Below are positions 1 to 64,000 of a stretch of DNA of 64,000 nucleotides, one piece after another. How positions within the stretch are numbered: position 1 is the first letter of the stretch; the number at the start of each line of letters is the position of its first letter. The translations under genes were made by a program, and so were the position numbers. The notes beneath the pieces are model-generated. The model was not told where the DNA came from. It worked only from the letters and a program-made list of their open reading frames with translations, and made no database searches. Origin of the DNA: Sphingomonas sp. Leaf242 (GTDB taxonomy: Bacteria > Pseudomonadota > Alphaproteobacteria > Sphingomonadales > Sphingomonadaceae); assembly GCF_001422045.1 (NCBI RefSeq), contig NZ_LMLW01000008.1, forward strand, positions 252,501 to 316,500, read 5' to 3'.

Positions 1-17
1 AAGGGACATATCGCTAC

Positions 18-1517
18 ATGCCCGATACGATGGATACCGCGACTCCTGCCTCGATGCCGGCCGACGATCAGCCCTCGCTGGCCGGACAAGTCCGGAGCGC
101 ATTGATCTGGCGCTCGGGCAGCCAGATCGTTGCGCAGCTGGTGCAATGGAGTGCCACCTTCCTGGTGATCCGGATTCTTGCCCCCGCGGATTACGGGCTG
201 TTCGCGATGTGCCAGGTGGTTCTCACCTTCATGGCGATGCTCAATGGCTATGGCCTCGCGAGCGGGCTGATCCAGCAAAAGGAGATCAGCCACCACGAGG
301 TGCGGCAGCTGTTCGGAATGCTGATCGTACTGAACGTGACGCTTGCGATCGCCCAGCTCTCGCTAGCGCCGCTCGCTGCAGCATATTATCGGCAACCGAT
401 CGTCGGCGACATGCTGCGCGTCCAAGCGCTGCTCTATCTGACGACGCCGTTCATTGCCCTTCCCTATGCCCTGCTGTCGCGCGCGATGGACTTTCGCCAC
501 CAGGCTAAGGCTAACATCACCGCATCGGTCGCATCGGCCAGCGCAGCGCTGGGTGGCGCGATGTACGGTCTGGGCGTCTGGACGCTGGTGCTCGCGCCGA
601 TCGTGCTGTTCAGCGTGCGCGGCGCAATGATGACGTGGTCGGCGCGCTCGCTGGTGTGGCCGAGCTTCAATTTTCGTGGGGCCGGGACGATCGCGCGCTA
701 TGGCGGGGTAATGGCCGCGAGCCAGCTGTTCTGGTTCCTGCAAAGCCAGGCCGACGTCTTCATCGCCGGACGCAGCTTTTCGCCGCACACGCTCGGCATC
801 TATACCACCAGCCTGTTCCTGACGCAGATCTTCGTCTCGAAATTCGTGCCGCCGCTGAACGAGGTCGCCTTCTCCGCCTATGCGCGAATGCAGCATGATC
901 CGGATGCGATCGGCCGGGCGTTCGTGCGCGGCGTGCGGATGGTGATGATCGTCGCGATGCCGTTCTACATGGGGCTGGCGGCGACCTCCGAACCACTCGT
1001 GCTGACGATGCTCGGCGAGAAGTGGCGCGAGACCGCCCCGGTGGTGCACCTGCTGGCGCTCGCGATGCCGTTCATGACGTTGCAGGTGTTGTTCACGCCG
1101 GCCTCCGATGCGCGGGGTCGCCCCGGGATCGGCGTGCGGAACGGCGCGACCGGCGCGATCATTCTCGCCAGCGCGTTCCTGGTCGGCGTGCACTGGGGAC
1201 CGACCGGCATGGGCGTCGCGTGGATCCTCGCCTATCCGCTGTATCTGTCGATCAGCGCGTGGCGGACCCTGCCGGTGATCGGCGTGCGCGCGCGCGACGT
1301 CGCCGCCGCGGTCGCCGCTCCGGCGTTCGGGGGAATCGCGATGGCGCTGGTGGTCGGGCTGGTCGACCACGCCCTGCCGCCGCTCGACGCACACTGGCGG
1401 CTGGCTATACTCGTGCCGATCGGCGCGGCGGTATACGCAAGCTGGATGCTGGTTTTCGCACGCGCGACGATCCGCGAGGTGATCGCGATCACCCGGAAGC
1501 AGCCACTGCCCGCCTAG
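18..1517 (+). CDS. Wzx/PST-type polysaccharide flippase (MOP superfamily)
   Basis: A 499-residue multi-pass inner-membrane protein. The hydrophobic pattern suggests 12 or more helices, and the N-terminal motif RILAPADYGLFAM is typical of the PST/Wzx group that flips undecaprenyl-linked oligosaccharides for exopolysaccharide or O-antigen assembly. Length matches the family (about 470-510). Only 17 bases precede the ATG and none of the upstream codons is a stop, so the true start could lie outside the window; AAGGGA at 1-6 could be a distant Shine-Dalgarno. The partner polysaccharide genes would lie to the left. The family call is firm; the substrate cannot be read from sequence. Confidence 0.9.
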   Translation: MPDTMDTATPASMPADDQPSLAGQVRSALIWRSGSQIVAQLVQWSATFLVIRILAPADYGLFAMCQVVLTFMAMLNGYGLASGLIQQKEISHHEVRQLFGMLIVLNVTLAIAQLSLAPLAAAYYRQPIVGDMLRVQALLYLTTPFIALPYALLSRAMDFRHQAKANITASVASASAALGGAMYGLGVWTLVLAPIVLFSVRGAMMTWSARSLVWPSFNFRGAGTIARYGGVMAASQLFWFLQSQADVFIAGRSFSPHTLGIYTTSLFLTQIFVSKFVPPLNEVAFSAYARMQHDPDAIGRAFVRGVRMVMIVAMPFYMGLAATSEPLVLTMLGEKWRETAPVVHLLALAMPFMTLQVLFTPASDARGRPGIGVRNGATGAIILASAFLVGVHWGPTGMGVAWILAYPLYLSISAWRTLPVIGVRARDVAAAVAAPAFGGIAMALVVGLVDHALPPLDAHWRLAILVPIGAAVYASWMLVFARATIREVIAITRKQPLPA

Positions 1518-1532
1518 TCTGACGCGCCTACG

Positions 1533-1964
1533 CTACGCCGACTGAATATACTCGCGCATCGCCGCGGCGTCCGCCTCGATCCGGTCGATCCGATATTTGA
1601 CGAGATCGCCGATCGAGACGAACCCGACCAGCGTGTCACCGTCGATCACCGGCAGATGACGGATCCGGCGCTGGGTCATCAACGACAGTGCGCCGATCGC
1701 CGACTCGGCGGGGCCGATCGACTTCACCGCGGTGGTCATCACGTCGCCGATCCGACGCGCCAGCGCGGCGGCCCCGTCGGCGTGCAGGCAGTGGATCACA
1801 TCGCGTTCGGAGAAAATACCGGCCACTCGGCCGTTCTCGAGCACCGGCGCCGCGCCGATCCGCTTTTCCGCGAGCAACGCCACCGCGTCCGCCACCGTCG
1901 AATCGGGATGCAGCGAGAGGACGTCCCCTGCATCCTTGCCGCTCAGGATTGCCGCGATCGTCAT
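1533..1964 (-). CDS. Tandem CBS-domain protein
   Basis: A 143-residue soluble protein made of two CBS motifs (about residues 8-60 and 72-128), with the conserved GIFSERDV and GFVSIGDL ends. Stand-alone CBS pairs usually bind adenine nucleotides and act as regulatory modules; here no effector domain is attached, so the partner is unknown. GGAGAGG sits 5 bases before the ATG. The gene converges on the flippase (15 bp apart) and diverges from the small membrane protein at 2015. Close relatives in alphaproteobacteria are annotated only as CBS domain-containing proteins. Confidence 0.9.
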   Translation of the reverse strand: MTIAAILSGKDAGDVLSLHPDSTVADAVALLAEKRIGAAPVLENGRVAGIFSERDVIHCLHADGAAALARRIGDVMTTAVKSIGPAESAIGALSLMTQRRIRHLPVIDGDTLVGFVSIGDLVKYRIDRIEADAAAMREYIQSA

Positions 1965-2014
1965 GTTCGCCTCTCCATCTCTTGCGTCTTTGTAGCGCGT
2001 GGATTGAAGAAACC

Positions 2015-2317
2015 ATGTTTGCGCGGCAATGGGAAGCGATGAGCGACCTGCCGCCCGGCCTGGACGACCCGGACTATGCCGCGTTTGCCTGGGCGCGGTT
2101 CCGGGCCATCATGGCGTGGATGGTGCTGGCCGCCGCAGTGTGCGTCGCGGCGATCATCGCGGCGATGGCGCATATCCAGGGGCCGCTGCATCTGGTGACG
2201 ATGCTGGCGGTGATCGGCGGGGTCGGTGGATCGGTGATGATGGCCGGCCTGCTGATGGGCCTCGCGTTTCTCAGTTCGGGTAGTGGGCACGACGAGGACG
2301 TTACCCGGATCGACTGA
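2015..2317 (+). CDS. Small two-helix membrane protein, unknown function
   Basis: A 100-residue protein beginning MFARQWEAMSDLPPG, or 92 residues if the second ATG at 2039 is used; neither start has a strong ribosome site. Two hydrophobic helices (about residues 31-53 and 60-86) are joined by a short polar turn, with a charged C-terminus ending HDEDVTRID. The codon pattern fits the genome and the gene lies divergently from the CBS gene with a 50-base gap. I do not recognise a named family. It is followed directly by a palindromic repeat. Confidence 0.65.
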   Translation: MFARQWEAMSDLPPGLDDPDYAAFAWARFRAIMAWMVLAAAVCVAAIIAAMAHIQGPLHLVTMLAVIGGVGGSVMMAGLLMGLAFLSSGSGHDEDVTRID

Positions 2318-2345
2318 GGGGGATGGCGCTAAAATCGCGTACATT

Positions 2346-2458
2346 CTCCCCACACCCGCTTGCGGGAGGGGCCGGGGGTGGGCACGCGGTCTCGACCAGT
2401 GCGGACGCGGATGGCGGGAGCCCACCCCCCAGCCCCCTCCCGCAAGCGGGTGGGGGAG
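2346..2458. repeat. Palindromic element, family B
   Basis: Imperfect inverted repeat. The left arm carries CCCGCTTGCGGGAGGGGCC and the right arm CCCTCCCGCAAGCGGGTGGG. It lies between the small membrane gene and the DUF4167 terminator and resembles the elements at 4914-5014 and 60773-60880. It could form a hairpin of about 110 nt in RNA from either strand. Confidence 0.8.
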
Positions 2459-2496
2459 ACGATTAGCCACCCACCTTCCGAAACCCCCGCCGACGA

Positions 2497-2533
2497 AAAA
2501 GGCCGGCACCACGCGAAGCGGTACCGGCCTTTT
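2497..2533 (-). terminator. Rho-independent terminator of the DUF4167 gene
   Basis: A 14-base stem (AAAAGGCCGGCACC pairing with GGTACCGGCCTTTT, one wobble pair) with a 9-base loop. It begins about 30 bases after the stop of the minus-strand DUF4167 gene and gives a U-run on that strand. The mirrored A-run means it could also act on plus-strand transcripts. Confidence 0.8.
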
Positions 2534-2562
2534 CAATCCTCGGACCGACGTCGGCGCTAGGC

Positions 2563-3834
2563 TCAGCCAGCCTGAACTTCGTCCGGTACCGCGCGAACGC
2601 GGCGGCGGCGGGGCTTTTCTTCGGCAGCGGTGTCGGCAGGAGCCGCTTCGGCTGCGGGCGCCGGCGATGGTGGAGGAGCGACCGTTGCCGAGATGCCGAG
2701 CGACGGCGGCAGGCGATCCGCATCGAACGCGGTCGGTGCGTGCTCGTCCTGCCCGCCCTGGTCCCGTGCACCCTGATCCTGCGCGATGGGGGCGTCGAGA
2801 CTGCGATCGCGGCGCGGGCGACCGCGACGGCGGGGCTGCTCCTCGGTCGCAGCGACGGGCATCGTCGTCTCGATGGCTTCGGTCGGCTGCGCCACCTGCT
2901 CGGTGGATTCGGTTACCGAACGGACCGCGTCGGCTTCCGAATCCTGGTTGGCGTTGGCGACCGGTGCGCTCACGCGGGGCGTGCGGCGGACCGTCTCGCG
3001 CTGGGGCGTGTCGCGGTACTCGCTGCGGGGCTCGCGGACCTGCTCGTCGCGGGGCTGCGTCTCGCGCTGCTGGGTCTCACGCGCCTGCGCTTCGCGAGCC
3101 TGGCCCTGCTCTTCGCCGCTGCGATCGTCGCGCGGCTGGGCATCACGCGGGGCGTTGCGCTGGTTGCGCGGGTTGTCGCCACGGACGCGGTCTTCGCGCT
3201 GGCCCTCGTTGCGAGGCTGAGCCTCGTTGCGCTGCCCCTCATAGCGGTTGTTCTCATACCGCGGACGCTCTTCGCGCTGCGGACGATCGTCACGCTGAGG
3301 GCGGTCCTCGCGATTCTGGTTGTCGCGAGCCTGGTTCTCACGATTTTGGCCCTCACGATTCTGGCGGGGCGCGTTCTGGTACTGGCCGTTCTGCTGGCCA
3401 CCGTTCTCGCTGCGCGACTGCTCGGGCGTACCCTGCTGCTCGCCCGAGCGGATCGGTTCGCCCTCGTCGCCGTAATCGTCGTCGCCGTCGAGATCGAACG
3501 GCTGCTGGCGGCGCGGCTGCTGCTGCGCCTGTGGCTGGCTCTCTTCGAAGCGGGCGCGGGTTTCGCTCAGGACGCGGAAATAATGATCCGCGAACTGGAG
3601 GTAATATTCGATGTTGACGCGGTCGCCCTGCTGCTGCGCGTCGCGCGCGAGGTTCTTGTACTTCTCGTACAGCTGGCTCGCGTTGCCGCGCGCGCGGCTG
3701 TCGATGCGGTTGCCGGTATCGCGACCACCCTGGCCGCCGCCGCCACCCTGGCGTTGACCGCCACCACTACCGCCGCCGCCATTATTATTGTTGCCACGAC
3801 CGCGACGGCGGCCGGCTTGCCGGTTGTTGATCAA
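2563..3834 (-). CDS. DUF4167 domain protein with long disordered tail
   Basis: A 423-residue protein. Residues 1-45 are Arg/Gly/Asn-rich (RRRGRGNNNN-like), residues about 46-95 are the DUF4167 domain (SQLYEKYKNLARDAQQQGDR and EYYLQFADHYFRVL), and the rest is a low-complexity tail rich in Arg, Gln, Glu, Asn and Pro with many REDR/QNRE-type repeats, ending in a basic RRRRVRAVP patch. DUF4167 is common next to prmC/prfA in alphaproteobacteria; its function is not established. The Arg/Gly and Arg/Glu tracts suggest RNA or ribosome association, which is inference. The 256 bases between this start and the end of prmC hold no gene I can support. Confidence 0.9.
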   Translation of the reverse strand: MINNRQAGRRRGRGNNNNGGGGSGGGQRQGGGGGQGGRDTGNRIDSRARGNASQLYEKYKNLARDAQQQGDRVNIEYYLQFADHYFRVLSETRARFEESQPQAQQQPRRQQPFDLDGDDDYGDEGEPIRSGEQQGTPEQSRSENGGQQNGQYQNAPRQNREGQNRENQARDNQNREDRPQRDDRPQREERPRYENNRYEGQRNEAQPRNEGQREDRVRGDNPRNQRNAPRDAQPRDDRSGEEQGQAREAQARETQQRETQPRDEQVREPRSEYRDTPQRETVRRTPRVSAPVANANQDSEADAVRSVTESTEQVAQPTEAIETTMPVAATEEQPRRRGRPRRDRSLDAPIAQDQGARDQGGQDEHAPTAFDADRLPPSLGISATVAPPPSPAPAAEAAPADTAAEEKPRRRRVRAVPDEVQAG

Positions 3835-4090
3835 GCTTGTGTCCTCAGTCGTCGAACCAAAATCTGGTCGTGCTCCGAAATGCGGTGCAAACCCCCGTCG
3901 CGCACCGATGATCTAGACGAGATCGGTGCGTCGAACTTGCCAGGGCCGCCGGACTGCAGCGACCTCAAAGCGAAGGATGCGGGTCATCGCTCTAAACCGA
4001 CCAATCGTCGAGAGTGCGTGCCCCTGCCCGCGTGATAGCGTCCGCAAGGGACCTACTACAAGCGAAATGTGAGGTTTAGCGCCATATTGT

Positions 4091-4909
4091 TCAAGTCGCG
4101 GGGGCGTGGGTTGCCACTAACGCACGCGCGTTGCCGCCATAGTCGTGATGGAGCGCGACGTGCAGGCCCTGCGCTTCGAGCAACGCGGTGACGGGGGGAG
4201 CCTGCGTCGAGCCGATCTCGATCACCGCCGCGCCGCCGGGGGCGATCAGCGCGGGGAGTTGCTTTGCGAGGATGCGGTAGTCGTCGAGCCCGTCTGCGCC
4301 GGCGAAGAGCGCGGCGTGGGGTTCGTGGTCGTGGACTTCGGCTGCGAGGCGTTCGTCGGTGGCGATGTAGGGGGGGTTGGCGAGGATCAGGTCGAACTGG
4401 CCGACGATCGCGCTGGCCCAGCTGCCGCGGATGAAGCGCGCGCGGTCGGTGACGCCGAGGGTTGCGGCGTTGGCGTGGGCGTAGGCGAGCGCTTGGGGGG
4501 AATAGTCTACGCCGAGGCCTTGCGCGGGCCATTCGTCGAGCGCGGCGAGGAGCAAGGTGCCGGGGCCGGTGCCGAGGTCGAGTATTGTTGCGGGGGCGCG
4601 GCCGACGAAGTGCGCTTGGGCTGCAATCAGGAGGGTTTCGCTGTCGGCGCGGGGGACGAGTGCGCCGGGGCCGACGGCGAGGTCGATCGACCAGAAGCCG
4701 CGGGTGCCAGTGATGTAGGCGATCGGCTCGTGATTGAGGCGGCGGTCGACGAGCGCGGCGAAGGTCTCGGGGACGGCGTAGCGATCCGGGTCGAGGAGGA
4801 TCGCGTTGCGGTCGACGCCGAGTGCGTGCGCCATGAGGAGTTCCGCGTCGAGGCGCGGGGTGGCGGAGAAGGTGAACTGCGCAGCGGCGGTTGCGATCGC
4901 CGTCCTCAC
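4091..4909 (-). CDS. prmC: Release factor N5-glutamine methyltransferase PrmC
   Basis: Methylates the GGQ glutamine of peptide-chain release factors, using S-adenosylmethionine. It has an N-terminal helical domain, the SAM loop ILDLGTGPGTLLLA, and the catalytic NPPY motif near residue 177. The frame is open back to a GTG at 4954 inside a palindromic repeat, but GTG 4909 gives a 272-residue protein close to family length (E. coli 277), with a strong GGGAGGGG 4 bases upstream that is itself repeat sequence. Third gene of hisS-prfA-prmC, so the enzyme is encoded beside its substrate RF1. Confidence 0.93.
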   Translation of the reverse strand: MRTAIATAAAQFTFSATPRLDAELLMAHALGVDRNAILLDPDRYAVPETFAALVDRRLNHEPIAYITGTRGFWSIDLAVGPGALVPRADSETLLIAAQAHFVGRAPATILDLGTGPGTLLLAALDEWPAQGLGVDYSPQALAYAHANAATLGVTDRARFIRGSWASAIVGQFDLILANPPYIATDERLAAEVHDHEPHAALFAGADGLDDYRILAKQLPALIAPGGAAVIEIGSTQAPPVTALLEAQGLHVALHHDYGGNARALVATHAPAT

Positions 4910-4913
4910 TGCT

Positions 4914-5014
4914 CCCCTCCCGCTTGCGGGAGGGGTCGGGGGAGGGGCTGTCACCGAGCGATGCCCTTAGCGGGAAGCCCCTCCCCTAACCCCTCCCGCA
5001 AGCGGAAGGGGAAT
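4914..5014. repeat. Palindromic element, family B, at the prfA-prmC junction
   Basis: Inverted repeat with arms CCCCTCCCGCTTGCGGGAGG and CCCTCCCGCAAGCGGAAGGG. It fills the whole prfA-prmC gap, and its left arm supplies the likely Shine-Dalgarno of prmC. Confidence 0.85.
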
Positions 5015-5035
5015 GCCTTTGCGGTTGGGGAAAGC

Positions 5036-6105
<1,070 letters not shown>

Positions 6106-6109
<4 letters not shown>

Positions 6110-7443
6110 GCTTCCCAAGGCTCAATAACCGCGTCGAACTGAGAACCTCTCGGTGCAGTTAAATCGCTGCTTACCGAAAAATTATTGCGAAGCGGGTTCA
6201 GAACCCGTTCGATCTGATGATCGCCACCCTCGTGTTCATGATTGGCGCGCACGGAAATACCCACGTTTGGTAATCCCGTCGGCCCCACCCGCGGAGCAGT
6301 CACTATCAAACGGCTTAGCGATCCAGTTTTGGCTGCGAGCTCGAATCGCCTTTTTGCGTTTCCTCGGAAAGGCATGTCCGCCCGCAACCCAGCCATACGC
6401 AACGTTGCAAGAAGTCGCGTAGCTACCAGTTCTGCTTGAGCCGATTCTGGGATGACAGTTACTTCAGGAACTAGAGTTCCCGGTTCTTCCAGGAGCATAG
6501 CCAACCGCTCGACACCCGCAGCCCAGCCCACGCCGGCCGTCTCGGGCCCGCCAAGCGAGCCGATCAGCCCGTCATACCGCCCGCCCGCCAACACGGTCCC
6601 CTGCGAGCCCAACCGGTCGGTCACGAACTCGAACGCGGTGTGGCGGTAGTAATCGAGACCGCGGACCAGCCGCGCGTTGCGCTCCCATGCGACGCCTGCC
6701 GCATCGAGCCCGGCGGTCACCGCCTCGAAGAACGCGCGTGCCTCGGGGGTCAAATACGCATCGATATCCGGCGCGCTGTCGGCGATCGGGCGGTCGCGGG
6801 GGTCCTTCGAGTCGAGGATCCGCATCGGGTTCTTCTCAAGCCGCGTCAGGCTGTCCTCCGACAGCTCTCCGCGGTGCGCCTCGAAATGCGCGACCAGCGC
6901 CTCGCGCCACGCATCGCGCGTCGTCGCGTCGCCCAGCGTGTTGAGCTGCAACGTCACGCCCTCTGAAATGCCGAGTTCGCGCAGCAATTGGTCCGCGAGC
7001 ACGAGCAGCTCGACGTCCGCCGCCGGCTCGGCCGCACCGATCACCTCGGCGTCGATCTGGTGGAACTGGCGGAACCGCCCCTTTTGCGGGCGCTCGTAGC
7101 GGAACACCGGGCCGCTGGTGGTGAGCTTCAGTGGTGCGAACTGCTGCCAGCCTTCGGTCAGATAGGCGCGGGCAATACCGGCGGTGAACTCGGGGCGGAG
7201 CGTCAGCGAATCCCCGCCGCGATCCTCGAACGTGTACATCTCCTTCGACACGACGTCGGTCGTCTCGCCGAGCGATCGCGCGAACACCGCCGTCGACTCG
7301 AACACCGGGATATCGACGCGCTGGAAGCAATACAGCGCCCGCACGCGTTCGAATGTCGACAGGACATGCGCGAAACGGCGCTGCTCCTCACCGAAAATGT
7401 CCTGGGTGCCACGGATGCGGCGCGGAGTTTCTGTCTTAGCCAT
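6106..7443 (-). CDS. hisS: Histidyl-tRNA synthetase with atypical C-terminal domain
   Basis: Class II synthetase, 445 residues, charging tRNA-His. The catalytic core is typical: RGTQDIFG at the start, motif 2 region [20 protein letters not shown], the histidine motif [15 protein letters not shown], and motif 3 [14 protein letters not shown]. From about residue 325 onward the anticodon-binding domain is unusual: it keeps a [20 protein letters not shown] segment but lacks the usual vilGe-E / vK-tGeQ end and has a long unfamiliar tail. That 3' part (6121-6480) is 193/360 G+C by hand count (54%), while the adjacent core line 6541-6600 is 45/60. The frame is intact and coupled to prfA by ATGA. Confidence 0.93.
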
Positions 7444-7492
7444 GATGCGCGCGTATCTAGGCGACGTGCCCGCTAAGCGCTAGCGCTGTGGC

Positions 7493-8146
7493 ATGAACGA
7501 CAAACCCAGATATTGGGGCCTCGGCCAACGCGTTGCCCCGCCGCGCTTCATCCTGTTCGTGCTGGTCTTCGCGATCGGCCTCGCCGCGCTGATCCCGCGC
7601 TTCGGGCTCGGGCGCGGCACTATGGCGGCGTTCGACGTCGCGGCGGTCGTGTTCCTGATCGCGGTCTCGACGCTGTTCCGCAACGCCACCGCCGCCCGGA
7701 TGCGCCGCGCGGCGGAAGAGAACGACGCCAACCGCGCGGTGCTGCTCGGGTTCAGCGGGACGATCATGCTGGTCATCCTGGTCGCGGTGGCGAAGGAGTT
7801 GCAGGGCAAGAACGACGCGGTCGGAATCGCGCTGACGATCTCGACGCTGGCGCTCGCGTGGCTGTTCTCAAACATGATCTACACGCTGCATTATGCGCAT
7901 CTGTTCTATGTCGACGATCCGGACGGCAAGGATGCGAAGGGCCTCGATTTTCCGAGCTGCGACGAGCCCGATTACTGGGACTTCGCCTATTTCGCGTTCA
8001 CGCTGGGGATGACGTTCCAGACCTCCGACGTCGAGATCACCTCGCGCCGGGTCCGCAAAGCCGCGCTCGGCCAGTGCATGGCGGCGTTCGTGTTCAACAT
8101 CGGCGTGCTGGCGTTCACGATCAACGTGCTCGGGAGTGCTGGCTGA
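7493..8146 (+). CDS. DUF1345 integral membrane protein
   Basis: A 217-residue membrane protein with about five helices and the DUF1345 signature (YYWDFAYFAFTLGMTFQTSD-like region near 160-180, followed by a final helix). The family is widespread in proteobacteria and has no proven function. It lies divergently from hisS with 49 bp between starts, so the two promoters must be packed there. The second reading frame over the same DNA is a shadow. Confidence 0.9.
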   Translation: MNDKPRYWGLGQRVAPPRFILFVLVFAIGLAALIPRFGLGRGTMAAFDVAAVVFLIAVSTLFRNATAARMRRAAEENDANRAVLLGFSGTIMLVILVAVAKELQGKNDAVGIALTISTLALAWLFSNMIYTLHYAHLFYVDDPDGKDAKGLDFPSCDEPDYWDFAYFAFTLGMTFQTSDVEITSRRVRKAALGQCMAAFVFNIGVLAFTINVLGSAG

Positions 8147-8228
8147 GGGTACCGGGTAAAGGACTGGACGGCTGCCCTTTATCGCGATTACACCTCGGGT
8201 CATCGTCTCTCAGCCGGAAGGCCCTTCC

Positions 8229-10142
8229 TTGATCCGCAAGCTTCTCGTCGCGTCCCTGCTCGCGTCCGCCGCCCCTGCATTTGCGCAGGTCCCCGCAGGC
8301 AACACCGCGCCGCAACCGGTGCCGTTCGTCGACACCATCCCCGACGCGGTCGACACGCCCTATCCGGGCACGCTGCTGCTAGACGTCGATGCGACCGATA
8401 CCGAGCGCGGCATTTTTCGCGTCAAGCAGACCATTCCGGTCGCCAAGTCCGGGCCGATGGCGTTGCTGTATCCGAAGTGGCTGCCCGGCGCGCATTCCCC
8501 GCGTGGCGAGATCGAGAAGCTCGCCGGTCTCGTGATACGCGCGAACGGCAAGATCGTCCCCTGGACGCGCGATCCGGTCGACGTCTTCGCCTTCCACATC
8601 GACGTGCCGACCGGCGCGAAGTCGGTCGTCGCCGAGTTCCAGTTCGTCTCCGCGACCAAGGGCGATCAGGGCAGGGTCGTGATGACGCCGACGATGGTCA
8701 GCCTCGAGCCGAACCTCGTCAGCCTGTATCCGGCGGGCTATTTCACGCGCCAGATCCCGATCAAGATGACCGTCACCTATCCGACCGGCTGGACCGCCGC
8801 GGGTGCGGTGCCGGCGAAGGTCTCGGGATCGACCTACAGCTACGACACCACCAACTACGAGATCCTCGTCGATTCGCCGACGCTGGCGGGTAAATACGGC
8901 AGGGTCTGGCCGCTCAGCCCGAAGGTCGATCTCGACGTCTTCGCCGACAGCCCCGACCAGCTCGCCGCCAAGACCGAACAGATCGACGCGCACAAGCGCC
9001 TCGTCGACCAGGCCGCCAAGACTTTCGGCGCGCAGCATTACGATCATTACCACTTCCTGCTGTCGATCAGCGATCTGCTCGGCGGGATCGGCCTCGAACA
9101 TCACCGCAGTTCCGAGGATGGCGTGAAGCCGGGATATTTCACCGAATGGGATACGGGCGCCGCGGCGCGCAACCTGTTGCCGCACGAGTTCACGCACAGC
9201 TGGGACGGCAAGTTCCGCCGCGGCGCCGACCTGTGGACCCCAGACTTCCGCACGCCGATGCGCGATTCGCTGCTGTGGGTGTACGAAGGCCAGACGCAGT
9301 TCTGGGGCTATGTGCTCCAGGCGCGCTCGGGGCTGGTCAGCAAGCAGGACACGCTCGACGGCTATGCCGCGATCCTGGGCATCTACGACAGCGCGAAGGG
9401 TCGTGAATGGCGCCCGCTGATCGACACGACGAATGACCCCGTCATCTCGGCGCGGAAGCCCAAGGGCTGGACCAGCTGGCAGCGCTCGGAGGATTACTAC
9501 AACGAGGGCCTGATGGTCTGGATGGAGGTGGACGCGATGCTCCGCCAGAAGTCGAACGGCACCAAGTCGATCGACGATTTCGCAAAAGCGTTCTTCGGCG
9601 TCCGCGACGGCGATTACGGCGAGCTCACCTACACCTTTGCCGACGTCGCGAAGACGCTGAACGGTATCGTCCCCTATGACTGGGCGACATTCCTCGACAC
9701 GCGCCTGACCGAGACGGGCAAGCCCGCGCCGATCAACGGCTTCGCGATGAACGGCTACAAGCTGGTCTATGGCCCCGAGCAGAGCCCGTATCTGAAGCAG
9801 GCCGAGAAGACCCGCGGCACCGATGTCAGCTATTCGCTGGGCATGGTGATCAACAAGGAGGGTGTCGTCACCTCGTCGATCTGGGATAGCCCCGCGTTCA
9901 AGGCCGGGCTCGACGTCGGTACCGAGATCGAGGCCGTGAATAGCGAGGCGTATTCGGCCGACCGGATCAAGGCGGCGATCCTCGCAGCGCAGGGAACGAA
10001 GGCGCCGATTCGCCTGACTGTAAAGAACAACGACCGATTCCGGGACATCACGCTCGATTACCATGACGGGCCGCGCTATCCGCGCCTTCAGAAGGTCGGT
10101 ACAGGGGAAGGCGGGCTCGACAAGCTGCTGACGCCGCGTTGA
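8229..10142 (+). CDS. M61 family metallopeptidase with PDZ domain
   Basis: A 637-residue exported peptidase of the glycyl-aminopeptidase (M61) family. It has a signal peptide (MIRKLLVASLLASAAPAFAQ), an N-terminal beta domain, a catalytic domain with zinc motif HEFTH at 319-323, and a C-terminal PDZ-like domain (about residues 535-620). It probably trims peptides in the periplasm. The start is TTG 8229, preceded by GGAAGG at a 7-base gap. Monocistronic by spacing, with 82 bp to the DUF1345 gene upstream and 74 bp to ppa. Confidence 0.93.
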   Translation: MIRKLLVASLLASAAPAFAQVPAGNTAPQPVPFVDTIPDAVDTPYPGTLLLDVDATDTERGIFRVKQTIPVAKSGPMALLYPKWLPGAHSPRGEIEKLAGLVIRANGKIVPWTRDPVDVFAFHIDVPTGAKSVVAEFQFVSATKGDQGRVVMTPTMVSLEPNLVSLYPAGYFTRQIPIKMTVTYPTGWTAAGAVPAKVSGSTYSYDTTNYEILVDSPTLAGKYGRVWPLSPKVDLDVFADSPDQLAAKTEQIDAHKRLVDQAAKTFGAQHYDHYHFLLSISDLLGGIGLEHHRSSEDGVKPGYFTEWDTGAAARNLLPHEFTHSWDGKFRRGADLWTPDFRTPMRDSLLWVYEGQTQFWGYVLQARSGLVSKQDTLDGYAAILGIYDSAKGREWRPLIDTTNDPVISARKPKGWTSWQRSEDYYNEGLMVWMEVDAMLRQKSNGTKSIDDFAKAFFGVRDGDYGELTYTFADVAKTLNGIVPYDWATFLDTRLTETGKPAPINGFAMNGYKLVYGPEQSPYLKQAEKTRGTDVSYSLGMVINKEGVVTSSIWDSPAFKAGLDVGTEIEAVNSEAYSADRIKAAILAAQGTKAPIRLTVKNNDRFRDITLDYHDGPRYPRLQKVGTGEGGLDKLLTPR

Positions 10143-10216
10143 GCCTTTGAAATCTATCGGTGCCGGTTGCTCCCCAGACGAGGAGCGCCGGCACCGTCAT
10201 ATTCGAAAGGACCGCC

Positions 10217-10795
10217 ATGCGTATCGATCTCATCCCGACCGGCAAGAACCCGCCCGAGGACCTGAACGTCATCATCGAAGTGCCGACCGGCGGCGAGCCC
10301 GTGAAGTACGAGTTCGACAAGGCATCGGGCGCGCTGTTCGTCGATCGCATCCTGCACACGCCGATGCGCTATCCCGCGAACTATGGCTTCGTGCCGCACA
10401 CGCTGAGCCCCGATGGCGATCCGCTCGATGCGCTCGTGATCGCACGCTCGCCGTTCATCCCCGGCTGCGTCGTCCGCGCGCGCCCGATCGCGGTGCTGAA
10501 CCTGGAAGACGAAGCCGGCGGCGACGAGAAGCTCGTCTGCGTGCCGGTCGATGCGGTGTTCCCGTATTACGCCAACATCGGCGAGCGTGCCGACATGCCC
10601 GAAATCGTGTTCGAGCAGATCGAGCACTTCTTCACGCACTACAAGGACCTCGAGAAGACGAAGTGGGTCCGCGTCGGCAAGTGGGGCGACGCCGAGGAAG
10701 CCAAGCGCGTCACGATCGAGGCGATCGAGCGCTATGAGGCCGAGAAGGCGAAGGGCAAGGAGCCGATGAATTCGGACGACGCCGCAGGGCGCTGA
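10217..10795 (+). CDS. ppa: Inorganic pyrophosphatase (family I)
   Basis: Hydrolyses pyrophosphate to phosphate in the cytoplasm, using Mg2+. It is 192 residues from the ATG at 10217, which has AAAGG six bases upstream; the open frame extends further 5' without a better start. The signature DGDPLDALV carries the metal-binding aspartates, and the KYEFDK and YPANYGFVPHT segments are conserved. Somewhat longer than the E. coli enzyme (176), through a charged tail ending KGKEPMNSDDAAGR. Confidence 0.97.
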   Translation: MRIDLIPTGKNPPEDLNVIIEVPTGGEPVKYEFDKASGALFVDRILHTPMRYPANYGFVPHTLSPDGDPLDALVIARSPFIPGCVVRARPIAVLNLEDEAGGDEKLVCVPVDAVFPYYANIGERADMPEIVFEQIEHFFTHYKDLEKTKWVRVGKWGDAEEAKRVTIEAIERYEAEKAKGKEPMNSDDAAGR

Positions 10796-10836
10796 TCTGA
10801 CGTGTGTCGGTTTACTGCCCTGGGAGCGTTCTAAAT

Positions 10837-10942
10837 TACCTCCCCGGCGCAGGCCGGGATCCAAGTGGAAGGTCGAAGTAACGGAGGACTATCCATCGTT
10901 ACCTCTGGCCCCTAATTGGGCCCCAGCCCGCGCCGGGGGGTA
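10837..10942. repeat. Palindromic element, family A
   Basis: Inverted repeat of about 106 bp. The outer arms start TACCTCCCCGGCGCAGGCC and end GCGCCGGGGGGTA, and the core contains GTAACGG. The right arm overlaps the last codons of the GNAT gene on the minus strand. It is one of six family A copies in the window and the most degenerate. Confidence 0.8.
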
Positions 10943-11457
10943 GTATCTGACGGAACCGGTTCGGTGCGGCGGTGGCCCTTTTGCCGCCCCGCCAACCGAA
11001 CCAGCGCTTCGCCCGACATCCGCTGGATCGTCCAGCCTTCCATCCCGACCGCGCCGACCTTCCGATAGAATGCGATCGCGTCGGCATTCCAGTCGAGCAC
11101 CGACCATTCGAACCGCGCGCAGCCGCGATCGAGCGCCACGCCGGCCAGATGCGCGAGCAACGCACCCCCGACCCCCTGCCCGCGCGCCTCGGGCGTCACG
11201 TACAGATCCTCGAGATAAAGCCCGCGCCTGCCCGTCCACGTCGAGAAATTGTGGAAGAACAGCGCGAACCCTAGCGGACCGTCCGCAGTCTCCGCAATCA
11301 AGGCCTCCGCGGCAGGCCGCTCGCCGAACAACGCCGCCGTCAGCATCGGCTCGGTCGCCTCGACCGCATCCGGTTCGCGCTCGAACGCGGCGAGCTCGCG
11401 GACGAAGCGCAGGATCGTACCGACATCGGCAGCGGTGGCGGAACGGATATGAGTCAT
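10912..11457 (-). CDS. GNAT-family N-acetyltransferase
   Basis: A 181-residue acetyl-CoA-dependent acetyltransferase. The GNAT core includes LYLEDLYVTPEARGQGVGGA, the acetyl-CoA-binding R/QxxGxG/A loop, and the strand pattern resembles the diamine/SSAT-like branch, so a small amine substrate is possible but unproven. The last nine residues (TPRRGLGPN) and the stop codon come from the family A repeat. The gene starts 20 bases after the DMT transporter stop and is probably cotranscribed with it. Confidence 0.9.
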   Translation of the reverse strand: MTHIRSATAADVGTILRFVRELAAFEREPDAVEATEPMLTAALFGERPAAEALIAETADGPLGFALFFHNFSTWTGRRGLYLEDLYVTPEARGQGVGGALLAHLAGVALDRGCARFEWSVLDWNADAIAFYRKVGAVGMEGWTIQRMSGEALVRLAGRQKGHRRTEPVPSDTTPRRGLGPN

Positions 11458-11477
11458 GCACTAGCCTCGATCGATGT

Positions 11478-12353
11478 CTACGCGATGTCACGTCGCCGCG
11501 CCGCGTACAGGCACGCGACGACGATGATCGCCGCGCCCGCCAGCGTGAACGCCGATACCCGCTCGCCGAACACCAGGAAACCCAGCACGGCGGCATAGAC
11601 GAACGAGGTGTATTCGGTGGTCGCGAGAAACCCCGTATCGCCGTGCGCATAGGCCCAGCCGAGCAGCCACAGCGACGCGGTCGCAAGCCCCGCGGCCAGC
11701 AGGAGCTCGGGCCACTGCGCCGCCCCGGGCACCACCGCGAGCCAGGGCGCCGCCAACGCCAACGTCGTGGTGATGACGAGCGCCTGGAAGAACGCGATCT
11801 CCCCCGGCCGCGCCGCCTGGCTCTGCAGCCGCGCGATCACCAGGTTGACCGCATACAGTACCGCCGAGCCGAGGATCGCGAGCGTGCCATGGAACGTCTC
11901 GGGTCCAGGCACCTCGCGCCCCTGCCCGATCATCACGACCACCACGCCACCGAGCGCGGCGATCGACGCAAACGCAGTTTTCAGCCCGACCCGCTCGCCC
12001 AGCGTCACCGCGCCAAGCAGCAGCGCTAGGATCGGCGCGATGTAGGTCAGCGAGATCGCCTGCGCCATCGGCACGCGCGCGAGCCCCCAGAAGAACAGCA
12101 CCGCCATCGCCGTCGTAACGAGCCCGCGCGCCAGATGCAGCTTCAACGCGCGCGCGCTCGGCCGCCCGCTGTTCCCGAGCTTCCACGCGACCGCGCCCAG
12201 CCCGACGCTGATCATCTGCCGCCACAGCAGCGCGTTATAGACGCCGATCGCGAGGACCAGCGACTTCATCACCGCATCCATCATGGAGAACAGGCCAATG
12301 CCGAACGCGGCAATTGCGAAGGCCAGAGCGGGGGAAACTGTGCGTGCCGTCAT
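11478..12353 (-). CDS. DMT-superfamily (EamA) exporter
   Basis: A 291-residue inner-membrane protein with ten predicted helices in two EamA halves, the layout of the drug/metabolite transporters that export amino acids or other small metabolites. The likely start is ATG 12353; an in-frame TTG two codons earlier has no better signal. It lies between the A+T-rich gene (40 bp upstream) and the GNAT (20 bp downstream). The substrate is unknown. Confidence 0.9.
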   Translation of the reverse strand: MTARTVSPALAFAIAAFGIGLFSMMDAVMKSLVLAIGVYNALLWRQMISVGLGAVAWKLGNSGRPSARALKLHLARGLVTTAMAVLFFWGLARVPMAQAISLTYIAPILALLLGAVTLGERVGLKTAFASIAALGGVVVVMIGQGREVPGPETFHGTLAILGSAVLYAVNLVIARLQSQAARPGEIAFFQALVITTTLALAAPWLAVVPGAAQWPELLLAAGLATASLWLLGWAYAHGDTGFLATTEYTSFVYAAVLGFLVFGERVSAFTLAGAAIIVVACLYAARRRDIA

Positions 12354-12393
12354 TGACAACGGCCGGCTCCGAACATGACCGGCGGCAGCAAGG

Positions 12394-12960
12394 TCAACGC
12401 CCCATCAGGCGGTTCCACAAGCCGGTTTGTCGCCTTTGCCCTCCAGCTTCTACGACTGTGAAGGCCGGCTCAATCCCGTCTAGCTCTGTTAGATCATGCT
12501 TAAATCCGCAGATCGAGCGAGCGACCTCAAGCGGAATATCAAACATAAAATCTACATCCGTCGCGTGCGCCTGCTTTGCTCGAAAATCAGCGATCATAGC
12601 CGAAGCCTGAAACGGAAGATTGCCTTCGATAACTAAGTGATCAAGGACCTTGTCCCCCTCGTGATGCAAACGCCAGCGCGAAGTTTTGTTTTCGAACATA
12701 ACAGCAGTCGAGTGCATGCATGTTTCGTTGACGCATACCGCGAGCACGGGCCCGTACTGCGACAATAGAGCCGCCGTCTCATCACTGGCAAAGGCTTCGT
12801 CATTGGACCATAACACAGTCCAGCCGGTCCCAAGTTCGGCGATAGAAAAGAGCGACTCGTTCGCTGCATCAAGCACTCCGGTATCCCGAAATCCGAAATG
12901 CGCCAGCAACGCATCCGAGTTCACGCCGCTTACCGCCATCCAAGAAACCCGAAAGCCCAT
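12394..12960 (-). CDS. Hypothetical protein of low G+C, abutting ispG
   Basis: A 188-residue soluble protein. The segment resembling SWMAVSG...LLAHFGFRDTG followed by GTGWTVLWSNDEAFASDE fits a widespread uncharacterised family, recalled and not searched; no catalytic motif is evident. The ATG overlaps the ispG stop by one base (TAATG), so it is probably translated from the ispG message; ATG 12939 is an alternative. Eight full 60-base lines from 12421 to 12900 contain 253/480 G+C (53%), well below neighbouring genes, which suggests recent acquisition. Confidence 0.8.
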   Translation of the reverse strand: MGFRVSWMAVSGVNSDALLAHFGFRDTGVLDAANESLFSIAELGTGWTVLWSNDEAFASDETAALLSQYGPVLAVCVNETCMHSTAVMFENKTSRWRLHHEGDKVLDHLVIEGNLPFQASAMIADFRAKQAHATDVDFMFDIPLEVARSICGFKHDLTELDGIEPAFTVVEAGGQRRQTGLWNRLMGR

Positions 12961-14096
12961 TATTCCGCGGCCACAGGCACCAGTGCAGCCATCGCCTCGT
13001 CCGCCGCCTCGATCTCAGCCGCCTTCGCCTCGACCAAGCGGACGATGTGGTCGACCATGTCGGCGTCCTGGACGTGGTGGTCGGTGACGCCCGACAGATA
13101 CACCATGTGCTTGCCGTTGCCGCCGCCGGTGATGCCGATATCGGTCTCGCGCGCTTCGCCCGGACCGTTTACGACGCAGCCGAGCACGGACAGCGACATC
13201 GGCGTGCGGATATGCTGCAACCGCTCCTCGAGCGCCTGCACGGTGCGGATCACGTCAAAGCCTTGGCGCGCGCACGATGGGCACGAGACGACGCGGACGC
13301 CGCGGTTGCGGATGCCGAGCGCCTTGAGGATCTCGAAACCGACGCGGACTTCCTCCTCCGGTTCGGCGGATAGGGACACGCGGATCGTGTCGCCGATGCC
13401 GTACCAGAGCAGGCTGCCCATTCCGATCGCCGACTTGACCGTGCCGCCGACGAACCCGCCCGCCTCGGTGATGCCGAGATGCAGCGGGCAATCGACCTGT
13501 TCGGCGAGCTGCTGATACGCCGCCACCGCGAGGAACAGGTCGGAAGCCTTCACCGCGACCTTGAACTCGTGAAAATCATGGTCCTGCAACAGCTTGATAT
13601 GATCGAGCGCCGACTCGACCAGCGCATCGGGGCAAGGCTCGCCGTATTTCTCGAGCAGGTGCCGCTCGAGCGAGCCACCGTTGACGCCGATCCGGATCGC
13701 GCAGCCATTGGACTTGGCCGCGTCGACGACCTCCTTCACGCGCGCCGCCGAGCCGATATTGCCCGGGTTGATGCGCAGGCACGCCGCGCCCGCATCGGCG
13801 GCTTCGAGTGCGCGCTTGTAGTGGAAATGAATGTCCGCGACGATCGGCACGCGGCTCGCGCGGACGATCTGCTTCAGTGCGGCGGTCGATTCGACGTCGG
13901 GGCAGCTGACGCGGATGATGTCGACGCCCGCGTCTTCGCAGCGCCGGATCTGGTCGACCGTCGCGCGCACGTCGTCGGTTGGCGTGTTGGTCATCGTCTG
14001 CACCGTGACCGGTGCATCGCCGCCGACGGGGACGTTGCCGACCATGATCTGGCGGCTCTTGCGGCGGGTGATATCGCGCCAGGGACGAATGGACAT
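12960..14096 (-). CDS. ispG: 4-hydroxy-3-methylbut-2-enyl-diphosphate synthase
   Basis: Penultimate enzyme of the MEP isoprenoid pathway. It converts MEcPP to HMBPP with a [4Fe-4S] cluster and flavodoxin or ferredoxin. It is 378 residues with an N-terminal TIM barrel ([18 protein letters not shown]) and the C-terminal cluster domain, where CPSC and GCVVNGPGE supply the cysteines. It precedes the A+T-rich hypothetical gene with a one-base overlap and heads a probable four-gene minus-strand run. Confidence 0.97.
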
Positions 14097-14211
14097 GGAG
14101 ATTCCTCGGGAGTTCGAGGCCTATATAGCGACTTGCACGCTGGAACGGAACATCGCTGGCCGGAGTAGCGATCGTCGGCCATAGCGGCGCACGGCTTTAG
14201 GAGCGAACGCG

Positions 14212-14733
14212 ATGACCCTGTCCCTGTACGATGCGACGATTCCCTCGAACCTCCAGATTCTCCGCGCGGTCGACGCGCTGCTCGACAAGGCGGAAGCGTT
14301 CGCTGCCGAGAAGGGTATCGAACCCGCGACGCTAATCGATGCGAAGCTCGCCGACGACATGCTGCCCTTCGGCTATCAGGTGAAGGCCTGCGCCGGACAT
14401 TCGGTCGGCGGGATCGAAGGCGTCCGCGCCGGTACCTTCGCGCCCGATCGCTCGGCTTGGCCGACCGATTTCGCGGGTCTCCACAAGGTGATGCGCGACG
14501 CGATCGCCACGCTGGAGGGGATCGACCGCGATACGTTCGACGCGCTTGCCGACAACGACACCACCTTCGAGTTCGGCACGTTCGTCATGCCGTTCACCGG
14601 CGCGAACTTCCTGCTCTCGTTCTCGCAGCCAAACTTCTACTTTCACGCCAGCACCGCCTACGCAATCCTGCGCGCGCAAGGCGTACCGATCGGCAAGCGC
14701 GACTTCATGGGCACCCCGCGCATGAAGGCGTGA
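14212..14733 (+). CDS. DUF1993 family protein
   Basis: A 173-residue soluble helical protein that matches the DUF1993 pattern (N-terminal SNLQILRAVDALLDKAEAFA, central LPFGYQVKACAGHSVGG, C-terminal NFYFHASTAYAILRAQGVP). The fold is expected to be DinB-like four-helix; function is unknown. TAGGAG lies upstream of the ATG. It is divergent from ispG and followed by a family C palindrome. Confidence 0.9.
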   Translation: MTLSLYDATIPSNLQILRAVDALLDKAEAFAAEKGIEPATLIDAKLADDMLPFGYQVKACAGHSVGGIEGVRAGTFAPDRSAWPTDFAGLHKVMRDAIATLEGIDRDTFDALADNDTTFEFGTFVMPFTGANFLLSFSQPNFYFHASTAYAILRAQGVPIGKRDFMGTPRMKA

Positions 14734-14764
14734 ACCGACTGGAACGCAGGTACCCGGATTAAGC

Positions 14765-14890
14765 GATCCTCCCCCGCCAGGGCGGAGGTGGCACCGAAGG
14801 TGACGGAGGGGGCGGTAAGGGCAGCCTCTGTTCCGTGTCCTCCCCCTCCGTCTGGCAAGGGCCAGCCACCTCCCTCTGGCGGGGGAGGAT
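14765..14890. repeat. Palindromic element, family C, copy 1
   Basis: Inverted repeat of about 126 bp with outer arms GATCCTCCCCCGCCAGGG and CTCTGGCGGGGGAGGAT and inner segments GTGACGGAGGGGGCGG and CCCCCTCCGTCTGGCA. It closely matches 24648-24774, including an internal CTCTGTTCCGTG block found inverted in that copy. Confidence 0.85.
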
Positions 14891-14974
14891 TTCAGAGAGA
14901 CACCGGTCCGTCCCGAACACCACCTCACCGGTCGCACGCTTGCGGCACTGCCCCCCGCCCCGTAGGGCCGCGCG

Positions 14975-16114
14975 ATGACGCGGCATTATGGCATGGACTG
15001 GCTGCGGATCGGGGCGTTCGCGCTGCTGATCCTCTACCATATCGGCATGGTCTTCGTGCCGTGGAACTTCCATGTGAAGTCGCTCCATGTCGAGGACTGG
15101 GTGCGGCTGCCGATGCTGGCGAGCAACGCGTGGCGGCTGACATTGTTGTTCGTCGTCTCGGGCTATGCCAGCCGCGCGCTGCTCAACCGGTCGAGCGGCA
15201 CAGGCGGATTCTTCGCCAATCGCTGCTACCGCCTGCTGGTGCCGCTGCTGTTCGGCATGGCGGTGATCGTGCCGCCGCAACCCTGGGTAGAGCTGGTCAC
15301 CAAGCACGCCTATGCCGGCAGCTATCTGACGTTCTGGAGCCACGACTATTTCCGCTTCGGCAAGCTCGCCGGGCTGTCGCTGCCGACGTGGAACCACCTT
15401 TGGTTCGTCGTCTACCTCTGGGTCTACACGAGTGTTTTGACGCTCGGGCTGGTCGTTGTTCGCGGCGACTGGCTGCAACGCGCGTTCGACTGGGTCTTCG
15501 GCAGCCGGGCGGTGCTCGTCCTCCCCGTCGCGTGGCTCGTGTTCGTCCACGCATGGTGGTTCCAGATGGCCGCCGAGAGCCAGGCTTTGTTCGGTGACTG
15601 GGTCGCGCACGTCACCTATTTCCCTGCCTTCCTGTTCGGCTTCGGCCTCGCTCGCTCAGAGCCCGTAATGGCGGCGATGGCGCGCTGGTGGAAGATCGGC
15701 GCGATCGCCGCAGTGCTCGGTTATGTCGCGATCATCGGCGTCGAGCTCGAATGGCCCGGCGACATCGTCGCGCCGCGCTGGATCTATCCCGGCTACGGCA
15801 TCGCGCACGCACTCGAGCAATGGGGCGCGATCGTCGCGCTGATCGGGATCGCCGAGCGCCACTGGAACCGCGATCACCGCTGGCGCCGCACGCTGACCGA
15901 GGCGGTGTTCCCGTTCTACCTGATCCACCAGACGATCATCGTCCTCGTGATGTACGCGCTGCTCCCCGCCGGCCTGCCGGGCTGGGCGGAGTTCGCATGC
16001 CTGCTCGCCGCGACGACGATCGGCTGCATCGCCTTCTACTGGATCGGCCGCAGCATCGCGCCGCTCCGTCCCCTCATCGGCCTCCGCGCCCTACCCTCGA
16101 AAGACTCAGCATGA
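14975..16114 (+). CDS. Acyltransferase family 3 membrane protein (OpgC/MdoC-like)
   Basis: A 379-residue protein with about ten helices and the acyltransferase-3 start (YGMDWLRIGAFALLILYHIG), in which the Asp-Trp-Leu-Arg and His positions are typical. Related proteins O-acylate glucans or surface polysaccharides in the inner membrane; the glucan succinylase OpgC is the nearest named type by layout. The last bases overlap the next start as ATGA. Acceptor and donor are unknown. Confidence 0.88.
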   Translation: MTRHYGMDWLRIGAFALLILYHIGMVFVPWNFHVKSLHVEDWVRLPMLASNAWRLTLLFVVSGYASRALLNRSSGTGGFFANRCYRLLVPLLFGMAVIVPPQPWVELVTKHAYAGSYLTFWSHDYFRFGKLAGLSLPTWNHLWFVVYLWVYTSVLTLGLVVVRGDWLQRAFDWVFGSRAVLVLPVAWLVFVHAWWFQMAAESQALFGDWVAHVTYFPAFLFGFGLARSEPVMAAMARWWKIGAIAAVLGYVAIIGVELEWPGDIVAPRWIYPGYGIAHALEQWGAIVALIGIAERHWNRDHRWRRTLTEAVFPFYLIHQTIIVLVMYALLPAGLPGWAEFACLLAATTIGCIAFYWIGRSIAPLRPLIGLRALPSKDSA

Positions 16115-17031
16115 CCTGGACCCTCGTCATCCACGGCGGCGCCGGCAAACTCGACAGCGAAATGGTCTCGCCCGAACAGGACGCGGGCGCGCGGGCCGGC
16201 CTGTCGCGCGCGCTAGACGTCGGGTCGAAGGTGCTGGCGGACGGCGGCAGCGCGCTCGACGCGGTCGAGGCGGCGGTTCGTACCCTGGAGGACGACCCGC
16301 ACTTCAATTCGGGGCGCGGCGCGGTCTTCACGCATTACGGCACGCTGGAGCTCGACGCCGCGATCATGGACGGGCGCACGCGGGCGGCGGGGGCCGTTGC
16401 CGCAGCCACCGCCACGCGCAACCCCGTCGGCCTAGCCCGCGCGATCCTAGACGACGGCCGCCACGTCTTCCTCGCCGGCAAGGGCGCGGATGCGTTCTCG
16501 CTCGAACGCGACCTTCCCCAGGCGGATGCCGCGTGGTTCGCGACCGACGAACGTCGCCGGCAATTCGCCGAGTTCCAGGCCGATGGCGGCGGGTTCGACG
16601 TCGACATGAAATACGGCACGGTCGGCGCGGTCGCGTGCGACACGCACGGCCACGTCGCCGCCGCCACCTCGACCGGCGGCGTCACCGGCAAGCGCTGGGG
16701 CCGGATCGGTGACACGCCTGTGATCGGCGCGGGGACATTCGCCGACGATCGCGCCTGTGCGGTATCTTGCACCGGCTCGGGCGAGTTCTTCCTCCGCGTC
16801 GGCGTTGGTCATGAGATCGCCGCGCGCGTCCGCCTGTCGGGCGAATCGCTACAAGTCGCCGCCGACAGGGTGCTCGCCGAAGTGAAGGCGCTTGGCGGCA
16901 CTGGCGGGGTGATCGTCGCGGGGCCGGACGGCGACATTGCGTGGGGGTTCAACACCGTCGGCATGTACCGCGGACGTGCGTCGTCCGAGGGTAGCCGGAC
17001 CGTCGCGATCTACGCTAACGAGCCGGCATGA
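16111..17031 (+). CDS. Isoaspartyl peptidase / L-asparaginase (Ntn hydrolase)
   Basis: A 306-residue plant-type asparaginase that cleaves itself before a nucleophilic threonine. It starts MTWTLVIHGGAGKL, and the autoprocessing site is KYGTVGAVACD with Thr170 as the new N-terminus of the beta subunit. It probably removes isoaspartyl residues from peptides or hydrolyses asparagine. ATG 16111 overlaps the acyltransferase stop, and its own stop overlaps the nuclease start, both as ATGA. A longer upstream frame exists but is inside the acyltransferase gene. Confidence 0.94.
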   Translation: MTWTLVIHGGAGKLDSEMVSPEQDAGARAGLSRALDVGSKVLADGGSALDAVEAAVRTLEDDPHFNSGRGAVFTHYGTLELDAAIMDGRTRAAGAVAAATATRNPVGLARAILDDGRHVFLAGKGADAFSLERDLPQADAAWFATDERRRQFAEFQADGGGFDVDMKYGTVGAVACDTHGHVAAATSTGGVTGKRWGRIGDTPVIGAGTFADDRACAVSCTGSGEFFLRVGVGHEIAARVRLSGESLQVAADRVLAEVKALGGTGGVIVAGPDGDIAWGFNTVGMYRGRASSEGSRTVAIYANEPA

Positions 17032-17879
17032 AGCGCTTTCTCCTTGCCGCGATTGCCTCGCTCGGCCTCGCCTCCCCCGCCACCGCGTTCTGGGAGTATG
17101 GCCACCAGACCGTCGCGCAGATCGCCTACGCCAACGTCACGCCTAAGACCAAGGCCGCGATCCGCCGGCTGCTCGCGCAACAGGCGTTGCTCGGCACGCC
17201 CGAATGCCCGGCCGGCACGATTGAGGAGGCGAGCGTCTGGGCGGACTGCATCAAGCCGCTCAAGACCGCCGACGGCAAATCGCGTTTCGGCTTTGCATAT
17301 AACTGGCATTTCCAGGACGCCGACGTTTGCGCGCCGTTCGACGTCACCGAGTCGTGCAAAGACGGCAATTGCGTCTCGGTCCAGATCGACCGCGACGTGA
17401 AACTGCTCCGTGACCGCGCCACTTTGCCGAAGGACCGCGTCCAGGCGCTAGCGTTCCTGATCCACTTCGTCGGCGATCTGCATCAGCCGCTCCATGCGGG
17501 CGATCGGCATGACAAAGGTGGCAACGACGTGAAGGCGGATTACGGGATCTATGGTCCGGCGCGGTTCAATCTGCATTCGATCTGGGACGGCCCGCTCGCT
17601 GAGCGCGCGATCTCGACGCCGCCGTCGCTTATAAGGCGCTATCCGGCGGCCGAGCGGGCGAAGGTTGGGGCTGGGACGGTTACCGACTGGAGCCGGGAGA
17701 GCTACGAAGCCGCGCATACGGCGTATGCTGCGGCGCTGGGCGGGGATGCGTGCGGTACGGTGCCGGCGCGGGTAAAAATGGACGACGCGACGATCGCCAA
17801 GATGGTGCCGGTGTCGCGAGAAGAAGTCCGCCGCGGGGGTATTCGCCTGGCGAAGCTGCTCGACAAGGCGCTGGGCTAA
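17028..17879 (+). CDS. S1/P1-type zinc nuclease, exported
   Basis: A 283-residue nuclease with a signal peptide (MKRFLLAAIASLGLASPATA). The processed N-terminus is close to FWEYGH, where Trp and His are trinuclear zinc ligands in the P1 family. Further ligands lie in the YNWHF, LIHFVGDLHQPLHAG and NLHSIWD segments. It degrades single-stranded DNA/RNA and 3'-nucleotides in the periplasm or outside the cell, likely for phosphate or nucleoside scavenging. Third gene of the coupled trio. Confidence 0.94.
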   Translation: MKRFLLAAIASLGLASPATAFWEYGHQTVAQIAYANVTPKTKAAIRRLLAQQALLGTPECPAGTIEEASVWADCIKPLKTADGKSRFGFAYNWHFQDADVCAPFDVTESCKDGNCVSVQIDRDVKLLRDRATLPKDRVQALAFLIHFVGDLHQPLHAGDRHDKGGNDVKADYGIYGPARFNLHSIWDGPLAERAISTPPSLIRRYPAAERAKVGAGTVTDWSRESYEAAHTAYAAALGGDACGTVPARVKMDDATIAKMVPVSREEVRRGGIRLAKLLDKALG

Positions 17880-17881
17880 AA

Positions 17882-18030
17882 CCCCTCTCCCCTCCGGGGA
17901 GAGGGAGGGGCCCGCGTGCCCTTGCACGTGGGAGGGCGAGGGGGCGTGAGGCTCGGGACACCCGCGCCAACAGCCTCTCACCCTCCCGTCGCAAGAGCTC
18001 CTCCTTCCCTCTCCCCGGAGGGAAGAGGGA
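17882..18030. repeat. Palindromic element between convergent genes
   Basis: Inverted repeat of about 149 bp. The left arm holds CCTCTCCCCTCCGGGGAGAG and the right arm CCCTCTCCCCGGAGGGAAGA. It fills the gap between the nuclease and pal, which converge, and could serve as a terminator for both. Loosely related to family B. Confidence 0.8.
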
Positions 18031-18039
18031 CAAGTCAGA

Positions 18040-18567
18040 TCAGTTCAGCACCACCGTGACCGCGCGGCGGTTGGCCGCCCAGCTCTGGTCGTCCGAGCCC
18101 AGCGCCACCGGGCGTTCCTTGCCGTAGCTGATCGTCGTCATCCGCGACGCCGACACGCCCTTGGCGGCCAGATAGTTCTTGGTCGCGTTCGCCCGACGAT
18201 CGCCGAGCGCGAGGTTATACTCGCGCGTGCCGCGCTCGTCGGCATGGCCTTCGATCGTGATCCGCTGGTTCGGGAACTTGGCGAGCCACTGCGCCTGGCT
18301 ATCCAGGATCGCGCGCGCGGTCGGATCGATATCGTACATGTCGAGCCCGAAATTCACCGTGTTCGAGCTGACCGAGCGCTGGAAATCGGCATCCGACCCC
18401 GGCACGATCGCGCCGCCGACATTGCCGTTGTTCTGGCCCGCATTGGGATCGACAGCGGCGTTGTTGTCGACCGGTGCGGGCGGCAGCACGGCAGGACGCT
18501 TCTTTGCGCAACCCGAAACGGCGATCAACGCGGTACATGCGAGCAAGATGTTGGAAAGCTTCGACAT
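18040..18567 (-). CDS. pal: Peptidoglycan-associated lipoprotein Pal
   Basis: Outer-membrane lipoprotein that tethers peptidoglycan and pairs with TolB. It is 175 residues with a lipobox LIAVSG before Cys20, a Pro/Asn-rich linker, and an OmpA-like domain with TIEGHADERGTREYN. The ATG at 18567 has GGGAGA six bases upstream, better than the in-frame ATG at 18591. Last gene of the ybgC-tolQRAB-pal cluster, 51 bp after tolB. Confidence 0.96.
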   Translation of the reverse strand: MSKLSNILLACTALIAVSGCAKKRPAVLPPAPVDNNAAVDPNAGQNNGNVGGAIVPGSDADFQRSVSSNTVNFGLDMYDIDPTARAILDSQAQWLAKFPNQRITIEGHADERGTREYNLALGDRRANATKNYLAAKGVSASRMTTISYGKERPVALGSDDQSWAANRRAVTVVLN

Positions 18568-18618
18568 AGACAGTCTCCCGTAGAAAATCATATTCCCCGT
18601 TACGTCCCCATAGCAGGT

Positions 18619-20034
18619 TCAGGGCCGCAAGGGGCCCCATGCCGGATCCGAGCCGTCGAGCGGCGTCGGGATCTTGCGCTCGTTGACGCCGGTCAGGTCG
18701 ACGGACCAGAGGTCCGCCTTGCCGCCGCTGCCGCGTCCCGAGCGGTAGAAGTTGATCACGCGGCCGTTCGGCGACCAGCTCGGCCCCTCGTCCTGCCAGT
18801 CGTTGGTGAGCAATTTCTCGCCGCCGCCGCTCGGGCTCATGATGCCGATCCGGAACCCGCCGCCGAGCTTGGTGAACGCGATCAGGTCGCCGCGCGGGCT
18901 CCACACCGGCGTCGCATACCGCCCACCGCCGAAGCTGATCCGCTGCTGGTTCGAGCCGTCCGCGTTCATCACGTAGATCTGCTGCCCGCCCGAGCGATCG
19001 CTCTCGAACACGATCTTCGAGCCGTCCGGCGAGTAACTGCCGCCGGTATCGATCCCGGGAGAGTTGGTCAGGCGTTGTGGGGTCCCCCCTTGCGACGACA
19101 CGCGGTAGACGTCGGTATTGCCGCCCTGCGCCATCGAGAACAGGATGTTGCGACCGTCCGGCGAGAAGCGCGGCGCAAACGTCAGGTTCGCGTTCGCGAC
19201 CACCAGCCGTTGTTTGCCCGAGCCGATATCGTAGACATAGATCGCCGGGCGATTGTTGAGATAGCTCATATAGACGATCGACTGCTGGTTCGGCGCGAAC
19301 CGCGGCGTCAGCACGATCGACTGGCCGTTGGTCAGGAAGCGGTGATTGGCGCCGTCCTGATCCATGATCGCGAGCCGCTTGATGCGGTGGCCCTTGGGGC
19401 CGGTCTCGGACACGTAGACGACGCGGCTATCGAAATAGGCGCCCTCGCCGGTCAGGCGGGTGTAGACCATGTCGGCGCACTTATGCCCTGCGCGACGCCA
19501 GTCCGACGGCGGCACGACGAAGCCAGTGCGCGTCAGCTCGGCTTTCGACGACACGTCGTAGAGGTAGCAGCCGACCGTCAGATTGCCGTCGCCGTTGGCG
19601 CGGATGAAGCCCTGCACCAGCGCCTGCGCGCCGGTGCTGCCCCAGTAATCGAACCCGGGTGCCGTGACTTCGGGGAAGGTGATCGGGCGGAGCTGGCCGG
19701 GCGACAGCGGCGTGAACAGGCCGGAGTTGCGGAGGTCGTTGGTGACGATGTCAGCGAGCTGGCGACCGAGTACGTCGGTCGAGCCTGCTGGGGTGGAAAC
19801 GACCGCGGACGTCGGCATGACGGGAATCGCGATCGGCATCGGTGCGGAGATACCGCCGGTGACGTCGACCACGAGGCCACCGGACTGATCGCCTGCCGGG
19901 GCTGGGGCGGCTGGATCGGCGGGGGCTTGCTGTGGCGCTGGAGCGGGTGCGTCCTGCGCGTTGGCGGCACCGCAAGAGACGAACGCGAGCAACCCAACCG
20001 ATGCGAGAACCGATCGAGCCTTACGCCCACCCAA
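18619..20034 (-). CDS. tolB: Tol-Pal periplasmic protein TolB, repeat upstream in frame
   Basis: Periplasmic beta-propeller protein of the Tol-Pal system. The mature part has an N-terminal alpha/beta domain and PD40 blades (SPDGRNILFSMAQGG, SPDGSKIVFESDRSGG and others). The signal peptide is GRKARSVLASVGLLAFVSCG followed by AANAQ. The frame is open to ATG 20202 and ATG 20211, straight after the tolA stop, but the first ~55 codons are a family A palindrome. TTG 20034, with GGAGG five bases upstream (also repeat DNA), is chosen; GTG 20037 is the neighbour. If 20202 is used the protein carries a long repeat-coded extension ahead of its signal peptide. Confidence 0.93.
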   Translation of the reverse strand: MGGRKARSVLASVGLLAFVSCGAANAQDAPAPAPQQAPADPAAPAPAGDQSGGLVVDVTGGISAPMPIAIPVMPTSAVVSTPAGSTDVLGRQLADIVTNDLRNSGLFTPLSPGQLRPITFPEVTAPGFDYWGSTGAQALVQGFIRANGDGNLTVGCYLYDVSSKAELTRTGFVVPPSDWRRAGHKCADMVYTRLTGEGAYFDSRVVYVSETGPKGHRIKRLAIMDQDGANHRFLTNGQSIVLTPRFAPNQQSIVYMSYLNNRPAIYVYDIGSGKQRLVVANANLTFAPRFSPDGRNILFSMAQGGNTDVYRVSSQGGTPQRLTNSPGIDTGGSYSPDGSKIVFESDRSGGQQIYVMNADGSNQQRISFGGGRYATPVWSPRGDLIAFTKLGGGFRIGIMSPSGGGEKLLTNDWQDEGPSWSPNGRVINFYRSGRGSGGKADLWSVDLTGVNERKIPTPLDGSDPAWGPLRP

Positions 20035-20042
20035 CACAACCT

Positions 20043-20146
20043 CCACCCCGGCGAAGGCCGGGGCCCAATTGGGGGACGCCGCTGAGGAAGCGGTGCGCAT
20101 CATTACGTTGGCCGTCCCAATTGGGCCCCGGCCTACGCCGGGGTGG
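20043..20146. repeat. Palindromic element, family A, between tolA and tolB
   Basis: Inverted repeat of 104 bp with arms CCACCCCGGCGAAGGCCGGG and CCCGGCCTACGCCGGGGTGG, and CCCAATTGGG on both sides of the core. It lies inside the tol operon, in frame with tolB, and provides the likely tolB ribosome site. Confidence 0.9.
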
Positions 20147-20213
20147 TATTCTTCAATCGGGGTTGGGCGCGAAGGGAAAAACCCCAGGATCGATCGAGTC
20201 ATAACGGACATCC

Positions 20214-21260
20214 TCAGCCGGGAAGTTTGTAGCGCAGGCTGAAATTGCTCCAGCCGTTCTGCACGTCATACAGGTCGTCGGGCAAACCGCGTAGCGGCGA
20301 ACACCCGACGAAGGTCGCGATCGCCAGATCGTCGACGCGGTCGACATAGCGCCGGTTGTCGTCGTCGACGCCGGCATGACCACTGATCGTCGGCCGCGAC
20401 TTCAGCGTGCCGTCGCGGTTGAGCCGCAGGTTGATCGTCACGCGGATCCGCTCGGCGCCGGGTCCAGGCGTGACCTGGCGGTTCGCGCAGGGCTGCACCT
20501 GGCGCAGGATCGCTGACCCGATGTTCGCCGCCGCCTGCGCGCCGAGCTTGGCCGCCTTGGGCGCTTCCGACTTGCTTGGCGACGGATCGGCCGACAGACC
20601 CTTGAGGAAATTGTCGCCGAGCCGCGAACCGCGTGGCCGCGAGGTCTTGGCCTCGGCGGTCGAGCCGCTGCCCTTGGTCGAGGACGGCTTGGCGGGCTTG
20701 GCTGCACTAGAAGACGACTTTGCAGCAGAGTCCTTCGACTTCGTCGCGGTCTTCGCAGGTGCCGATTTCTCCGGCGCGGGCTTGGTCGGCTTGGCCTTGG
20801 CGGGCACCGGCTTTGGCTTCTCGGCCGGCTTAGGCACCGGTGCCGGCTTGGCGGTGGGCTTTGGTGGCGCAGGCTTGGGTTTAGGCTGCGGCTTGGGTTT
20901 AGGCTGCGGCTTGGGCTCGGGTTTTGGTTCGGGTGCCGGCTGCGGCTTGGGCTTCGGCGGTGCGGGCTTCGGCGCAGGTGGCACGGGATCGGGCTTCGGC
21001 TCGGGCTCGGCCTCTTGCGGGGCCGGCGGCGCGGCATCCTCGGGAGCGCCCTCGTCCGGCGCGACCGACTCGGCCGGCGTCTCCGCCGATTGCGGCGCGG
21101 TCGCCTCGAGCGCGACGTCGGGGACGAGGCTCACGTCGATCGGCTGCTGCTGGATCTTCGGCGGTTCGGGCGCGCTGAGAAAGCTAAGCGACAGCAAGCC
21201 GAACAGCACGACATGCCCGACGACGGCAACGCCTAAGCCGATCTTCTCCGAACGATCCAT
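20214..21260 (-). CDS. tolA: TolA-like periplasm-spanning protein
   Basis: A 348-residue protein with one N-terminal helix (IGLGVAVVGHVVLFGLLSLS), a long Pro/Lys/Glu tract (about residues 75-165, KPxPKPKP repeats), an Ala/Lys/Ser tract, and a C-terminal TolA/TonB-type domain (about 255-348) with AERIRVTINLRLNRDG. It links TolQR in the inner membrane to Pal and TolB. Position between tolR and tolB decides TolA over TonB. The Lys/Pro-rich stalk differs from the Ala-rich helical stalk of E. coli TolA. Confidence 0.9.
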   Translation of the reverse strand: MDRSEKIGLGVAVVGHVVLFGLLSLSFLSAPEPPKIQQQPIDVSLVPDVALEATAPQSAETPAESVAPDEGAPEDAAPPAPQEAEPEPKPDPVPPAPKPAPPKPKPQPAPEPKPEPKPQPKPKPQPKPKPAPPKPTAKPAPVPKPAEKPKPVPAKAKPTKPAPEKSAPAKTATKSKDSAAKSSSSAAKPAKPSSTKGSGSTAEAKTSRPRGSRLGDNFLKGLSADPSPSKSEAPKAAKLGAQAAANIGSAILRQVQPCANRQVTPGPGAERIRVTINLRLNRDGTLKSRPTISGHAGVDDDNRRYVDRVDDLAIATFVGCSPLRGLPDDLYDVQNGWSNFSLRYKLPG

Positions 21261-21273
21261 CAGGCCAGCGCCA

Positions 21274-21711
21274 TCAGTTCTGATTACCCTCGACGGTCAC
21301 CAGCGCGACGCGGTTCAGCCCAGCGCGGTTGAGTTCGCCCATCACGCGCATCACGCGCCCGTAATCGAGCTTCCGGTCCGCGCGCAGCAACACCTGCGGT
21401 TCGTCGCCGACCGCTCGGCTGGCGGCGATCGCGGCCAACCGCACCGGCAACGCGTCGTCGGTCACCTGATCCTTGTCGATGAACAGCGCGCCGGTGCCAT
21501 CCATCGAGATCTCGACGGGCTTCTGCTCCTGGTCGAGCGCCTTCGCACGCGCGTCGGGGAGGTTCACCGGAACGCCCGCGGTCATCAACGGCGCGGTCAC
21601 CATGAAGATGATCAGCAGCACCAGCATCACGTCGACCAGCGGCGTGACGTTGATGTCCGCCATTGGCGCGCGGCGACCGCGGCCACGGGAAGAAGGAAGG
21701 TTCATCGCCAT
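21274..21711 (-). CDS. tolR: TolR (ExbD-family) proton-channel subunit
   Basis: A 145-residue protein with one helix. MADINVTPLVDVMLVLLIIF contains the membrane aspartate that relays protons, followed by a periplasmic domain. It works with TolQ to energise TolA. ATG 21705 (MNLPSS) is an alternative start two codons in. The 182-bp gap from tolQ is a palindromic repeat; tolA starts 13 bases after its stop. Confidence 0.95.
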   Translation of the reverse strand: MAMNLPSSRGRGRRAPMADINVTPLVDVMLVLLIIFMVTAPLMTAGVPVNLPDARAKALDQEQKPVEISMDGTGALFIDKDQVTDDALPVRLAAIAASRAVGDEPQVLLRADRKLDYGRVMRVMGELNRAGLNRVALVTVEGNQN

Positions 21712-21714
21712 CTA

Positions 21715-21884
21715 AAATCCTCCCCGCAAGCGGGGAGGGGGACCAGCGAAGCTGGTGGTGGGGGCGTGCGTCATATGCTGTGGTGCGTAGAGGGCCTCGT
21801 TCCAAGGGCGCTGCGCTGCGGGGAGAACCCCCTCCACCACGCCACTGCGCGTCGCGGTCCCCCTCCCCGTGCCGGGGAGGATTT
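21715..21884. repeat. Long palindromic element between tolQ and tolR
   Basis: Inverted repeat of about 170 bp with outer arms AAATCCTCCCC and GGGGAGGATTT and inner pairs such as GGTCCCCCTCCCC with GGGGAGGGGGACC. It fills nearly all of the tolQ-tolR gap in the operon. Confidence 0.85.
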
Positions 21885-21893
21885 GCGTCGCGC

Positions 21894-22586
21894 TCATCGC
21901 GACCCGTCCAATTGGCGCGAGAGGGTGGTATGGAAACCGTCGGCGAAGCGGTTGAGGCTCGCCTCGATCCGATTGATGCCGTGTGAGAACCGGTTGTACG
22001 CGATCACCGCGGGAATAGCCGCGAACAGGCCGATCGCCGTAGCGAACAACGCCTCCGCGATCCCCGGCGCGACCACCGCGAGCGACGTGTTCTGCGCCGC
22101 CGCGATGCTGGTGAAGCTCCGCATGATCCCCCACACCGTGCCGAACAGCCCGACGAACGGCGCGACCGAGCCGACCGTTGCCAGCACGTTGAGCCGGTCC
22201 GACAGCTTGTCGATCTCGCCAGCGACGGCTGCGCCCATGGTGGTCGCCAGCCGCTCGCGCGTACCGCTCTTGTCGATCGTGCCGCCCGCGGTCGAGCGCC
22301 GCCACTCGGTGACGCCGGCCGCGAACACGCGCGCCGACGGTAGGTCGTTCTCGCCCTCCGCCTTGTAGAAGACGTCGATATCCTCGGCCTTCCAGAAGTC
22401 GCGCTCGAACCGGGTCATGCCTTTCCGCGTCTTGCCGATCCGCCGCCAGAACGCGACGATCAGCGCCCAGGTCCAGATGCTGGCGAGCAGCAGCCCGATC
22501 ATCACGCCCTTCACCACCCAGTCGGCCTGGAGGAACAAGTGGATCGGCGACAGCGTCGCGCTCTCCATAGTCAACACCGGATTCAT
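21894..22586 (-). CDS. tolQ: TolQ (MotA/ExbB-family) proton-channel subunit
   Basis: A 230-residue inner-membrane protein with three helices (about residues 24-44, 135-160, 172-195) and the conserved VAPFVGLFGTVWGIM and GIAEALFATAIGLFAAIPAV segments. It forms the proton channel with TolR. The ATG overlaps the ybgC stop as ATGA. Confidence 0.96.
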   Translation of the reverse strand: MNPVLTMESATLSPIHLFLQADWVVKGVMIGLLLASIWTWALIVAFWRRIGKTRKGMTRFERDFWKAEDIDVFYKAEGENDLPSARVFAAGVTEWRRSTAGGTIDKSGTRERLATTMGAAVAGEIDKLSDRLNVLATVGSVAPFVGLFGTVWGIMRSFTSIAAAQNTSLAVVAPGIAEALFATAIGLFAAIPAVIAYNRFSHGINRIEASLNRFADGFHTTLSRQLDGSR

Positions 22587-23041
22587 GCTTCCCCCTGCCA
22601 GACTAGGCGTTCGTAGATATCGATCCAGGCGCGTGGCTGGCGGCGTGGGCGACCATTGGGAGCGACCAACGCCGCCACAACATCCGCCTCGGCCAAGACA
22701 AGCCCGTCGCGCATGACTCTCTGATGAATGGCGACGCCAGCGGCGCGTACCTGCGTCATCCGCGAGACGACGACGAGCGCGTCGTCGAGCCGCGCCGGTG
22801 CGGCATAGCGGATGGTCACGTTGGCGATCGCGTAGGAGCCTTCGCCTGCCTCGAACGTCGCGCGCTGGTCGATCCCGCCGAGCCGCAACATGTCCGACCG
22901 TGCGCGCTCCATGTAGCGCAGATAATTGGCGTGATAAACCGCACCCGACAGGTCGGTGTCCTCGAAATAGACGCGCACCGGAAACCGGTGCTCGCGCCCT
23001 TCGAAGCGGCCTTCCGCCGGACGATCTGAAACTTCAGCCAT
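22583..23041 (-). CDS. ybgC: Tol-Pal associated acyl-CoA thioesterase YbgC
   Basis: A hotdog-fold (4HBT) thioesterase with the FEDTDLSGAVYHANYLRYME motif, whose Asp is catalytic. It hydrolyses short or acyl-ACP-linked thioesters at the membrane; its Tol-Pal link is by conserved synteny. From ATG 23041 (MAEVSDRPAEG) it has 152 residues, near family size; the frame runs to ATG 23095, and neither start has a strong ribosome site. First gene of the tol operon. Confidence 0.93.
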   Translation of the reverse strand: MAEVSDRPAEGRFEGREHRFPVRVYFEDTDLSGAVYHANYLRYMERARSDMLRLGGIDQRATFEAGEGSYAIANVTIRYAAPARLDDALVVVSRMTQVRAAGVAIHQRVMRDGLVLAEADVVAALVAPNGRPRRQPRAWIDIYERLVWQGEA

Positions 23042-23158
23042 TGCCGCGGCTGTTAACCCAGTCTTTGCCACGAAGCCAACCATTGCCTTCATCATGTCGG
23101 CACTGGCCGGGGGCGAATCATGCGCCTAGTCTCGACTCCTCGAACGCAGGAGACTCGC

Positions 23159-23563
23159 ATGGCCGATCGTCCCACTCGCGGTATCACGCCTTTTCTGGTC
23201 ATCCGCGGCAAGCGCGCACACGAAGCACTCGCCTTCTACGAAGCCGCGTTCGCCGCGACGGTCGTCGAGACCAACGTCGCAGATGACGGCGTCCGGCTGA
23301 TGCAGGCGAGCCTCCGAATCAACGACGGCTGGTTGATGCTGGGCGACGAGTTTCCCGAATGGCGCGGCCACGACGAACCCGAGCCCGCCGGTATCACGCT
23401 GCACCTGCAGGTCGACGATGCGGATGGCTGGGTGGAGCGCGCGGCGACGGCTGGCGCGATCGTGACGATGCCCGTCGCCGACCAGTTCTGGGGCGATCGA
23501 TACGGCCAAGTGCGCGATCCGTTCGGCCATAGCTGGTCGCTCGGATCGCCGCTCAAGACCTGA
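23159..23563 (+). CDS. VOC-family (PhnB/glyoxalase-like) protein
   Basis: A 134-residue vicinal-oxygen-chelate fold protein with two beta-alpha-beta-beta-beta modules (TPFLVIRGKRAHEALAFYE, and DQFWGDRYGQVRDPFGHSWS). The second module closely resembles PhnB-type proteins of unknown substrate. AGGAGA lies six bases before ATG 23159. It is divergent from ybgC and converges on the lipoprotein gene with no gap. Confidence 0.9.
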   Translation: MADRPTRGITPFLVIRGKRAHEALAFYEAAFAATVVETNVADDGVRLMQASLRINDGWLMLGDEFPEWRGHDEPEPAGITLHLQVDDADGWVERAATAGAIVTMPVADQFWGDRYGQVRDPFGHSWSLGSPLKT

Positions 23564-24337
23564 TTACTGGAAGACGCTGGGATCCAGCTTCAGCCGTGGC
23601 TGCGATGGCGGTACCGGCTGCGAGATCGGCTGGAGACGCGCCTGCGTGATCGTCTGGACGGTCATGTTCGACGCGTATTGCCGCGAAGCCAGCACTGGCC
23701 GCGGTTGCTGCGCATACACCGGTGCCGGGGTACCCCGACCACGCCAAGCATCGAACGCACGGTAGAAATCGGTGAACGGCCGTTCGAGCGTCGGCAGTTG
23801 CTGCGCCGCGAACGCGGGCATCGCCTCTGCCGTCACACCAGCGCTCTGCGCCAGCACGGTGCTCGCCGCCGCGCAGAAATCGTCGCGCGCGGGCGACTGC
23901 GAGAAGAAGTTATACAGCCGCGTCATCGCATCGTCGTAGCGATCCTGCCAATCGCGGCCGCCCGACTTCCACTCGCTGGCATAGGTCGCCTCGGCCTTGG
24001 CGAGCACCGGCTTCTGCGCCGACAGCATCGCATTGTAGCTGGCGATGATCGCGCCTTCCTGCGGTCCGCGGCAGGCGAGCGCGGCGACGTTGAGCGCGGC
24101 ACGCAGGTGCCAGACCTTGGCGGCCGGGGTCAGGTTGCGATTCGGCGTGGGATAGGTGCCATCGGGCAACGCGACTGGGATCACCATGGTCGGCGACGCA
24201 CCCTTCGGCATTGCCGGCGCGGCGACCGGTGCCGCGACCACCGGCGGCGCAACGACGGCGACCGTCTTGGGCTTCGGCGCGCACCCCGCCACCAAGGCGA
24301 GTGCGGTAAATGAAAGCAACGCAAACCGACGACTCAT
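23564..24337 (-). CDS. Hypothetical lipoprotein
   Basis: A 257-residue predicted lipoprotein. Signal MSRRFALLSFTALALVAG ends at a lipobox Cys, then CAPKPKTVAVVAPPV is a Pro/Ala-rich linker. A helical region (about residues 75-175) contains AKVWHLRAALNVAALACRGP, and the tail is Gln/Pro-rich. A similar layout is common in sphingomonad lipoproteins with no assigned role. ATG 24337 is chosen over GTG 24346; GAGG lies eight bases upstream. Confidence 0.82.
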   Translation of the reverse strand: MSRRFALLSFTALALVAGCAPKPKTVAVVAPPVVAAPVAAPAMPKGASPTMVIPVALPDGTYPTPNRNLTPAAKVWHLRAALNVAALACRGPQEGAIIASYNAMLSAQKPVLAKAEATYASEWKSGGRDWQDRYDDAMTRLYNFFSQSPARDDFCAAASTVLAQSAGVTAEAMPAFAAQQLPTLERPFTDFYRAFDAWRGRGTPAPVYAQQPRPVLASRQYASNMTVQTITQARLQPISQPVPPSQPRLKLDPSVFQ

Positions 24338-24488
24338 CGCAACCACCTCGTGATGTCCCCCGACGGGACATGTCTGGCATGGGGAAGGTTAACGATGCGT
24401 AAGCCGTACGCGATTTGCGGCGAGTGGAGATGGGTGGGGTTGGGAGTTTCAAGATTGCCAGAAGGTCGCGCCCTGCCACGGATCACTT

Positions 24489-24590
24489 CCACCCCGGCGG
24501 AGGCCGGGCCCAATTGGAAAGGTTGCAGTAACGGACCGCGACCTTAGTCGGCGATGTCCCCCAACTGGGCCCCGGCCTCCGCCGGGGTGG
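24489..24590. repeat. Palindromic element, family A
   Basis: Inverted repeat of 102 bp with arms CCACCCCGGCGGAGGCCGGG and CCCGGCCTCCGCCGGGGTGG. The core GGTTGCAGTAACGG is shared with 43817-43920. It lies about 60 bp upstream of a family C element. Confidence 0.9.
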
Positions 24591-24647
24591 TGCTGGATGC
24601 AGGCAACGAACCCAAGATCACCGTATACAGAAGACGCTATCCCTCAC

Positions 24648-24774
24648 GATCCTCCCCCGCCAGGGGGAGGTGGCGCCGCAGGCGACGGAGGGGGAGGACA
24701 CGGAACAGAGGTTGGCGCCTGCCGCCCCCTCCGTCAGGCAAGAGCCTGCCACCTCCCCCTTGCGGGGGAGGATC
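24648..24774. repeat. Palindromic element, family C, copy 2
   Basis: Inverted repeat of 127 bp with outer arms GATCCTCCCCCGCCAGGG and CTTGCGGGGGAGGATC. It matches 14765-14890 with its middle block reversed. It ends five bases before the stop of the nitronate monooxygenase gene and may act as its terminator. Confidence 0.85.
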
Positions 24775-24779
24775 AGGCG

Positions 24780-25799
24780 TTAAACCGCGCGCGCCTCTAG
24801 CGCCGCCGCTGCCTGCGCCATCAGGCCGCCGATGATGTCCGCGACCGGCTCCTCGCGCTTGACCATGCCGACCGACTGGCCCGCCATCACCGAGCCATGC
24901 TCGACATCGCCGTCGATCACCGCGCGGCGCAGCGCACCTGCCCAGTAATGCTCGATCTGCAACTGCGCCTCGGCCATTTCCACGCGGCCACCATCGAGAT
25001 GCCCGGCAACCTCGCGCTGCTTCGCCGTGAACAGCTCGCTCGACGCGTTCTTCAGCGCACGCACCGGGATGACGGGAAGCCGCGCATCGATCTGCACGCT
25101 GGCGATCGCGTCGCGCGCCGACGCCCGGATGAACGCCTTCTTGAAATTGGCGTGCGCGATCGATTCGGTCGCGCAGACGAACAGCGTGCCGAGCTGGACG
25201 CCCGCCGCACCCATGTCGAGATACCCCGCGATCGCCTCACCGCGACCGATCCCGCCCGCGACGAACACGGGAACCTGCTCGGCGATCTCTGGCAGCATTT
25301 CCTGCGCGAGCACGCTGGTCGAGACCGGGCCTATATGCCCGCCGGCCTCCATCCCCTCGATCACCAGCGCATCGACACCCGAGCGGATCAGTTTCTTCGC
25401 CAGCGCCAGCGCGGGCGAGAACGCGATCAGCTTGGCGCCCGTCTCCTTGATCGCCTCGATGCTGCCCTTTGGCGGCAGGCCACCCGCGAGCACGACGTGG
25501 CCGACCTTGTGCTTGGCGCAGACCGCGATCAACTCGAACAGGTCGGGGTGCATGGTGATCAGGTTCACGCCGAACGGCTTGTCCGTCATCGCCTTGGTCG
25601 CGGCGATCTCGGTATCGAGCAGCGCGGGCGTCATCGCGCCGCACGCGATCACGCCGAACCCGCCCGCGTTCGAAATCGCCGACACGAGGTGACGCTCGCT
25701 CACCCACGACATCGCGCCGCCGAGAATAGCGACCTCCGACCCGAGGAACGCGGCGCCGCGCGCCATCCGGCGTTGCAGCCGCTCAGTACCGATCGTCAT
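24780..25799 (-). CDS. Nitronate monooxygenase (NMO/FabK-like flavoprotein)
   Basis: A 339-residue FMN-binding TIM barrel of the 2-nitropropane dioxygenase family. Signals are AISNAGGFGVIACG, the GMEAGGHIGP loop with the family histidine, and the phosphate-binding GGIGRGEAIAGYLDMGAAGV. It probably detoxifies nitronates; a FabK-type enoyl reductase role is less likely without a fatty-acid context. It follows lysC by 55 bp on the same strand. Confidence 0.9.
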   Translation of the reverse strand: MTIGTERLQRRMARGAAFLGSEVAILGGAMSWVSERHLVSAISNAGGFGVIACGAMTPALLDTEIAATKAMTDKPFGVNLITMHPDLFELIAVCAKHKVGHVVLAGGLPPKGSIEAIKETGAKLIAFSPALALAKKLIRSGVDALVIEGMEAGGHIGPVSTSVLAQEMLPEIAEQVPVFVAGGIGRGEAIAGYLDMGAAGVQLGTLFVCATESIAHANFKKAFIRASARDAIASVQIDARLPVIPVRALKNASSELFTAKQREVAGHLDGGRVEMAEAQLQIEHYWAGALRRAVIDGDVEHGSVMAGQSVGMVKREEPVADIIGGLMAQAAAALEARAV

Positions 25800-25854
25800 G
25801 CATCCATCCCCGTCGTCCCGACGCCTGCCGGGATCATGTCGTTATGTATCAAGC

Positions 25855-27108
25855 TCAAGCCGCATCCTCGGCATCGAGCCCGTACGCCGTGTGCAGCACG
25901 CGCACCGCGAGCTCGGTATAATCCTCTTCGATCAGCACGCTGACCTTGATCTCCGACGTCGCGATCGCCTGGATGTTGATGCCGCGCTCGCCAAGCGTGG
26001 TGAACATCGTCGAGGCGACGCCGGCATGGCTGCGCATGCCGACACCAACGACGGACACTTTGGCGACGCGCGTGTCGTGGACGATCGTCGCATAGCCGAT
26101 CGCGTCCTTCGCCTTGTCGAGCACGTCGAGCGAGCGCGCCAGATCCGCCGCCGGCACCGTGAACGTCACGTCGGTCGACCCGGTCGAATGCGCGACGTTC
26201 TGCACGATCATGTCCACGTTGATCCCCGCATCGGCGAGCGGCGCGAAGATCGCGGCGACCGAGCCCGGCCGATCGCTGACCTGCGTCAGGGTGATCTTCG
26301 CCTCGTTTTTGTCGTGCGCGATGCCGGTGATGAGCTGGCGTTCCATATCGTCGATTTCCTCTTCGCCCACGATCAACGTGCCGCGGTGTCCGTCATTGGT
26401 ATCGCCGTCTTCGAACGAAGACAGCACGCGTACCCGCACATTCTCTTTCATCGCCAAGCCTACAGACCTAGTCTGCAACACCTTGGCACCGACGCTGGCA
26501 AGTTCCAGCATCTCTTCGTACGTGACCTTGCTCAGCTTCCGCGCGCGAGGCACGATCCTGGGGTCGGTCGTGTAGACGCCGTCGACGTCGGTATAGATGT
26601 CGCAGCGGTCGGCCTTCATCGCCGCCGCCATCGCCACCGCCGACGTATCCGAGCCGCCGCGACCCAACGTCGTGACGCGCTGACCATCCGCGACGCCCTG
26701 GAAGCCGGGAATCACGGCGACGACGCCGTCCGCGAGGCTCGCGTCGAGCGCGGCCGTGTCGATCTCGCCGATGCGGGCCGAGCCGTGCGCGTCCGACGTG
26801 TTGATCGGCAACTGCCAGCCGAGCCAGCTCCGTGCCTTGCAGCCCGCCGCCTGGAGCGCGATCGCGAGCAGGCCACTCGTGATCTGCTCGCCGGCCGAGA
26901 CGACGACGTCATATTCCTTCGCGTCGTACAGCGACGACGCCTCGCGGCAGAAGCCGACCAGCCGATCGGTCTCGCCGGCCATCGCGGAGACGACGACGGC
27001 GACCTGGTTGCCGGCGTCGACTTCGCGCTTCACGCGCGCGGCGACGTTGCGGATACGCTCGATCCCAGCCATCGACGTCCCGCCGAATTTCATCACGATA
27101 CGGGCCAT
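25855..27108 (-). CDS. lysC: Aspartate kinase
   Basis: Phosphorylates aspartate, the first step to lysine, threonine, methionine and diaminopimelate. It is 417 residues from MARIVMKFGGTSM; the kinase domain carries KFGGTS and TLGRGGSDTSAVA, and two ACT domains (about residues 265-415) suggest feedback control by lysine and/or threonine. The open frame runs further 5', across the start of ubiG, but 27108 is the family start. Confidence 0.96.
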   Translation of the reverse strand: MARIVMKFGGTSMAGIERIRNVAARVKREVDAGNQVAVVVSAMAGETDRLVGFCREASSLYDAKEYDVVVSAGEQITSGLLAIALQAAGCKARSWLGWQLPINTSDAHGSARIGEIDTAALDASLADGVVAVIPGFQGVADGQRVTTLGRGGSDTSAVAMAAAMKADRCDIYTDVDGVYTTDPRIVPRARKLSKVTYEEMLELASVGAKVLQTRSVGLAMKENVRVRVLSSFEDGDTNDGHRGTLIVGEEEIDDMERQLITGIAHDKNEAKITLTQVSDRPGSVAAIFAPLADAGINVDMIVQNVAHSTGSTDVTFTVPAADLARSLDVLDKAKDAIGYATIVHDTRVAKVSVVGVGMRSHAGVASTMFTTLGERGINIQAIATSEIKVSVLIEEDYTELAVRVLHTAYGLDAEDAA

Positions 27109-27160
27109 TGGCAGCGCAAATCCCTTTGGGTCGAAGCGGCGGCCCTGATAGGTAGCGCGC

Positions 27161-27901
27161 ATGATACTGGCAAGCGACACGCACAATAACGCAACAATCG
27201 ATCCGCGCGAGGCCGCGCATTTCGGCACCATGGCAAAGGACTGGTGGGATCCGAAGGGCTCGTCGGCCCCGCTCCACAAGCTGAACCCGCCGCGGTTGCG
27301 CTACATCCGCGAGCAGGTCGACGCGCATTGGGGGGGCGATGGTTCGACCTTCACGCCGCTGGCGGGGAAGACCGCGCTCGACGTGGGGTGTGGTGCGGGG
27401 TTGCTGTGCGAACCACTCGCCCGGCTTGGCGCAGAGGTTACGGGGATCGATGCGGCGCCCGAGAATATCGCGGTGGCGGAGATCCATGCGGCGCAGAGTG
27501 GTCTTGCGATCGACTACCGGGCGGGGGGCGTCGAGGGGCTGGTCGGGCAGTTCGATCTGGTCACCAGCCTCGAGGTAATCGAGCATGTCAGCGATCCCGC
27601 CGGCTTCGTGCGGGGCTTGGCGCGGACGTTGGCGGAGGGTGGATTGCTGATCCTCTCGACGCCCAACCGTACGCCGCTGTCGCGGCTGGCGATGATCACC
27701 GTGGCTGAGGGTGCTGGAGTCATTCCCAAGGGCACGCACGACTGGAACAAGTTCCTGACGCCTGAGGAATTGACCGCGCTGCTGAAGGATGCGGGGCTTC
27801 GCGTGACGGACACGCGGGGGCTGAGCTTCTCGCCGGCGACTGGCTTCACGCTCAGCGATTCGACGAGCCTCGATTATTTCCTGACCGCCGTCAAAGCCTG
27901 A
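27161..27901 (+). CDS. ubiG: Ubiquinone O-methyltransferase
   Basis: SAM-dependent enzyme for both O-methylations of ubiquinone synthesis. It is 246 residues with DPREAAHFGTMAKDWWDP at the start, the SAM loop ALDVGCGAGLLCEPLARLGA, and TSLEVIEHVSDP. It is divergent from lysC with 52 bp between starts. Ubiquinol made downstream feeds the respiratory chain, which includes the oxidase encoded at 36-45 kb. Confidence 0.96.
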   Translation: MILASDTHNNATIDPREAAHFGTMAKDWWDPKGSSAPLHKLNPPRLRYIREQVDAHWGGDGSTFTPLAGKTALDVGCGAGLLCEPLARLGAEVTGIDAAPENIAVAEIHAAQSGLAIDYRAGGVEGLVGQFDLVTSLEVIEHVSDPAGFVRGLARTLAEGGLLILSTPNRTPLSRLAMITVAEGAGVIPKGTHDWNKFLTPEELTALLKDAGLRVTDTRGLSFSPATGFTLSDSTSLDYFLTAVKA

Positions 27902-27917
27902 CCTTGCCCCCTTTCAC

Positions 27918-28023
27918 ACCACCCCGGCGAAGGCCGGGGCCCAATTGGGAAAGCCGCAGTAACGGAGTGCCATCCTCAACCATGACCGTCCCCCAATTGG
28001 GCCCCGGCCTCCGCCGGGGTGGT
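27918..28023. repeat. Palindromic element, family A
   Basis: Inverted repeat of 106 bp with arms ACCACCCCGGCGAAGGCC and GGCCTCCGCCGGGGTGGT, and CAATTGG in both half-sites. It lies directly after ubiG and before a family E element. Confidence 0.9.
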
Positions 28024-28071
28024 CGCGAGCAGGGTGGGGCCAAGTAATGGAGGACACCGCTCTCCAAAATT

Positions 28072-28124
28072 GTTCACCCGCGAAGGCGGGTGCCCAGACT
28101 GGACACCCGCCTTCGCGGGTCAAC
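28072..28124. repeat. Palindromic element, family E
   Basis: Inverted repeat of 53 bp (GTTCACCCGCGAAGGCGGGT with its near complement ACCCGCCTTCGCGGGTCAAC) around CCCAGACTGG. Its right end touches the probable start codon of the next gene. Similar copies lie at 39265-39315 and 43961-44013. Confidence 0.88.
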
Positions 28125-29549
28125 ATGCTTTTGGCGGTCGCAGCCATGGCCGCGATTTTCATCACCCTCGCCCTCCTCCACCCGGTCGACCACGACGAGA
28201 GCCAGTACGTCGCCGCCGCCGCGCTGACCGCGCAGGGCCTGCTCCCGTACAGGGACTTCGCCTACCTCCAGACACCGCTCCAGCCCTACCTCTTCGCGCC
28301 AATCGCGCTCCTAGCCGGAACCTGGACCTGGCCAGCGCTCCGCATCGTCAACGCGCTGCTCGGCGTCGCGACGATCGCCTGCGTCCACACCGCCGCCCGA
28401 ACCCTCGGCGCGAAACCCAAAGCCGCGCTCGCCTGCGCCGCGCTGTTCGCGGCCTGCGACATTCTCCTCTTCAGCATCGGTACCGCGCGCAACGATGCGC
28501 TCCCCGCCGCACTGCTCGCCGCCGCGCTATCGCTGATCGCACGCGCGGAAACCCGTGATGCGACGCGAGACCGGGCGCTGCTGATCGGGCTACTTCTGGC
28601 CAGTGCCGCCGCCGCCAAGATCTCCTACGCGTTCCCCGCGCTCGCCTATGGGCTGTACGCGCTGATCCACCGCCGCCACCGCCCAGGCGCGATCCTGCTC
28701 GGCACGCTGCCGGTGATCGTCTTCGTCGCATGGAGCTACACGACGAGCCCCGCCGGCTTCGTGTTCGGGACGCTGACCTTCCCGGCGCGCGGCCCCGCCG
28801 AATATTACGCGTCCCGGCCCTGGAAGATGTCGCTCCCCGCCAAGGCGATCGACACGCTCAAATTCCTCGCGCTCGGTGCGGCGCTGCCCGCGCTGATCCT
28901 GGTCGCCCGAGACGCAAGCCGCCGCCGCGCAATCGGGCTGTTCGAGGCGCTCATCCTCGCCGGGCTCGTAGCCGCCCTGCTGCCGTTCCCGACCTGGCGG
29001 CAGTACCTGCTTCCCGTCCTGCCCGCGCTGTTCGTCCGGCTCTCGCTGATCACGCGCCTTGGCCGATCGTGGCGAGTCGCACTCGGTGTCTTCGCGATTG
29101 CCGGACTCGCGCCGTCGATCGCAGCCTTGGCCAGCCCGGACGGACTATCGCTAGCCCAGGCGCTGCGCGAAGGCCGCGCGCTCGGCCGGGCCCTCGATCG
29201 ACGCGGGATCGGCGGTACGATCGCGACATTGTCTCCGCAGATGCTGCCCGCCGCGAACCGCTTGCCCGACCCGGTCTTCGCCACCGGCCCGTTCTATTTC
29301 CGCAGCACAAGCCTGCTCGATCCGCGACAGGAGCGCACGCTCCATCTGATGTCACGTGCGCGTGCGCGCGTGACGAACGCACCGATCCTCACCGGCGGCG
29401 AAGCCGCGGACACCAGCGGCGACGCCAGTCTCGATCATGCGCTCGCCGCCTGGACAATTCGCAGCGGCTATCGATCGGTCGCGGTTCCCGGCACGCGCTT
29501 CACGCTCTACGTGCCGCCCGCCGCATCGCCGAACCCAGCCCTGCGATAG
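28125..29549 (+). CDS. GT39/ArnT-type membrane glycosyltransferase
   Basis: A GT-C fold glycosyltransferase of 474 residues with about ten helices. The first loop has HPVDHDESQY, where the DE pair is the expected catalytic/metal site for lipid-phosphate-sugar donors. It probably adds a sugar to a lipid or glycan on the periplasmic face. The frame opens at ATG 28047, but the first 26 codons are mostly repeat sequence; ATG 28125 begins the first helix. It converges on the membrane protein at 29554. Confidence 0.85.
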   Translation: MLLAVAAMAAIFITLALLHPVDHDESQYVAAAALTAQGLLPYRDFAYLQTPLQPYLFAPIALLAGTWTWPALRIVNALLGVATIACVHTAARTLGAKPKAALACAALFAACDILLFSIGTARNDALPAALLAAALSLIARAETRDATRDRALLIGLLLASAAAAKISYAFPALAYGLYALIHRRHRPGAILLGTLPVIVFVAWSYTTSPAGFVFGTLTFPARGPAEYYASRPWKMSLPAKAIDTLKFLALGAALPALILVARDASRRRAIGLFEALILAGLVAALLPFPTWRQYLLPVLPALFVRLSLITRLGRSWRVALGVFAIAGLAPSIAALASPDGLSLAQALREGRALGRALDRRGIGGTIATLSPQMLPAANRLPDPVFATGPFYFRSTSLLDPRQERTLHLMSRARARVTNAPILTGGEAADTSGDASLDHALAAWTIRSGYRSVAVPGTRFTLYVPPAASPNPALR

Positions 29550-29553
29550 CCCC

Positions 29554-30597
29554 TCAAGCCCCGTGATCGCGCCCGCGATCGCTTGCCCTGCCGACAGTCG
29601 GTCGCATCGCGATCGCATGCGCGGCGAACGCGACGATCAGCGCGACATGCACGAGCAGGGTCAGCGCCGCGGTGAAGGCGACCAGTTCGGACAGGGCCTG
29701 ATCCTGGCCGATCAGCAGAATCGCGGCATTGGCGAACAGCAGGTCCTTGTTGGGCACCAGCGGCAGCCGCGACACGAGCAACCGCCCGGCAGCGAGAAAC
29801 ATCCACATGCCGATCGACACGCCAGGCAACGCGAAATGCCAGGCGAGCGCGATCAGCAAGGACCCGAGCAACAGCCGGATGCAATGGACCGAGAACACCC
29901 ACCACAACAGCGGCCGCGCGAGCGAGAACACCCGCCGCGAGAAGATCAGGAAGGGCAGGGATATCACCAGCGTGACGCCCGCCGATGCCAGCACCGCGCG
30001 AAACTGATCGTGAGTCAGCAGGTCGCGTCCGAACGGCAGCGCGATCGCCACCAGCAGCAACGTCACCGCATTGCCCGCGATCGCCGACAGGATCGAGACA
30101 TCCTTGACCGCCCCGAACGGCGACGCGACCATCTGCGCCTTCGCCCGCGCCCAGGCGTAGAAATACGCATCGCCCGAATAGCCGAACACGACTTCGTTCG
30201 CGATCCGCTTCTTGATCAGTGCGACCAGCCCGCCGATCGGAATCTCCCAGAGCCGCCGAAAGATCACATAGTCGCCGGTCGGCGACGCCATGTAGAGCAG
30301 CACGAAACACAGATAGAAGCGGGGATCGGCGGGCACCGAGCGGCCGAGCCCCGCCAGGCCATGCCCGAACAACTCGCGCGCCAACCCGACGATCATCGCG
30401 CCCGTCAGCACCGCGCCGATGATCGCCGGCCAGCGGCTGCGGACCGTCTTCAGCGGTTCCAGCCCGACATTCGAGACGTCGGCATAACCGGCAGGATCGG
30501 CCGCAATCGGCGGTCGCGTCGTCAATCGCTTGTCCTCACGCCATGTCTGCAAGGGTCGCACGGTGCACCAGCCATTGCCGGTGTCGGGTCGAGACAA
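29554..30597 (-). CDS. Integral membrane protein, flippase-like topology
   Basis: A 347-residue protein with about eight helices, a cytoplasmic N-terminus rich in polar residues, and a short basic C-terminus. The layout resembles the flippase-like membrane domain of lysylphosphatidylglycerol synthases, but I see no diagnostic motif and do not assign it. It sits tail-to-tail with the GT39 gene and head-to-head with a GT4 gene, suggesting a role in envelope glycan handling (inference). Confidence 0.75.
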   Translation of the reverse strand: MSRPDTGNGWCTVRPLQTWREDKRLTTRPPIAADPAGYADVSNVGLEPLKTVRSRWPAIIGAVLTGAMIVGLARELFGHGLAGLGRSVPADPRFYLCFVLLYMASPTGDYVIFRRLWEIPIGGLVALIKKRIANEVVFGYSGDAYFYAWARAKAQMVASPFGAVKDVSILSAIAGNAVTLLLVAIALPFGRDLLTHDQFRAVLASAGVTLVISLPFLIFSRRVFSLARPLLWWVFSVHCIRLLLGSLLIALAWHFALPGVSIGMWMFLAAGRLLVSRLPLVPNKDLLFANAAILLIGQDQALSELVAFTAALTLLVHVALIVAFAAHAIAMRPTVGRASDRGRDHGA

Positions 30598-30701
30598 TAG
30601 CCTTTAGCCGCCGGTCGTGCACGTAAAGTCGGTTTCATTCGGTCGCGATCTCCGCTCTACCAATCGTGCATTATGATGACTCCCATGTTTCAGTGTTGTG
30701 T

Positions 30702-31751
30702 ATGTCGCCGGTCGCCCAGCACATCCTGACCTATGCCGAGGACCTCCGCGGCGGCGGGGTCGAGCGCGCGCAACTGCGCCTCGCGCGCGGCTGGCTCGCG
30801 GCGGGGCGGCGCGTGACGCTGGCGATCGAGGATATCTCCGGGCCGCTGGCGGCGGAACTGCCCGCGGGACTGGAGATCGTTTCGCCGCTTCGGTTGCTGA
30901 CGTTGCCGAATGTCGTGCGGCGTTTGTCGCCGGACGTGATCTTCTGCCCCGGCAATTTCTATACCTGGAGCGCGGCGTGGACGAGGCTGCGGCTGGGCAA
31001 GGCTTGCCCGCCGATCGTCGCGAAGATGTCGAACGCCCCGACGCGCGCCGATCATGGGCGGCTGATGCACGCGGCGCACCAGCTCTGGCTGGCGCGGCAC
31101 GGCGGGTTCCTTGATCACCTCGTCGCGATGACGCCTGCGACCGCGGACGAGGCGGCGCTGGCGACCCGGATGGTCGGGCGGACGAGCGTCATTCCGAACC
31201 CGCCGGCGGTGGCGATTCCGGGCGCGCTGCCCGATCTGCCGGCGCGCTTCATTCTCGGGGTAGGGCGCCTCGAACCGCAGAAGCGCTGGGACCGCCTGAT
31301 CGCCGCGCTGCCGCTGCTGGCGGACCAAGCGATACCGCTCGTTCTTCTTGGTGACGGTAGCGAGCGGAGGGCGATTGAAGCGCAAATCCGTGCGCTCGGT
31401 TTGCAGGATCGCGTGCTCCTGCTCGGCCACAGCAGCGATCCGCTCCCGGTGATGGCCCGCGCGGCGGTACTGGTGCTGACGTCGGAATACGAAGGCGTAC
31501 CGGGGGTTTTGCGCGAGGCGTTGTCGGTCGGAACGCCGGTGATCTCGACCGACTCGAGCGCAGCGGTGGCGGAGATCGTTGATCGTCCCGACCGTGGGAC
31601 GGTGGTCGCGAGAGACGACGCGGCTGCGTTGATCGCGGCGTTGGATGCATGGCTAGCGCCGACTACGCAGCGACCGGCGCCAGTACCGCAACCCGGTGCA
31701 GACTCAGCGGAGCGCTACCTTGCTCTCTTCGACCAATTGTTAAGGCGGTAA
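30702..31751 (+). CDS. GT4-family glycosyltransferase
   Basis: A cytoplasmic GT-B fold enzyme of about 349 residues. The N-terminal domain has LRGGGVERAQLRLA, and the C-terminal domain has FILGVGRLEPQKRWDRLI and the EX7E nucleotide-sugar site (SEYEGVPGVLREAL). It resembles glycosyltransferases of exopolysaccharide synthesis. The frame is open to GTG 30666; ATG 30702 (MSPVAQHILT) fits family length better, though its ribosome site is weak. Confidence 0.88.
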   Translation: MSPVAQHILTYAEDLRGGGVERAQLRLARGWLAAGRRVTLAIEDISGPLAAELPAGLEIVSPLRLLTLPNVVRRLSPDVIFCPGNFYTWSAAWTRLRLGKACPPIVAKMSNAPTRADHGRLMHAAHQLWLARHGGFLDHLVAMTPATADEAALATRMVGRTSVIPNPPAVAIPGALPDLPARFILGVGRLEPQKRWDRLIAALPLLADQAIPLVLLGDGSERRAIEAQIRALGLQDRVLLLGHSSDPLPVMARAAVLVLTSEYEGVPGVLREALSVGTPVISTDSSAAVAEIVDRPDRGTVVARDDAAALIAALDAWLAPTTQRPAPVPQPGADSAERYLALFDQLLRR

Positions 31752-31821
31752 CTTCCTGCTCGTCTCTGTTCCGTGAATAGCTGACCGGCCCCACCTTATT
31801 CCGTGGTACCGACCCCCCGTT

Positions 31822-31899
31822 CCGTCATCCCCGCGGACGCGGGGACCCATATTGGCAAACCTCGGAGGATATGGGTCCCCGCGTCCGCGGGGATGACGG
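31822..31899. repeat. Palindromic element with CGTCATCCCCGCG arms
   Basis: Inverted repeat of 78 bp with arms CCGTCATCCCCGCGGACGCG and CGCGTCCGCGGGGATGACGG, near-perfect, around ACCCATATTGG and its partner. It lies in the 243-bp gap between convergent genes, and the rest of that gap holds nothing I can identify. Confidence 0.88.
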
Positions 31900-31994
31900 A
31901 TTGTGAGCTCTATCTCACCACCATTGTAGAACGAGGGTGCTTACCCACCGGAGGTCAGTACGGTTGCGCGTGCCGACCGGACGAGTAACGCCAC

Positions 31995-33074
31995 TCACGC
32001 AGTAGCAGCCACACCCTCGTCAGCCTCGGCCTTCTCCTCTTCCCGCTCAGACCGACGCTCCAGCGCAGTCTTCAACATCGCGGTCATCGGATCGGCCAGC
32101 GCCAGCCCCAGGATCCCAAACAGCGCGCTCGCCAGGATCTGCGTGCCCAGCGTCAACGCCGGCGGCAAATCGACCGTGCGCTTGGCGACCATCGGCACGA
32201 TCACATAGCCGTCGATCGTCTGCACCACGAGGTACGTGCCGATCGCCCAATAGCCCGTATCGACCCCCGCGCTGAACCCGACCGCGACCATCAGCACGCC
32301 GGTCACGATCGCGCCGACATTGGGGATGAACGCCAGGATGCCCGCAATGATGCCGAGCAGCATCGCCATCGGTACGCCGCCGACCGCCAGCGCGATGCCG
32401 CTCGCGACACCCTCGACCGCCATCCCGAGCAGGCGCCCGGCGAGCAACCGCCGCAATGTCGCGCCCATCTTGACCAAAGTCCTGGCGAACTCGGGGCGGA
32501 GATCGAGCGGCACCATCCACTGGAGCCCGCGCGAGTACGTCCCCGGGTCCATCGCGATGAACAGCCCGAGGATCAGGATCATGAACATGCTGGTGATCGC
32601 GCCGATCGCGCTGCCCACCCACGACGTCACGCGCCCGACCGAGCCGAGCGCCTGCTTGACGATCCCGTTGACGTCCGACGCGCCCGGCATCAGCCCCTGC
32701 GAGGTCAGATAGCCCGTGAAGCGATTGGCCTGCGATTCCAGGGTCGAGCGCAGCTGCGTCACCTGCTCGGTCACCTGCACCCCGGTCAGCACGAACGTGC
32801 CGACGAGGAACGCGAAGGTCAGCAGCACGACGATCAGCAACCGCCAGCCACGCCCGATCGGCAGCACCCGCCCGAGCAGCCGCACGCCGCCATCGAGCAA
32901 GGCCGCGAACACGACGCCGGCAAAGATGATCAGCAACGGCTGCACCAGCACGATCAGCAGCGCGATCACGCAGGCGAGTCCGAGCCAGATCGCCGCGCGC
33001 TTCAGTTCCTTGCGCAGGAACGGATCGCGCATCTCGACCGGGCTCAGTTCGTCGACCGTCTTCGTCTCGGCCAT
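31995..33074 (-). CDS. AI-2E family transporter (DUF20)
   Basis: A 359-residue inner-membrane protein with about eight helices. Glycine-rich segments (PMAMLLGIIAGILAFIPNVGA and TYLVVQTIDGYVIVP) match the AI-2E/PerM family. Members export diverse solutes or help ion homeostasis; the name does not prove autoinducer transport. It starts one base after the lepB stop, so it is cotranscribed with acpS-lepB. Confidence 0.92.
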   Translation of the reverse strand: MAETKTVDELSPVEMRDPFLRKELKRAAIWLGLACVIALLIVLVQPLLIIFAGVVFAALLDGGVRLLGRVLPIGRGWRLLIVVLLTFAFLVGTFVLTGVQVTEQVTQLRSTLESQANRFTGYLTSQGLMPGASDVNGIVKQALGSVGRVTSWVGSAIGAITSMFMILILGLFIAMDPGTYSRGLQWMVPLDLRPEFARTLVKMGATLRRLLAGRLLGMAVEGVASGIALAVGGVPMAMLLGIIAGILAFIPNVGAIVTGVLMVAVGFSAGVDTGYWAIGTYLVVQTIDGYVIVPMVAKRTVDLPPALTLGTQILASALFGILGLALADPMTAMLKTALERRSEREEEKAEADEGVAATA

Positions 33075-33075
33075 C

Positions 33076-34083
33076 TCAGTTCGCCTTGGCGGGATGGAGC
33101 GAGGTGCCCGCGCGATCCGGGCGCAGCGAACTCCACCAGCTCAGCGGACTGAACGTCGCATCGCCGTCGAGGCTGAAGGTGATGAACTCCGCACGGCCGC
33201 CGAGATTCTCGTACGGCACCGGCCCGCCGAGCCCGAGCTGGCTCAGCGCGAACCGGCTGTCGGCCGAGCGATCGCGGTTGTCGCCCATCAGGAAGACGTG
33301 GTTCGCGGGGATCGTAACTTCCGCGAAATTGTCGCCCTGGCTGTCGGACTCCAGATCGATCGTCTCGTAACGGCGACCATTGGGCAGCGTCTCGGTATAG
33401 GTCGGCAAGCGGCACATCTCGCGCCCGTCGGGCAGCGTCTCGCGCGCGCCGGGATAGTCGATCTCGCTGCACGGGCTGTTGGTGTCGACCGGGATCAGCG
33501 TGTCGTGCAGCGGGCCGCGCTTCACCGCGACGCCGTTCAGGAACACGATCCCGCCGCGCACGGCGAGCTTGTCGCCCGGCAGGCCGATGACGCGCTTGAT
33601 ATAGTCGTTGTGCGTGCCCGGCGGCGTCACGATCACCACGTCGCCGCGCGTCGGCAGCGAGCCGAACAGCCGGCCGTGGATGAACGGCAGCGACACGCTC
33701 CAGCTGTCTTCCTGCTGGCGCAACACGACGCCCTTGAAGATCGCGACCGGGTTGGGGATCGTCGGCGACACGAACGACCAGCCATACGCGAACTTGGTCA
33801 CCACCAGCCGGTCGCCGATGCGCAGGCCCGGCAGCATCGACTCGCTAGGGATATAGAAGGGCTTGGCGATGAAGCTGTGGAAGCCGAGCACGACCAGGAT
33901 CAGCCAGAAGATGCCCTTCACCTCCCCCCACCAGTCGGTGCCGCGGCGGCGGCCAGTCTCGGAACCAGTTTCCGGTGCGGTGCCGGCCGGTGGCGCGGTA
34001 TCGGCCGCGCTGGTCTGCGCAAGGGGGGTCTGCGCGAGGGGCTTTTCGGGGAACTCGTTGCCGTCCAACGCCGCGTCCTTCAT
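33076..34083 (-). CDS. lepB: Signal peptidase I
   Basis: Removes signal peptides from exported proteins. It is 335 residues with a cytoplasmic Pro/Thr-rich tail, one helix ([18 protein letters not shown]), the catalytic serine in [10 protein letters not shown], and the lysine in [10 protein letters not shown]...[13 protein letters not shown] Cys-containing insertion typical of alphaproteobacteria ([10 protein letters not shown]...EMCRLPTY) follows. The ATG overlaps the acpS stop as ATGA; a longer frame to 34155 exists but lies inside acpS. Confidence 0.96.
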
Positions 34084-34514
34084 CGATTCGTATCCTGGCG
34101 CATGTCCGGGGATATCAGAGGTATAGCTTCGATGATCACGAAGGCCTGCGCCCACGGATGATCATCCGTCATCGTCAAATGCACGCGCGCGGCGTGGCCT
34201 TCAGGGGTCAACGCGTCAAGCCTCGCTTTGGCGCCCCCGGTCAACGCCAGCGTCGGCGCACCGCTGGGGGCGTTGACCACGCCGATATCGCGCATGAACA
34301 CGCCTGCCCGAAACCCGGTCCCGACCGCCTTCGAAAACGCCTCCTTGGCCGCGAACCGCTTCGCCAGCGTGTCGGCCTTGGTAAAAGGCCGCCGCGCCGC
34401 CTTCGCCCGCTCGACATCGGTAAACACCCGCTGCTCGAACCGATCGCCGAACCGCGCGACGGACGCCGCGATCCGCTCGATGTTACACAGGTCCGACCCG
34501 AGCCCGATGATCAC
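34080..34514 (-). CDS. acpS: Holo-[acyl-carrier-protein] synthase
   Basis: Transfers phosphopantetheine from CoA to acyl carrier protein. It is 144 residues with [15 protein letters not shown] at the N-terminus (the Asp binds Mg2+) and [14 protein letters not shown], both diagnostic. It is coupled to lepB by an ATGA overlap and preceded by a palindrome that separates it from pdxJ. Confidence 0.96.
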
Positions 34515-34544
34515 GAGGCGGCCTGGAGTCGGAAGACAGATTTG

Positions 34545-34640
34545 GTTCTCGCGAAGGCGCGAAGGCGCGAAGAGAACAAGAAGGGAAGCGAGCTATGGGC
34601 TCTCTCCTTTCTCTTCGCGCCTTTGCGCCTTTGCGTGAAC
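34545..34640. repeat. Palindromic element, family H
   Basis: Inverted repeat of 96 bp with arms GTTCTCGCGAAGGCGCGAAG and CTTCGCGCCTTTGCGCCTTT then GCGTGAAC. The left arm contains a short direct repeat, GCGAAG. It lies between pdxJ and acpS, which are otherwise in the same operon. Confidence 0.85.
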
Positions 34641-34652
34641 AAATTCTGAAAG

Positions 34653-35393
34653 CTATCGCGCCGCATCCATAGCCTCACGCATCAGCCGAACCGCCTCGCC
34701 AAGCCCGACGAACAGCGCCTCGCCAACCAGGAAGTGCCCGATATTCAGCTCCCGAACCTGCCGGATAGCCGCGATCGGTGCGACGTTGTCATAGGTCAGC
34801 CCGTGGCCCGCATGCACCTCGATGCCGTTCTTCGCCGCCAACGCCGCCGCGTCGCTCAGCCGCCGCAGCTCGACCGTCCGCGCCTCGCCCGACAATTCCG
34901 CATACAGCCCGGTGTGCAGCTCCACCACCGGCACCTTGAGCCGGACCGCCGCCTCGATCTGCCTCGCGTCGGGCTCGATGAACAGCGACACGCGGATGCC
35001 CGCCCCCGCCAGCGCGTCGACCAGCCGCGCCATCCGGTCGTAATGCCCGGCGACGTCGAGCCCGCCTTCGGTGGTAAGTTCCTCGCGCTTTTCCGGCACG
35101 ATGCACGCCGCGTGTGGCTTGTGACGAAGCGCGATACCGAGCATTTCGTCGGTCGCCGCCATCTCCAGGTTGAGCGGGATCGTCAGCTCGGCCGACAGAC
35201 GCGCGATGTCGTCATCCGTAATGTGCCGGCGATCCTCCCGCAGATGCGCGGTGATCCCGTCCGCCCCCGCCGCCGCCGCGACCAGCGCCGCACGCACCGG
35301 ATCAGGATACCCCGCCCCCCGCGCATTCCGCACTGTCGCGACGTGGTCGATGTTCACCCCAAGGCGCAGGTGGTCGTTGCCAAGGGGGCTCAT
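34653..35393 (-). CDS. pdxJ: Pyridoxine 5'-phosphate synthase
   Basis: Condenses 3-amino-2-oxopropyl phosphate and 1-deoxyxylulose 5-phosphate into pyridoxine 5'-phosphate. It is 246 residues with [31 protein letters not shown] and the phosphate-binding HAGHGL motif of this TIM barrel. The ATG overlaps the pyrE stop as ATGA. The product, after oxidation, supplies PLP to GlyA, ThrC and HemA, all encoded in this window. Confidence 0.97.
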
Positions 35394-35974
35394 GCCGCCG
35401 CCCGACTTCCAGGCTTGATGGCCGGGATCGCGGCGAGTTCACGCGGCAACGCATCCGCCGGGTAGGTCGGCACGTCGAGCCGGATCAGCGGGAAGAACGG
35501 AACGCCCAGGTCCGCCGTCCCGTTCGAGCGATCGACCAGCGCCGCCGCCGCGACCGTCACGCCGCCCGCGCGCCCGATCGCCGCGATCGCCTCGCGCGAC
35601 GACAGCCCGGTGGTGACGACGTCTTCCATCATCAGCACGCGCTGGCCGGGCGCGAGCCGGAACCCGCGGCGGAGCTCGAACACGCCGTCGGGCCGCTCGA
35701 GGAATACCGCCTCGACACCCAGCGCGCGGCCCATCTCGTGGCCGGCGATCACGCCACCCATCGCCGGCGAGACCACGATATCGATCTGCGCCCGCAACTC
35801 GGCCGGGATCGACGCGACGAGCGCCTCCGACAGCCGGGCGCCCCGCGCCGGATCCATCAACACCCGCGCGCATTGCAGATAGCGCGAACTGCGCAGGCCC
35901 GAGGACAGGATGAAATGCCCTTCGAGCAACGCTTCGGCAGCGCGGAATTCGGCGAGCACGTCGTCTTCGGTCAT
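35390..35974 (-). CDS. pyrE: Orotate phosphoribosyltransferase
   Basis: Joins orotate to PRPP in pyrimidine synthesis. It is 194 residues with the PRPP-binding loop [14 protein letters not shown] and a flexible [12 protein letters not shown] loop. First gene of the minus-strand run pyrE-pdxJ-acpS-lepB-AI-2E. It diverges from the cytochrome oxidase cluster with a 309-bp gap that contains a palindrome. Confidence 0.96.
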
Positions 35975-36072
35975 CGCGGGTCATCGCTCCAAATGGTCTG
36001 CCGCGCTGATACGAGCGCGCGAAACCACGTGCAACGACTACCGGTGCTTCAGGCATCACACGTCACCTACCC

Positions 36073-36154
36073 CGTCATCCTGACGAAAGTCAGGATCCAG
36101 AGCCAGGCACGTCGACCGTCGTTACTCTGGATCCTGACTTTCGTCAGGATGACG
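36073..36154. repeat. Palindromic element, family D, copy 1
   Basis: Inverted repeat of 82 bp with arms CGTCATCCTGACGAAAGTCA and TGACTTTCGTCAGGATGACG, perfect over 30 bases including GGATCCAGAG. It lies between pyrE and ctaC; the second copy is at 55573-55655. Confidence 0.92.
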
Positions 36155-36182
36155 AGAGACTGGCGAGCAATCGAGACAAGGC

Positions 36183-36211
36183 TTGAGGCGAGCCCCCCCG
36201 CTGGGTATAGC
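36183..36211 (+). promoter_or_regulatory. Possible sigma-70 promoter of the ctaC cluster
   Basis: TTGAGG (36183-36188) and TATAGC (36206-36211) are spaced by 17 bases, giving a leader of about 65 bases to the ctaC ATG. This is a visual match to consensus only. Confidence 0.35.
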
Positions 36212-36283
36212 TCTTCCCAAATCATAAGCAGACATCCGCGCGTCCGGAATCGGGTTCGCTATAAACCGGGGTCAATAAAAACG

Positions 36284-37492
36284 ATGCGCAAGATGGGGAT
36301 GAGAGGATTTGCGATGGCAGCGGGGCTCGCACTGGCGAGTCTCGGTGGCGTCGCCGGGCATGCGGCCCAGCCCGTAGCTGCTACAACCGCGCCAGCTGCA
36401 CCAGCTGCACCAGCACCGCAGGCCGCCGCTACTCCGGGCGGTGTGTCGAACACTGCGCCGACCACAGCCGCTGCGAAACCCACCGCCAACCCGTCCAGCC
36501 CCGAGCTGGCGATGGACGGTGCCCCCGTGATGACGGTCAAGCCGATGATCGGCCAGCCGACCGATGGCCTGTTCGGCCTCCAGCCCCAAGTCACCAAGAA
36601 CGGCCAGTTCGCGCACTGGATGCACAATTCGATCCTGGTGCCGACGATCACGATCATCTCGTTGTTCGTCCTCGCGCTGCTGTTCTGGGTGTCGTTCCGC
36701 TACCGCAAGGCCCGCAATCCGGTCGCATCGAAGACCAGCCACAACACCTTCATCGAGATCATCTGGACGCTCGCACCGGTCGTGATCCTCGTCCTGATCG
36801 CGGTCCCGTCGATCGGTCTACTGCAAGCGCAGTTCAAGCCGGCGCCCTCGGGAGCCGTCACGCTGAAGGCGATCGGCAACCAATGGTATTGGACCTACCA
36901 GTATCCGGACAATGGCGGCTTCGAGATCACCGCCAACATGCTGAAGGAAAAGGCTGACGTCGCCGCCGGCGAGCGTGGCCGTACCGATGCCGATGGCCCC
37001 AAGCTGCTCGCCACCGACAACCGCATCGTTCTCCCCGTCGGCGTGCCGATCCGCCTGATCACGACGTCGAACGACGTGATCCACAGCTGGGCGGTCCCAG
37101 CGTTCTGGATCAAGCTCGACGCGATCCCCGGTCGCCTGAACGAGACCAGCTTCACGATCGAAAAGCCCGGCCTATATTTCGGCCAGTGCTCGGAACTCTG
37201 TGGAGCGCGCCACGGCTATATGCCGATCGCGGTCGAGGCGGTTCCGCCCGCCGAGTACGCGGCATGGGTCAAGGCCAAGGGCGGCACGATGCCCACCCCG
37301 GGCAAGGCGTCCGATAAGGTCATCCCGCAGCCCGGCGCCGACGGCTCCGCGGCGAAGGTCGAGGAGGCGGCGGAAACCGCCAACGCCACCGGCCCGGTCG
37401 AGAACGTAGCGACCCCCGCCAACGCAACCGCTCCCGCGACGACGCAGGGCGCGACCTCAAACCCGGCCGGCGCCGGCAACGCGGGACAGTAA
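36284..37492 (+). CDS. ctaC: Cytochrome c oxidase subunit II
   Basis: Carries the CuA centre that accepts electrons from cytochrome c. It is 402 residues with a signal peptide ([20 protein letters not shown]...), an Ala/Pro-rich spacer, two helices (about 120-145 and 160-180), and a cupredoxin domain with [13 protein letters not shown], which holds the CuA cysteines and histidine. A long Ala/Pro/Thr tail (about 60 residues) follows. The frame is open far upstream; ATG 36284 is preferred for the basic signal peptide, but ATG 36314 has a better AGAGGA site. Confidence 0.95.
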
Positions 37493-37493
37493 G

Positions 37494-39155
37494 ATGACCG
37501 ACACCGCTCTCACCCCGTCGGCCTTCGTGCCCCACGAAGCGCACGACCATCACGATACCGATCACAAGCCGGGCTTCTTCGCGCGTTGGTTCATGTCGAC
37601 CAACCACAAGGACATCGGCACGCTGTACCTGATCTTCGCGATCGTCGCGGGGATCATCGGCGGCTCGGTCTCGGGCCTCATGCGCGCCGAGCTCGCGCAT
37701 CCCGGCATCCAGTATCTCCAGGGCTGGGCGAGCATGCTCCACGGCGGTCCCGCCAGCCTCGACGAATCGCTCCATCTCTGGAACGTGCTGATCACCGCGC
37801 ACGGCCTGATCATGGTGTTCTTCATGGTCATGCCGGCGATGGTCGGTGGCTTCGGCAACTGGTTCGTGCCGATCATGATCGGCGCGCCGGACATGGCGTT
37901 CCCGCGCATGAACAACGTGTCGTTCTGGCTGCTGATCCCCGCCTTCACGCTGTTGCTGGCGTCGCCGTTCTTCGGTGGCGCGGGTAACGGCTGGACGCTC
38001 TACGCCCCGCTTTCGACCTACGGCGAGCCCGGACCGTCGACCGACATGGCGATCCTCGCGCTCCATCTCGCGGGTGCGTCGTCGATCCTCGGCGCGATCA
38101 ACTTCATCACCACGATCTTCAACATGCGCGCGCCGGGCATGACGCTGCACAAGATGCCGCTGTTCGTGTGGTCGATGCTCGTCACCGCGTTCCTGCTGCT
38201 GCTGGCACTGCCGGTGCTCGCCGCGGCGATCACGATGCTGCTGACCGATCGCAACTTCGGCACGACGTTCTTCGATCCGGCCGGCGGCGGCGATCCCGTG
38301 CTATACCAGCATCTGTTCTGGTTCTTCGGCCATCCCGAAGTCTACATCATGATCCTGCCGGGCTTCGGTATCGTCAGCCAGATCATCTCGACGTTCAGCC
38401 GCAAGCCGGTCTTCGGCTATCTCGGCATGGCGTATGCGATGGTCGCGATCGGCGTCGTCGGGTTTGTCGTGTGGGCGCACCACATGTTCACGACCGGCCT
38501 CTCGGTGAACACCAAGATGTACTTCACCGCGGCGACGATGGTCATCGCAGTCCCGACCGGCATCAAGATCTTCTCGTGGATCGCGACGATGTGGGGCGGC
38601 TCGCTCACCTTCAAGACACCGATGGTGTGGTCGATCGGCTTCATCTTCATGTTCACCGTCGGCGGCGTGACCGGCGTCGTGCTCGCGAATGGCGGCATCG
38701 ACGACTACATGCAGGACACCTACTATGTGGTGGCGCATTTCCACTACGTGCTGTCGCTGGGTGCGGTCTTCTCGCTGTTCGCCGGGTTCTATTACTGGTT
38801 CCCGAAGATGACCGGCAAGATGTACAACGAGTTCCTCGGCCAGCTGCACTTCTGGGTGTTCTTCGTCGGCGTGAACGTGATGTTCTTCCCGATGCACTTC
38901 CTGGGCTTGCAGGGCATGCCGCGCCGCATCCCGGACTACACCCCGCAGTACGAGCATTGGAACACGGTGGCCTCGGTCGGCTACATGATCATGGCCGCTG
39001 GCATGGTGGTGTTCTTCGTCAACCTCATCTGGTCGCTGGTCGCGGGCAAGCCGGCAGGCGACAACCCCTGGGGCGACGGTGCGACGACGCTGGAGTGGAC
39101 GATCTCCTCGCCCCCGCCTTACCACCAGTTCGAGACGCTGCCGAAGATCGACTAG
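37494..39155 (+). CDS. ctaD: Cytochrome c oxidase subunit I (aa3 type)
   Basis: Contains the heme a and heme a3-CuB reaction centre that reduces oxygen to water and pumps protons. It is 553 residues with 12 helices. [17 protein letters not shown] supplies the CuB histidine and crosslinked tyrosine, [11 protein letters not shown]-type residues bind the hemes, and the [20 protein letters not shown] region is typical. One base separates it from ctaC. Confidence 0.98.
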
Positions 39156-39210
39156 GATGCGAGGCCGCGTAGCGTCAGCTACGCGCCGGTGCGGCCCGGC
39201 CGCACGCATC
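39156..39210 (+). other. Three-way-junction RNA structure after ctaD
   Basis: Directly after the ctaD stop: outer stem GATGC/GCATC (39156-39160 with 39206-39210), hairpin GCGTAGC-GTCA-GCTACGC (39167-39184), and hairpin GTGCGGC-CCG-GCCGCAC (39189-39205). There is no U-run, so it may be a stabilising or processing 3' structure and not a classic terminator. Confidence 0.5.
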
Positions 39211-39264
39211 CGACCGGCCGGCGTGGCAACGCCGCGTCCGACAGCCGTCCTGAAACCCAAGATG

Positions 39265-39315
39265 TTTCCTCGCGGAGGCGGGGACCCAGTCTGGGCTCCC
39301 GCCTTCGCGGGAGAA
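39265..39315. repeat. Palindromic element, family E
   Basis: Inverted repeat of 51 bp (CCTCGCGGAGGCGGGG with CCCGCCTTCGCGGGAG) around CCCAGTCTGG. It lies in the 539-bp ctaD to 39695 gap, which holds no convincing gene. Confidence 0.85.
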
Positions 39316-39410
39316 CAAGGAGGCAGGAGCCGACCTGCATCGTCTCCGACCTACGTCATCCCACGTACGCGATCCCCACGCCCGCCACCTTCCACGCCAG
39401 TCCCCTCAAC

Positions 39411-39494
39411 CCGTCATCCCAGCAAAGCTGGAATCACACCTGTGACTCCATGCGCTGACCAAATGCGAGACCCTAGCTTTCGCTGGGACGACGG
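39411..39494. repeat. Palindromic element, degenerate CGTCATCCC type
   Basis: Inverted repeat of 84 bp with arms CCGTCATCCCAGCAAAGCTG and TAGCTTTCGCTGGGACGACGG (first 20 matched, imperfect). The following 39495-39690 is purine-rich on the plus strand, with no open frame or RNA family that I recognise. Confidence 0.7.
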
Positions 39495-39694
39495 TTGGGG
39501 CGGAGGTGGCGGGAAGCGCCTGGGGCGAGGGAATGGCTCTCGGGTCAGGGAGAGGACCGGGCCGACGGGAGGAGGCTGGAACGCCAGGAAGCGTCTGCGC
39601 GATGGGAAAAACCGACTGACGGAATGGCATCGGCCAATGCACCCTCCCGTCCCCATTCACCATTCCAAAGGACAATCGCGCTAACCCCACCGCC

Positions 39695-41164
39695 ATGCCG
39701 CGCGCGCCAACCCTAGTCCGCCCCAACGCCACCACCGGCATGCCGCGCGCGACCTTCGCCCTGCTCGCCGGCTTCGCCGCGTTCGCGTTCACGATCATCG
39801 TCCCCACCGCGCTGCGCGACGGCGACACGGGCTGGCACCTTGCGACCGGTGCGTGGATCGTCGCGCACGCCAGCGTCCCGACCACGGATCCGTTCTCGTT
39901 CACCGCCGCCGGGCGCCACTGGGTGGCGCACGAATGGCTATCCGAACTGGCGATGCATGCGAGTTACCGCGCGGCTGGCTGGAGCGGCCTGATCGTGCTC
40001 ATCGGCGCGGCGATGGCGGCCCTGTTCGCGCTCGTCGCCTATCAGATTCGTCGCTGGCTGAGTACGCGCGCCAGCATCGCCGCGTTGCTGATGCTCGCCA
40101 CCGGCCTGCTACCGTCTCTGCTGGCGCGCCCGCATATCCTGGCGCTGCCGTTGCTGGCCGGGTGGACGATCGCGCTCCTGCGTGCCCGCGACCGCGATCG
40201 ATCGCCGCCGCTCGTTCTCGCCGCGCTGATGCTGGTCTGGGCGAACGCACATGGCAGTTTCGTTTTCGGTCTCGCGCTGGTCGGGGTCTTCGCGCTCGAA
40301 GCGCTGATCGCCGCAACGCCATCCGACCGGCGCCACGTCGTTATCGGCTGGGGCATGTTCGGCATCCTGTCGGCGATCGCCGCGACGGCAACCCCCGCGG
40401 GCATCGACGGCCTGATCTTCCCCTTCTACGTCAACAACCTCGCGCTCTTGAAGCATCTCAACGAATGGCAGCCCGCAGATTTCTCCAGCTTTTCCGGGTT
40501 TGAGCTGATCCTGCTCGCCACGCTGTTCGTGCTCCTAGTCCGCCCGGTCCGCATCCCGCCCGTCCGCCTGATCCTGCTGCTCGCCGTGCTCCATCTGACC
40601 TTGCAGCATACCCGCCAGGAGATCGTCCTCGTCGTCGTGGGCGTGCTCCTGCTCGCCGAACCGATCGGCAGAGCCTGGACCACGCCAGTCAGCGCCGCGC
40701 CCGGCTTCCGCAGGGCTCGCGAGAGCGCGCCGATCATCGCGCTGCTAAGTTTGCTCGCGGCGGGTCTTTCGGCATACCGAATTGCCGTACCGGTCGTCCG
40801 CGCCGACAGCGCCGCCATCCCCGTCACGGCGCTCCGCCACGTACCGCGGCAGCTTCGCGATCAGCCGGTCTTCAACGACTATGGCTTCGGCGGTTCGCTG
40901 ATCCTCGCCGGTATCCGTCCCTATATCGATGGCCGATCCGACATGTACGGCGACCCGTTCACGCTCGACTATTTCGCGATCGCCCAAGGCGACGTGGATC
41001 GCTGGCGTGCCGCGAACGCGAAATGGCATTTCGGCTGGACGATCCTGCCGCCACGATCGAATCTGGTGCCGTTGCTCGACCACGACCCTGCGTGGCGGCG
41101 GATCTATGCGGACGGCACCGCGGTCATCCACCAGGCCGTACCCGCGCCTCGTCCAACCCCTTGA
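39695..41164 (+). CDS. Polytopic membrane protein, GT-C-like, unknown function
   Basis: A 489-residue protein with about ten helices. The periplasmic loop after helix 1 has ALRDGDTGWHLATGAWIVAH and TDPFSFTAAGRHWVAHEWLS, and the C-terminal domain has FNDYGFGGSLILAGIRPYID; both are features of a large uncharacterised proteobacterial family that resembles GT-C glycosyltransferases in layout. It sits between ctaD and ctaB, on the same strand, without an obvious role in oxidase assembly. The product name should stay generic. Confidence 0.85.
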   Translation: MPRAPTLVRPNATTGMPRATFALLAGFAAFAFTIIVPTALRDGDTGWHLATGAWIVAHASVPTTDPFSFTAAGRHWVAHEWLSELAMHASYRAAGWSGLIVLIGAAMAALFALVAYQIRRWLSTRASIAALLMLATGLLPSLLARPHILALPLLAGWTIALLRARDRDRSPPLVLAALMLVWANAHGSFVFGLALVGVFALEALIAATPSDRRHVVIGWGMFGILSAIAATATPAGIDGLIFPFYVNNLALLKHLNEWQPADFSSFSGFELILLATLFVLLVRPVRIPPVRLILLLAVLHLTLQHTRQEIVLVVVGVLLLAEPIGRAWTTPVSAAPGFRRARESAPIIALLSLLAAGLSAYRIAVPVVRADSAAIPVTALRHVPRQLRDQPVFNDYGFGGSLILAGIRPYIDGRSDMYGDPFTLDYFAIAQGDVDRWRAANAKWHFGWTILPPRSNLVPLLDHDPAWRRIYADGTAVIHQAVPAPRPTP

Positions 41165-41223
41165 ACCGTCACGACGCGAAGGCTTTCCGACCTCCGCCGC
41201 AGCGCGTATAGCGTACCCGAACC

Positions 41224-42138
41224 ATGACTCCTGCTGCCCCCCTCCTGCCGCCGCCGCTCCTGCCACCGGCGCATTGGCGCGACTTCCTTGCGCTGACGAA
41301 GCCGCGCGTGATGACGCTCGTCGTCTTTACCGGACTCTGCGGGATGCTCGCGGCCCCGGTCAGCGTGCATCCGGTGATCGGCTTTACCGCGATCCTCTGC
41401 ATCGCGCTCGGCGCCGGGGCAGCAGGAGCGCTCAACCAATGGTACGAGTCGGACATCGACGCCGTCATGCGCCGCACGCAGAAGCGCCCGCTTCCCGACG
41501 GCCGGATGGACCGTCAGGCAGCGCTCCATTTCGGCGTCGGGCTCGGCGCGTTCTCGGTCCTGTTCATGGGGTTTGCGGTCAACGCCGTCGCCGCGGCGAT
41601 CCTGACCGTCTCGATCCTGTTCTACGTGCTGATCTACACCGTCTGGCTGAAGCGCCGCACGCCGCAGAACATCGTCATCGGTGGGGCCGCGGGTGCGTTC
41701 CCGCCACTGATCGGCTGGGCTGCGGCGACCGGTGACATCGCGCTGCTCCCCGTCCTGCTTTTCCTGTTCGTGTTCCTCTGGACGCCGCCGCATTTCTGGG
41801 CGCTCGCGCTGTTCATGAAGAGCGATTACGCCGCCGCGGGCGTGCCGATGCTCCCGGTCGTGTCGGGCGAGCGCACCACGCGGACGCAGATCGGGCTCTA
41901 CACGATCCCGATGGCAGCGGTGGCGGTCCTGCCCTGGCCGCTCGGGCTAACAGGTCAGATCTACGGCATCGCCGCGGTGCTGCTGACCGGCTGGTTCGCG
42001 CTGCTCGCCGTCCGCGTCGCGAAGCGTACCACGCATGCCGACGATGCGATGAAACCGGAGAAGGCCTTGTTCAAATACTCGATCCTGTATCTGTTCGTGA
42101 TGTTCGGCGCCCTGGTCGTCGACCGGTGGTTCGCATGA
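41224..42138 (+). CDS. ctaB: Protoheme IX farnesyltransferase (heme O synthase)
   Basis: Attaches a farnesyl group to heme b, making heme O on the way to heme A for the oxidase. It is 304 residues and a UbiA-type prenyltransferase with nine helices. [20 protein letters not shown] is the Mg2+-diphosphate motif, and [18 protein letters not shown] with GVPMLPVV is diagnostic for heme O synthases. The stop overlaps the following small gene as ATGA. Confidence 0.97.
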
Positions 42139-42284
42139 GCATTCCCGATCCCATCCGCGAGGAAGATCTCATCCGGAGCCGTCAACGCGGTCGCGCGCGC
42201 GTAATGGCCATCCTGCTGGGCGCATTCGTAATCCTCGTCTTCGCGATCTCGATCGCCAAGATCCGCGCCGGCATGCCGCACTGA
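42135..42284 (+). CDS. Small single-helix protein in the CoxF/CtaF position
   Basis: A 49-residue protein beginning [20 protein letters not shown], with one helix ([20 protein letters not shown]) and a basic patch before it. Its ATG overlaps the ctaB stop as ATGA and its stop overlaps the ctaG start as TGATG, so it is translationally coupled to both. Small proteins at this place in alphaproteobacterial cta clusters are called CoxF or CtaF and have no proven function. Too short for most gene calls. Confidence 0.8.
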
Positions 42285-42835
42285 TGGCCGGCTGGAAGGC
42301 CATGTCGCGCACCAACCGGACCGCGGCGCTCGCGGTGCTCTTCATCTGTTTCATGACCGGCCTCGCCTGGGCCAGCGTACCGCTCTACCGCCTGTTCTGC
42401 GCCGCGACCGGGCTCAACGGCACCACCAACCGCGGGCTGGCCGCCCCCGGCGCGGTCGACCACAAGATCACGATAGACTTCGACACCAACGTCAGCCCCA
42501 AGCTGCCGTGGAAGTTCACGCCCGAGAATCGTTCGGACACGGTCGATATCGGCGCGCGCGACATGGCGTTCTTCACTGCCACGAACACGTCGAGCAAGCC
42601 GCTCACCGGCACCGCGACGTTCAACGTCCAGCCCGCGCAGGCCGGCAAGTATTTCACCAAGATCCAGTGCTTCTGCTTCACCCAGCAGACGCTCAAGCCC
42701 GGCGAGACCGCGCGGATGCCGGTGATCTTCTTCGTCGATCCGAAGATCCTCACCGATCCCGACGCCGCCGATATCCAGACGATCACGCTCAGCTATACGT
42801 TTTACCCGGTGGATTCCGCGAAAATCGCAAGCTAG
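42284..42835 (+). CDS. ctaG: Cytochrome c oxidase assembly protein CtaG (Cox11-type)
   Basis: Membrane-anchored copper chaperone that delivers copper to the CuB site of subunit I. It is 183 residues with one N-terminal helix (ALAVLFICFMTGLAWASVPL), a periplasmic immunoglobulin-like domain, and the copper-binding CFCF motif in KIQCFCFTQQTL. Coupled to the small gene by a one-base overlap and followed by ctaE at 29 bp. Confidence 0.97.
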   Translation: MAGWKAMSRTNRTAALAVLFICFMTGLAWASVPLYRLFCAATGLNGTTNRGLAAPGAVDHKITIDFDTNVSPKLPWKFTPENRSDTVDIGARDMAFFTATNTSSKPLTGTATFNVQPAQAGKYFTKIQCFCFTQQTLKPGETARMPVIFFVDPKILTDPDAADIQTITLSYTFYPVDSAKIAS

Positions 42836-42864
42836 GGTGCGGCAAAACGACTAGGGGAGTACCA

Positions 42865-43791
42865 ATGGCTGGCGCCAAGAACCATGATTACCATATCCTG
42901 CCGCCGAGCATCTGGCCGTTGGTCGGATCGTTCTCGGCGCTGATCATGGCGGTGGGCGGCATCATGTGGATGCACGGCGGCCATATTGACAAGCCCAATG
43001 GCGGCGGCTGGATCTTCTTCATCGGCCTGACCGGGCTGCTCTTCACCTTCTACAGCTGGTGGGCACAGGTCATCAAGGAAGCGCACGACGGCGATCACAC
43101 CCCCGTCGTCCAGCTTCATTTCCGCTACGGGATGATCCTGTTCATCGCCTCCGAAGTGATGTTCTTCGTCGGCTGGTTCTGGGCGTTCTTCGACTTCTCG
43201 CTGTTCCCCACCGCGATGACCTTCGCCGACGGCACCGTCACGCGGGCGGTCGAAGGCGGCGCGGCGATCGTTGCGCAGTGGCCGCCCAAGGGACTGACGG
43301 TCATCAACCCGTTCGAACTGCCGCTGCTCAACACGCTGATCCTGCTCACCTCAGGCACCACGGTGACCTGGGCGCATCACGCACTGATCCACAACCAGCG
43401 CGGCGGCGAAAAGACCGGGCTCTGGGGGATGATCGGCGTCGGCAACCGCGACGGCGTGCTCAAGGGCCTGTGGCTGACCGTCATCCTCGGCGCGCTGTTC
43501 AGCTCGATCCAGGCGTATGAATACGTCCACGCGCCGTTCCCGTTCAAGGGCATCAACTACGGCGCATCGTTCTTCATGGCGACCGGCTTCCACGGCTTCC
43601 ACGTGCTGATCGGCACGATCTTCCTGATCGTCTGCCTGGTCCGCGCGTACAAGGGCGACTTCACCCCGCGTCAGCACTTCGGCTTCGAAGCAGCGGCGTG
43701 GTACTGGCACTTCGTCGACGTCGTCTGGCTGTTCCTGTTCGTCACCGTCTACGTCTGGGGCGGCTGGGGCGCCCCCGTCCACGGCGGTTGA
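42865..43791 (+). CDS. ctaE: Cytochrome c oxidase subunit III
   Basis: Supports the stability and oxygen supply of the aa3 oxidase. It is 308 residues with seven helices; it starts MAGAKNHDYHILPPSIWPL and carries the HFRYGMILFIASEVMFFVGW and FHGFHVLIGTIFL regions. GGGGAG lies before the ATG. Slightly longer than the usual 260-295 residues because of the loop containing FADGTVTRAVEGG. Confidence 0.97.
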   Translation: MAGAKNHDYHILPPSIWPLVGSFSALIMAVGGIMWMHGGHIDKPNGGGWIFFIGLTGLLFTFYSWWAQVIKEAHDGDHTPVVQLHFRYGMILFIASEVMFFVGWFWAFFDFSLFPTAMTFADGTVTRAVEGGAAIVAQWPPKGLTVINPFELPLLNTLILLTSGTTVTWAHHALIHNQRGGEKTGLWGMIGVGNRDGVLKGLWLTVILGALFSSIQAYEYVHAPFPFKGINYGASFFMATGFHGFHVLIGTIFLIVCLVRAYKGDFTPRQHFGFEAAAWYWHFVDVVWLFLFVTVYVWGGWGAPVHGG

Positions 43792-43816
43792 GCTTCTACT
43801 GTCCCGTCTTTAGCCG

Positions 43817-43920
43817 CCACCCCGGCGCAGGCCGGGGCCCAGTTGGAAAGGTTGCAGTAACGAAACGTGTTCCTCCGTTAGCAACGTCCCCCAACTGGGC
43901 CCCGGCCTTCGCCGGGGTGG
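43817..43920. repeat. Palindromic element, family A
   Basis: Inverted repeat of 104 bp with arms CCACCCCGGCGCAGGCCGGG and CCCGGCCTTCGCCGGGGTGG. It has an inner stem GTTGCAGTAACG pairing with CGTTAGCAAC. The clearest copy of the two-stem core. Confidence 0.92.
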
Positions 43921-43960
43921 TGAACGCCAGGGCACTTATCCAAGCCTTCTCCCTTCCCTT

Positions 43961-44013
43961 GTTCTCCTGCGAAGGCGGGAGCCCAGTCTGGGTCCCCGCC
44001 TTCGCGGGGACAC
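43961..44013. repeat. Palindromic element, family E
   Basis: Inverted repeat of 53 bp (GTTCTCCTGCGAAGGCGGGA with CCCGCCTTCGCGGGGACAC) around CCCAGTCTGG, 20 bases before the DUF983 start. Confidence 0.88.
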
Positions 44014-44032
44014 AAGTGGGCTCAATAAAGCC

Positions 44033-44416
44033 ATGACCGAAGACCCATACCCGCTCGCCAACGCCCCCACGATCGCCCAGGTCGCGCTCAAAGGCCTATG
44101 CCCCCGCTGCGGCAAGCCCACGCTCTTCGCGAAATGGTCCAACTTCGCCGACCGTTGCCCGAACTGCGAGCTCGACTTCAGTAAGTTCAACGTCGGCGAC
44201 GGCCCCGCTGCATTCCTGACCCTGATCCTCGGCGCGCTCGTCGTCGCGCTCGCGATCACGCTCGAACTCAAAGTCCACCCGCCGCTCTGGCTGCACATGC
44301 TGATCTGGATCCCCTTCACCGCCGGCGGAGTCGTCCTCTCGCTCCGAGCAGCCAAGGGCGCGCTCATGTCCGCCGAATACCGCAACGCAGCCCGCGAAGG
44401 CCGAATCGACCCGTGA
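44033..44416 (+). CDS. DUF983 membrane protein with zinc ribbon
   Basis: A 127-residue protein with an N-terminal zinc ribbon (LCPRCGKPTLF then CPNCELDF) and two helices (about 60-80 and 85-105). It is commonly next to SURF1 and oxidase genes in alphaproteobacteria, suggesting a role in oxidase assembly that is not proven. Its stop overlaps the SURF1 start as GTGA. Confidence 0.9.
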   Translation: MTEDPYPLANAPTIAQVALKGLCPRCGKPTLFAKWSNFADRCPNCELDFSKFNVGDGPAAFLTLILGALVVALAITLELKVHPPLWLHMLIWIPFTAGGVVLSLRAAKGALMSAEYRNAAREGRIDP

Positions 44417-45036
44417 CCCGACGCATCCCGATCATCCCCACCATCCTCGTCACGCTCGCGATCGCGGCGATGATCGCGCTCGGCCTATGGCAACTCCTCG
44501 ACCGCCTCCCGAAAAAGGAAGCGTTCCTCGCGCAGCTCGCCGCCAACCCCGCCAAGCCGCAGATGGCTTTCCCGCGCTTTCCCGACGAGACGCTCCTCTT
44601 CCGCCGCGCCTCGGGCCTCTGCCTCCAGCCGACCGATATCAAGCTTGCCGGCGCCGGCAAATCCGGCTTCCGCGCGATCGCCGAATGCAGGACCGGCGCG
44701 GAAGGGCCCGGCATGATCGTTCAGCTCGGTACGACGCGCGACCCGATGGCCAAAGTCGCCTGGAGCGGCGGCGAAGTCTCCGGCTTCATCAGCCACGCGC
44801 CCGACGGCCGTTCGCTGATCGGATCGCTGTTCGATCACACCCCGCAGCGCCTGATGCTGGTCGCCGACACCCCGCAAGCGGGGCTAAGTCCCAACGGCAA
44901 GCCCGATATCGCGTCGGTCCCGAACAACCACCTCGCCTACGCAGGCCAATGGTTCTTCTTCGCCGCCACCGCCGCGATCATCTACACGCTCGCGCTACGG
45001 CGCCGGCCAACACCTCCTCCGTCATCCCGGACTTGA
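44413..45036 (+). CDS. SURF1-family oxidase assembly protein
   Basis: Helps insert heme a into subunit I. It is 207 residues with the family topology of one helix at each end and a periplasmic domain between; the N-terminal helix ends ALGLWQLLDRLPKKEAFLA, and the last helix is YAGQWFFFAATAAIIYTLAL. The start is GTG 44413, overlapping the DUF983 stop. The final residues (PPSSRT) and stop codon lie inside a palindromic repeat. Confidence 0.92.
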   Translation: MTRRIPIIPTILVTLAIAAMIALGLWQLLDRLPKKEAFLAQLAANPAKPQMAFPRFPDETLLFRRASGLCLQPTDIKLAGAGKSGFRAIAECRTGAEGPGMIVQLGTTRDPMAKVAWSGGEVSGFISHAPDGRSLIGSLFDHTPQRLMLVADTPQAGLSPNGKPDIASVPNNHLAYAGQWFFFAATAAIIYTLALRRRPTPPPSSRT

Positions 45037-45104
45037 TCCGGGACCCAGGGGTACAGCACGCACCCTCCGCGGCTCTGGATCCTGGGTCGAGCCCAGGATG
45101 ACGG
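45019..45104. repeat. Palindromic element, family F
   Basis: Inverted repeat of 86 bp with arms CCGTCATCCCGGACTTGATC and GGGTCGAGCCCAGGATGACG. It overlaps the last codons of the SURF1 gene and lies before thrC. Confidence 0.85.
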
Positions 45105-45161
45105 CGTAAGGGAGCGTCCGAACGCTTGTCGCCCTCCCCCCCATTCGCTAACCGATTGGCC

Positions 45162-46562
45162 ATGCGTTACATCAGCACCCGCGGCTCGGCGCCCATCCTC
45201 GATTTCGAAGCGGCGACACTTACCGGCCTCGCCTCCGATGGCGGCCTCTACCTCCCCGACGCGTGGCCGACGATGACCTGCGACGAGATCGCCGCGCTCG
45301 CCGGGCTGTCGTATGTCGACACGGCGATTGCAGTGATGGCCCCGTTCGTCGGCGACGCGATGACGCGTGCCGAACTAAAGTCGCTCTGCGAACAGGCATA
45401 CGGTCGCTTCTCGCACGCCGCCGTGACCCCGCTGGTGCAACTCGACCACGACCAGTGGCTGCTCGAACTCTTCCACGGCCCGACTCTCGCGTTCAAGGAT
45501 GTCGCGCTCCAGCTGCTTGGCCTCTTCTTCGAGCGCTTCCTCGCCGGCACGGACAAGCGCCTGACGATCGTCGGTGCGACCAGCGGCGACACCGGCTCGG
45601 CGGCGATCGACGCGGTCGCAGGGCGCGAGGGGATCGACATCTTCATGCTCCACCCTGTCGGCCGGATCTCCGACGTCCAGCGCCGCCAGATGACCACCGT
45701 GCTCAGCCCCAACGTCTACAACATCGCGATCGAGGGCAGCTTCGACGACGCGCAGGCGCTCGTGAAGGCGATGTTCAACGACCGCGCCTTCTCGACCAAG
45801 TTCGCGCTGTCCGCGGTCAATTCTATCAACTGGGCCCGCCTGATGGCGCAGGTGGTGTACTTCTTCTACGCGGCCGTCCGCCTCGGCGCGCCCGATCGCG
45901 AAGTCGCGTTCGCGGTCCCCACCGGCAATTTCGGCGACGTCTTCGCCGGTTATGTCGCGGCAAAGATGGGGCTGCCGGTGGCCAAGCTGGTGGTCGCGAC
46001 CAACGTCAACGACATCCTCCACCGCGCGCTCAGCACCGGCGATTACTCGAAGGGGGGTGTCCAGCAGACCCCGACCCCGTCGATGGACATCCAAGTGAGC
46101 TCGAACTTCGAACGCCTGCTGTTCGATCTCGGCGACCGTGACGGCGCAGCCCTCGCGGCACAGATGGCCGGCTTCGAATCATCGGGAGCGATGCGCCTGA
46201 CCAACGCGCAGTCGCAGGGTGCCGCGGCCCTCTTCCAGAGCGAGCGGATCGACCTCGACGACATGACGCTGGCGATGCGCTGGGCACACGAGCACGCCGG
46301 CCAAGTAATTGATCCGCACACCGCGATCGGCCTCGCCGCAGCCCTGCGTACCGAAGTCCCCGCCGGCGTTCCCATCGTGACGCTCGCCACCGCGCACCCC
46401 GCCAAGTTCGGCGATGCGGTCGAGCGCGCCACCGGCGTCCGTCCCTCGCTACCAACCCGCGTGGGCGACCTGTTCGACCGCGAGGAGCGCTACGCCACGC
46501 TGCCTGCGACCTTCGAGGCGATCACCGCGTACATCACCCAGCGCGCGAAGCCGTCGGCATGA
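45162..46562 (+). CDS. thrC: Threonine synthase
   Basis: PLP enzyme that converts O-phosphohomoserine to threonine. It is 466 residues from MRYISTRG; the lysine in GPTLAFKDVALQ binds PLP and GATSGDTGSAA binds phosphate. The frame opens at 45126, but ATG 45162 is the family start. It overlaps the following methyltransferase gene as ATGA and uses the pathway that begins with lysC. Confidence 0.96.
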   Translation: MRYISTRGSAPILDFEAATLTGLASDGGLYLPDAWPTMTCDEIAALAGLSYVDTAIAVMAPFVGDAMTRAELKSLCEQAYGRFSHAAVTPLVQLDHDQWLLELFHGPTLAFKDVALQLLGLFFERFLAGTDKRLTIVGATSGDTGSAAIDAVAGREGIDIFMLHPVGRISDVQRRQMTTVLSPNVYNIAIEGSFDDAQALVKAMFNDRAFSTKFALSAVNSINWARLMAQVVYFFYAAVRLGAPDREVAFAVPTGNFGDVFAGYVAAKMGLPVAKLVVATNVNDILHRALSTGDYSKGGVQQTPTPSMDIQVSSNFERLLFDLGDRDGAALAAQMAGFESSGAMRLTNAQSQGAAALFQSERIDLDDMTLAMRWAHEHAGQVIDPHTAIGLAAALRTEVPAGVPIVTLATAHPAKFGDAVERATGVRPSLPTRVGDLFDREERYATLPATFEAITAYITQRAKPSA

Positions 46563-47428
46563 AGCTGGAAACCCTCATCGGCGAACCCTGGGCGGACTAC
46601 GGCCTGATCGATTCCGGCCACGGCAAGAAGCTCGAGCGCTATGGCCGCTTCCGCTTCATCCGTCCCGAGCCGCAGGCCATGTGGGCGCCCGCCTCGACCG
46701 ACTGGCAGGCGCAGGGCGAATTTGTCCCCGGCTCGGACGAAGACGGCGGCGGCCGATGGGAATTCTCCGAGCCCGTCCCCCGCGAAGGCTGGACGCTCAA
46801 GTGGAACGAGGTGTCGTACACCGCGCAGACCACCCCGTTCCGCCACCTCGGTTTCTTCCCCGACATGGCGCCGGTGTGGAGCTGGATGCGCGAGCGCGTC
46901 GCGGGGCTCGATTCGCCCGAATGCATGAACCTGTTCGGCTATACCGGCGTCGGCACGCTGGCGATGGCGACCAAGGGCGTCCGCATGGTGCACGTCGATG
47001 CGTCGAAGAAGTCGGTCGAGGCGGCCAAGGCCAACGCGAAACTGTCGGGCATGGCCGACGCGCCGATCCGCTGGATGACGGATGATGCGGCGAAGTTCGT
47101 CGCGCGGGAGGTTCGGCGGGGGCGGCGGTATGATGGGATTTTGCTCGATCCGCCGAAATATGGGCGTGGGCCGGAGGGTGAGGTCTGGCGGCTTGAAGAG
47201 GACCTTCCCAAGCTTATCGCCGACTGTCGGAAACTCCTCGACGAGAACTCCCGCTTCCTGTTCCTGACGGTCTACGCGGTGCGGATGTCCGCGCTGGCGA
47301 TCGGCGAGTTGCTGAACCAGGTGTTCGCAGACCTCCCCGGCAAGATCGAAATTGGCGAACTCGGCGTCCGCGAAGAAGCGCGCGGCCTAGTATTGCCGAC
47401 GGCGATCTGGGCCCGCTGGAGCCGCTAA
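46559..47428 (+). CDS. Class I SAM-dependent methyltransferase, RlmI-like
   Basis: A 289-residue methyltransferase. ECMNLFGYTGVGTLAMATKG is the SAM-binding site and LLDPPKYGRGPEG resembles the catalytic DPP motif of the RlmI/RlmK 23S rRNA methyltransferase group, so RNA is the likely substrate. It lacks an obvious N-terminal PUA domain and starts with a short region rich in aromatic residues. ATG 46559 overlaps the thrC stop. Confidence 0.88.
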   Translation: MKLETLIGEPWADYGLIDSGHGKKLERYGRFRFIRPEPQAMWAPASTDWQAQGEFVPGSDEDGGGRWEFSEPVPREGWTLKWNEVSYTAQTTPFRHLGFFPDMAPVWSWMRERVAGLDSPECMNLFGYTGVGTLAMATKGVRMVHVDASKKSVEAAKANAKLSGMADAPIRWMTDDAAKFVAREVRRGRRYDGILLDPPKYGRGPEGEVWRLEEDLPKLIADCRKLLDENSRFLFLTVYAVRMSALAIGELLNQVFADLPGKIEIGELGVREEARGLVLPTAIWARWSR

Positions 47429-47445
47429 GCCCGCTTTGATTAGGC

Positions 47446-47551
47446 ACCACCCCGGCTAAGGCCGGGGCCCAATTGGAAAGGTTGGCGTAACGAAGGGTTG
47501 TCCTCCGTTGGCTAAGTCCCCCAATTGGGCCCCGGCCTTCGCCGGGGTGGT
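47446..47551. repeat. Palindromic element, family A
   Basis: Inverted repeat of 106 bp with arms ACCACCCCGGCTAAGGCCGG and CGGCCTTCGCCGGGGTGGT, inner GGTTGGCGTAACG and CGTTGGCTAAG. It lies between the convergent methyltransferase and agmatine deiminase genes and may end both transcripts. Confidence 0.9.
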
Positions 47552-47572
47552 AGTTGGTTGAGAAACTCCCGC

Positions 47573-48544
47573 TTACCCCGGAATCTGCTGCGAGATGCAG
47601 TGGAAGCTCCCGCCGCCCGTCAGGATGTGATCCGCACGTTGCCCGACCACCTCACGGTCCGGGAACAGCGCCTGGATCGCCACCACCGCCGCTTGGTCGT
47701 TCTCGGCGCCGTACAACGGCACCACCACCGCGGCATTGCCGATATAGAAGTTCATGTAGCTCGCCGGCACGACCTCCTCGTCACGCAGCACGCGCCCCGG
47801 CGAAGGGATCGTCACGACCTGCAGCCCAGCAGTTTCGGCATCCCGCGCCGCGTTCTGGTACACCTGCCAGTTCGGGTCGTTGTCGGTCGCCTTCGGGATC
47901 GCCACCCGCCCCTCGCCGACGAACCGCGCGAGGTTGTCGACATGGCCATCGGTATGATCGTTGACCAGCCCGTCGCCCAGCCACACCACGCGAGTGTAGC
48001 CAAGATCGGATGCCAGCCGCGCCTCGATCTCCGCCTTGGTCAGCGACGGATTGCGGTTGCGGTTGAGCAGGCACTGCTGCGTCGTCACCACCGTCCCGGT
48101 ACCGTCGCCATCGATCGCGCCGCCCTCGAGCACCCACTCGCATGCCTCGACCCGCTTATGCCGGCTTTCCGCCAGCCGCTGCCCGATCGTGTCGTCGCCC
48201 GGCAGGTCGTACTTCCCGCCCCAGCCGTTGAACCGGAAGTCCCGCGCGCTGCCGTCGCCGACGATGATCGGCGCGGTATCGCGCAGCCAGATATCGCCGA
48301 ACGGCTCGACCACCACGTCCGCGAAAGGGGCCAGCTTCTTGGCGGTGGTCGCCGACCCGACGTCGGCCGCGACCAGGATCACCGTCTCGCCCTTGCCGCC
48401 GGCGTGCACCGCCTTGGCAAACGCGACGACCTCGTCCCGCGCGGGCTCGAGATCCTCAAGCCACAGGTCCGCATGGCTCGGAAAGCCGATCCAGACGGCC
48501 TTGTGGTGCGCCCATTCGGCGGGGGTAGAGACGGTCGTGGTCAC
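47573..48544 (-). CDS. aguA: Agmatine deiminase
   Basis: Hydrolyses agmatine to N-carbamoylputrescine and ammonia, a route from arginine to putrescine. It is 323 residues with a five-fold guanidino-group fold; EPFGDIWLRDTAPI and LGDGLVNDHTDGHVDN carry catalytic acid and histidine residues, and the cysteine nucleophile is in GGGSFHCISQQIPG. It is shorter than many homologues (about 365). The GTG start follows the M28 stop with no gap (TAAGTG). No N-carbamoylputrescine amidase is adjacent. Confidence 0.93.
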   Translation of the reverse strand: MTTTVSTPAEWAHHKAVWIGFPSHADLWLEDLEPARDEVVAFAKAVHAGGKGETVILVAADVGSATTAKKLAPFADVVVEPFGDIWLRDTAPIIVGDGSARDFRFNGWGGKYDLPGDDTIGQRLAESRHKRVEACEWVLEGGAIDGDGTGTVVTTQQCLLNRNRNPSLTKAEIEARLASDLGYTRVVWLGDGLVNDHTDGHVDNLARFVGEGRVAIPKATDNDPNWQVYQNAARDAETAGLQVVTIPSPGRVLRDEEVVPASYMNFYIGNAAVVVPLYGAENDQAAVVAIQALFPDREVVGQRADHILTGGGSFHCISQQIPG

Positions 48545-50176
48545 TTACTTGGCTCCTGCGCGATCGCGGTCACGGATGCCGCGGAATTCGGCGGTCTTAT
48601 ACCAGTTTGGCCACAGACTGGTATCGTCCGCGAGCTTGCGCCCGAGCCCGTAATAGATCGTTAGGTCCTCGACCGCACCCGACCAGTCCCACTTCGCATC
48701 ATATTCGTCCGCAGGCTTGTGGTACCGATGCGCGACATAATCCTCGCGCGCCGCATGCCCCGCCGCCGTACCGCCAACGACAAGGTCCTCGCCGCTGCCG
48801 CCATCGAGCATTGGCACGCCGAGCTTGGCAAAACTGAAGTGATCCGACCGATAATAGCCGCCGCGCTCAGGATTTGCCTCGACGCCGATCACGCGGCCCT
48901 CGGCAGCGACGAACGGCTTCACCAGATCCTCGATCTCTGACTTGCCCGCACCGGTCAGCACGAAGTCCTTTGCCCGGCCATCGACGTTCAGCACATCCAT
49001 GTTCACGCCGCCGACGGTATGCGCGAGCGGGTAGATCGGATGCTCGGCATAATAGCGCGACCCGAGCAGCCCGGACTCCTCCGCCGTCACCGCCAGGAAC
49101 GCGATCGAGCGCTTGGCCGGCCCCGCCTTCGCCTGAGCCTCGGCCAAGGCCACCAGCCCGGCGACCCCGCTCGCATTGTCCGCGGCGCCGTTGCAGATGT
49201 CGTCGCCATCGACCGCGTCGCAGCGCCCGAGATGATCCCAATGCGCCGAATACATCACGTAATCGTTCGGCGCGGCCGTCCCCGGCAGCACGCCGATCAC
49301 GTTCTTCGACGCCTGCCGCTTGATCGTGTTGTCGAACCCACCGCCGAACTTCAGCCCGAGCGGTACCGCCTTGAACCCCTTCACCTTGGCCGCCGCCGCC
49401 AGCGTCGCATAATCCTTGCCCGCGCTCGCGAACACGCGCTCCGCCGCAGGCTTCTGCATCCAGCCGACGATCTGCGACTGGTCGAGATGATCGCCCTTCT
49501 CGTCCAGCTCGAGCTGCGGCCCGGTCCAGGACGACTGCACCACCGCCCACGGATACGCCGCCGGCTCGGTATCGTGGACGATGATCGCCGCCGCCGCGCC
49601 GTGCTTCGCCGCATTCTCGAACTTGTACGGCCAGCGCCCGTACCACGTCATGGCGCGGCCCTCGAACGGCCCCTCGCGCGACATCGTCTGCCAATCGGCA
49701 TCGTTGATGAGGATGACCACCGTCTTCCCCTTCACGTCGGTGCCGGCATAATCGTCCCAACCCTTTTCAGGTGCGGTAATGCCGTAGCCTACGAACACCA
49801 CGTCGCTGTTTGCCACTGCGGACTTCGGCGCCACGCGGTACGTGCCCGCCACCATGTCGGTGCGATAGGCGAGGCTGACGGGCGCCTTGCCGCCGGTGAA
49901 CACGTAAGGCTTCACGTTCGTGGCGGTGATCTCCACCATCGGCACGTCCTGCGTCCACGCCCCCTTATTGCCGGGCTTCAACCCCGCCGCCTTCATCCGC
50001 TCGACGATATACGCGACGGTCTTCGCCTCGGCGGGCGTGGTCGGCGCGCGGCCTTCGTACGCGTCGGACGACAGCACCTGCGTGACGGTCTTCAACGTCT
50101 CGACCGAGATCACGGGAGTAGTCTGCGCGGACGCGGCGGTCCCGAGCAGCAACAGAGACAGGATGGCAGCACGCAT
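48545..50176 (-). CDS. M28-family zinc aminopeptidase, exported
   Basis: A 543-residue metallopeptidase with signal peptide MRAAILSLLLLGTAASA, a protease-associated (PA) insertion, and an M28 domain with zinc ligands in YSAHWDHLG, CNGAADNASG, VTAEESGLLGS and RSDHFSFAKLG. It removes N-terminal residues from peptides in the periplasm or outside the cell. ATG 50176 has GGGGA seven bases upstream. Two-gene run with aguA. Confidence 0.93.
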   Translation of the reverse strand: MRAAILSLLLLGTAASAQTTPVISVETLKTVTQVLSSDAYEGRAPTTPAEAKTVAYIVERMKAAGLKPGNKGAWTQDVPMVEITATNVKPYVFTGGKAPVSLAYRTDMVAGTYRVAPKSAVANSDVVFVGYGITAPEKGWDDYAGTDVKGKTVVILINDADWQTMSREGPFEGRAMTWYGRWPYKFENAAKHGAAAAIIVHDTEPAAYPWAVVQSSWTGPQLELDEKGDHLDQSQIVGWMQKPAAERVFASAGKDYATLAAAAKVKGFKAVPLGLKFGGGFDNTIKRQASKNVIGVLPGTAAPNDYVMYSAHWDHLGRCDAVDGDDICNGAADNASGVAGLVALAEAQAKAGPAKRSIAFLAVTAEESGLLGSRYYAEHPIYPLAHTVGGVNMDVLNVDGRAKDFVLTGAGKSEIEDLVKPFVAAEGRVIGVEANPERGGYYRSDHFSFAKLGVPMLDGGSGEDLVVGGTAAGHAAREDYVAHRYHKPADEYDAKWDWSGAVEDLTIYYGLGRKLADDTSLWPNWYKTAEFRGIRDRDRAGAK

Positions 50177-50251
50177 GATCATTTCCCCGATGAGTTGCGC
50201 GCGTTCTGGCAAAGCCGGGGGCCTATGTCCACGCGGCGACAGGGGGCAACG

Positions 50252-50282
50252 AAAAAGGGCGGCCCCGCAGGACCGCCCTTTT
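50252..50282 (-). terminator. Rho-independent terminator of rpsD
   Basis: A ten-base perfect stem (AAAAGGGCGG with CCGCCCTTTT) and ten-base loop, downstream of rpsD on the minus strand. The stem ends in a U-run on that strand. It separates rpsD from the M28 gene. Confidence 0.85.
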
Positions 50283-50363
50283 CTGTTCCAAACCTCGCCG
50301 TGGCAAAGCCACGTCGTCGGACATCGCTTGAGCGACGCCGGCCGGTCGACGAATTTACTCGGC

Positions 50364-50978
50364 TTAACGCGAGTAGAATTCGACGACCAGGTTCGGCTCC
50401 ATCTTCACCGGGTAAGGCACTTCGTCGAGCGTCGGAACGCGCGTGAAGGTGACCTTGGCCGCACCGTCGGGGGCGACATAGTCGGGGATCTCGCGCTCGG
50501 CGAGGCTCTGGGCTTCCATGACCAGCGCCATTTCCTGCGCCTTCGAACCCAGCGTGATCTCGTCACCGACGAAGCAGCGACGCGAGGCGATGTTGCACTT
50601 CACGCCGTTGACGCGGATGTGGCCGTGCGAAACGATCTGGCGTGCCGCGAAGATCGTCGGTGCGAACTTGGCGCGGTAGACGATCATGTCGAGGCGCTGC
50701 TCGAGCAGGCCGATCAGGTTCTGCGAGGTATCGCCCTTCAGACGCGCAGCTTCGTGGTAGCACGCACGGAACTGCTTCTCGGTGACGTCGCCATAATAGC
50801 CCTTGAGCTTCTGCTTGGCGCGCAGCTGGATACCGAAATCGCTGACCTTGCCCTTGCGGCGCTGGCCGTGCTGGCCCGGGCCGTATTCGCGCTTGTTGAC
50901 CGGCGACTTGGGACGACCCCAGATGTTCTCGCCCATACGGCGATCGAGTTTGTACTTCGCGCTTTGACGCTTCGACAT
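50364..50978 (-). CDS. rpsD: 30S ribosomal protein S4
   Basis: Binds 16S rRNA early in small-subunit assembly. It is 204 residues, starts [20 protein letters not shown], and has the S4 RNA-binding domain near residues 95-160 ([31 protein letters not shown]). The ATG at 50978 has AAGGA seven bases upstream; the frame runs further 5' without a better start. Confidence 0.97.
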
Positions 50979-51143
50979 AGTAAGTCCTTGGCAATTCGAA
51001 CAACGTGATCTGCCTTCCCGATCCGAAAACCGGTTCCCACGTTTGCGGGGAAGGCAGGGTTTGTCCCGGTATCGCTCTGCTTGCTGTACGAGACAGGGCA
51101 GGGCCACCGCTTCACCGGGGTGCAGGGCCATTGCGAACGCGGG

Positions 51144-51172
51144 CGCCTAGACGGGAGGGACGTCAGAGTCAA
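51144..51172 (-). promoter_or_regulatory. Possible rpsD promoter
   Basis: On the minus strand, TTGACT (51172-51167) and TAGGCG (51149-51144) with a 17-base spacer, 166 bases before the rpsD start. The -35 is near consensus while the -10 is poor. Confidence 0.3.
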
Positions 51173-51223
51173 GCTCGGCGGTCGTGCTGGACAGGCTGCG
51201 AGGGTCTCGGCAAGAGGCGGCGC

Positions 51224-51523
51224 ATGACCATACTATCCGGCCCAGACTGCACGACCATGACCGACGTCCGCGCGGGCGTCGACGCGCTCGACCGAGAGTT
51301 GGTCGCGTTGCTCGCCAAGCGGTTCGCGTACATGGACGCCGCCGCACGCATCAAGCCCGAGCGCGGGCATGTGCGAGACGAAGCGCGGAAGACGCAGGTA
51401 ATCGACAACGCGCGGGCTGAAGCGGTTAAGCTTGGAGTGCCGGACGCGGTGGTCGCGGACCTATGGGAGACGCTGGTCGAAGCCTCGATCGCCTATGAAC
51501 TGGCAGCGTTCGACAGGCGCTAA
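51224..51523 (+). CDS. Chorismate mutase, AroQ class
   Basis: A 99-residue all-helical monofunctional protein. TDVRAGVDALDRELVALLAK is the first helix and has the AroQ arginine and aspartate pattern; RIKPERGH, DEARKTQVIDNAR and AYELAAFDRR follow. It converts chorismate to prephenate for Phe/Tyr synthesis; an isochorismate-pyruvate lyase (PchB) activity is possible in this fold. GAGG lies 7 bases before ATG 51224, divergent from rpsD. Confidence 0.88.
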   Translation: MTILSGPDCTTMTDVRAGVDALDRELVALLAKRFAYMDAAARIKPERGHVRDEARKTQVIDNARAEAVKLGVPDAVVADLWETLVEASIAYELAAFDRR

Positions 51524-51573
51524 GCCTGCTACCAATTTCGTTCCCGACCCCGTCACCGACACCGCCCCCTCAC

Positions 51574-51644
51574 CCGTTCGTGCTGAGCGAAGTCGAAGCA
51601 CCTTCGCTTGGGTCACACCCTTCGACTTCGCTCAGGGCGAACGG
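51574..51644. repeat. Palindromic element, family G
   Basis: Inverted repeat of 71 bp built on CCGTTCGTGCTGAGCGAAGT and ACTTCGCTCAGGGCGAACGG, a sphingomonad-type repeat with two more copies at 52460-52611 and 52937-53032. It lies after the chorismate mutase gene. Confidence 0.9.
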
Positions 51645-51702
51645 AAGGCGGGGGCGAACGGAGGCGGGGGCGAACGGAAGGCGGGGGCGGACGGAAAGGG
51701 GT
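51645..51702. repeat. Short tandem repeat
   Basis: Three near-identical units of about 17 bp, AGGCGGGGGCGAACGGA, the last slightly altered (GGACGGA). They contain the CGAACGGA end of the family G element next to it and probably arose by slippage from it. Confidence 0.85.
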
Positions 51703-51716
51703 GAGCCGGGCAGGAA

Positions 51717-52898
51717 TCAGCCCCGCGGCCGCTTCCCCGCCAGCGACGACAACACCCCGCGGAGAGTCCGGACCTCCTGCGACGACCAGCCGGGCTTCGT
51801 CAGCAACGTCCGCAGCGTCCGCCGCGTCGACTGCATCTTGTCGGGCAGGTGGAAGAACCCCGCCCCCGTCAGCATCACATCGAGCTGCCCGATCATCCCG
51901 TCGAGCTCCTCCTGCGGTGCAGGCGGCATGATCGGATTGATCGATGGCTGCGACAGCGCGCGATCGGCGGTCAGGCCCTTCGACCATTCATACGCGACCA
52001 GAATCACCGCCTGGGCGAGGTTGAGCGAACCGAACTCAGGGTTGATCGGCACCGTGATGATCGTCCGCGCGACCGCGACGTCGTCGGTTTCGAGCCCGGA
52101 ACGCTCGGGCCCGAACAGGATGGCGGAGCGGCCGGGCGCGGCGTGGATCTCGGTCGAGGCCTGTTCGGGGGTGACGACGGGCTTGGTTACGCCGCGTTTC
52201 CGCACTGTGGTGGCGTAGATCTGCGCGCAATCGGCGGTGGCGGCGGCGACGCTGTCGTAGACCTTGGCGTTCTGGAGCACGATGTCGGCACCGCTGGCGG
52301 CGGGACCGGCAGAGGGGTTGGGCCAGCCGTCCCTTGGGGAGACTAGGCGCATCTCGGTTAGGCCGAAGTTGAGCATCGCGCGCGCGGCCTTGCCGATGTT
52401 TTCGCCGAGTTGGGGGCGGACCAAGACGATGACTGGGGGTGGGGTTTCGTCCGCCAAGGTGCTTCGACTTCGCTCAGCACGAACGGGGGGGGGAGATGGG
52501 GGCCCCTCCCCCTCTTCCGATCGGTCGTGGGTCTCACCACCCGAAATGACACGCTTCTCCTCTTCCGAAGAGATGCCCCCCCCTTCCGTTCGCCCTGAGC
52601 GAAGTCGAAGGGCCCGCTCCCGCGGGGGGATCGCCGCGTCGTGCAAATCCGCCCAATCCTCACGCGCGAGCGCTTCCTTCTTGCGCCGCGACCAACCCTT
52701 GACCTGGAACTCCGCTGCAAGCGCTTCCTGCCGGCTGCCGAAATCCTGGCACCACATGAGCGTCACCGGCCGGCGCGTCTGGGTGTATCCCGATATCTCG
52801 CCGAGGTTATGCTGGCCGATCCTGCGCTCCAGGTTATCGGTATGTCCGGTGTAATAACTGTTGTCGGCGCAGCGCACCACATAGGCCCAGAATGTCAT
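51717..52898 (-). CDS. GIY-YIG domain fused in frame to TrmJ-like RNA methyltransferase
   Basis: A single 393-residue frame with three parts. Residues 1-90 are a GIY-YIG nuclease-type domain (MTFWAYVVRCADNSYYTGHT). Residues about 91-150 are encoded by a family G repeat pair (RALRLRSGRTEGG and VRAERSRSTLADE), so this linker is translated repeat. Residues about 153-393 are a SPOUT methyltransferase like TrmJ, with PVIVLVRPQLGENIGKAARA, ILFGPERSGL and INPEFGSLNLAQAV (SAM knot), which 2'-O-methylates tRNA position 32. A TTG at 52457, at the repeat edge, could start the methyltransferase alone. Either a real fusion or two genes joined by repeat insertion. Confidence 0.85.
   Translation of the reverse strand: MTFWAYVVRCADNSYYTGHTDNLERRIGQHNLGEISGYTQTRRPVTLMWCQDFGSRQEALAAEFQVKGWSRRKKEALAREDWADLHDAAIPPRERALRLRSGRTEGGGISSEEEKRVISGGETHDRSEEGEGPPSPPPVRAERSRSTLADETPPPVIVLVRPQLGENIGKAARAMLNFGLTEMRLVSPRDGWPNPSAGPAASGADIVLQNAKVYDSVAAATADCAQIYATTVRKRGVTKPVVTPEQASTEIHAAPGRSAILFGPERSGLETDDVAVARTIITVPINPEFGSLNLAQAVILVAYEWSKGLTADRALSQPSINPIMPPAPQEELDGMIGQLDVMLTGAGFFHLPDKMQSTRRTLRTLLTKPGWSSQEVRTLRGVLSSLAGKRPRG
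52460..52611. repeat. Palindromic element, family G, inside the fused gene
   Basis: Inverted repeat of about 152 bp with CTTCGACTTCGCTCAGCACG and CCCTGAGCGAAGTCGAAGGG arms and a GC-poorer centre holding TCTTCCGATCGG and TCTTCCGAAGAG. It is entirely within the coding frame. Confidence 0.88.
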
Positions 52899-52936
52899 CG
52901 GGGCGGCTTACGCGGGGGCGTGGTGTCGGGACAAGT

Positions 52937-53032
52937 CCTTCGACTTCGCTCAGGACGAACGGGGTTGGGTGTTGAACTTGCTACCAGGGGCAGACATTAC
53001 CCTACCCGTTCGCCCTGAGCGAAGTCGAAGGG
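52937..53032. repeat. Palindromic element, family G
   Basis: Inverted repeat of 96 bp with CCTTCGACTTCGCTCAGGAC and CCTGAGCGAAGTCGAAGGGT arms. It separates the fused gene from nrdR. Confidence 0.9.
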
Positions 53033-53063
53033 TGCCTCACTTGGGTCGCAAGGCAGGCCCAAA

Positions 53064-53528
53064 TCACTCCGCCCGCCCAACCTCCTCAACGCTCCCGGCA
53101 AAAGCCTCGAAGTCCTTCGCCTCGCTGAAATCCCGGTACACACTAGCAAACCGGATATACGCCACGGAATCGAGCCCCTTGAGCCCGTCCATCACCATCT
53201 CGCCGATCCGCTTCGACGTGACGTCGTTCTCGCCCAGCGTCTCCAGCCGCCGCTGAATACCGCTCACCAGCTTCTCGATACGCCCAGCCTCGATCGCCCG
53301 CTTCCGCGTAGCGATCGACAACGACCTGAGCAGCTTCTCCCGATCGAACGGCTCCCTGCGCCCCTCGCTCTTCAGCACGAACAGCTCGCGCAACTGGATC
53401 CGCTCGAACGTCGTGAAACGCGCGGCGCAGCCTTCGCATTGGCGCCGGCGTCGGATTGCCGCCCCGTCTTCGGTGGGGCGGCTGTCCTTTACCTGGCTGT
53501 CTTCATGTCCGCAAAAGGGGCAGCGCAT
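53064..53528 (-). CDS. nrdR: Transcriptional repressor NrdR
   Basis: Zinc-finger, ATP-cone repressor of ribonucleotide reductase genes. It is 154 residues: [20 protein letters not shown] and [15 protein letters not shown] form the zinc ribbon, and residues about 50-140 are the ATP cone that senses ATP/dATP. It starts next to the stop of the small glycine-zipper gene. No ribonucleotide reductase gene is in the window. Confidence 0.97.
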
Positions 53529-53708
53529 TCAGACCTTCTTCTTGCCCTTGTAGTACGCGTAGCCCGCGCCCGCGAGTGCGCCGAAGATCGGGCCGATCAC
53601 CGGCACCGGGATCGCCACGACCGCGCCGAGCGCGCTCCACTTGGCCATGCTCTTGCCGAGGCCGGGGGTCGCCTTGATGTCGTTCTGGACGTCGTCGAAC
53701 TTCGACAT
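53529..53708 (-). CDS. Small glycine-zipper membrane protein
   Basis: A 59-residue protein starting MSKFDDVQNDIKATPGLGKS, with one long hydrophobic helix (VAIPVPVIGPIFGALAGAG) and a basic end YYKGKKKV. It sits between glyA (5 bp gap) and nrdR (0 bp gap) on the same strand, so it is almost certainly translated. Function unknown; the glycine-zipper helix suggests self-association in the membrane. Confidence 0.82.
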   Translation of the reverse strand: MSKFDDVQNDIKATPGLGKSMAKWSALGAVVAIPVPVIGPIFGALAGAGYAYYKGKKKV

Positions 53709-53713
53709 GCTGT

Positions 53714-55024
53714 TTATCCTTGATAGATCGGGAAGCGCGCGCAGAGTGCACGAACACGCGTCCGAACGTCCGCCTCGACTTCCGGGTCCCCATGTTCGCC
53801 CTTTTTCGCGAGGCCGTCCAGCACGTCGGCGACCATGTTGCCGATCTCGCGGAATTCCGCCGGCCCGAACCCACGCGTCGTACCCGCTGGCGAACCGACG
53901 CGGATGCCGCTGGTCTTGACCGGCGGCAGCGGATCGTTGGGGATGCCGTTCTTATTGCAGGTTATCCCCGCACGCTCCAGCGCCTCGTCCGCATCGCGCC
54001 CGGTGATGCCCAGCGGCGTGAGGTCGATCAGCGCCAGATGCGTGTCGGTGCCGCCCGAGACGACGTCCGAACCACGCTCCTTGAGCGTCGCCGCGAGAAC
54101 CTTCGCGTTCTCGACGACCGCAGCGATGTAGCTCTTGAAGTCAGGCTGCAGTGCCTCGCCGAACGCAACCGCCTTCGCCGCGATCACGTGCATCAGCGGC
54201 CCACCCTGGAGGCCCGGGAACACCGCCGAGTTGAACTTCTTCGCCAGCGCCTCGTCATTGGTCATGATCATCCCGCCGCGCGGACCGCGCAGCGTCTTGT
54301 GCGTGGTGGTCGTGACGACATGCGCATGGCCGAACGGCGTCGGGTGCAGGCCCGCCGCGACGATCCCCGCGAAATGCGCCATGTCGACCATGAAATACGC
54401 GCCGACCTTGTCCGCGATAGCCCGAAAGCGCGCGAAGTCGATCGTCCGCGGATAGGCCGAACCGCCCGCGATGATCAGTTTCGGCTGATGCTCGACCGCC
54501 AGCGCCTCGACCTGATCATAGTCGATCAGGTGCGTGGTCGCGTCGACGCCGTACTGGACCGCGTTGAACCACTTGCCCGACATCGCCGGCTTCGCCCCAT
54601 GCGTCAGGTGACCGCCCGCATCGAGGCTCATGCCGAGGATCGTGTCGCCGGGCTTGACCAGCGCCAGCATCACCGCGCCGTTCGCCTGCGCGCCCGAATG
54701 CGGCTGAACGTTGACGAACCCACAGCCGAAGATCTGCTTGGCGCGCTCGATCGCGAGCGTCTCGACCGTGTCCGACGGCGCGCAGCCCTGGTAATAGCGC
54801 TTGCCCGGATAGCCCTCGGCGTATTTGTTCGTGAACACCGAGCCCTGCGCCTCGAGCACCGCCTTCGAGACGATGTTCTCCGACGCGATCAGCTCGATCT
54901 GCGTCTGCTCACGTTCCAGTTCGGCGGCCACGCCGGCGAATACGGCAGCGTCAGCATCGGCGAGGCCGCGCGTGAAAAAGCCATCCGGCTGGACGTCGTG
55001 GAGTTCGCGGGGCTGAGTGCTCAT
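53714..55024 (-). CDS. glyA: Serine hydroxymethyltransferase
   Basis: PLP enzyme that interconverts serine and glycine, feeding one-carbon units to folate. It is 436 residues, with [20 protein letters not shown] containing the PLP lysine. The ATG overlaps the rpiB stop as ATGA. The gene is in the run rpiB-glyA-small protein-nrdR. Confidence 0.98.
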
Positions 55025-55461
55025 GCGGGGACCTTTGTGGAAAGTTTGTCGACACGGAGTTGATGACGGCCGCCGGCGAAATTGGCGGACAGGAAAGCTT
55101 CGACGCACGCCTTCGCCATTTCCTCGCCGATCAGGCGCGCGCCCATCGCGATGGCGTTGGCATCGTTGTGGATGCGCGCAAGGCTCGCCGACAGCGGTTC
55201 GGACACAAGCGCGCAGCGGCAGGCGGGATTGCGATTGGCAGCAATCGAGATGCCGATCCCGGAGCCGCACAGCGCGATACCGCGCTCGGCGCGACCATCG
55301 GCGATCGCCGACGCCAGCTTGAACCCATAGTCAGGATAATCGACGCTGGCGGTGCCTTCGGGCCCGAGATCGAGCACGTCATGCCCCGCCTCGCGCAGCC
55401 ACGTAGCGAGCACCGCTTTCAACGAAACGGCGGCGTGATCGGACGCGATGGCGATGCGCAC
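55021..55461 (-). CDS. rpiB: Ribose 5-phosphate isomerase B
   Basis: Interconverts ribose 5-phosphate and ribulose 5-phosphate. It is 146 residues from GTG 55461 ([17 protein letters not shown]); [15 protein letters not shown] holds the catalytic cysteine and the SDHAA motif binds phosphate. The frame is open to 55560, but family length fits the GTG. First gene of the glyA run. Confidence 0.95.
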
Positions 55462-55572
55462 CTGGCGTAATCCTGTGACGGGAGATCGGGTGCCCAGCCC
55501 CATACCCACCCGAGCCGGAATTTGCCATACCTGTTCGCGGGTCGTGAGGGACGACGGCATCCCATTTCACCC

Positions 55573-55655
55573 CGTCATCCTGACGAAAGTCAGGACCCAG
55601 GGTTACAAAGCGCCGTTCTGCGTTACTTTGGGTGCTGACTTTCGTCAGGATGACG
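55573..55655. repeat. Palindromic element, family D, copy 2
   Basis: Inverted repeat of 83 bp with arms CGTCATCCTGACGAAAGTCA and TGACTTTCGTCAGGATGACG, identical in its outer 20 bases to the copy at 36073. It lies between divergent rpiB and the lipoprotein gene. Confidence 0.93.
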
Positions 55656-55698
55656 GAGCGCAATGCTGGCTCGCTCGCCCGCGCCATAGGAGACGTCC

Positions 55699-56121
55699 AT
55701 GAAAGCCCTCACCCTCCTAACCGCCGCCGCGCTGACCGCCTGCTCAGGCCCTGCCCCCGATACCAGCAGCGACGGCAACATGACCTCCGCCGGATCGGTC
55801 GAGCGCAAGGTCGCCGCCCCCAAGCCCAAAGCGCCCGACTACACCGGCCGCTGGATCGGCGTCGAAGGCATGGTCCTCGACGTCGCCCCCACCGCCACCC
55901 CCGGTCACTATGCACTGACGATGCAGTGGGACCTCGACGACAAGGGCAAGTTCGATGGTACCGTGACCGGCAACACGATATCGTTCGATCGCAAAGGCAT
56001 CCGAGAAACCCTGCGCCCGACCAACGGCGACGCGACCGGGCTCAAATATCTGTTCGGCAAAACCGACTGCCTCACCGTGAAGCCCGGCGAAGGCTATTGC
56101 CGCGACGGGCTAAGCCGCTAG
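55699..56121 (+). CDS. Small hypothetical lipoprotein upstream of an ECF sigma gene
   Basis: A 140-residue predicted lipoprotein: signal MKALTLLTAAALTA then Cys15, a Ser/Asp/Lys linker, and a beta-rich domain (about 45-140) with DYTGRWIGVEGMVLDV and two cysteines near the C-terminus (DCLTVKPGEGYC). No family recognised. The ECF sigma gene begins ten bases after its stop, so the two may be one transcript; it might act as an envelope sensor for that sigma factor (inference). Confidence 0.8.
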   Translation: MKALTLLTAAALTACSGPAPDTSSDGNMTSAGSVERKVAAPKPKAPDYTGRWIGVEGMVLDVAPTATPGHYALTMQWDLDDKGKFDGTVTGNTISFDRKGIRETLRPTNGDATGLKYLFGKTDCLTVKPGEGYCRDGLSR

Positions 56122-56131
56122 GTTCCCGCAC

Positions 56132-56716
56132 GTGACTATCGCACATGCCACCGCCGCCCAGGCGAACGCCGACGCCGCCCGCGCGCACCTGTCCGAGGTG
56201 CTCTTGCGCACCGGGCAAGAGGACCGCGAAGCGTTTCGCGAACTCTATTCGCTGACCAGCGCGAAGCTTTTCGGCATCACCCACCGTATCTGCGGCAACG
56301 CCCAAGCCGCGGAGGATGTGCTGCACGAGGTCTATCTCACGATCTGGAAACGCGCCGGTGCCTGGGAACCCGGTCGCGCGAGCCCGATAACCTGGTTGGC
56401 GACGATCGCGCGCAACCGCGCCATCGACTGGCAGCGCGCGCAGGGCGTCCGCCGCACGAGCCCGCTCGACGACGCACCCGACATCGCCGATCCCAGCGAG
56501 GGCGCAGAGGCAGGGATGCTGGCGAGCGAATCGTCGCGCGAACTGATCGAGTGCCTCGACGGTCTCGAACCGCAGCAGCGCGATGCGATCCGCACCGCGT
56601 TCTTCGACGGCATTACCTACGCCGAACTCGCGATCAAACGCGCCGTGCCGCTGGGCACGATGAAGAGCTGGGTCCGCCGCGGTCTCGCCCGCCTGAAGGA
56701 TTGCCTCGATGGTTGA
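56132..56716 (+). CDS. ECF sigma-70 factor (group like SigK)
   Basis: An alternative RNA polymerase sigma factor of 194 residues. Region 2 contains AAEDVLHEVYLTIWKRAGAW and WLATIARNRAIDWQR; region 4 contains LEPQQRDAIRTAFFDGITYA and GTMKSWVRRGLARLKD. GTG 56132 is the start. The anti-sigma gene overlaps its end by eight bases, and this is a classic ECF/anti-sigma pair. Confidence 0.93.
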   Translation: MTIAHATAAQANADAARAHLSEVLLRTGQEDREAFRELYSLTSAKLFGITHRICGNAQAAEDVLHEVYLTIWKRAGAWEPGRASPITWLATIARNRAIDWQRAQGVRRTSPLDDAPDIADPSEGAEAGMLASESSRELIECLDGLEPQQRDAIRTAFFDGITYAELAIKRAVPLGTMKSWVRRGLARLKDCLDG

Positions 56717-57431
56717 TCCGACCACCGACACCAGCGTGCCCGAGGACGTTGCCGCCGCCGAACTCGCACTCGGCCTTCTCGAAGGCGAGGAGCGCGGGGC
56801 AGCCCTGCGCCGCGTGCTCGCCGAGCCCGGTTTTGCCGCGCAAGTCGAATGGTGGCGGTCGCGCCTGGCGGTCCTGTTCGACCTCTGGCCCGAACGCGCC
56901 GCGCCGCCACATCTCGCAGCCCGGATCGAAGCAAGCCTCGATGGAACCCCGGCCCCCGCGCAAACGAGCCGCTTCGCTTGGCCGGCGCTCGCCGCCGTCA
57001 CCAGCGCGATCGCCGCATCGCTTTTGCTGTTCGTCATGGTCCGCCCAGAGCCGACCGTGCCCGTCTCGCAACCGATCGCCCCCTCAATACCGGCCGCGCG
57101 CCCGACCAGCGTGCTTGTGGCGATGCTCGGCGATGCGAAGTCGCCGGTTGCAGCAGTGTACGATCCCGCAAACGGCGCGCTCCGCGTCGCCGCAGGTCCC
57201 GGCGTTCCGAACGCGCGCGTCGCGCAACTCTGGGTGATCGGTGGCGACGGCGTGCCGCATTCGCTCGGCCTGCTCTCCGGCCGTCCGACCTCGCTCGCGC
57301 CCAAGGGCGTCGATCGCGGTCGCATAGCCCCCGGCGCGACGCTCGCCATCTCAGTCGAACCGCTCGGCGGCTCGCCGACCGGCCTGCCGACCGGCCCGGT
57401 CGTCGCCACCGGCGTGGTCGCGCGCGTCTGA
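56709..57431 (+). CDS. RskA-type anti-sigma factor
   Basis: A membrane-bound anti-sigma factor of 240 residues. The N-terminal cytoplasmic part (VAAAELALGLLEGEERGAAL) binds the sigma factor, one helix follows (ALAAVTSAIAASLLLFVMV, about 97-115), and a periplasmic beta domain (about 135-240) is of the RskA type (PNARVAQLWVIGGDGVPHSL). It holds the adjacent ECF factor inactive until an envelope signal. No zinc-binding HxxxCxxC motif. Confidence 0.92.
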   Translation: MVDPTTDTSVPEDVAAAELALGLLEGEERGAALRRVLAEPGFAAQVEWWRSRLAVLFDLWPERAAPPHLAARIEASLDGTPAPAQTSRFAWPALAAVTSAIAASLLLFVMVRPEPTVPVSQPIAPSIPAARPTSVLVAMLGDAKSPVAAVYDPANGALRVAAGPGVPNARVAQLWVIGGDGVPHSLGLLSGRPTSLAPKGVDRGRIAPGATLAISVEPLGGSPTGLPTGPVVATGVVARV

Positions 57432-57895
57432 TGACCAAGCGACCCGCCGCGGCCGGCGGCATCCCGCCGATCGCGCGCCTGCTCGGACTAAGCGGCCTCC
57501 TCCCGCAACTCGCGGCGGTCGCGTTGCTCCTGAGCGGCGATCCGCAAAGCCGGTTCTCCGCGCTGGCGATCGCCTACGCCTATGCCGCGATCATCCTGAG
57601 CTTCCTCGGGGGTCTCTGGTGGGGCCTCGCCGCGCGCACCGACTCGCCGCCGCGCTGGCTCTGGTTCGCGAGCGTCGCCCCCTCGCTGATCGCGCTGGTC
57701 ACCGCCTGGCCCTGGATGGTCGGCCTGCGCTGGCCCGGCCCGTCGCTGGTCGTGCTCGGCATCAGCCTGATCGCCGCGCTGCTCGTCGACCGCGCTCTCG
57801 TACGCGCCGGCATCGCACCACCCGGCTGGATGGCCCTGCGCATACCCCTGTCGCTCGGCCTCGGCGTCCTGACCATGCTGGCCGCCGCGCTTTAA
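57431..57895 (+). CDS. DUF3429 membrane protein
   Basis: A 154-residue protein with about five helices and the DUF3429 pattern YAAIILSFLGGLWWGLA and a C-terminal RIPLSLGLGVLTMLAA. The ATG overlaps the anti-sigma stop as TGATG, so it is in the same operon and may belong to the stress response. Confidence 0.87.
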   Translation: MTKRPAAAGGIPPIARLLGLSGLLPQLAAVALLLSGDPQSRFSALAIAYAYAAIILSFLGGLWWGLAARTDSPPRWLWFASVAPSLIALVTAWPWMVGLRWPGPSLVVLGISLIAALLVDRALVRAGIAPPGWMALRIPLSLGLGVLTMLAAAL

Positions 57896-57946
57896 CGGTT
57901 TGCCGGGCGACTCGTAGGAGCCTCGGATTCGTGGTACGACTCGGCC

Positions 57947-58504
57947 ATGAATAAATCCGCCGTTATTCTCCGCACCGATCAGCAGACTAGGGCGCGTTTC
58001 ACGACCGCCGAGTTCCTGCGCATGGGTGAGTCCGGCGCGTTCGACGACATCAAAGTCGAACTGGTCGATGGGGAACTCGAACGGATGAACCCACCCCAAA
58101 CGGCGCATGCCGCGCGCCAAGCCAAGATCGCTATTCGATTGTCGCGATTGTTACCCGAAGCCCGGATCATGGGCGAGGTAGGCGTGGACCTCGGGAACGA
58201 CACCGTGCTGGGCTGCGACTTGGCCGTGTTGCGCGAACCCGTGGAAGGCAATCGCCTGCTGATCGCCGACGACCTTCTGCTCGTGATCGAGGTCGCAGAA
58301 ACGTCGGTGGCTCGCGACACCACGATGAAGCGTTTCGCTTACGCCAGCGGCGGCATCCCGCATTACTGGGTGGTCGATGGAAACCGCTCCGTCGTCCATG
58401 TCTACGCCAAACCTTTGGAAGGCGATTACACGCGATTCCGTTCGGTAGGTTTCGGCGAAACACTCGAAGTGCCGAGCACTGACGGCACGATCACGATCGA
58501 TTGA
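57947..58504 (+). CDS. Uma2 family (DUF820) restriction-like endonuclease
   Basis: A 185-residue protein with a PD-(D/E)XK-type fold: FTTAEFLRMGESGAF, KVELVDGELERMNPP, CDLAVLREPVEG, LLLVIEVAETSVARDT, and GIPHYWVVD. The D and E residues in DLAV and EVAE are the likely catalytic set. Uma2 proteins are abundant in cyanobacteria and occasional elsewhere; their role is not established. Preceded by 51 bases and convergent with hemA. Confidence 0.88.
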   Translation: MNKSAVILRTDQQTRARFTTAEFLRMGESGAFDDIKVELVDGELERMNPPQTAHAARQAKIAIRLSRLLPEARIMGEVGVDLGNDTVLGCDLAVLREPVEGNRLLIADDLLLVIEVAETSVARDTTMKRFAYASGGIPHYWVVDGNRSVVHVYAKPLEGDYTRFRSVGFGETLEVPSTDGTITID

Positions 58505-58511
58505 CCAATGT

Positions 58512-58531
58512 GGCCCCGCCTCGGCGGGACC
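58512..58531. terminator. Hairpin between convergent Uma2 and hemA genes
   Basis: A nine-base stem, GGCCCCGCC with GGCGGGACC (one wobble), around TC in the 31-bp convergent gap. It has no U-run, so it may be a weak bidirectional terminator. Confidence 0.4.
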
Positions 58532-58535
58532 GACT

Positions 58536-59810
58536 TCAGGCCGCCTTGCGCAAGTCCAGCCGGCTCCAGATCTCCACCAGCGCATCGGTCAGTTCGCGCA
58601 TCATCGCCTCGGTATGCGCAGGACCCGGCGTGAACCGCAGCCGCTCGGTACCGCGCGGCACGGTCGGGTAATTGATCGGCTGCACGTACACGCCGTATTC
58701 GGCGAGCAGCACGTCGCTGATCTTCTTCGCCTTGACCGGATCGCCGACCATCAGCGGCACGATATGCGTATCACCGATCATCACCGGCAGCCCAGCGTCC
58801 TTCAGCATCGCCTTAAGCATCGCCGCGGAAGCCTGCTGCCCCTCGCGCTCGACGCTCGAGCTTTTCAGATGCCGCACGCTCGCGAGCACGCCAGCGACCA
58901 GTACCGGCGACAGCGAGGTCGTGAAGATGAACCCCGGCGCGTACGAGCGGATCACATCGACGATCGTACGATCGGCGGCGATATAGCCCCCCATCACGCC
59001 GAACGCCTTGCCCAGCGTCCCCTCGAGAATCGTGATCCGGTGCGCGACCTCGTCCCGCTCCGAAATGCCGCCCCCACGCGCGCCGTACATCCCGACCGCA
59101 TGGACTTCGTCGCAATAGGTCAGCGCGTTGTACCGGTCGGCTAGGTCGCACACCGCGGAGATCGGCGCGATGTCGCCTTCCATCGAATACACGCTCTCGA
59201 AGGCGATCAGCTTCGGTGCCCCCGGATCTTCGGCCGCGAGGAGCTCTTCGAGATGCGCGAGATCGTTGTGGCGGAACACGCGCTTCTCGCAGCCCGAATT
59301 GCGGATGCCCGCGATCATCGACGCGTGGTTCAGTTCGTCGGAAAAGATGATGCAGCCCGGCAGCACCTTGGCCAACGTCGCCAACGTCGCCTCGTTCGAG
59401 ACGTACCCGCTCGTGAACAGCAGAGCCGCTTCCTTGCCGTGCAGGTCGGCAAGTTCGCCTTCCAGGTCGACATGGTAATGCGTGTTGCCGCCGATGTTGC
59501 GCGTGCCGCCCGAGCCCGCACCGACGTCGTGCAACGCCTCTTCCATCGCCGCGATCACCTTAGGATGCTGGCCCATCGCGAGGTAATCGTTCGAGCACCA
59601 CACCGTGATCGGCTTCGGCCCGTTATGCCCGGCGAAGCAGCGCGCGTTCGGAAACGCACCCTTGTTGCGGAGAATGTCGATGAACACGCGGTAGCGCCCT
59701 TCGGCATGCAACCGGTCGATCGCCTGCGTGAACACGCGCGAATAATCGACTCGCGGACCCAAGGTGGAATCCGTTGCCGTGATGCCGTTGGTAATCATAG
59801 GCTTGGGCAC
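58536..59810 (-). CDS. hemA: 5-aminolevulinate synthase
   Basis: PLP enzyme that condenses glycine and succinyl-CoA into 5-aminolevulinate, first step of heme synthesis in alphaproteobacteria. It is 424 residues from GTG 59810 (GAGG upstream) or 420 from ATG 59798. The PLP lysine is in [15 protein letters not shown] and the glycine-rich loop is [11 protein letters not shown]. It supplies the heme used by the aa3 oxidase. Confidence 0.97.
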
Positions 59811-59934
59811 TACGCCTCGCTTTCACTCGTTTCCAGCGCAATACCGCTCTTACGGTGATCGCTTTCCTCATCCTGGCAGCACATTGCCACGATGCGGCCG
59901 CGACGCAAGGTGGCACATTGTCCCAGGTCAGCGC

Positions 59935-60723
59935 TTAAAGCTGCTCGATCCTGCCAAACCCGTGCGCCGCCAAGGCGGGTCCGAGCGCGCGCTCCTGGTC
60001 GCCCAACCGGGTGAAGACGGCAACACCCTCCCCCGCTCCCGACCATGATTCGCCCTGCATGAGATGCACGATCCGTCGCGCGATCCCAGGTCCGCCATCG
60101 ACGAAGCGCACGCCGGGAGCAGCGACCGCAAGCTCCGCTTCCACCAGTGGAAAATGCGTGCAGGCATTGACGATCACGTCGATCGCGTCGCCGCCGGGCT
60201 GCGAAAACAAGCCATCTAGCACCGCTGCATAGCGTTCCGGCGCGACGACTCGGCCGTGCAATTTCGCTTCGGCCATCTCGACCAGAGCCGCCGAGCCGTA
60301 GCGCAGCACCGTGCAATCGCCCGCAAACTTCGCCGCCAGATCATCGACATACGCCTGCCGCACGGTCGCCTCGGTCCCCAGCACGCCGATCGTCCGCGTC
60401 TTCGAAAGCAGCGCGGCGGGCTTGATCGCCGGCACCGTCCCGACCACCGGCAGATCGAGCGCGGCGCGCACCACCGGCAGCGCGATCGTCGAGGCGGTGT
60501 TGCACGCGATCACGATCAACCGCGGTCGATATCGCTCAGCCAACCGCCCCAGCAACACCGGCACCCGCGCCGCGATCTCCGCCTCGCTCTTGGTCCCATA
60601 CGGAAACCCGGCCGAGTCGGCGGCATAGACGAACGGTGCATCGGGTAGCGCCGCGCGCGCCGGACCGACGATCGACAACCCGCCGACACCGGAATCGAAG
60701 AACAAGATGGGGCGCGTGTCCAT
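59935..60723 (-). CDS. murI: Glutamate racemase
   Basis: Makes D-glutamate for peptidoglycan. It is 262 residues from MDTRPILFF; FFDSGVGGLSIV, ACNTAS and VNACTHFPLVE carry the two catalytic cysteines. The open frame runs on to 60846 through a palindrome, but 60723 is the family start. It is divergent from plsY. Confidence 0.95.
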   Translation of the reverse strand: MDTRPILFFDSGVGGLSIVGPARAALPDAPFVYAADSAGFPYGTKSEAEIAARVPVLLGRLAERYRPRLIVIACNTASTIALPVVRAALDLPVVGTVPAIKPAALLSKTRTIGVLGTEATVRQAYVDDLAAKFAGDCTVLRYGSAALVEMAEAKLHGRVVAPERYAAVLDGLFSQPGGDAIDVIVNACTHFPLVEAELAVAAPGVRFVDGGPGIARRIVHLMQGESWSGAGEGVAVFTRLGDQERALGPALAAHGFGRIEQL

Positions 60724-60772
60724 GCGCGGGCTCTTAGAACGGATCACCCCCCGTAAACCAGAGGGACCTGCC

Positions 60773-60880
60773 CCCCTCCCTGGAAGGGAGGGGTCGGGGG
60801 TGGGTTGGTTTCCGTAGCCGGCGACGTTGCACCACAAGCCGGCCAACCCACCCCCAGCCCCTCCCTTCCAGGGAGGGGAG
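60773..60880. repeat. Palindromic element, family B
   Basis: Inverted repeat of 108 bp with arms CCCTCCCTGGAAGGGAGGGG and CCCTCCCTTCCAGGGAGGGG plus inner GGGGGTGGGTTGG and CCAACCCACCCCC. It fills most of the murI-plsY gap. Confidence 0.88.
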
Positions 60881-60923
60881 CGCGTCGATCGCTGGGCCGG
60901 CGATTGCTACAACCTCAGGCCAT

Positions 60924-60951
60924 TTGCCGTCAGCCCCGCGTCGTTTATAAG
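60924..60951 (+). promoter_or_regulatory. Possible plsY promoter
   Basis: TTGCCG (60924-60929) and TATAAG (60946-60951) with a 16-base spacer, giving a short leader to the TTG start at 60975. Visual match only. Confidence 0.35.
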
Positions 60952-60974
60952 CCCCTCCAGAACGGGGGACATAG

Positions 60975-61589
60975 TTGCAGACGGAAATTCTCTGGGTCGC
61001 GCCCACGCTATCGCTCGTGCTGAGCTATCTGCTCGGCTCGATCCCGTTCGGCGTCATCCTCACGCGGCTGGGCGGCGCGGGCGATCTGCGCACGATCGGC
61101 TCGGGCAACATCGGCGCGACCAACGTTCTGCGCACCGGCCGCAAAGGTCTCGCCGCCGCCACGCTGCTGCTCGACATGGCCAAGGGCGCGGTTGCCGTGC
61201 TTCTGGTCGCACACCTGTTCCCCGGCAACGCGCTGCTCGCAGCGGCCGGAGCCTTCATCGGCCATTGCTACCCCATCTGGCTGAAGTTCAAGGGCGGCAA
61301 GGGCGTCGCGACGCTCATGGGCATCGTCGTCGCGCTGCACTGGCCGCTCGGGCTGGTCTACGCGGTCGTCTGGCTGGGACTTCTCGCGGGCCTGCGCATC
61401 TCCTCGGTCGCGGGCATGGCCGCCGCGCTCAGCGCGCCGTTCGCAGCCGCGCTGTTCGGTCGCTTCGACCTCGTCCTGCTGCTCCTCGCGCTCGCGCTGA
61501 TCGTCCTGTGGAAGCACCGCGAGAACATCGAACGCCTGTTCTCGGGCACCGAGCCGCGCATTGGCTCCAACCGGCAAAAGAGTGACTGA
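60975..61589 (+). CDS. plsY: Glycerol-3-phosphate acyltransferase PlsY
   Basis: Acylates glycerol-3-phosphate from acyl-phosphate, the first step of membrane lipid synthesis. It is 204 residues with about five helices; LLGSIPFGVILTRLGGAGDL, GSGNIGATNVLRTG and KFKGGKGVAT are the family motifs. The start is TTG 60975 with GGGGGA upstream. The 3' end overlaps dprA by eight bases. Confidence 0.95.
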   Translation: MQTEILWVAPTLSLVLSYLLGSIPFGVILTRLGGAGDLRTIGSGNIGATNVLRTGRKGLAAATLLLDMAKGAVAVLLVAHLFPGNALLAAAGAFIGHCYPIWLKFKGGKGVATLMGIVVALHWPLGLVYAVVWLGLLAGLRISSVAGMAAALSAPFAAALFGRFDLVLLLLALALIVLWKHRENIERLFSGTEPRIGSNRQKSD

Positions 61590-62673
61590 CCCGACGGTCT
61601 CAAGACTTCGGCTCATCCGCACGACCGGGATCGGACCGGTCACCTATCGCCAGCTCATCGCCCGCTTCGGCAGCGCCGACGCCGCGATCGAAGCACTCCC
61701 GATGCTCGCCCAGCGTGGCGGCGGACGCGCGCCGAAAATCGCAGACGCAGCGCTCGCCGAACGCGAAATGACCGCCACCGCCAGGCTCGGCGCACGCTAC
61801 CTCTTCCTCGACAACCCGGACTATCCCCGCCTGCTCGCCGAGATCGAGACCGCGCCCCCAGCGCTCATCCTCCGCGGCGATATCGCGCACGCCAGCCGCC
61901 CCTGCATCGCGATGGTCGGCGCGCGCAACGCGTCGGCTGCCGCCTGCCGCTTCGCCCGCCAGCTCGCGCTGCAACTCGCCGAGGAAGGCACGACGATCGT
62001 CTCCGGCCTCGCCCGCGGCATCGACACCGCCGCGCATATCGGCGCACTGGGTGCAGGCTCGAGCGGCGCCACGATCGGCGTCATCGCCAGCGGTATCGAC
62101 ATTGCCTACCCGCCCGACAACACCGCGTTGCAGGAGCGCATCGCCACCGAAGGCCTGCTGCTCGCCGAACAGCCCCCCGGCACCGAGCCCAAGGCGCGCA
62201 ATTTCCCCTCGCGCAACCGCATCATCGCCGGCCTCGCGATCGGCACAGTGGTGGTCGAGGCCGTCCCAAAATCCGGCTCGCTCATCACCGCGCGGCTCGC
62301 CAACGAATCCGGCCGCGAAGTCATGGCCGTCCCCGGCAGCCCGCTCGACCCCCGCGCGCAAGGCTGCAACCTCCTGATCCGCGAAGGCGCCACGCTGGTA
62401 CAGTCCGCCGCCGACATCCTCGAACAGATCCGCCCGTTCGACCCGCGCTCGGTCCGCTCCCCGATCGAAACCTACGCCGCCTCGTCACCGGAGGACGCAA
62501 GCGACACCGACCGCCGCCGGATCACCGACCTGCTCGGCCCCGTCCCGGTCGCGATCGACGAACTCCTCCGCCAGTCGCGCCTGACTCCGGCTGTGGTCCA
62601 AACGGTCCTGCTCGAACTCGAACTTGGCGGCCGGCTCGAACGCCATGCGGGCGGGCGCGTAAGCCTCGCCTAA
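61582..62673 (+). CDS. dprA: DNA-processing protein DprA
   Basis: Loads RecA on incoming single-stranded DNA in natural transformation. It is 363 residues from GTG 61582, with an N-terminal helical part, a Rossmann-like domain (IVSGLARGIDTAAHIGALGA, FPSRNRIIAGLA) and a C-terminal winged-helix domain (about 305-360). It overlaps plsY, so the pair is one transcript, a common order in alphaproteobacteria. TTG 61561 would add seven residues. Confidence 0.95.
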   Translation: MTDPTVSRLRLIRTTGIGPVTYRQLIARFGSADAAIEALPMLAQRGGGRAPKIADAALAEREMTATARLGARYLFLDNPDYPRLLAEIETAPPALILRGDIAHASRPCIAMVGARNASAAACRFARQLALQLAEEGTTIVSGLARGIDTAAHIGALGAGSSGATIGVIASGIDIAYPPDNTALQERIATEGLLLAEQPPGTEPKARNFPSRNRIIAGLAIGTVVVEAVPKSGSLITARLANESGREVMAVPGSPLDPRAQGCNLLIREGATLVQSAADILEQIRPFDPRSVRSPIETYAASSPEDASDTDRRRITDLLGPVPVAIDELLRQSRLTPAVVQTVLLELELGGRLERHAGGRVSLA

Positions 62674-62716
62674 CGTTCGCAAATCCGGCGAAGTGGCCAA
62701 CCTCCGTCGGCATGCA

Positions 62717-64000
62717 TCACGAACAGAGGCGTGCGATCCGGTCCGCCGCGGTCGCCGCGCCATCTTCGCCTGCGACGACATCCGCTGCCGCCTGCGCCGC
62801 CTGCGCCATCGCCGCATTGGATAGGACGTGCGCGATGACGCTGGCGGTATGCGCGTCGCCAAACCGTTGGCGCTTGATCGTGAGGGCGATGCCCGCCGAC
62901 TCAAGCCGTGCAGCGTTGTCGAACTGATCGCCGAAGTGCGGAACGACGATCTGCGGGCGGCCTGCTCGGAGTGCCTGGCCCGTCGTTCCTATCCCGCCAT
63001 GATGAACCACCACCGAGGCCTCGGGGAAGACCGTCGAATGCGGCGCGTAGTGCATGGACAGGCAGTCACCGTCGCGACGCGGAGGCCCCGGTCGCCCCGT
63101 CAGCAGAAGCGCGCGCTTGCCAAGCTTCCGACTGACGGCGGCTGCGTCTTCGTAAAAGCGACCTGCCGATACGACCGCGAACGATCCCAGCGTGAAGATC
63201 AGGGGGGCGTCATCCGCCCGCCGGCATTCGTCCAGGAACGCCTCCAGTTCGGGCGCACGCGCCTCGTCCGCGCCGGACTCGCTATCGAAGAAGGGAAAGC
63301 CGGTCAGTGATGCCGTGCTCGCTACATCGGGTGGGAGCATGCCCAATGCCGAGGACCAACAACACAGGATCGCTGCCGTCGCCGGGCCATAATCGAGCAT
63401 TGGCGCCCCCTTTCCGGGGCCGAGCCCGTGTTCGGCGCGCACCGCATCGATTCGCTTGGCATACCGTCGGCGCAGGACGGTTCGCGCCAGCGACAGAAGC
63501 GCGCTGTTCCAGCCATGGCCCACGCGGGTCTGCGGATGATGGCGCATCAGTTCGAACTGTCGGGCGACCGGCGGCTGCCACGCGGAAAACAGCGTCATCG
63601 GTTGAAGGATGATGGTCGCCAGCGGCAGCCGTCGCTTCTCGGCGACGATCGCGGCCGAGAATGCGAAGGTCGAGCTGGCCAGTGCATCGGCCCCATCGGC
63701 CACAGCATCCAGAGCGGCGGTGCTGGCGCGCAACGATGGCATCAGGATTTCGTCGATCACGAAATCCGGGTCGGCGAGAACCTTCGCGGCGGCCTCGGTA
63801 TCGTCCAGGCCCAGCCGCGTGCAGATCGCCGCAAAGCTCGGCAGGATCGATGCCCCCTCGAGTCCGGCGGCCCTTACCTTGTCTAAATGATCCTCGGGCA
63901 CGGCCAGCACCACCCGTTCGCCACGCGCCACCAGTGACCTGCCGATCGCAATGAACGGATGCAGATCGCCCAGCGAGCCGATGGTGGCGAGAACGATGCG
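62717..64000 (-). CDS. GT-B glycosyltransferase (UGT/MGT type), cut by the window end
   Basis: At least 427 residues, 5' end outside the window; the visible start of the frame is RIVLATIGSLGDLHPFIAIG, the N-terminal pattern of this family. The C-terminal domain has VVHHGGIGTTGQALRAGRPQ, the sugar-nucleotide binding motif. Enzymes of this group glycosylate lipids, carotenoids or other small hydrophobic molecules. It converges on dprA with a 43-base gap. Confidence 0.9.
   Translation of the reverse strand, partial: RIVLATIGSLGDLHPFIAIGRSLVARGERVVLAVPEDHLDKVRAAGLEGASILPSFAAICTRLGLDDTEAAAKVLADPDFVIDEILMPSLRASTAALDAVADGADALASSTFAFSAAIVAEKRRLPLATIILQPMTLFSAWQPPVARQFELMRHHPQTRVGHGWNSALLSLARTVLRRRYAKRIDAVRAEHGLGPGKGAPMLDYGPATAAILCCWSSALGMLPPDVASTASLTGFPFFDSESGADEARAPELEAFLDECRRADDAPLIFTLGSFAVVSAGRFYEDAAAVSRKLGKRALLLTGRPGPPRRDGDCLSMHYAPHSTVFPEASVVVHHGGIGTTGQALRAGRPQIVVPHFGDQFDNAARLESAGIALTIKRQRFGDAHTASVIAHVLSNAAMAQAAQAAADVVAGEDGAATAADRIARLCS

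Follow-up and report, generated by a model that had tools for sequence, protein, structure and literature searches.

A GIY-YIG domain joined to a TrmJ-type methyltransferase through a translated palindromic repeat in Sphingomonas

Organization of the fused gene and its repeats

By translation of the 64,000-nucleotide stretch of Sphingomonas sp. Leaf242 DNA analysed here (the window), a single uninterrupted frame of 393 codons was identified on the minus strand (52898..51717), running from an ATG start to a TGA stop. The encoded 393-residue protein carries, in this order, a GIY-YIG domain, a linker derived from a repeat, and a TrmJ-type SPOUT methyltransferase (Table 1); the gene upstream is presumably nrdR, as judged from its family resemblance. 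In the Pfam search, the GIY-YIG profile PF01541 matched residues 4-74 (60.5 bits, cut-off 22.6) and the SpoU_methylase profile PF00588 matched residues 156-303 (77.9 bits, cut-off 29.7). A frame of this composition had been described in an earlier note on the same DNA, and both the translation and the Pfam matches confirmed it, on the minus strand. The match to NCBIfam TIGR00050 (TrmJ/YjtD family) at residues 157-386 scored 158.1 bits, slightly below the cut-off of 167.15, and the equivalog NF011694 gave 106.5 bits against a curated cut-off of 280. The protein is therefore named TrmJ-type, and not a curated member of TrmJ.

Among solved chains, the top phmmer match was TrmJ 5GRA (E 5.3e-104), from Zymomonas mobilis by its title. 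The top Foldseek matches were also Z. mobilis TrmJ chains, with 69-70% identity and a best E of 3.4e-27 for 5GRA; the rmsd of 15.9-19.4 across the whole 5GRA match indicates that the parts are positioned differently. In an AlphaFold model built from an alignment of 46 fused proteins (mean pLDDT 76.1, pTM 0.47), the GIY-YIG part was modelled confidently (pLDDT 90-98 for residues 1-80), and residues 101-150, with pLDDT below 50, are predicted to be disordered. Confidence was uneven for the TrmJ part (10-residue pLDDT means between 47 and 94), which is modelled as a SPOUT domain with a C-terminal helical extension (helices 329-345, 352-367 and 373-386). The nearest solved relatives of the GIY-YIG part by profile were the UPF0213 proteins 1ZG2 (E 6.7e-22) and 1YWL (E 2.9e-18), and no NCBIfam family was found for this part. 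Both tyrosines, the arginine and the glutamate are the catalytic residues of GIY-YIG enzymes. Residues Y6, Y16, G18, R26, H30 and E63 were each kept in 94-97 of 97 fused relatives and, by its profile match together with the catalytic residues, the window protein belongs to the GIY-YIG superfamily.

The repeat TTCGACTTCGCTCAGNNCGAACGG is present in 28 exact copies in the 4.3-Mb genome, several of them forming inverted doublets, and the reversed-pattern control gave no copy. Six of the 28, the only exact copies in the window, lie within 1.46 kb (51574-53029) around and inside the fusion gene, and the remaining 22 are elsewhere in the genome. Two inverted copies are located within the linker, in agreement with the earlier reading of the linker as translated repeat. 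The copy directly upstream of the nuclease start and the one at the 3' end of its GIY-YIG sequence flank the nuclease in mutually inverted orientation, so that the linker contains one arm of an inverted repeat, the downstream one, and the other arm precedes the nuclease gene. Between the upstream arm and the start codon, we noted a promoter-like motif, a consensus match to a loose pattern of our own; motifs of this CTTGTC-17-CGTAAG type were found in 48 of 110 loci. At its distance of 8 nt from the start codon, the motif would yield a nearly leaderless mRNA.

Table 1. Features in and around the fused gene (positions in the window)
Feature	Position	Strand	Evidence or remark
GIY-YIG domain (UPF0213-like), residues 1-84	52647..52898	-	PF01541, conserved residues, pLDDT, 1ZG2/1YWL
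Linker, residues 85-155, mostly repeat-derived	52434..52646	-	Translation, repeats, pLDDT, pN/pS of relatives
TrmJ-type SPOUT 2'-O-methyltransferase domain, residues 156-393 and stop	51717..52433	-	Pfam, NCBIfam, phmmer, Foldseek
nrdR (presumed), gene upstream of the fusion	53064..53528	-	ORF list, junction DNA of relatives
Promoter-like CTTGTC-17-CGTAAG	52907..52935	-	Between upstream repeat and start codon; ends 8 nt before start
Repeat at 3' end of GIY-YIG part (downstream arm of inverted pair)	52586..52609	-	Translated LRLRSGRTE
Repeat directly upstream of GIY-YIG start (upstream arm of inverted pair)	52939..52962	+	Exact match
Second linker repeat, opposite orientation	52463..52486	+	Translated VRAERSRST
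Outer upstream repeat, between nrdR and cassette	53006..53029	-	Exact match
Doublet downstream of trmJ, one copy	51574..51597	-	Exact match
Doublet downstream of trmJ, second copy	51621..51644	+	Exact match

The nrdR-trmJ junction in related genomes

The genus sample consisted of 295 genomes, in 292 of which TrmJ was detected at E<=1e-60, always as a single match except for one genome with two (G201). For 216 of these genomes the nrdR-trmJ junction was classified from DNA: the nuclease was fused in frame to TrmJ in 98, present as a split gene in 15, and absent in 103. Since some loci were fetched for their GIY-YIG match, 98/216 is not an unbiased frequency, and the 15 split loci indicate that the fusion is not obligatory. 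One of the 98 (L270) carries a vestigial nuclease, and most counts below use 97. Among the remaining 79 genomes, 11 look fused in the search tables, with one open frame for both parts and no stop. In a one-genome-per-species collection, the in-frame fusion was observed for 27 of the best 80 of 559 loci coding for a relative of the window's GIY-YIG domain; the records of the 27 carry the names Sphingomonas, Sphingobium, Sphingopyxis, Rhizorhabdus, Erythrobacter, Aurantiacibacter or alphaproteobacterial MAG. The search for the same domain pair in other Sphingomonadales that the earlier note proposed was thus positive, and its proposed sign to the contrary, separate GIY-YIG and TrmJ genes in relatives, was encountered in the 15 split loci but not in the 98 fused ones. 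Recurrence of the fused state throughout the genus, with quite different repeats, rules out a recent private fusion through repeat insertion. In two loci, L008 (G029) and L047 (G285), the GIY-YIG part is frame-shifted and the frame into TrmJ is open, either by decay or by sequencing error.

The linkers of the 97 fused loci (L270 left out) were of 43 distinct lengths, between 28 and 100 codons. Along 5014 linker codons, stops numbered 66 and 136 in the shifted frames against none in frame; as the latter is part of the definition of a fused locus, the informative figure is 98 fused versus 15 split. No ATG, GTG or TTG was present within 25 codons before TrmJ in 45 of the 97 fused loci, as compared with 1 of 103 loci lacking the nuclease, and the whole linker was devoid of these codons in 23 of the 97. 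For 19 pairs chosen to share the cassette type, dN/dS was 0.090 for GIY-YIG, 0.519 for the linker and 0.059 for TrmJ, and for nine pairs with linkers of equal length the linker pN/pS was 0.56 in the coding frame against 0.99 and 1.49 in the shifted frames. The linker lengths, the shifted-frame stops and the dN/dS values rule out a chance open frame in GC-rich DNA. The 43 open lengths, the missing internal starts and the dN/dS values altogether support translation through the linker, and with it the two-domain protein suggested earlier. Production of TrmJ alone from TTG 52457 had been offered as the alternative. This codon (Leu148) does exist, 8 codons before TrmJ, and an extra short product is accordingly possible in the window species; as an account of the fused loci in general, internal initiation is contradicted by the 45 and 23 loci without such codons. 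As judged from these comparisons of sequence, the GIY-YIG/TrmJ fusion is genuine, occurs widely within the genus and evolves under constraint as a protein.

Among the loci without GIY-YIG, nrdR was located in 88, and in 67 of these the stop of nrdR and the start of trmJ overlap as xTGA, suggesting that the nuclease entered between the two genes; a cassette entering at this overlap would have parted trmJ from its start. The earlier view that an insertion merely erased the stop of the GIY-YIG gene is at variance with this overlap, and with the repeat belonging to the nuclease cassette. A leader motif, GATA(A/G)G, was detected in 29 of 98 fused loci, in none of the 15 split loci, and before the trmJ start in 9 of the 88 loci without GIY-YIG; these nine might be traces of a lost cassette, and an ordinary promoter element would look alike. 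Genome G282 retains, in frame with TrmJ, about 55 codons of a GIY-like remnant (E 3.8e-5). On a FastTree tree of TrmJ and NrdR, the fused state requires at least 27 changes, 14 of them on well supported branches, and gains and losses are thus indistinguishable. Genome G113 carries 41 repeats of the general pattern and no GIY-YIG match at 1e-18, yet has the cassette-like leader motif at its trmJ locus (L222).

Exchange of the nuclease between near-identical trmJ genes was examined for 108 loci, the 113 with a nuclease less five with a remnant, broken or frame-shifted GIY-YIG (L270, L025, L144, L267 and L047). TrmJ was at least 93% identical in 355 pairs, and GIY-YIG was below 78% in 151 of these. 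For 150 of the 151 discordant pairs, the GIY-YIG of one member had a better match, by over 3 points, in a genome whose TrmJ was below 88%; as the pairs overlap, many of them within the window's own clade, they are not independent, and 150 is no count of events. Identity along the locus was compared for 25 planned pairs, one of which was absent. Between genomes G009 and G220, DNA identity was 95% for nrdR and 94% for TrmJ, and between the two genes it fell to 49% for the leader, 69% for GIY-YIG and 56% for the linker. The same drop was observed for G317 and G219. Near-identical TrmJ genes thus carry different nuclease-repeat cassettes, and on this identity evidence the cassette is exchangeable at a fixed site. 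The identity profiles of eight pairs gave no clear co-conversion tract beyond the exchanged cassettes, and such tracts were dropped as a proof of homing.

Association of GIY-YIG genes with palindromic repeats

The same GIY-YIG family was found away from trmJ. Of 30 rows for such loci in the genus (L177-L213), 19 were located before era, 9 before dnaG and 1 at another site, and 1 (L194) proved to be at trmJ; era and dnaG are our assignments by motif resemblance. Within the genus, the family appears confined to a small number of sites. In-frame joints with other partners were also detected: the nuclease reads into an FGGY kinase in a Gallionellaceae MAG (L308:2501-3964), and into a JAB-domain protein in Erythrobacter crassostrea (L362:2501-3199). 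The TrmJ joint is one of several, and so more likely a property of the cassette than an answer to a particular requirement of TrmJ.

Bracketing of the nuclease by repeats was scored as the best inverted match between the 250 bases before the GIY-YIG start and the 320 bases from codon 80 on, with a threshold of at least 36. This was reached by 77 of 97 fused loci (20 below), 4 of 15 split loci (11 below) and 27 of 30 standalone loci, and by none of 87 trmJ genes without GIY-YIG. The standalone set comprised 28 genus loci and 2 from other families; L182 (short flank), L194 (duplicate of the split trmJ locus of G276) and L270 (vestige) were dropped from scoring. In the one-genome-per-species collection, 58 of the best 80 of the 559 named loci passed, against 2 of 822 slid windows as control. 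The passing records are from several phyla and include Methylobacter, Nitrotoga, Gallionella, Thermodesulfobacteriota, Binatia, a Chloroflexi MAG and Sulfuricurvum, these non-sphingomonad records being mostly MAG contigs that may be misbinned. In a class-wide set (GIY-YIG matches at E<=1e-12, one locus per genome, the truncated L292 dropped), 11 of 27 loci passed, against 0 of 338 slid windows.

Within the window genome, 4 of 6 other GIY-YIG loci passed, again against 0 of 338 slid windows. One GIY-YIG gene (L166, G000:C9:337176-337628) carries inverted copies of a different palindrome, CACCCCGGACTTGTTCCGGGGTCCA, on both sides; this palindrome is present in 36 copies in the genome at up to 2 mismatches, with none in the control. 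The further paralogues L168, L169 and L170 have flanking inverted repeats of their own, and for L167 and L171, the latter UvrC-like as we take it from motif resemblance, the flanking repeats were below threshold.

A Y1 (HUH) transposase is the known partner of REPs. Search for Y1_Tnp (PF01797) gave no match in 51 of 61 genomes, the window genome among them, and a match in the other 10. By one repeat pattern, and with copies beside GIY-YIG genes included, the repeat number averaged 10.2 in the 170 genomes positive for GIY-YIG (E<=1e-18; at least 5 repeats in 88) and 1.0 in the 125 negative ones (at least 5 in 4). The association was strong without tree control (p 2e-23). With tree control, in a run in which G216 was wrongly entered as lacking GIY-YIG, about 5.3 pairs differed in the same direction, 0.6 in the opposite direction and 16.1 not at all, and the link weakened to a median p of 0.125. 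We regard the genome-wide link as suggestive after tree control, and it was dropped as a proof. Repeats were also found in four genomes without a GIY-YIG match at E<=1e-18, namely G113 (41), G264 (14), G302 (7) and G305 (5). A reading as defence system was given up, as PADLOC gave no match.

Relation to known systems and interpretation

The earlier note knew of no described family with this domain pair, but a case from Erythrobacter litoralis had been in print since 2006-2007. A GIY-YIG/SPOUT fusion was described there with the partner called a TrmH orthologue, and a role in RNA metabolism was proposed for it (Dunin-Horkawicz 2006, PMC1564403). Citing that paper, Tkaczuk (2007, PMC1829167) named the protein ELI_05635 and assigned the partner to COG0565 (TrmJ). 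The window protein has the same domain order and the same partner family, and fused relatives from Erythrobacter and Aurantiacibacter are among those found here. In the available portions of the two papers, ELI_05635 is presented as a single case, with no mention of repeats, spread, cassette exchange or start-codon evidence (PMC1564403, PMC1829167). Among titles and opening lines of abstracts in the open-licence literature, with part of the matches covered, no report linking GIY-YIG nucleases with bacterial REP-type repeats was found, and a word search of one REP survey (PMC12306157) gave none of 'GIY', 'RAYT' and 'Sphingomon'. The domain pair has thus been in print once, and its anatomy seems new with respect to the linker containing a repeat arm, the cassette being exchangeable, and the bracket extending far beyond the genus.

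The arrangement resembles several known systems in part. RAYTs are Y1/HUH tyrosine transposases that accompany REP palindromes, the latter also forming REPINs. Here too, short palindromes of the 20-40 bp class are dispersed, partly as inverted doublets, and inverted copies of one such palindrome stand on either side of a small nuclease gene; the enzyme, however, is a predicted GIY-YIG nuclease, and the window genome gave no Y1_Tnp match. Free-standing GIY-YIG homing endonucleases, such as the Seg proteins of phage T4, are likewise encoded by small intergenic genes at fixed sites and undergo cassette replacement between relatives. They differ from the window cassette, known here from sequence alone, in the flanking palindromes and the C-terminal fusion to a host enzyme. 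The closest solved relatives, 1ZG2 (107 residues) and 1YWL (96 residues), were entered as hypothetical proteins and lack a partner domain; we take such small UPF0213-type proteins to be COG2827. Rickettsia palindromic elements occur inside reading frames, and there too a palindromic repeat is translated within a protein. The window repeat differs from these elements in being part of a nuclease cassette and in joining two domains.

As the explanation of the trmJ locus, we consider it probable that an exchangeable and presumably selfish nuclease-repeat cassette took over the translation start of trmJ. The cassette, in which copies of a palindromic repeat (REP) in inverted orientation enclose a small GIY-YIG nuclease gene, would have entered the nrdR-trmJ junction where the trmJ start overlapped the nrdR stop, and so have separated trmJ from its start codon. 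Translation would then be carried into trmJ by the cassette's own start codon and by the downstream REP, read as a flexible linker. The TrmJ part may still methylate position 32 of the tRNA anticodon loop, its activity presumably being unchanged. The GIY-YIG part would be active as a DNA nuclease and favour the persistence and exchange of the cassette. Its targets would probably be alleles that are free of the cassette or differently typed, or REP hairpins, with the cassette being copied by repair; the spread of the cassette would follow, by analogy, the manner of a free-standing homing endonuclease.

Another reading is a domesticated two-domain RNA enzyme, of which the GIY-YIG part acts on RNA or aids TrmJ, for instance in tRNA surveillance or processing, and which is kept for the joint work of the pair. 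The high number of fused loci (98/216), the span of the fusion over Sphingomonas, Sphingobium, Sphingopyxis, Rhizorhabdus, Erythrobacter and Aurantiacibacter records, the purifying selection on GIY-YIG and the RNA-metabolism role proposed in the available text of 2006 (PMC1564403) are all consistent with such an enzyme. We nevertheless judge it unlikely, as 103 of 216 relatives are without GIY-YIG at the locus, GIY cassettes are exchanged independently of TrmJ, and linker length is free. Occurrence of the same family before era (19/30) and dnaG (9/30), and in frame into the FGGY kinase and the JAB-domain protein, also argues against a partnership specific to TrmJ.

Even less probable, in our estimate, is the reading in which a repeat, by insertion or expansion, did no more than remove the stop codon of a long-standing GIY-YIG neighbour, with TrmJ produced chiefly from an internal start. 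The linker shows the evolution of a coding sequence, 45 of the 97 fused loci have no start within 25 codons, overlap of the nrdR stop with the trmJ start is seen in 67 of the 88 loci lacking GIY-YIG, and the repeat flanks the nuclease gene away from trmJ as well (27/30); these features weigh against that reading more than TTG 52457, the 52 of 97 fused loci with some start codon within 25 codons and the existence of split loci speak for it. The repeats might also serve only as terminators or promoters, or mark insertion hot spots beside small genes, and accompany GIY-YIG genes incidentally. The promoter-like motif directly upstream of the start (48/110), the location of 22 of the 28 exact TTCGACTTCGCTCAGNNCGAACGG copies away from the locus and the weakening of the genome-wide link to a suggestive one under tree control would then find a simple explanation. 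Flanking inverted pairs in 58 of the best 80 of 559 named loci versus 2 of 822 slid windows, their presence at GIY-YIG loci across the class (11 of 27) and at others of the window genome (4 of 6) but in none of 338 slid windows, and the second GIY-YIG gene with a different, 36-copy palindrome on both sides make such an incidental association very improbable.

Beyond the takeover of trmJ by a cassette, a wider proposal is offered tentatively, with somewhat less than even confidence. Small GIY-YIG nucleases of one subfamily would supply the enzyme for a large class of palindromic repeats that is independent of RAYTs, the GIY-YIG gene with its inverted REPs being the autonomous element and the dispersed doublets its non-autonomous derivatives. 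Each subfamily would have its own repeat, at which the element spreads or homes through the action of the nuclease, and the element would persist by capturing host translation through the translated 3' repeat, as with TrmJ, the FGGY kinase and the JAB-domain protein. The nuclease may be what moves or spreads the repeats.

Palindromic repeats are frequent in bacteria. For the window genome and 50 of the 60 others searched, in which no known REP transposase was found, the repeat-bracketed GIY-YIG family, observed in records of several phyla, is a concrete candidate partner, and a single purified protein with a single repeat would suffice to test this partnership. The trmJ locus would illustrate how such a cassette can join a host enzyme, taking over its start codon while the repeat becomes a protein linker.
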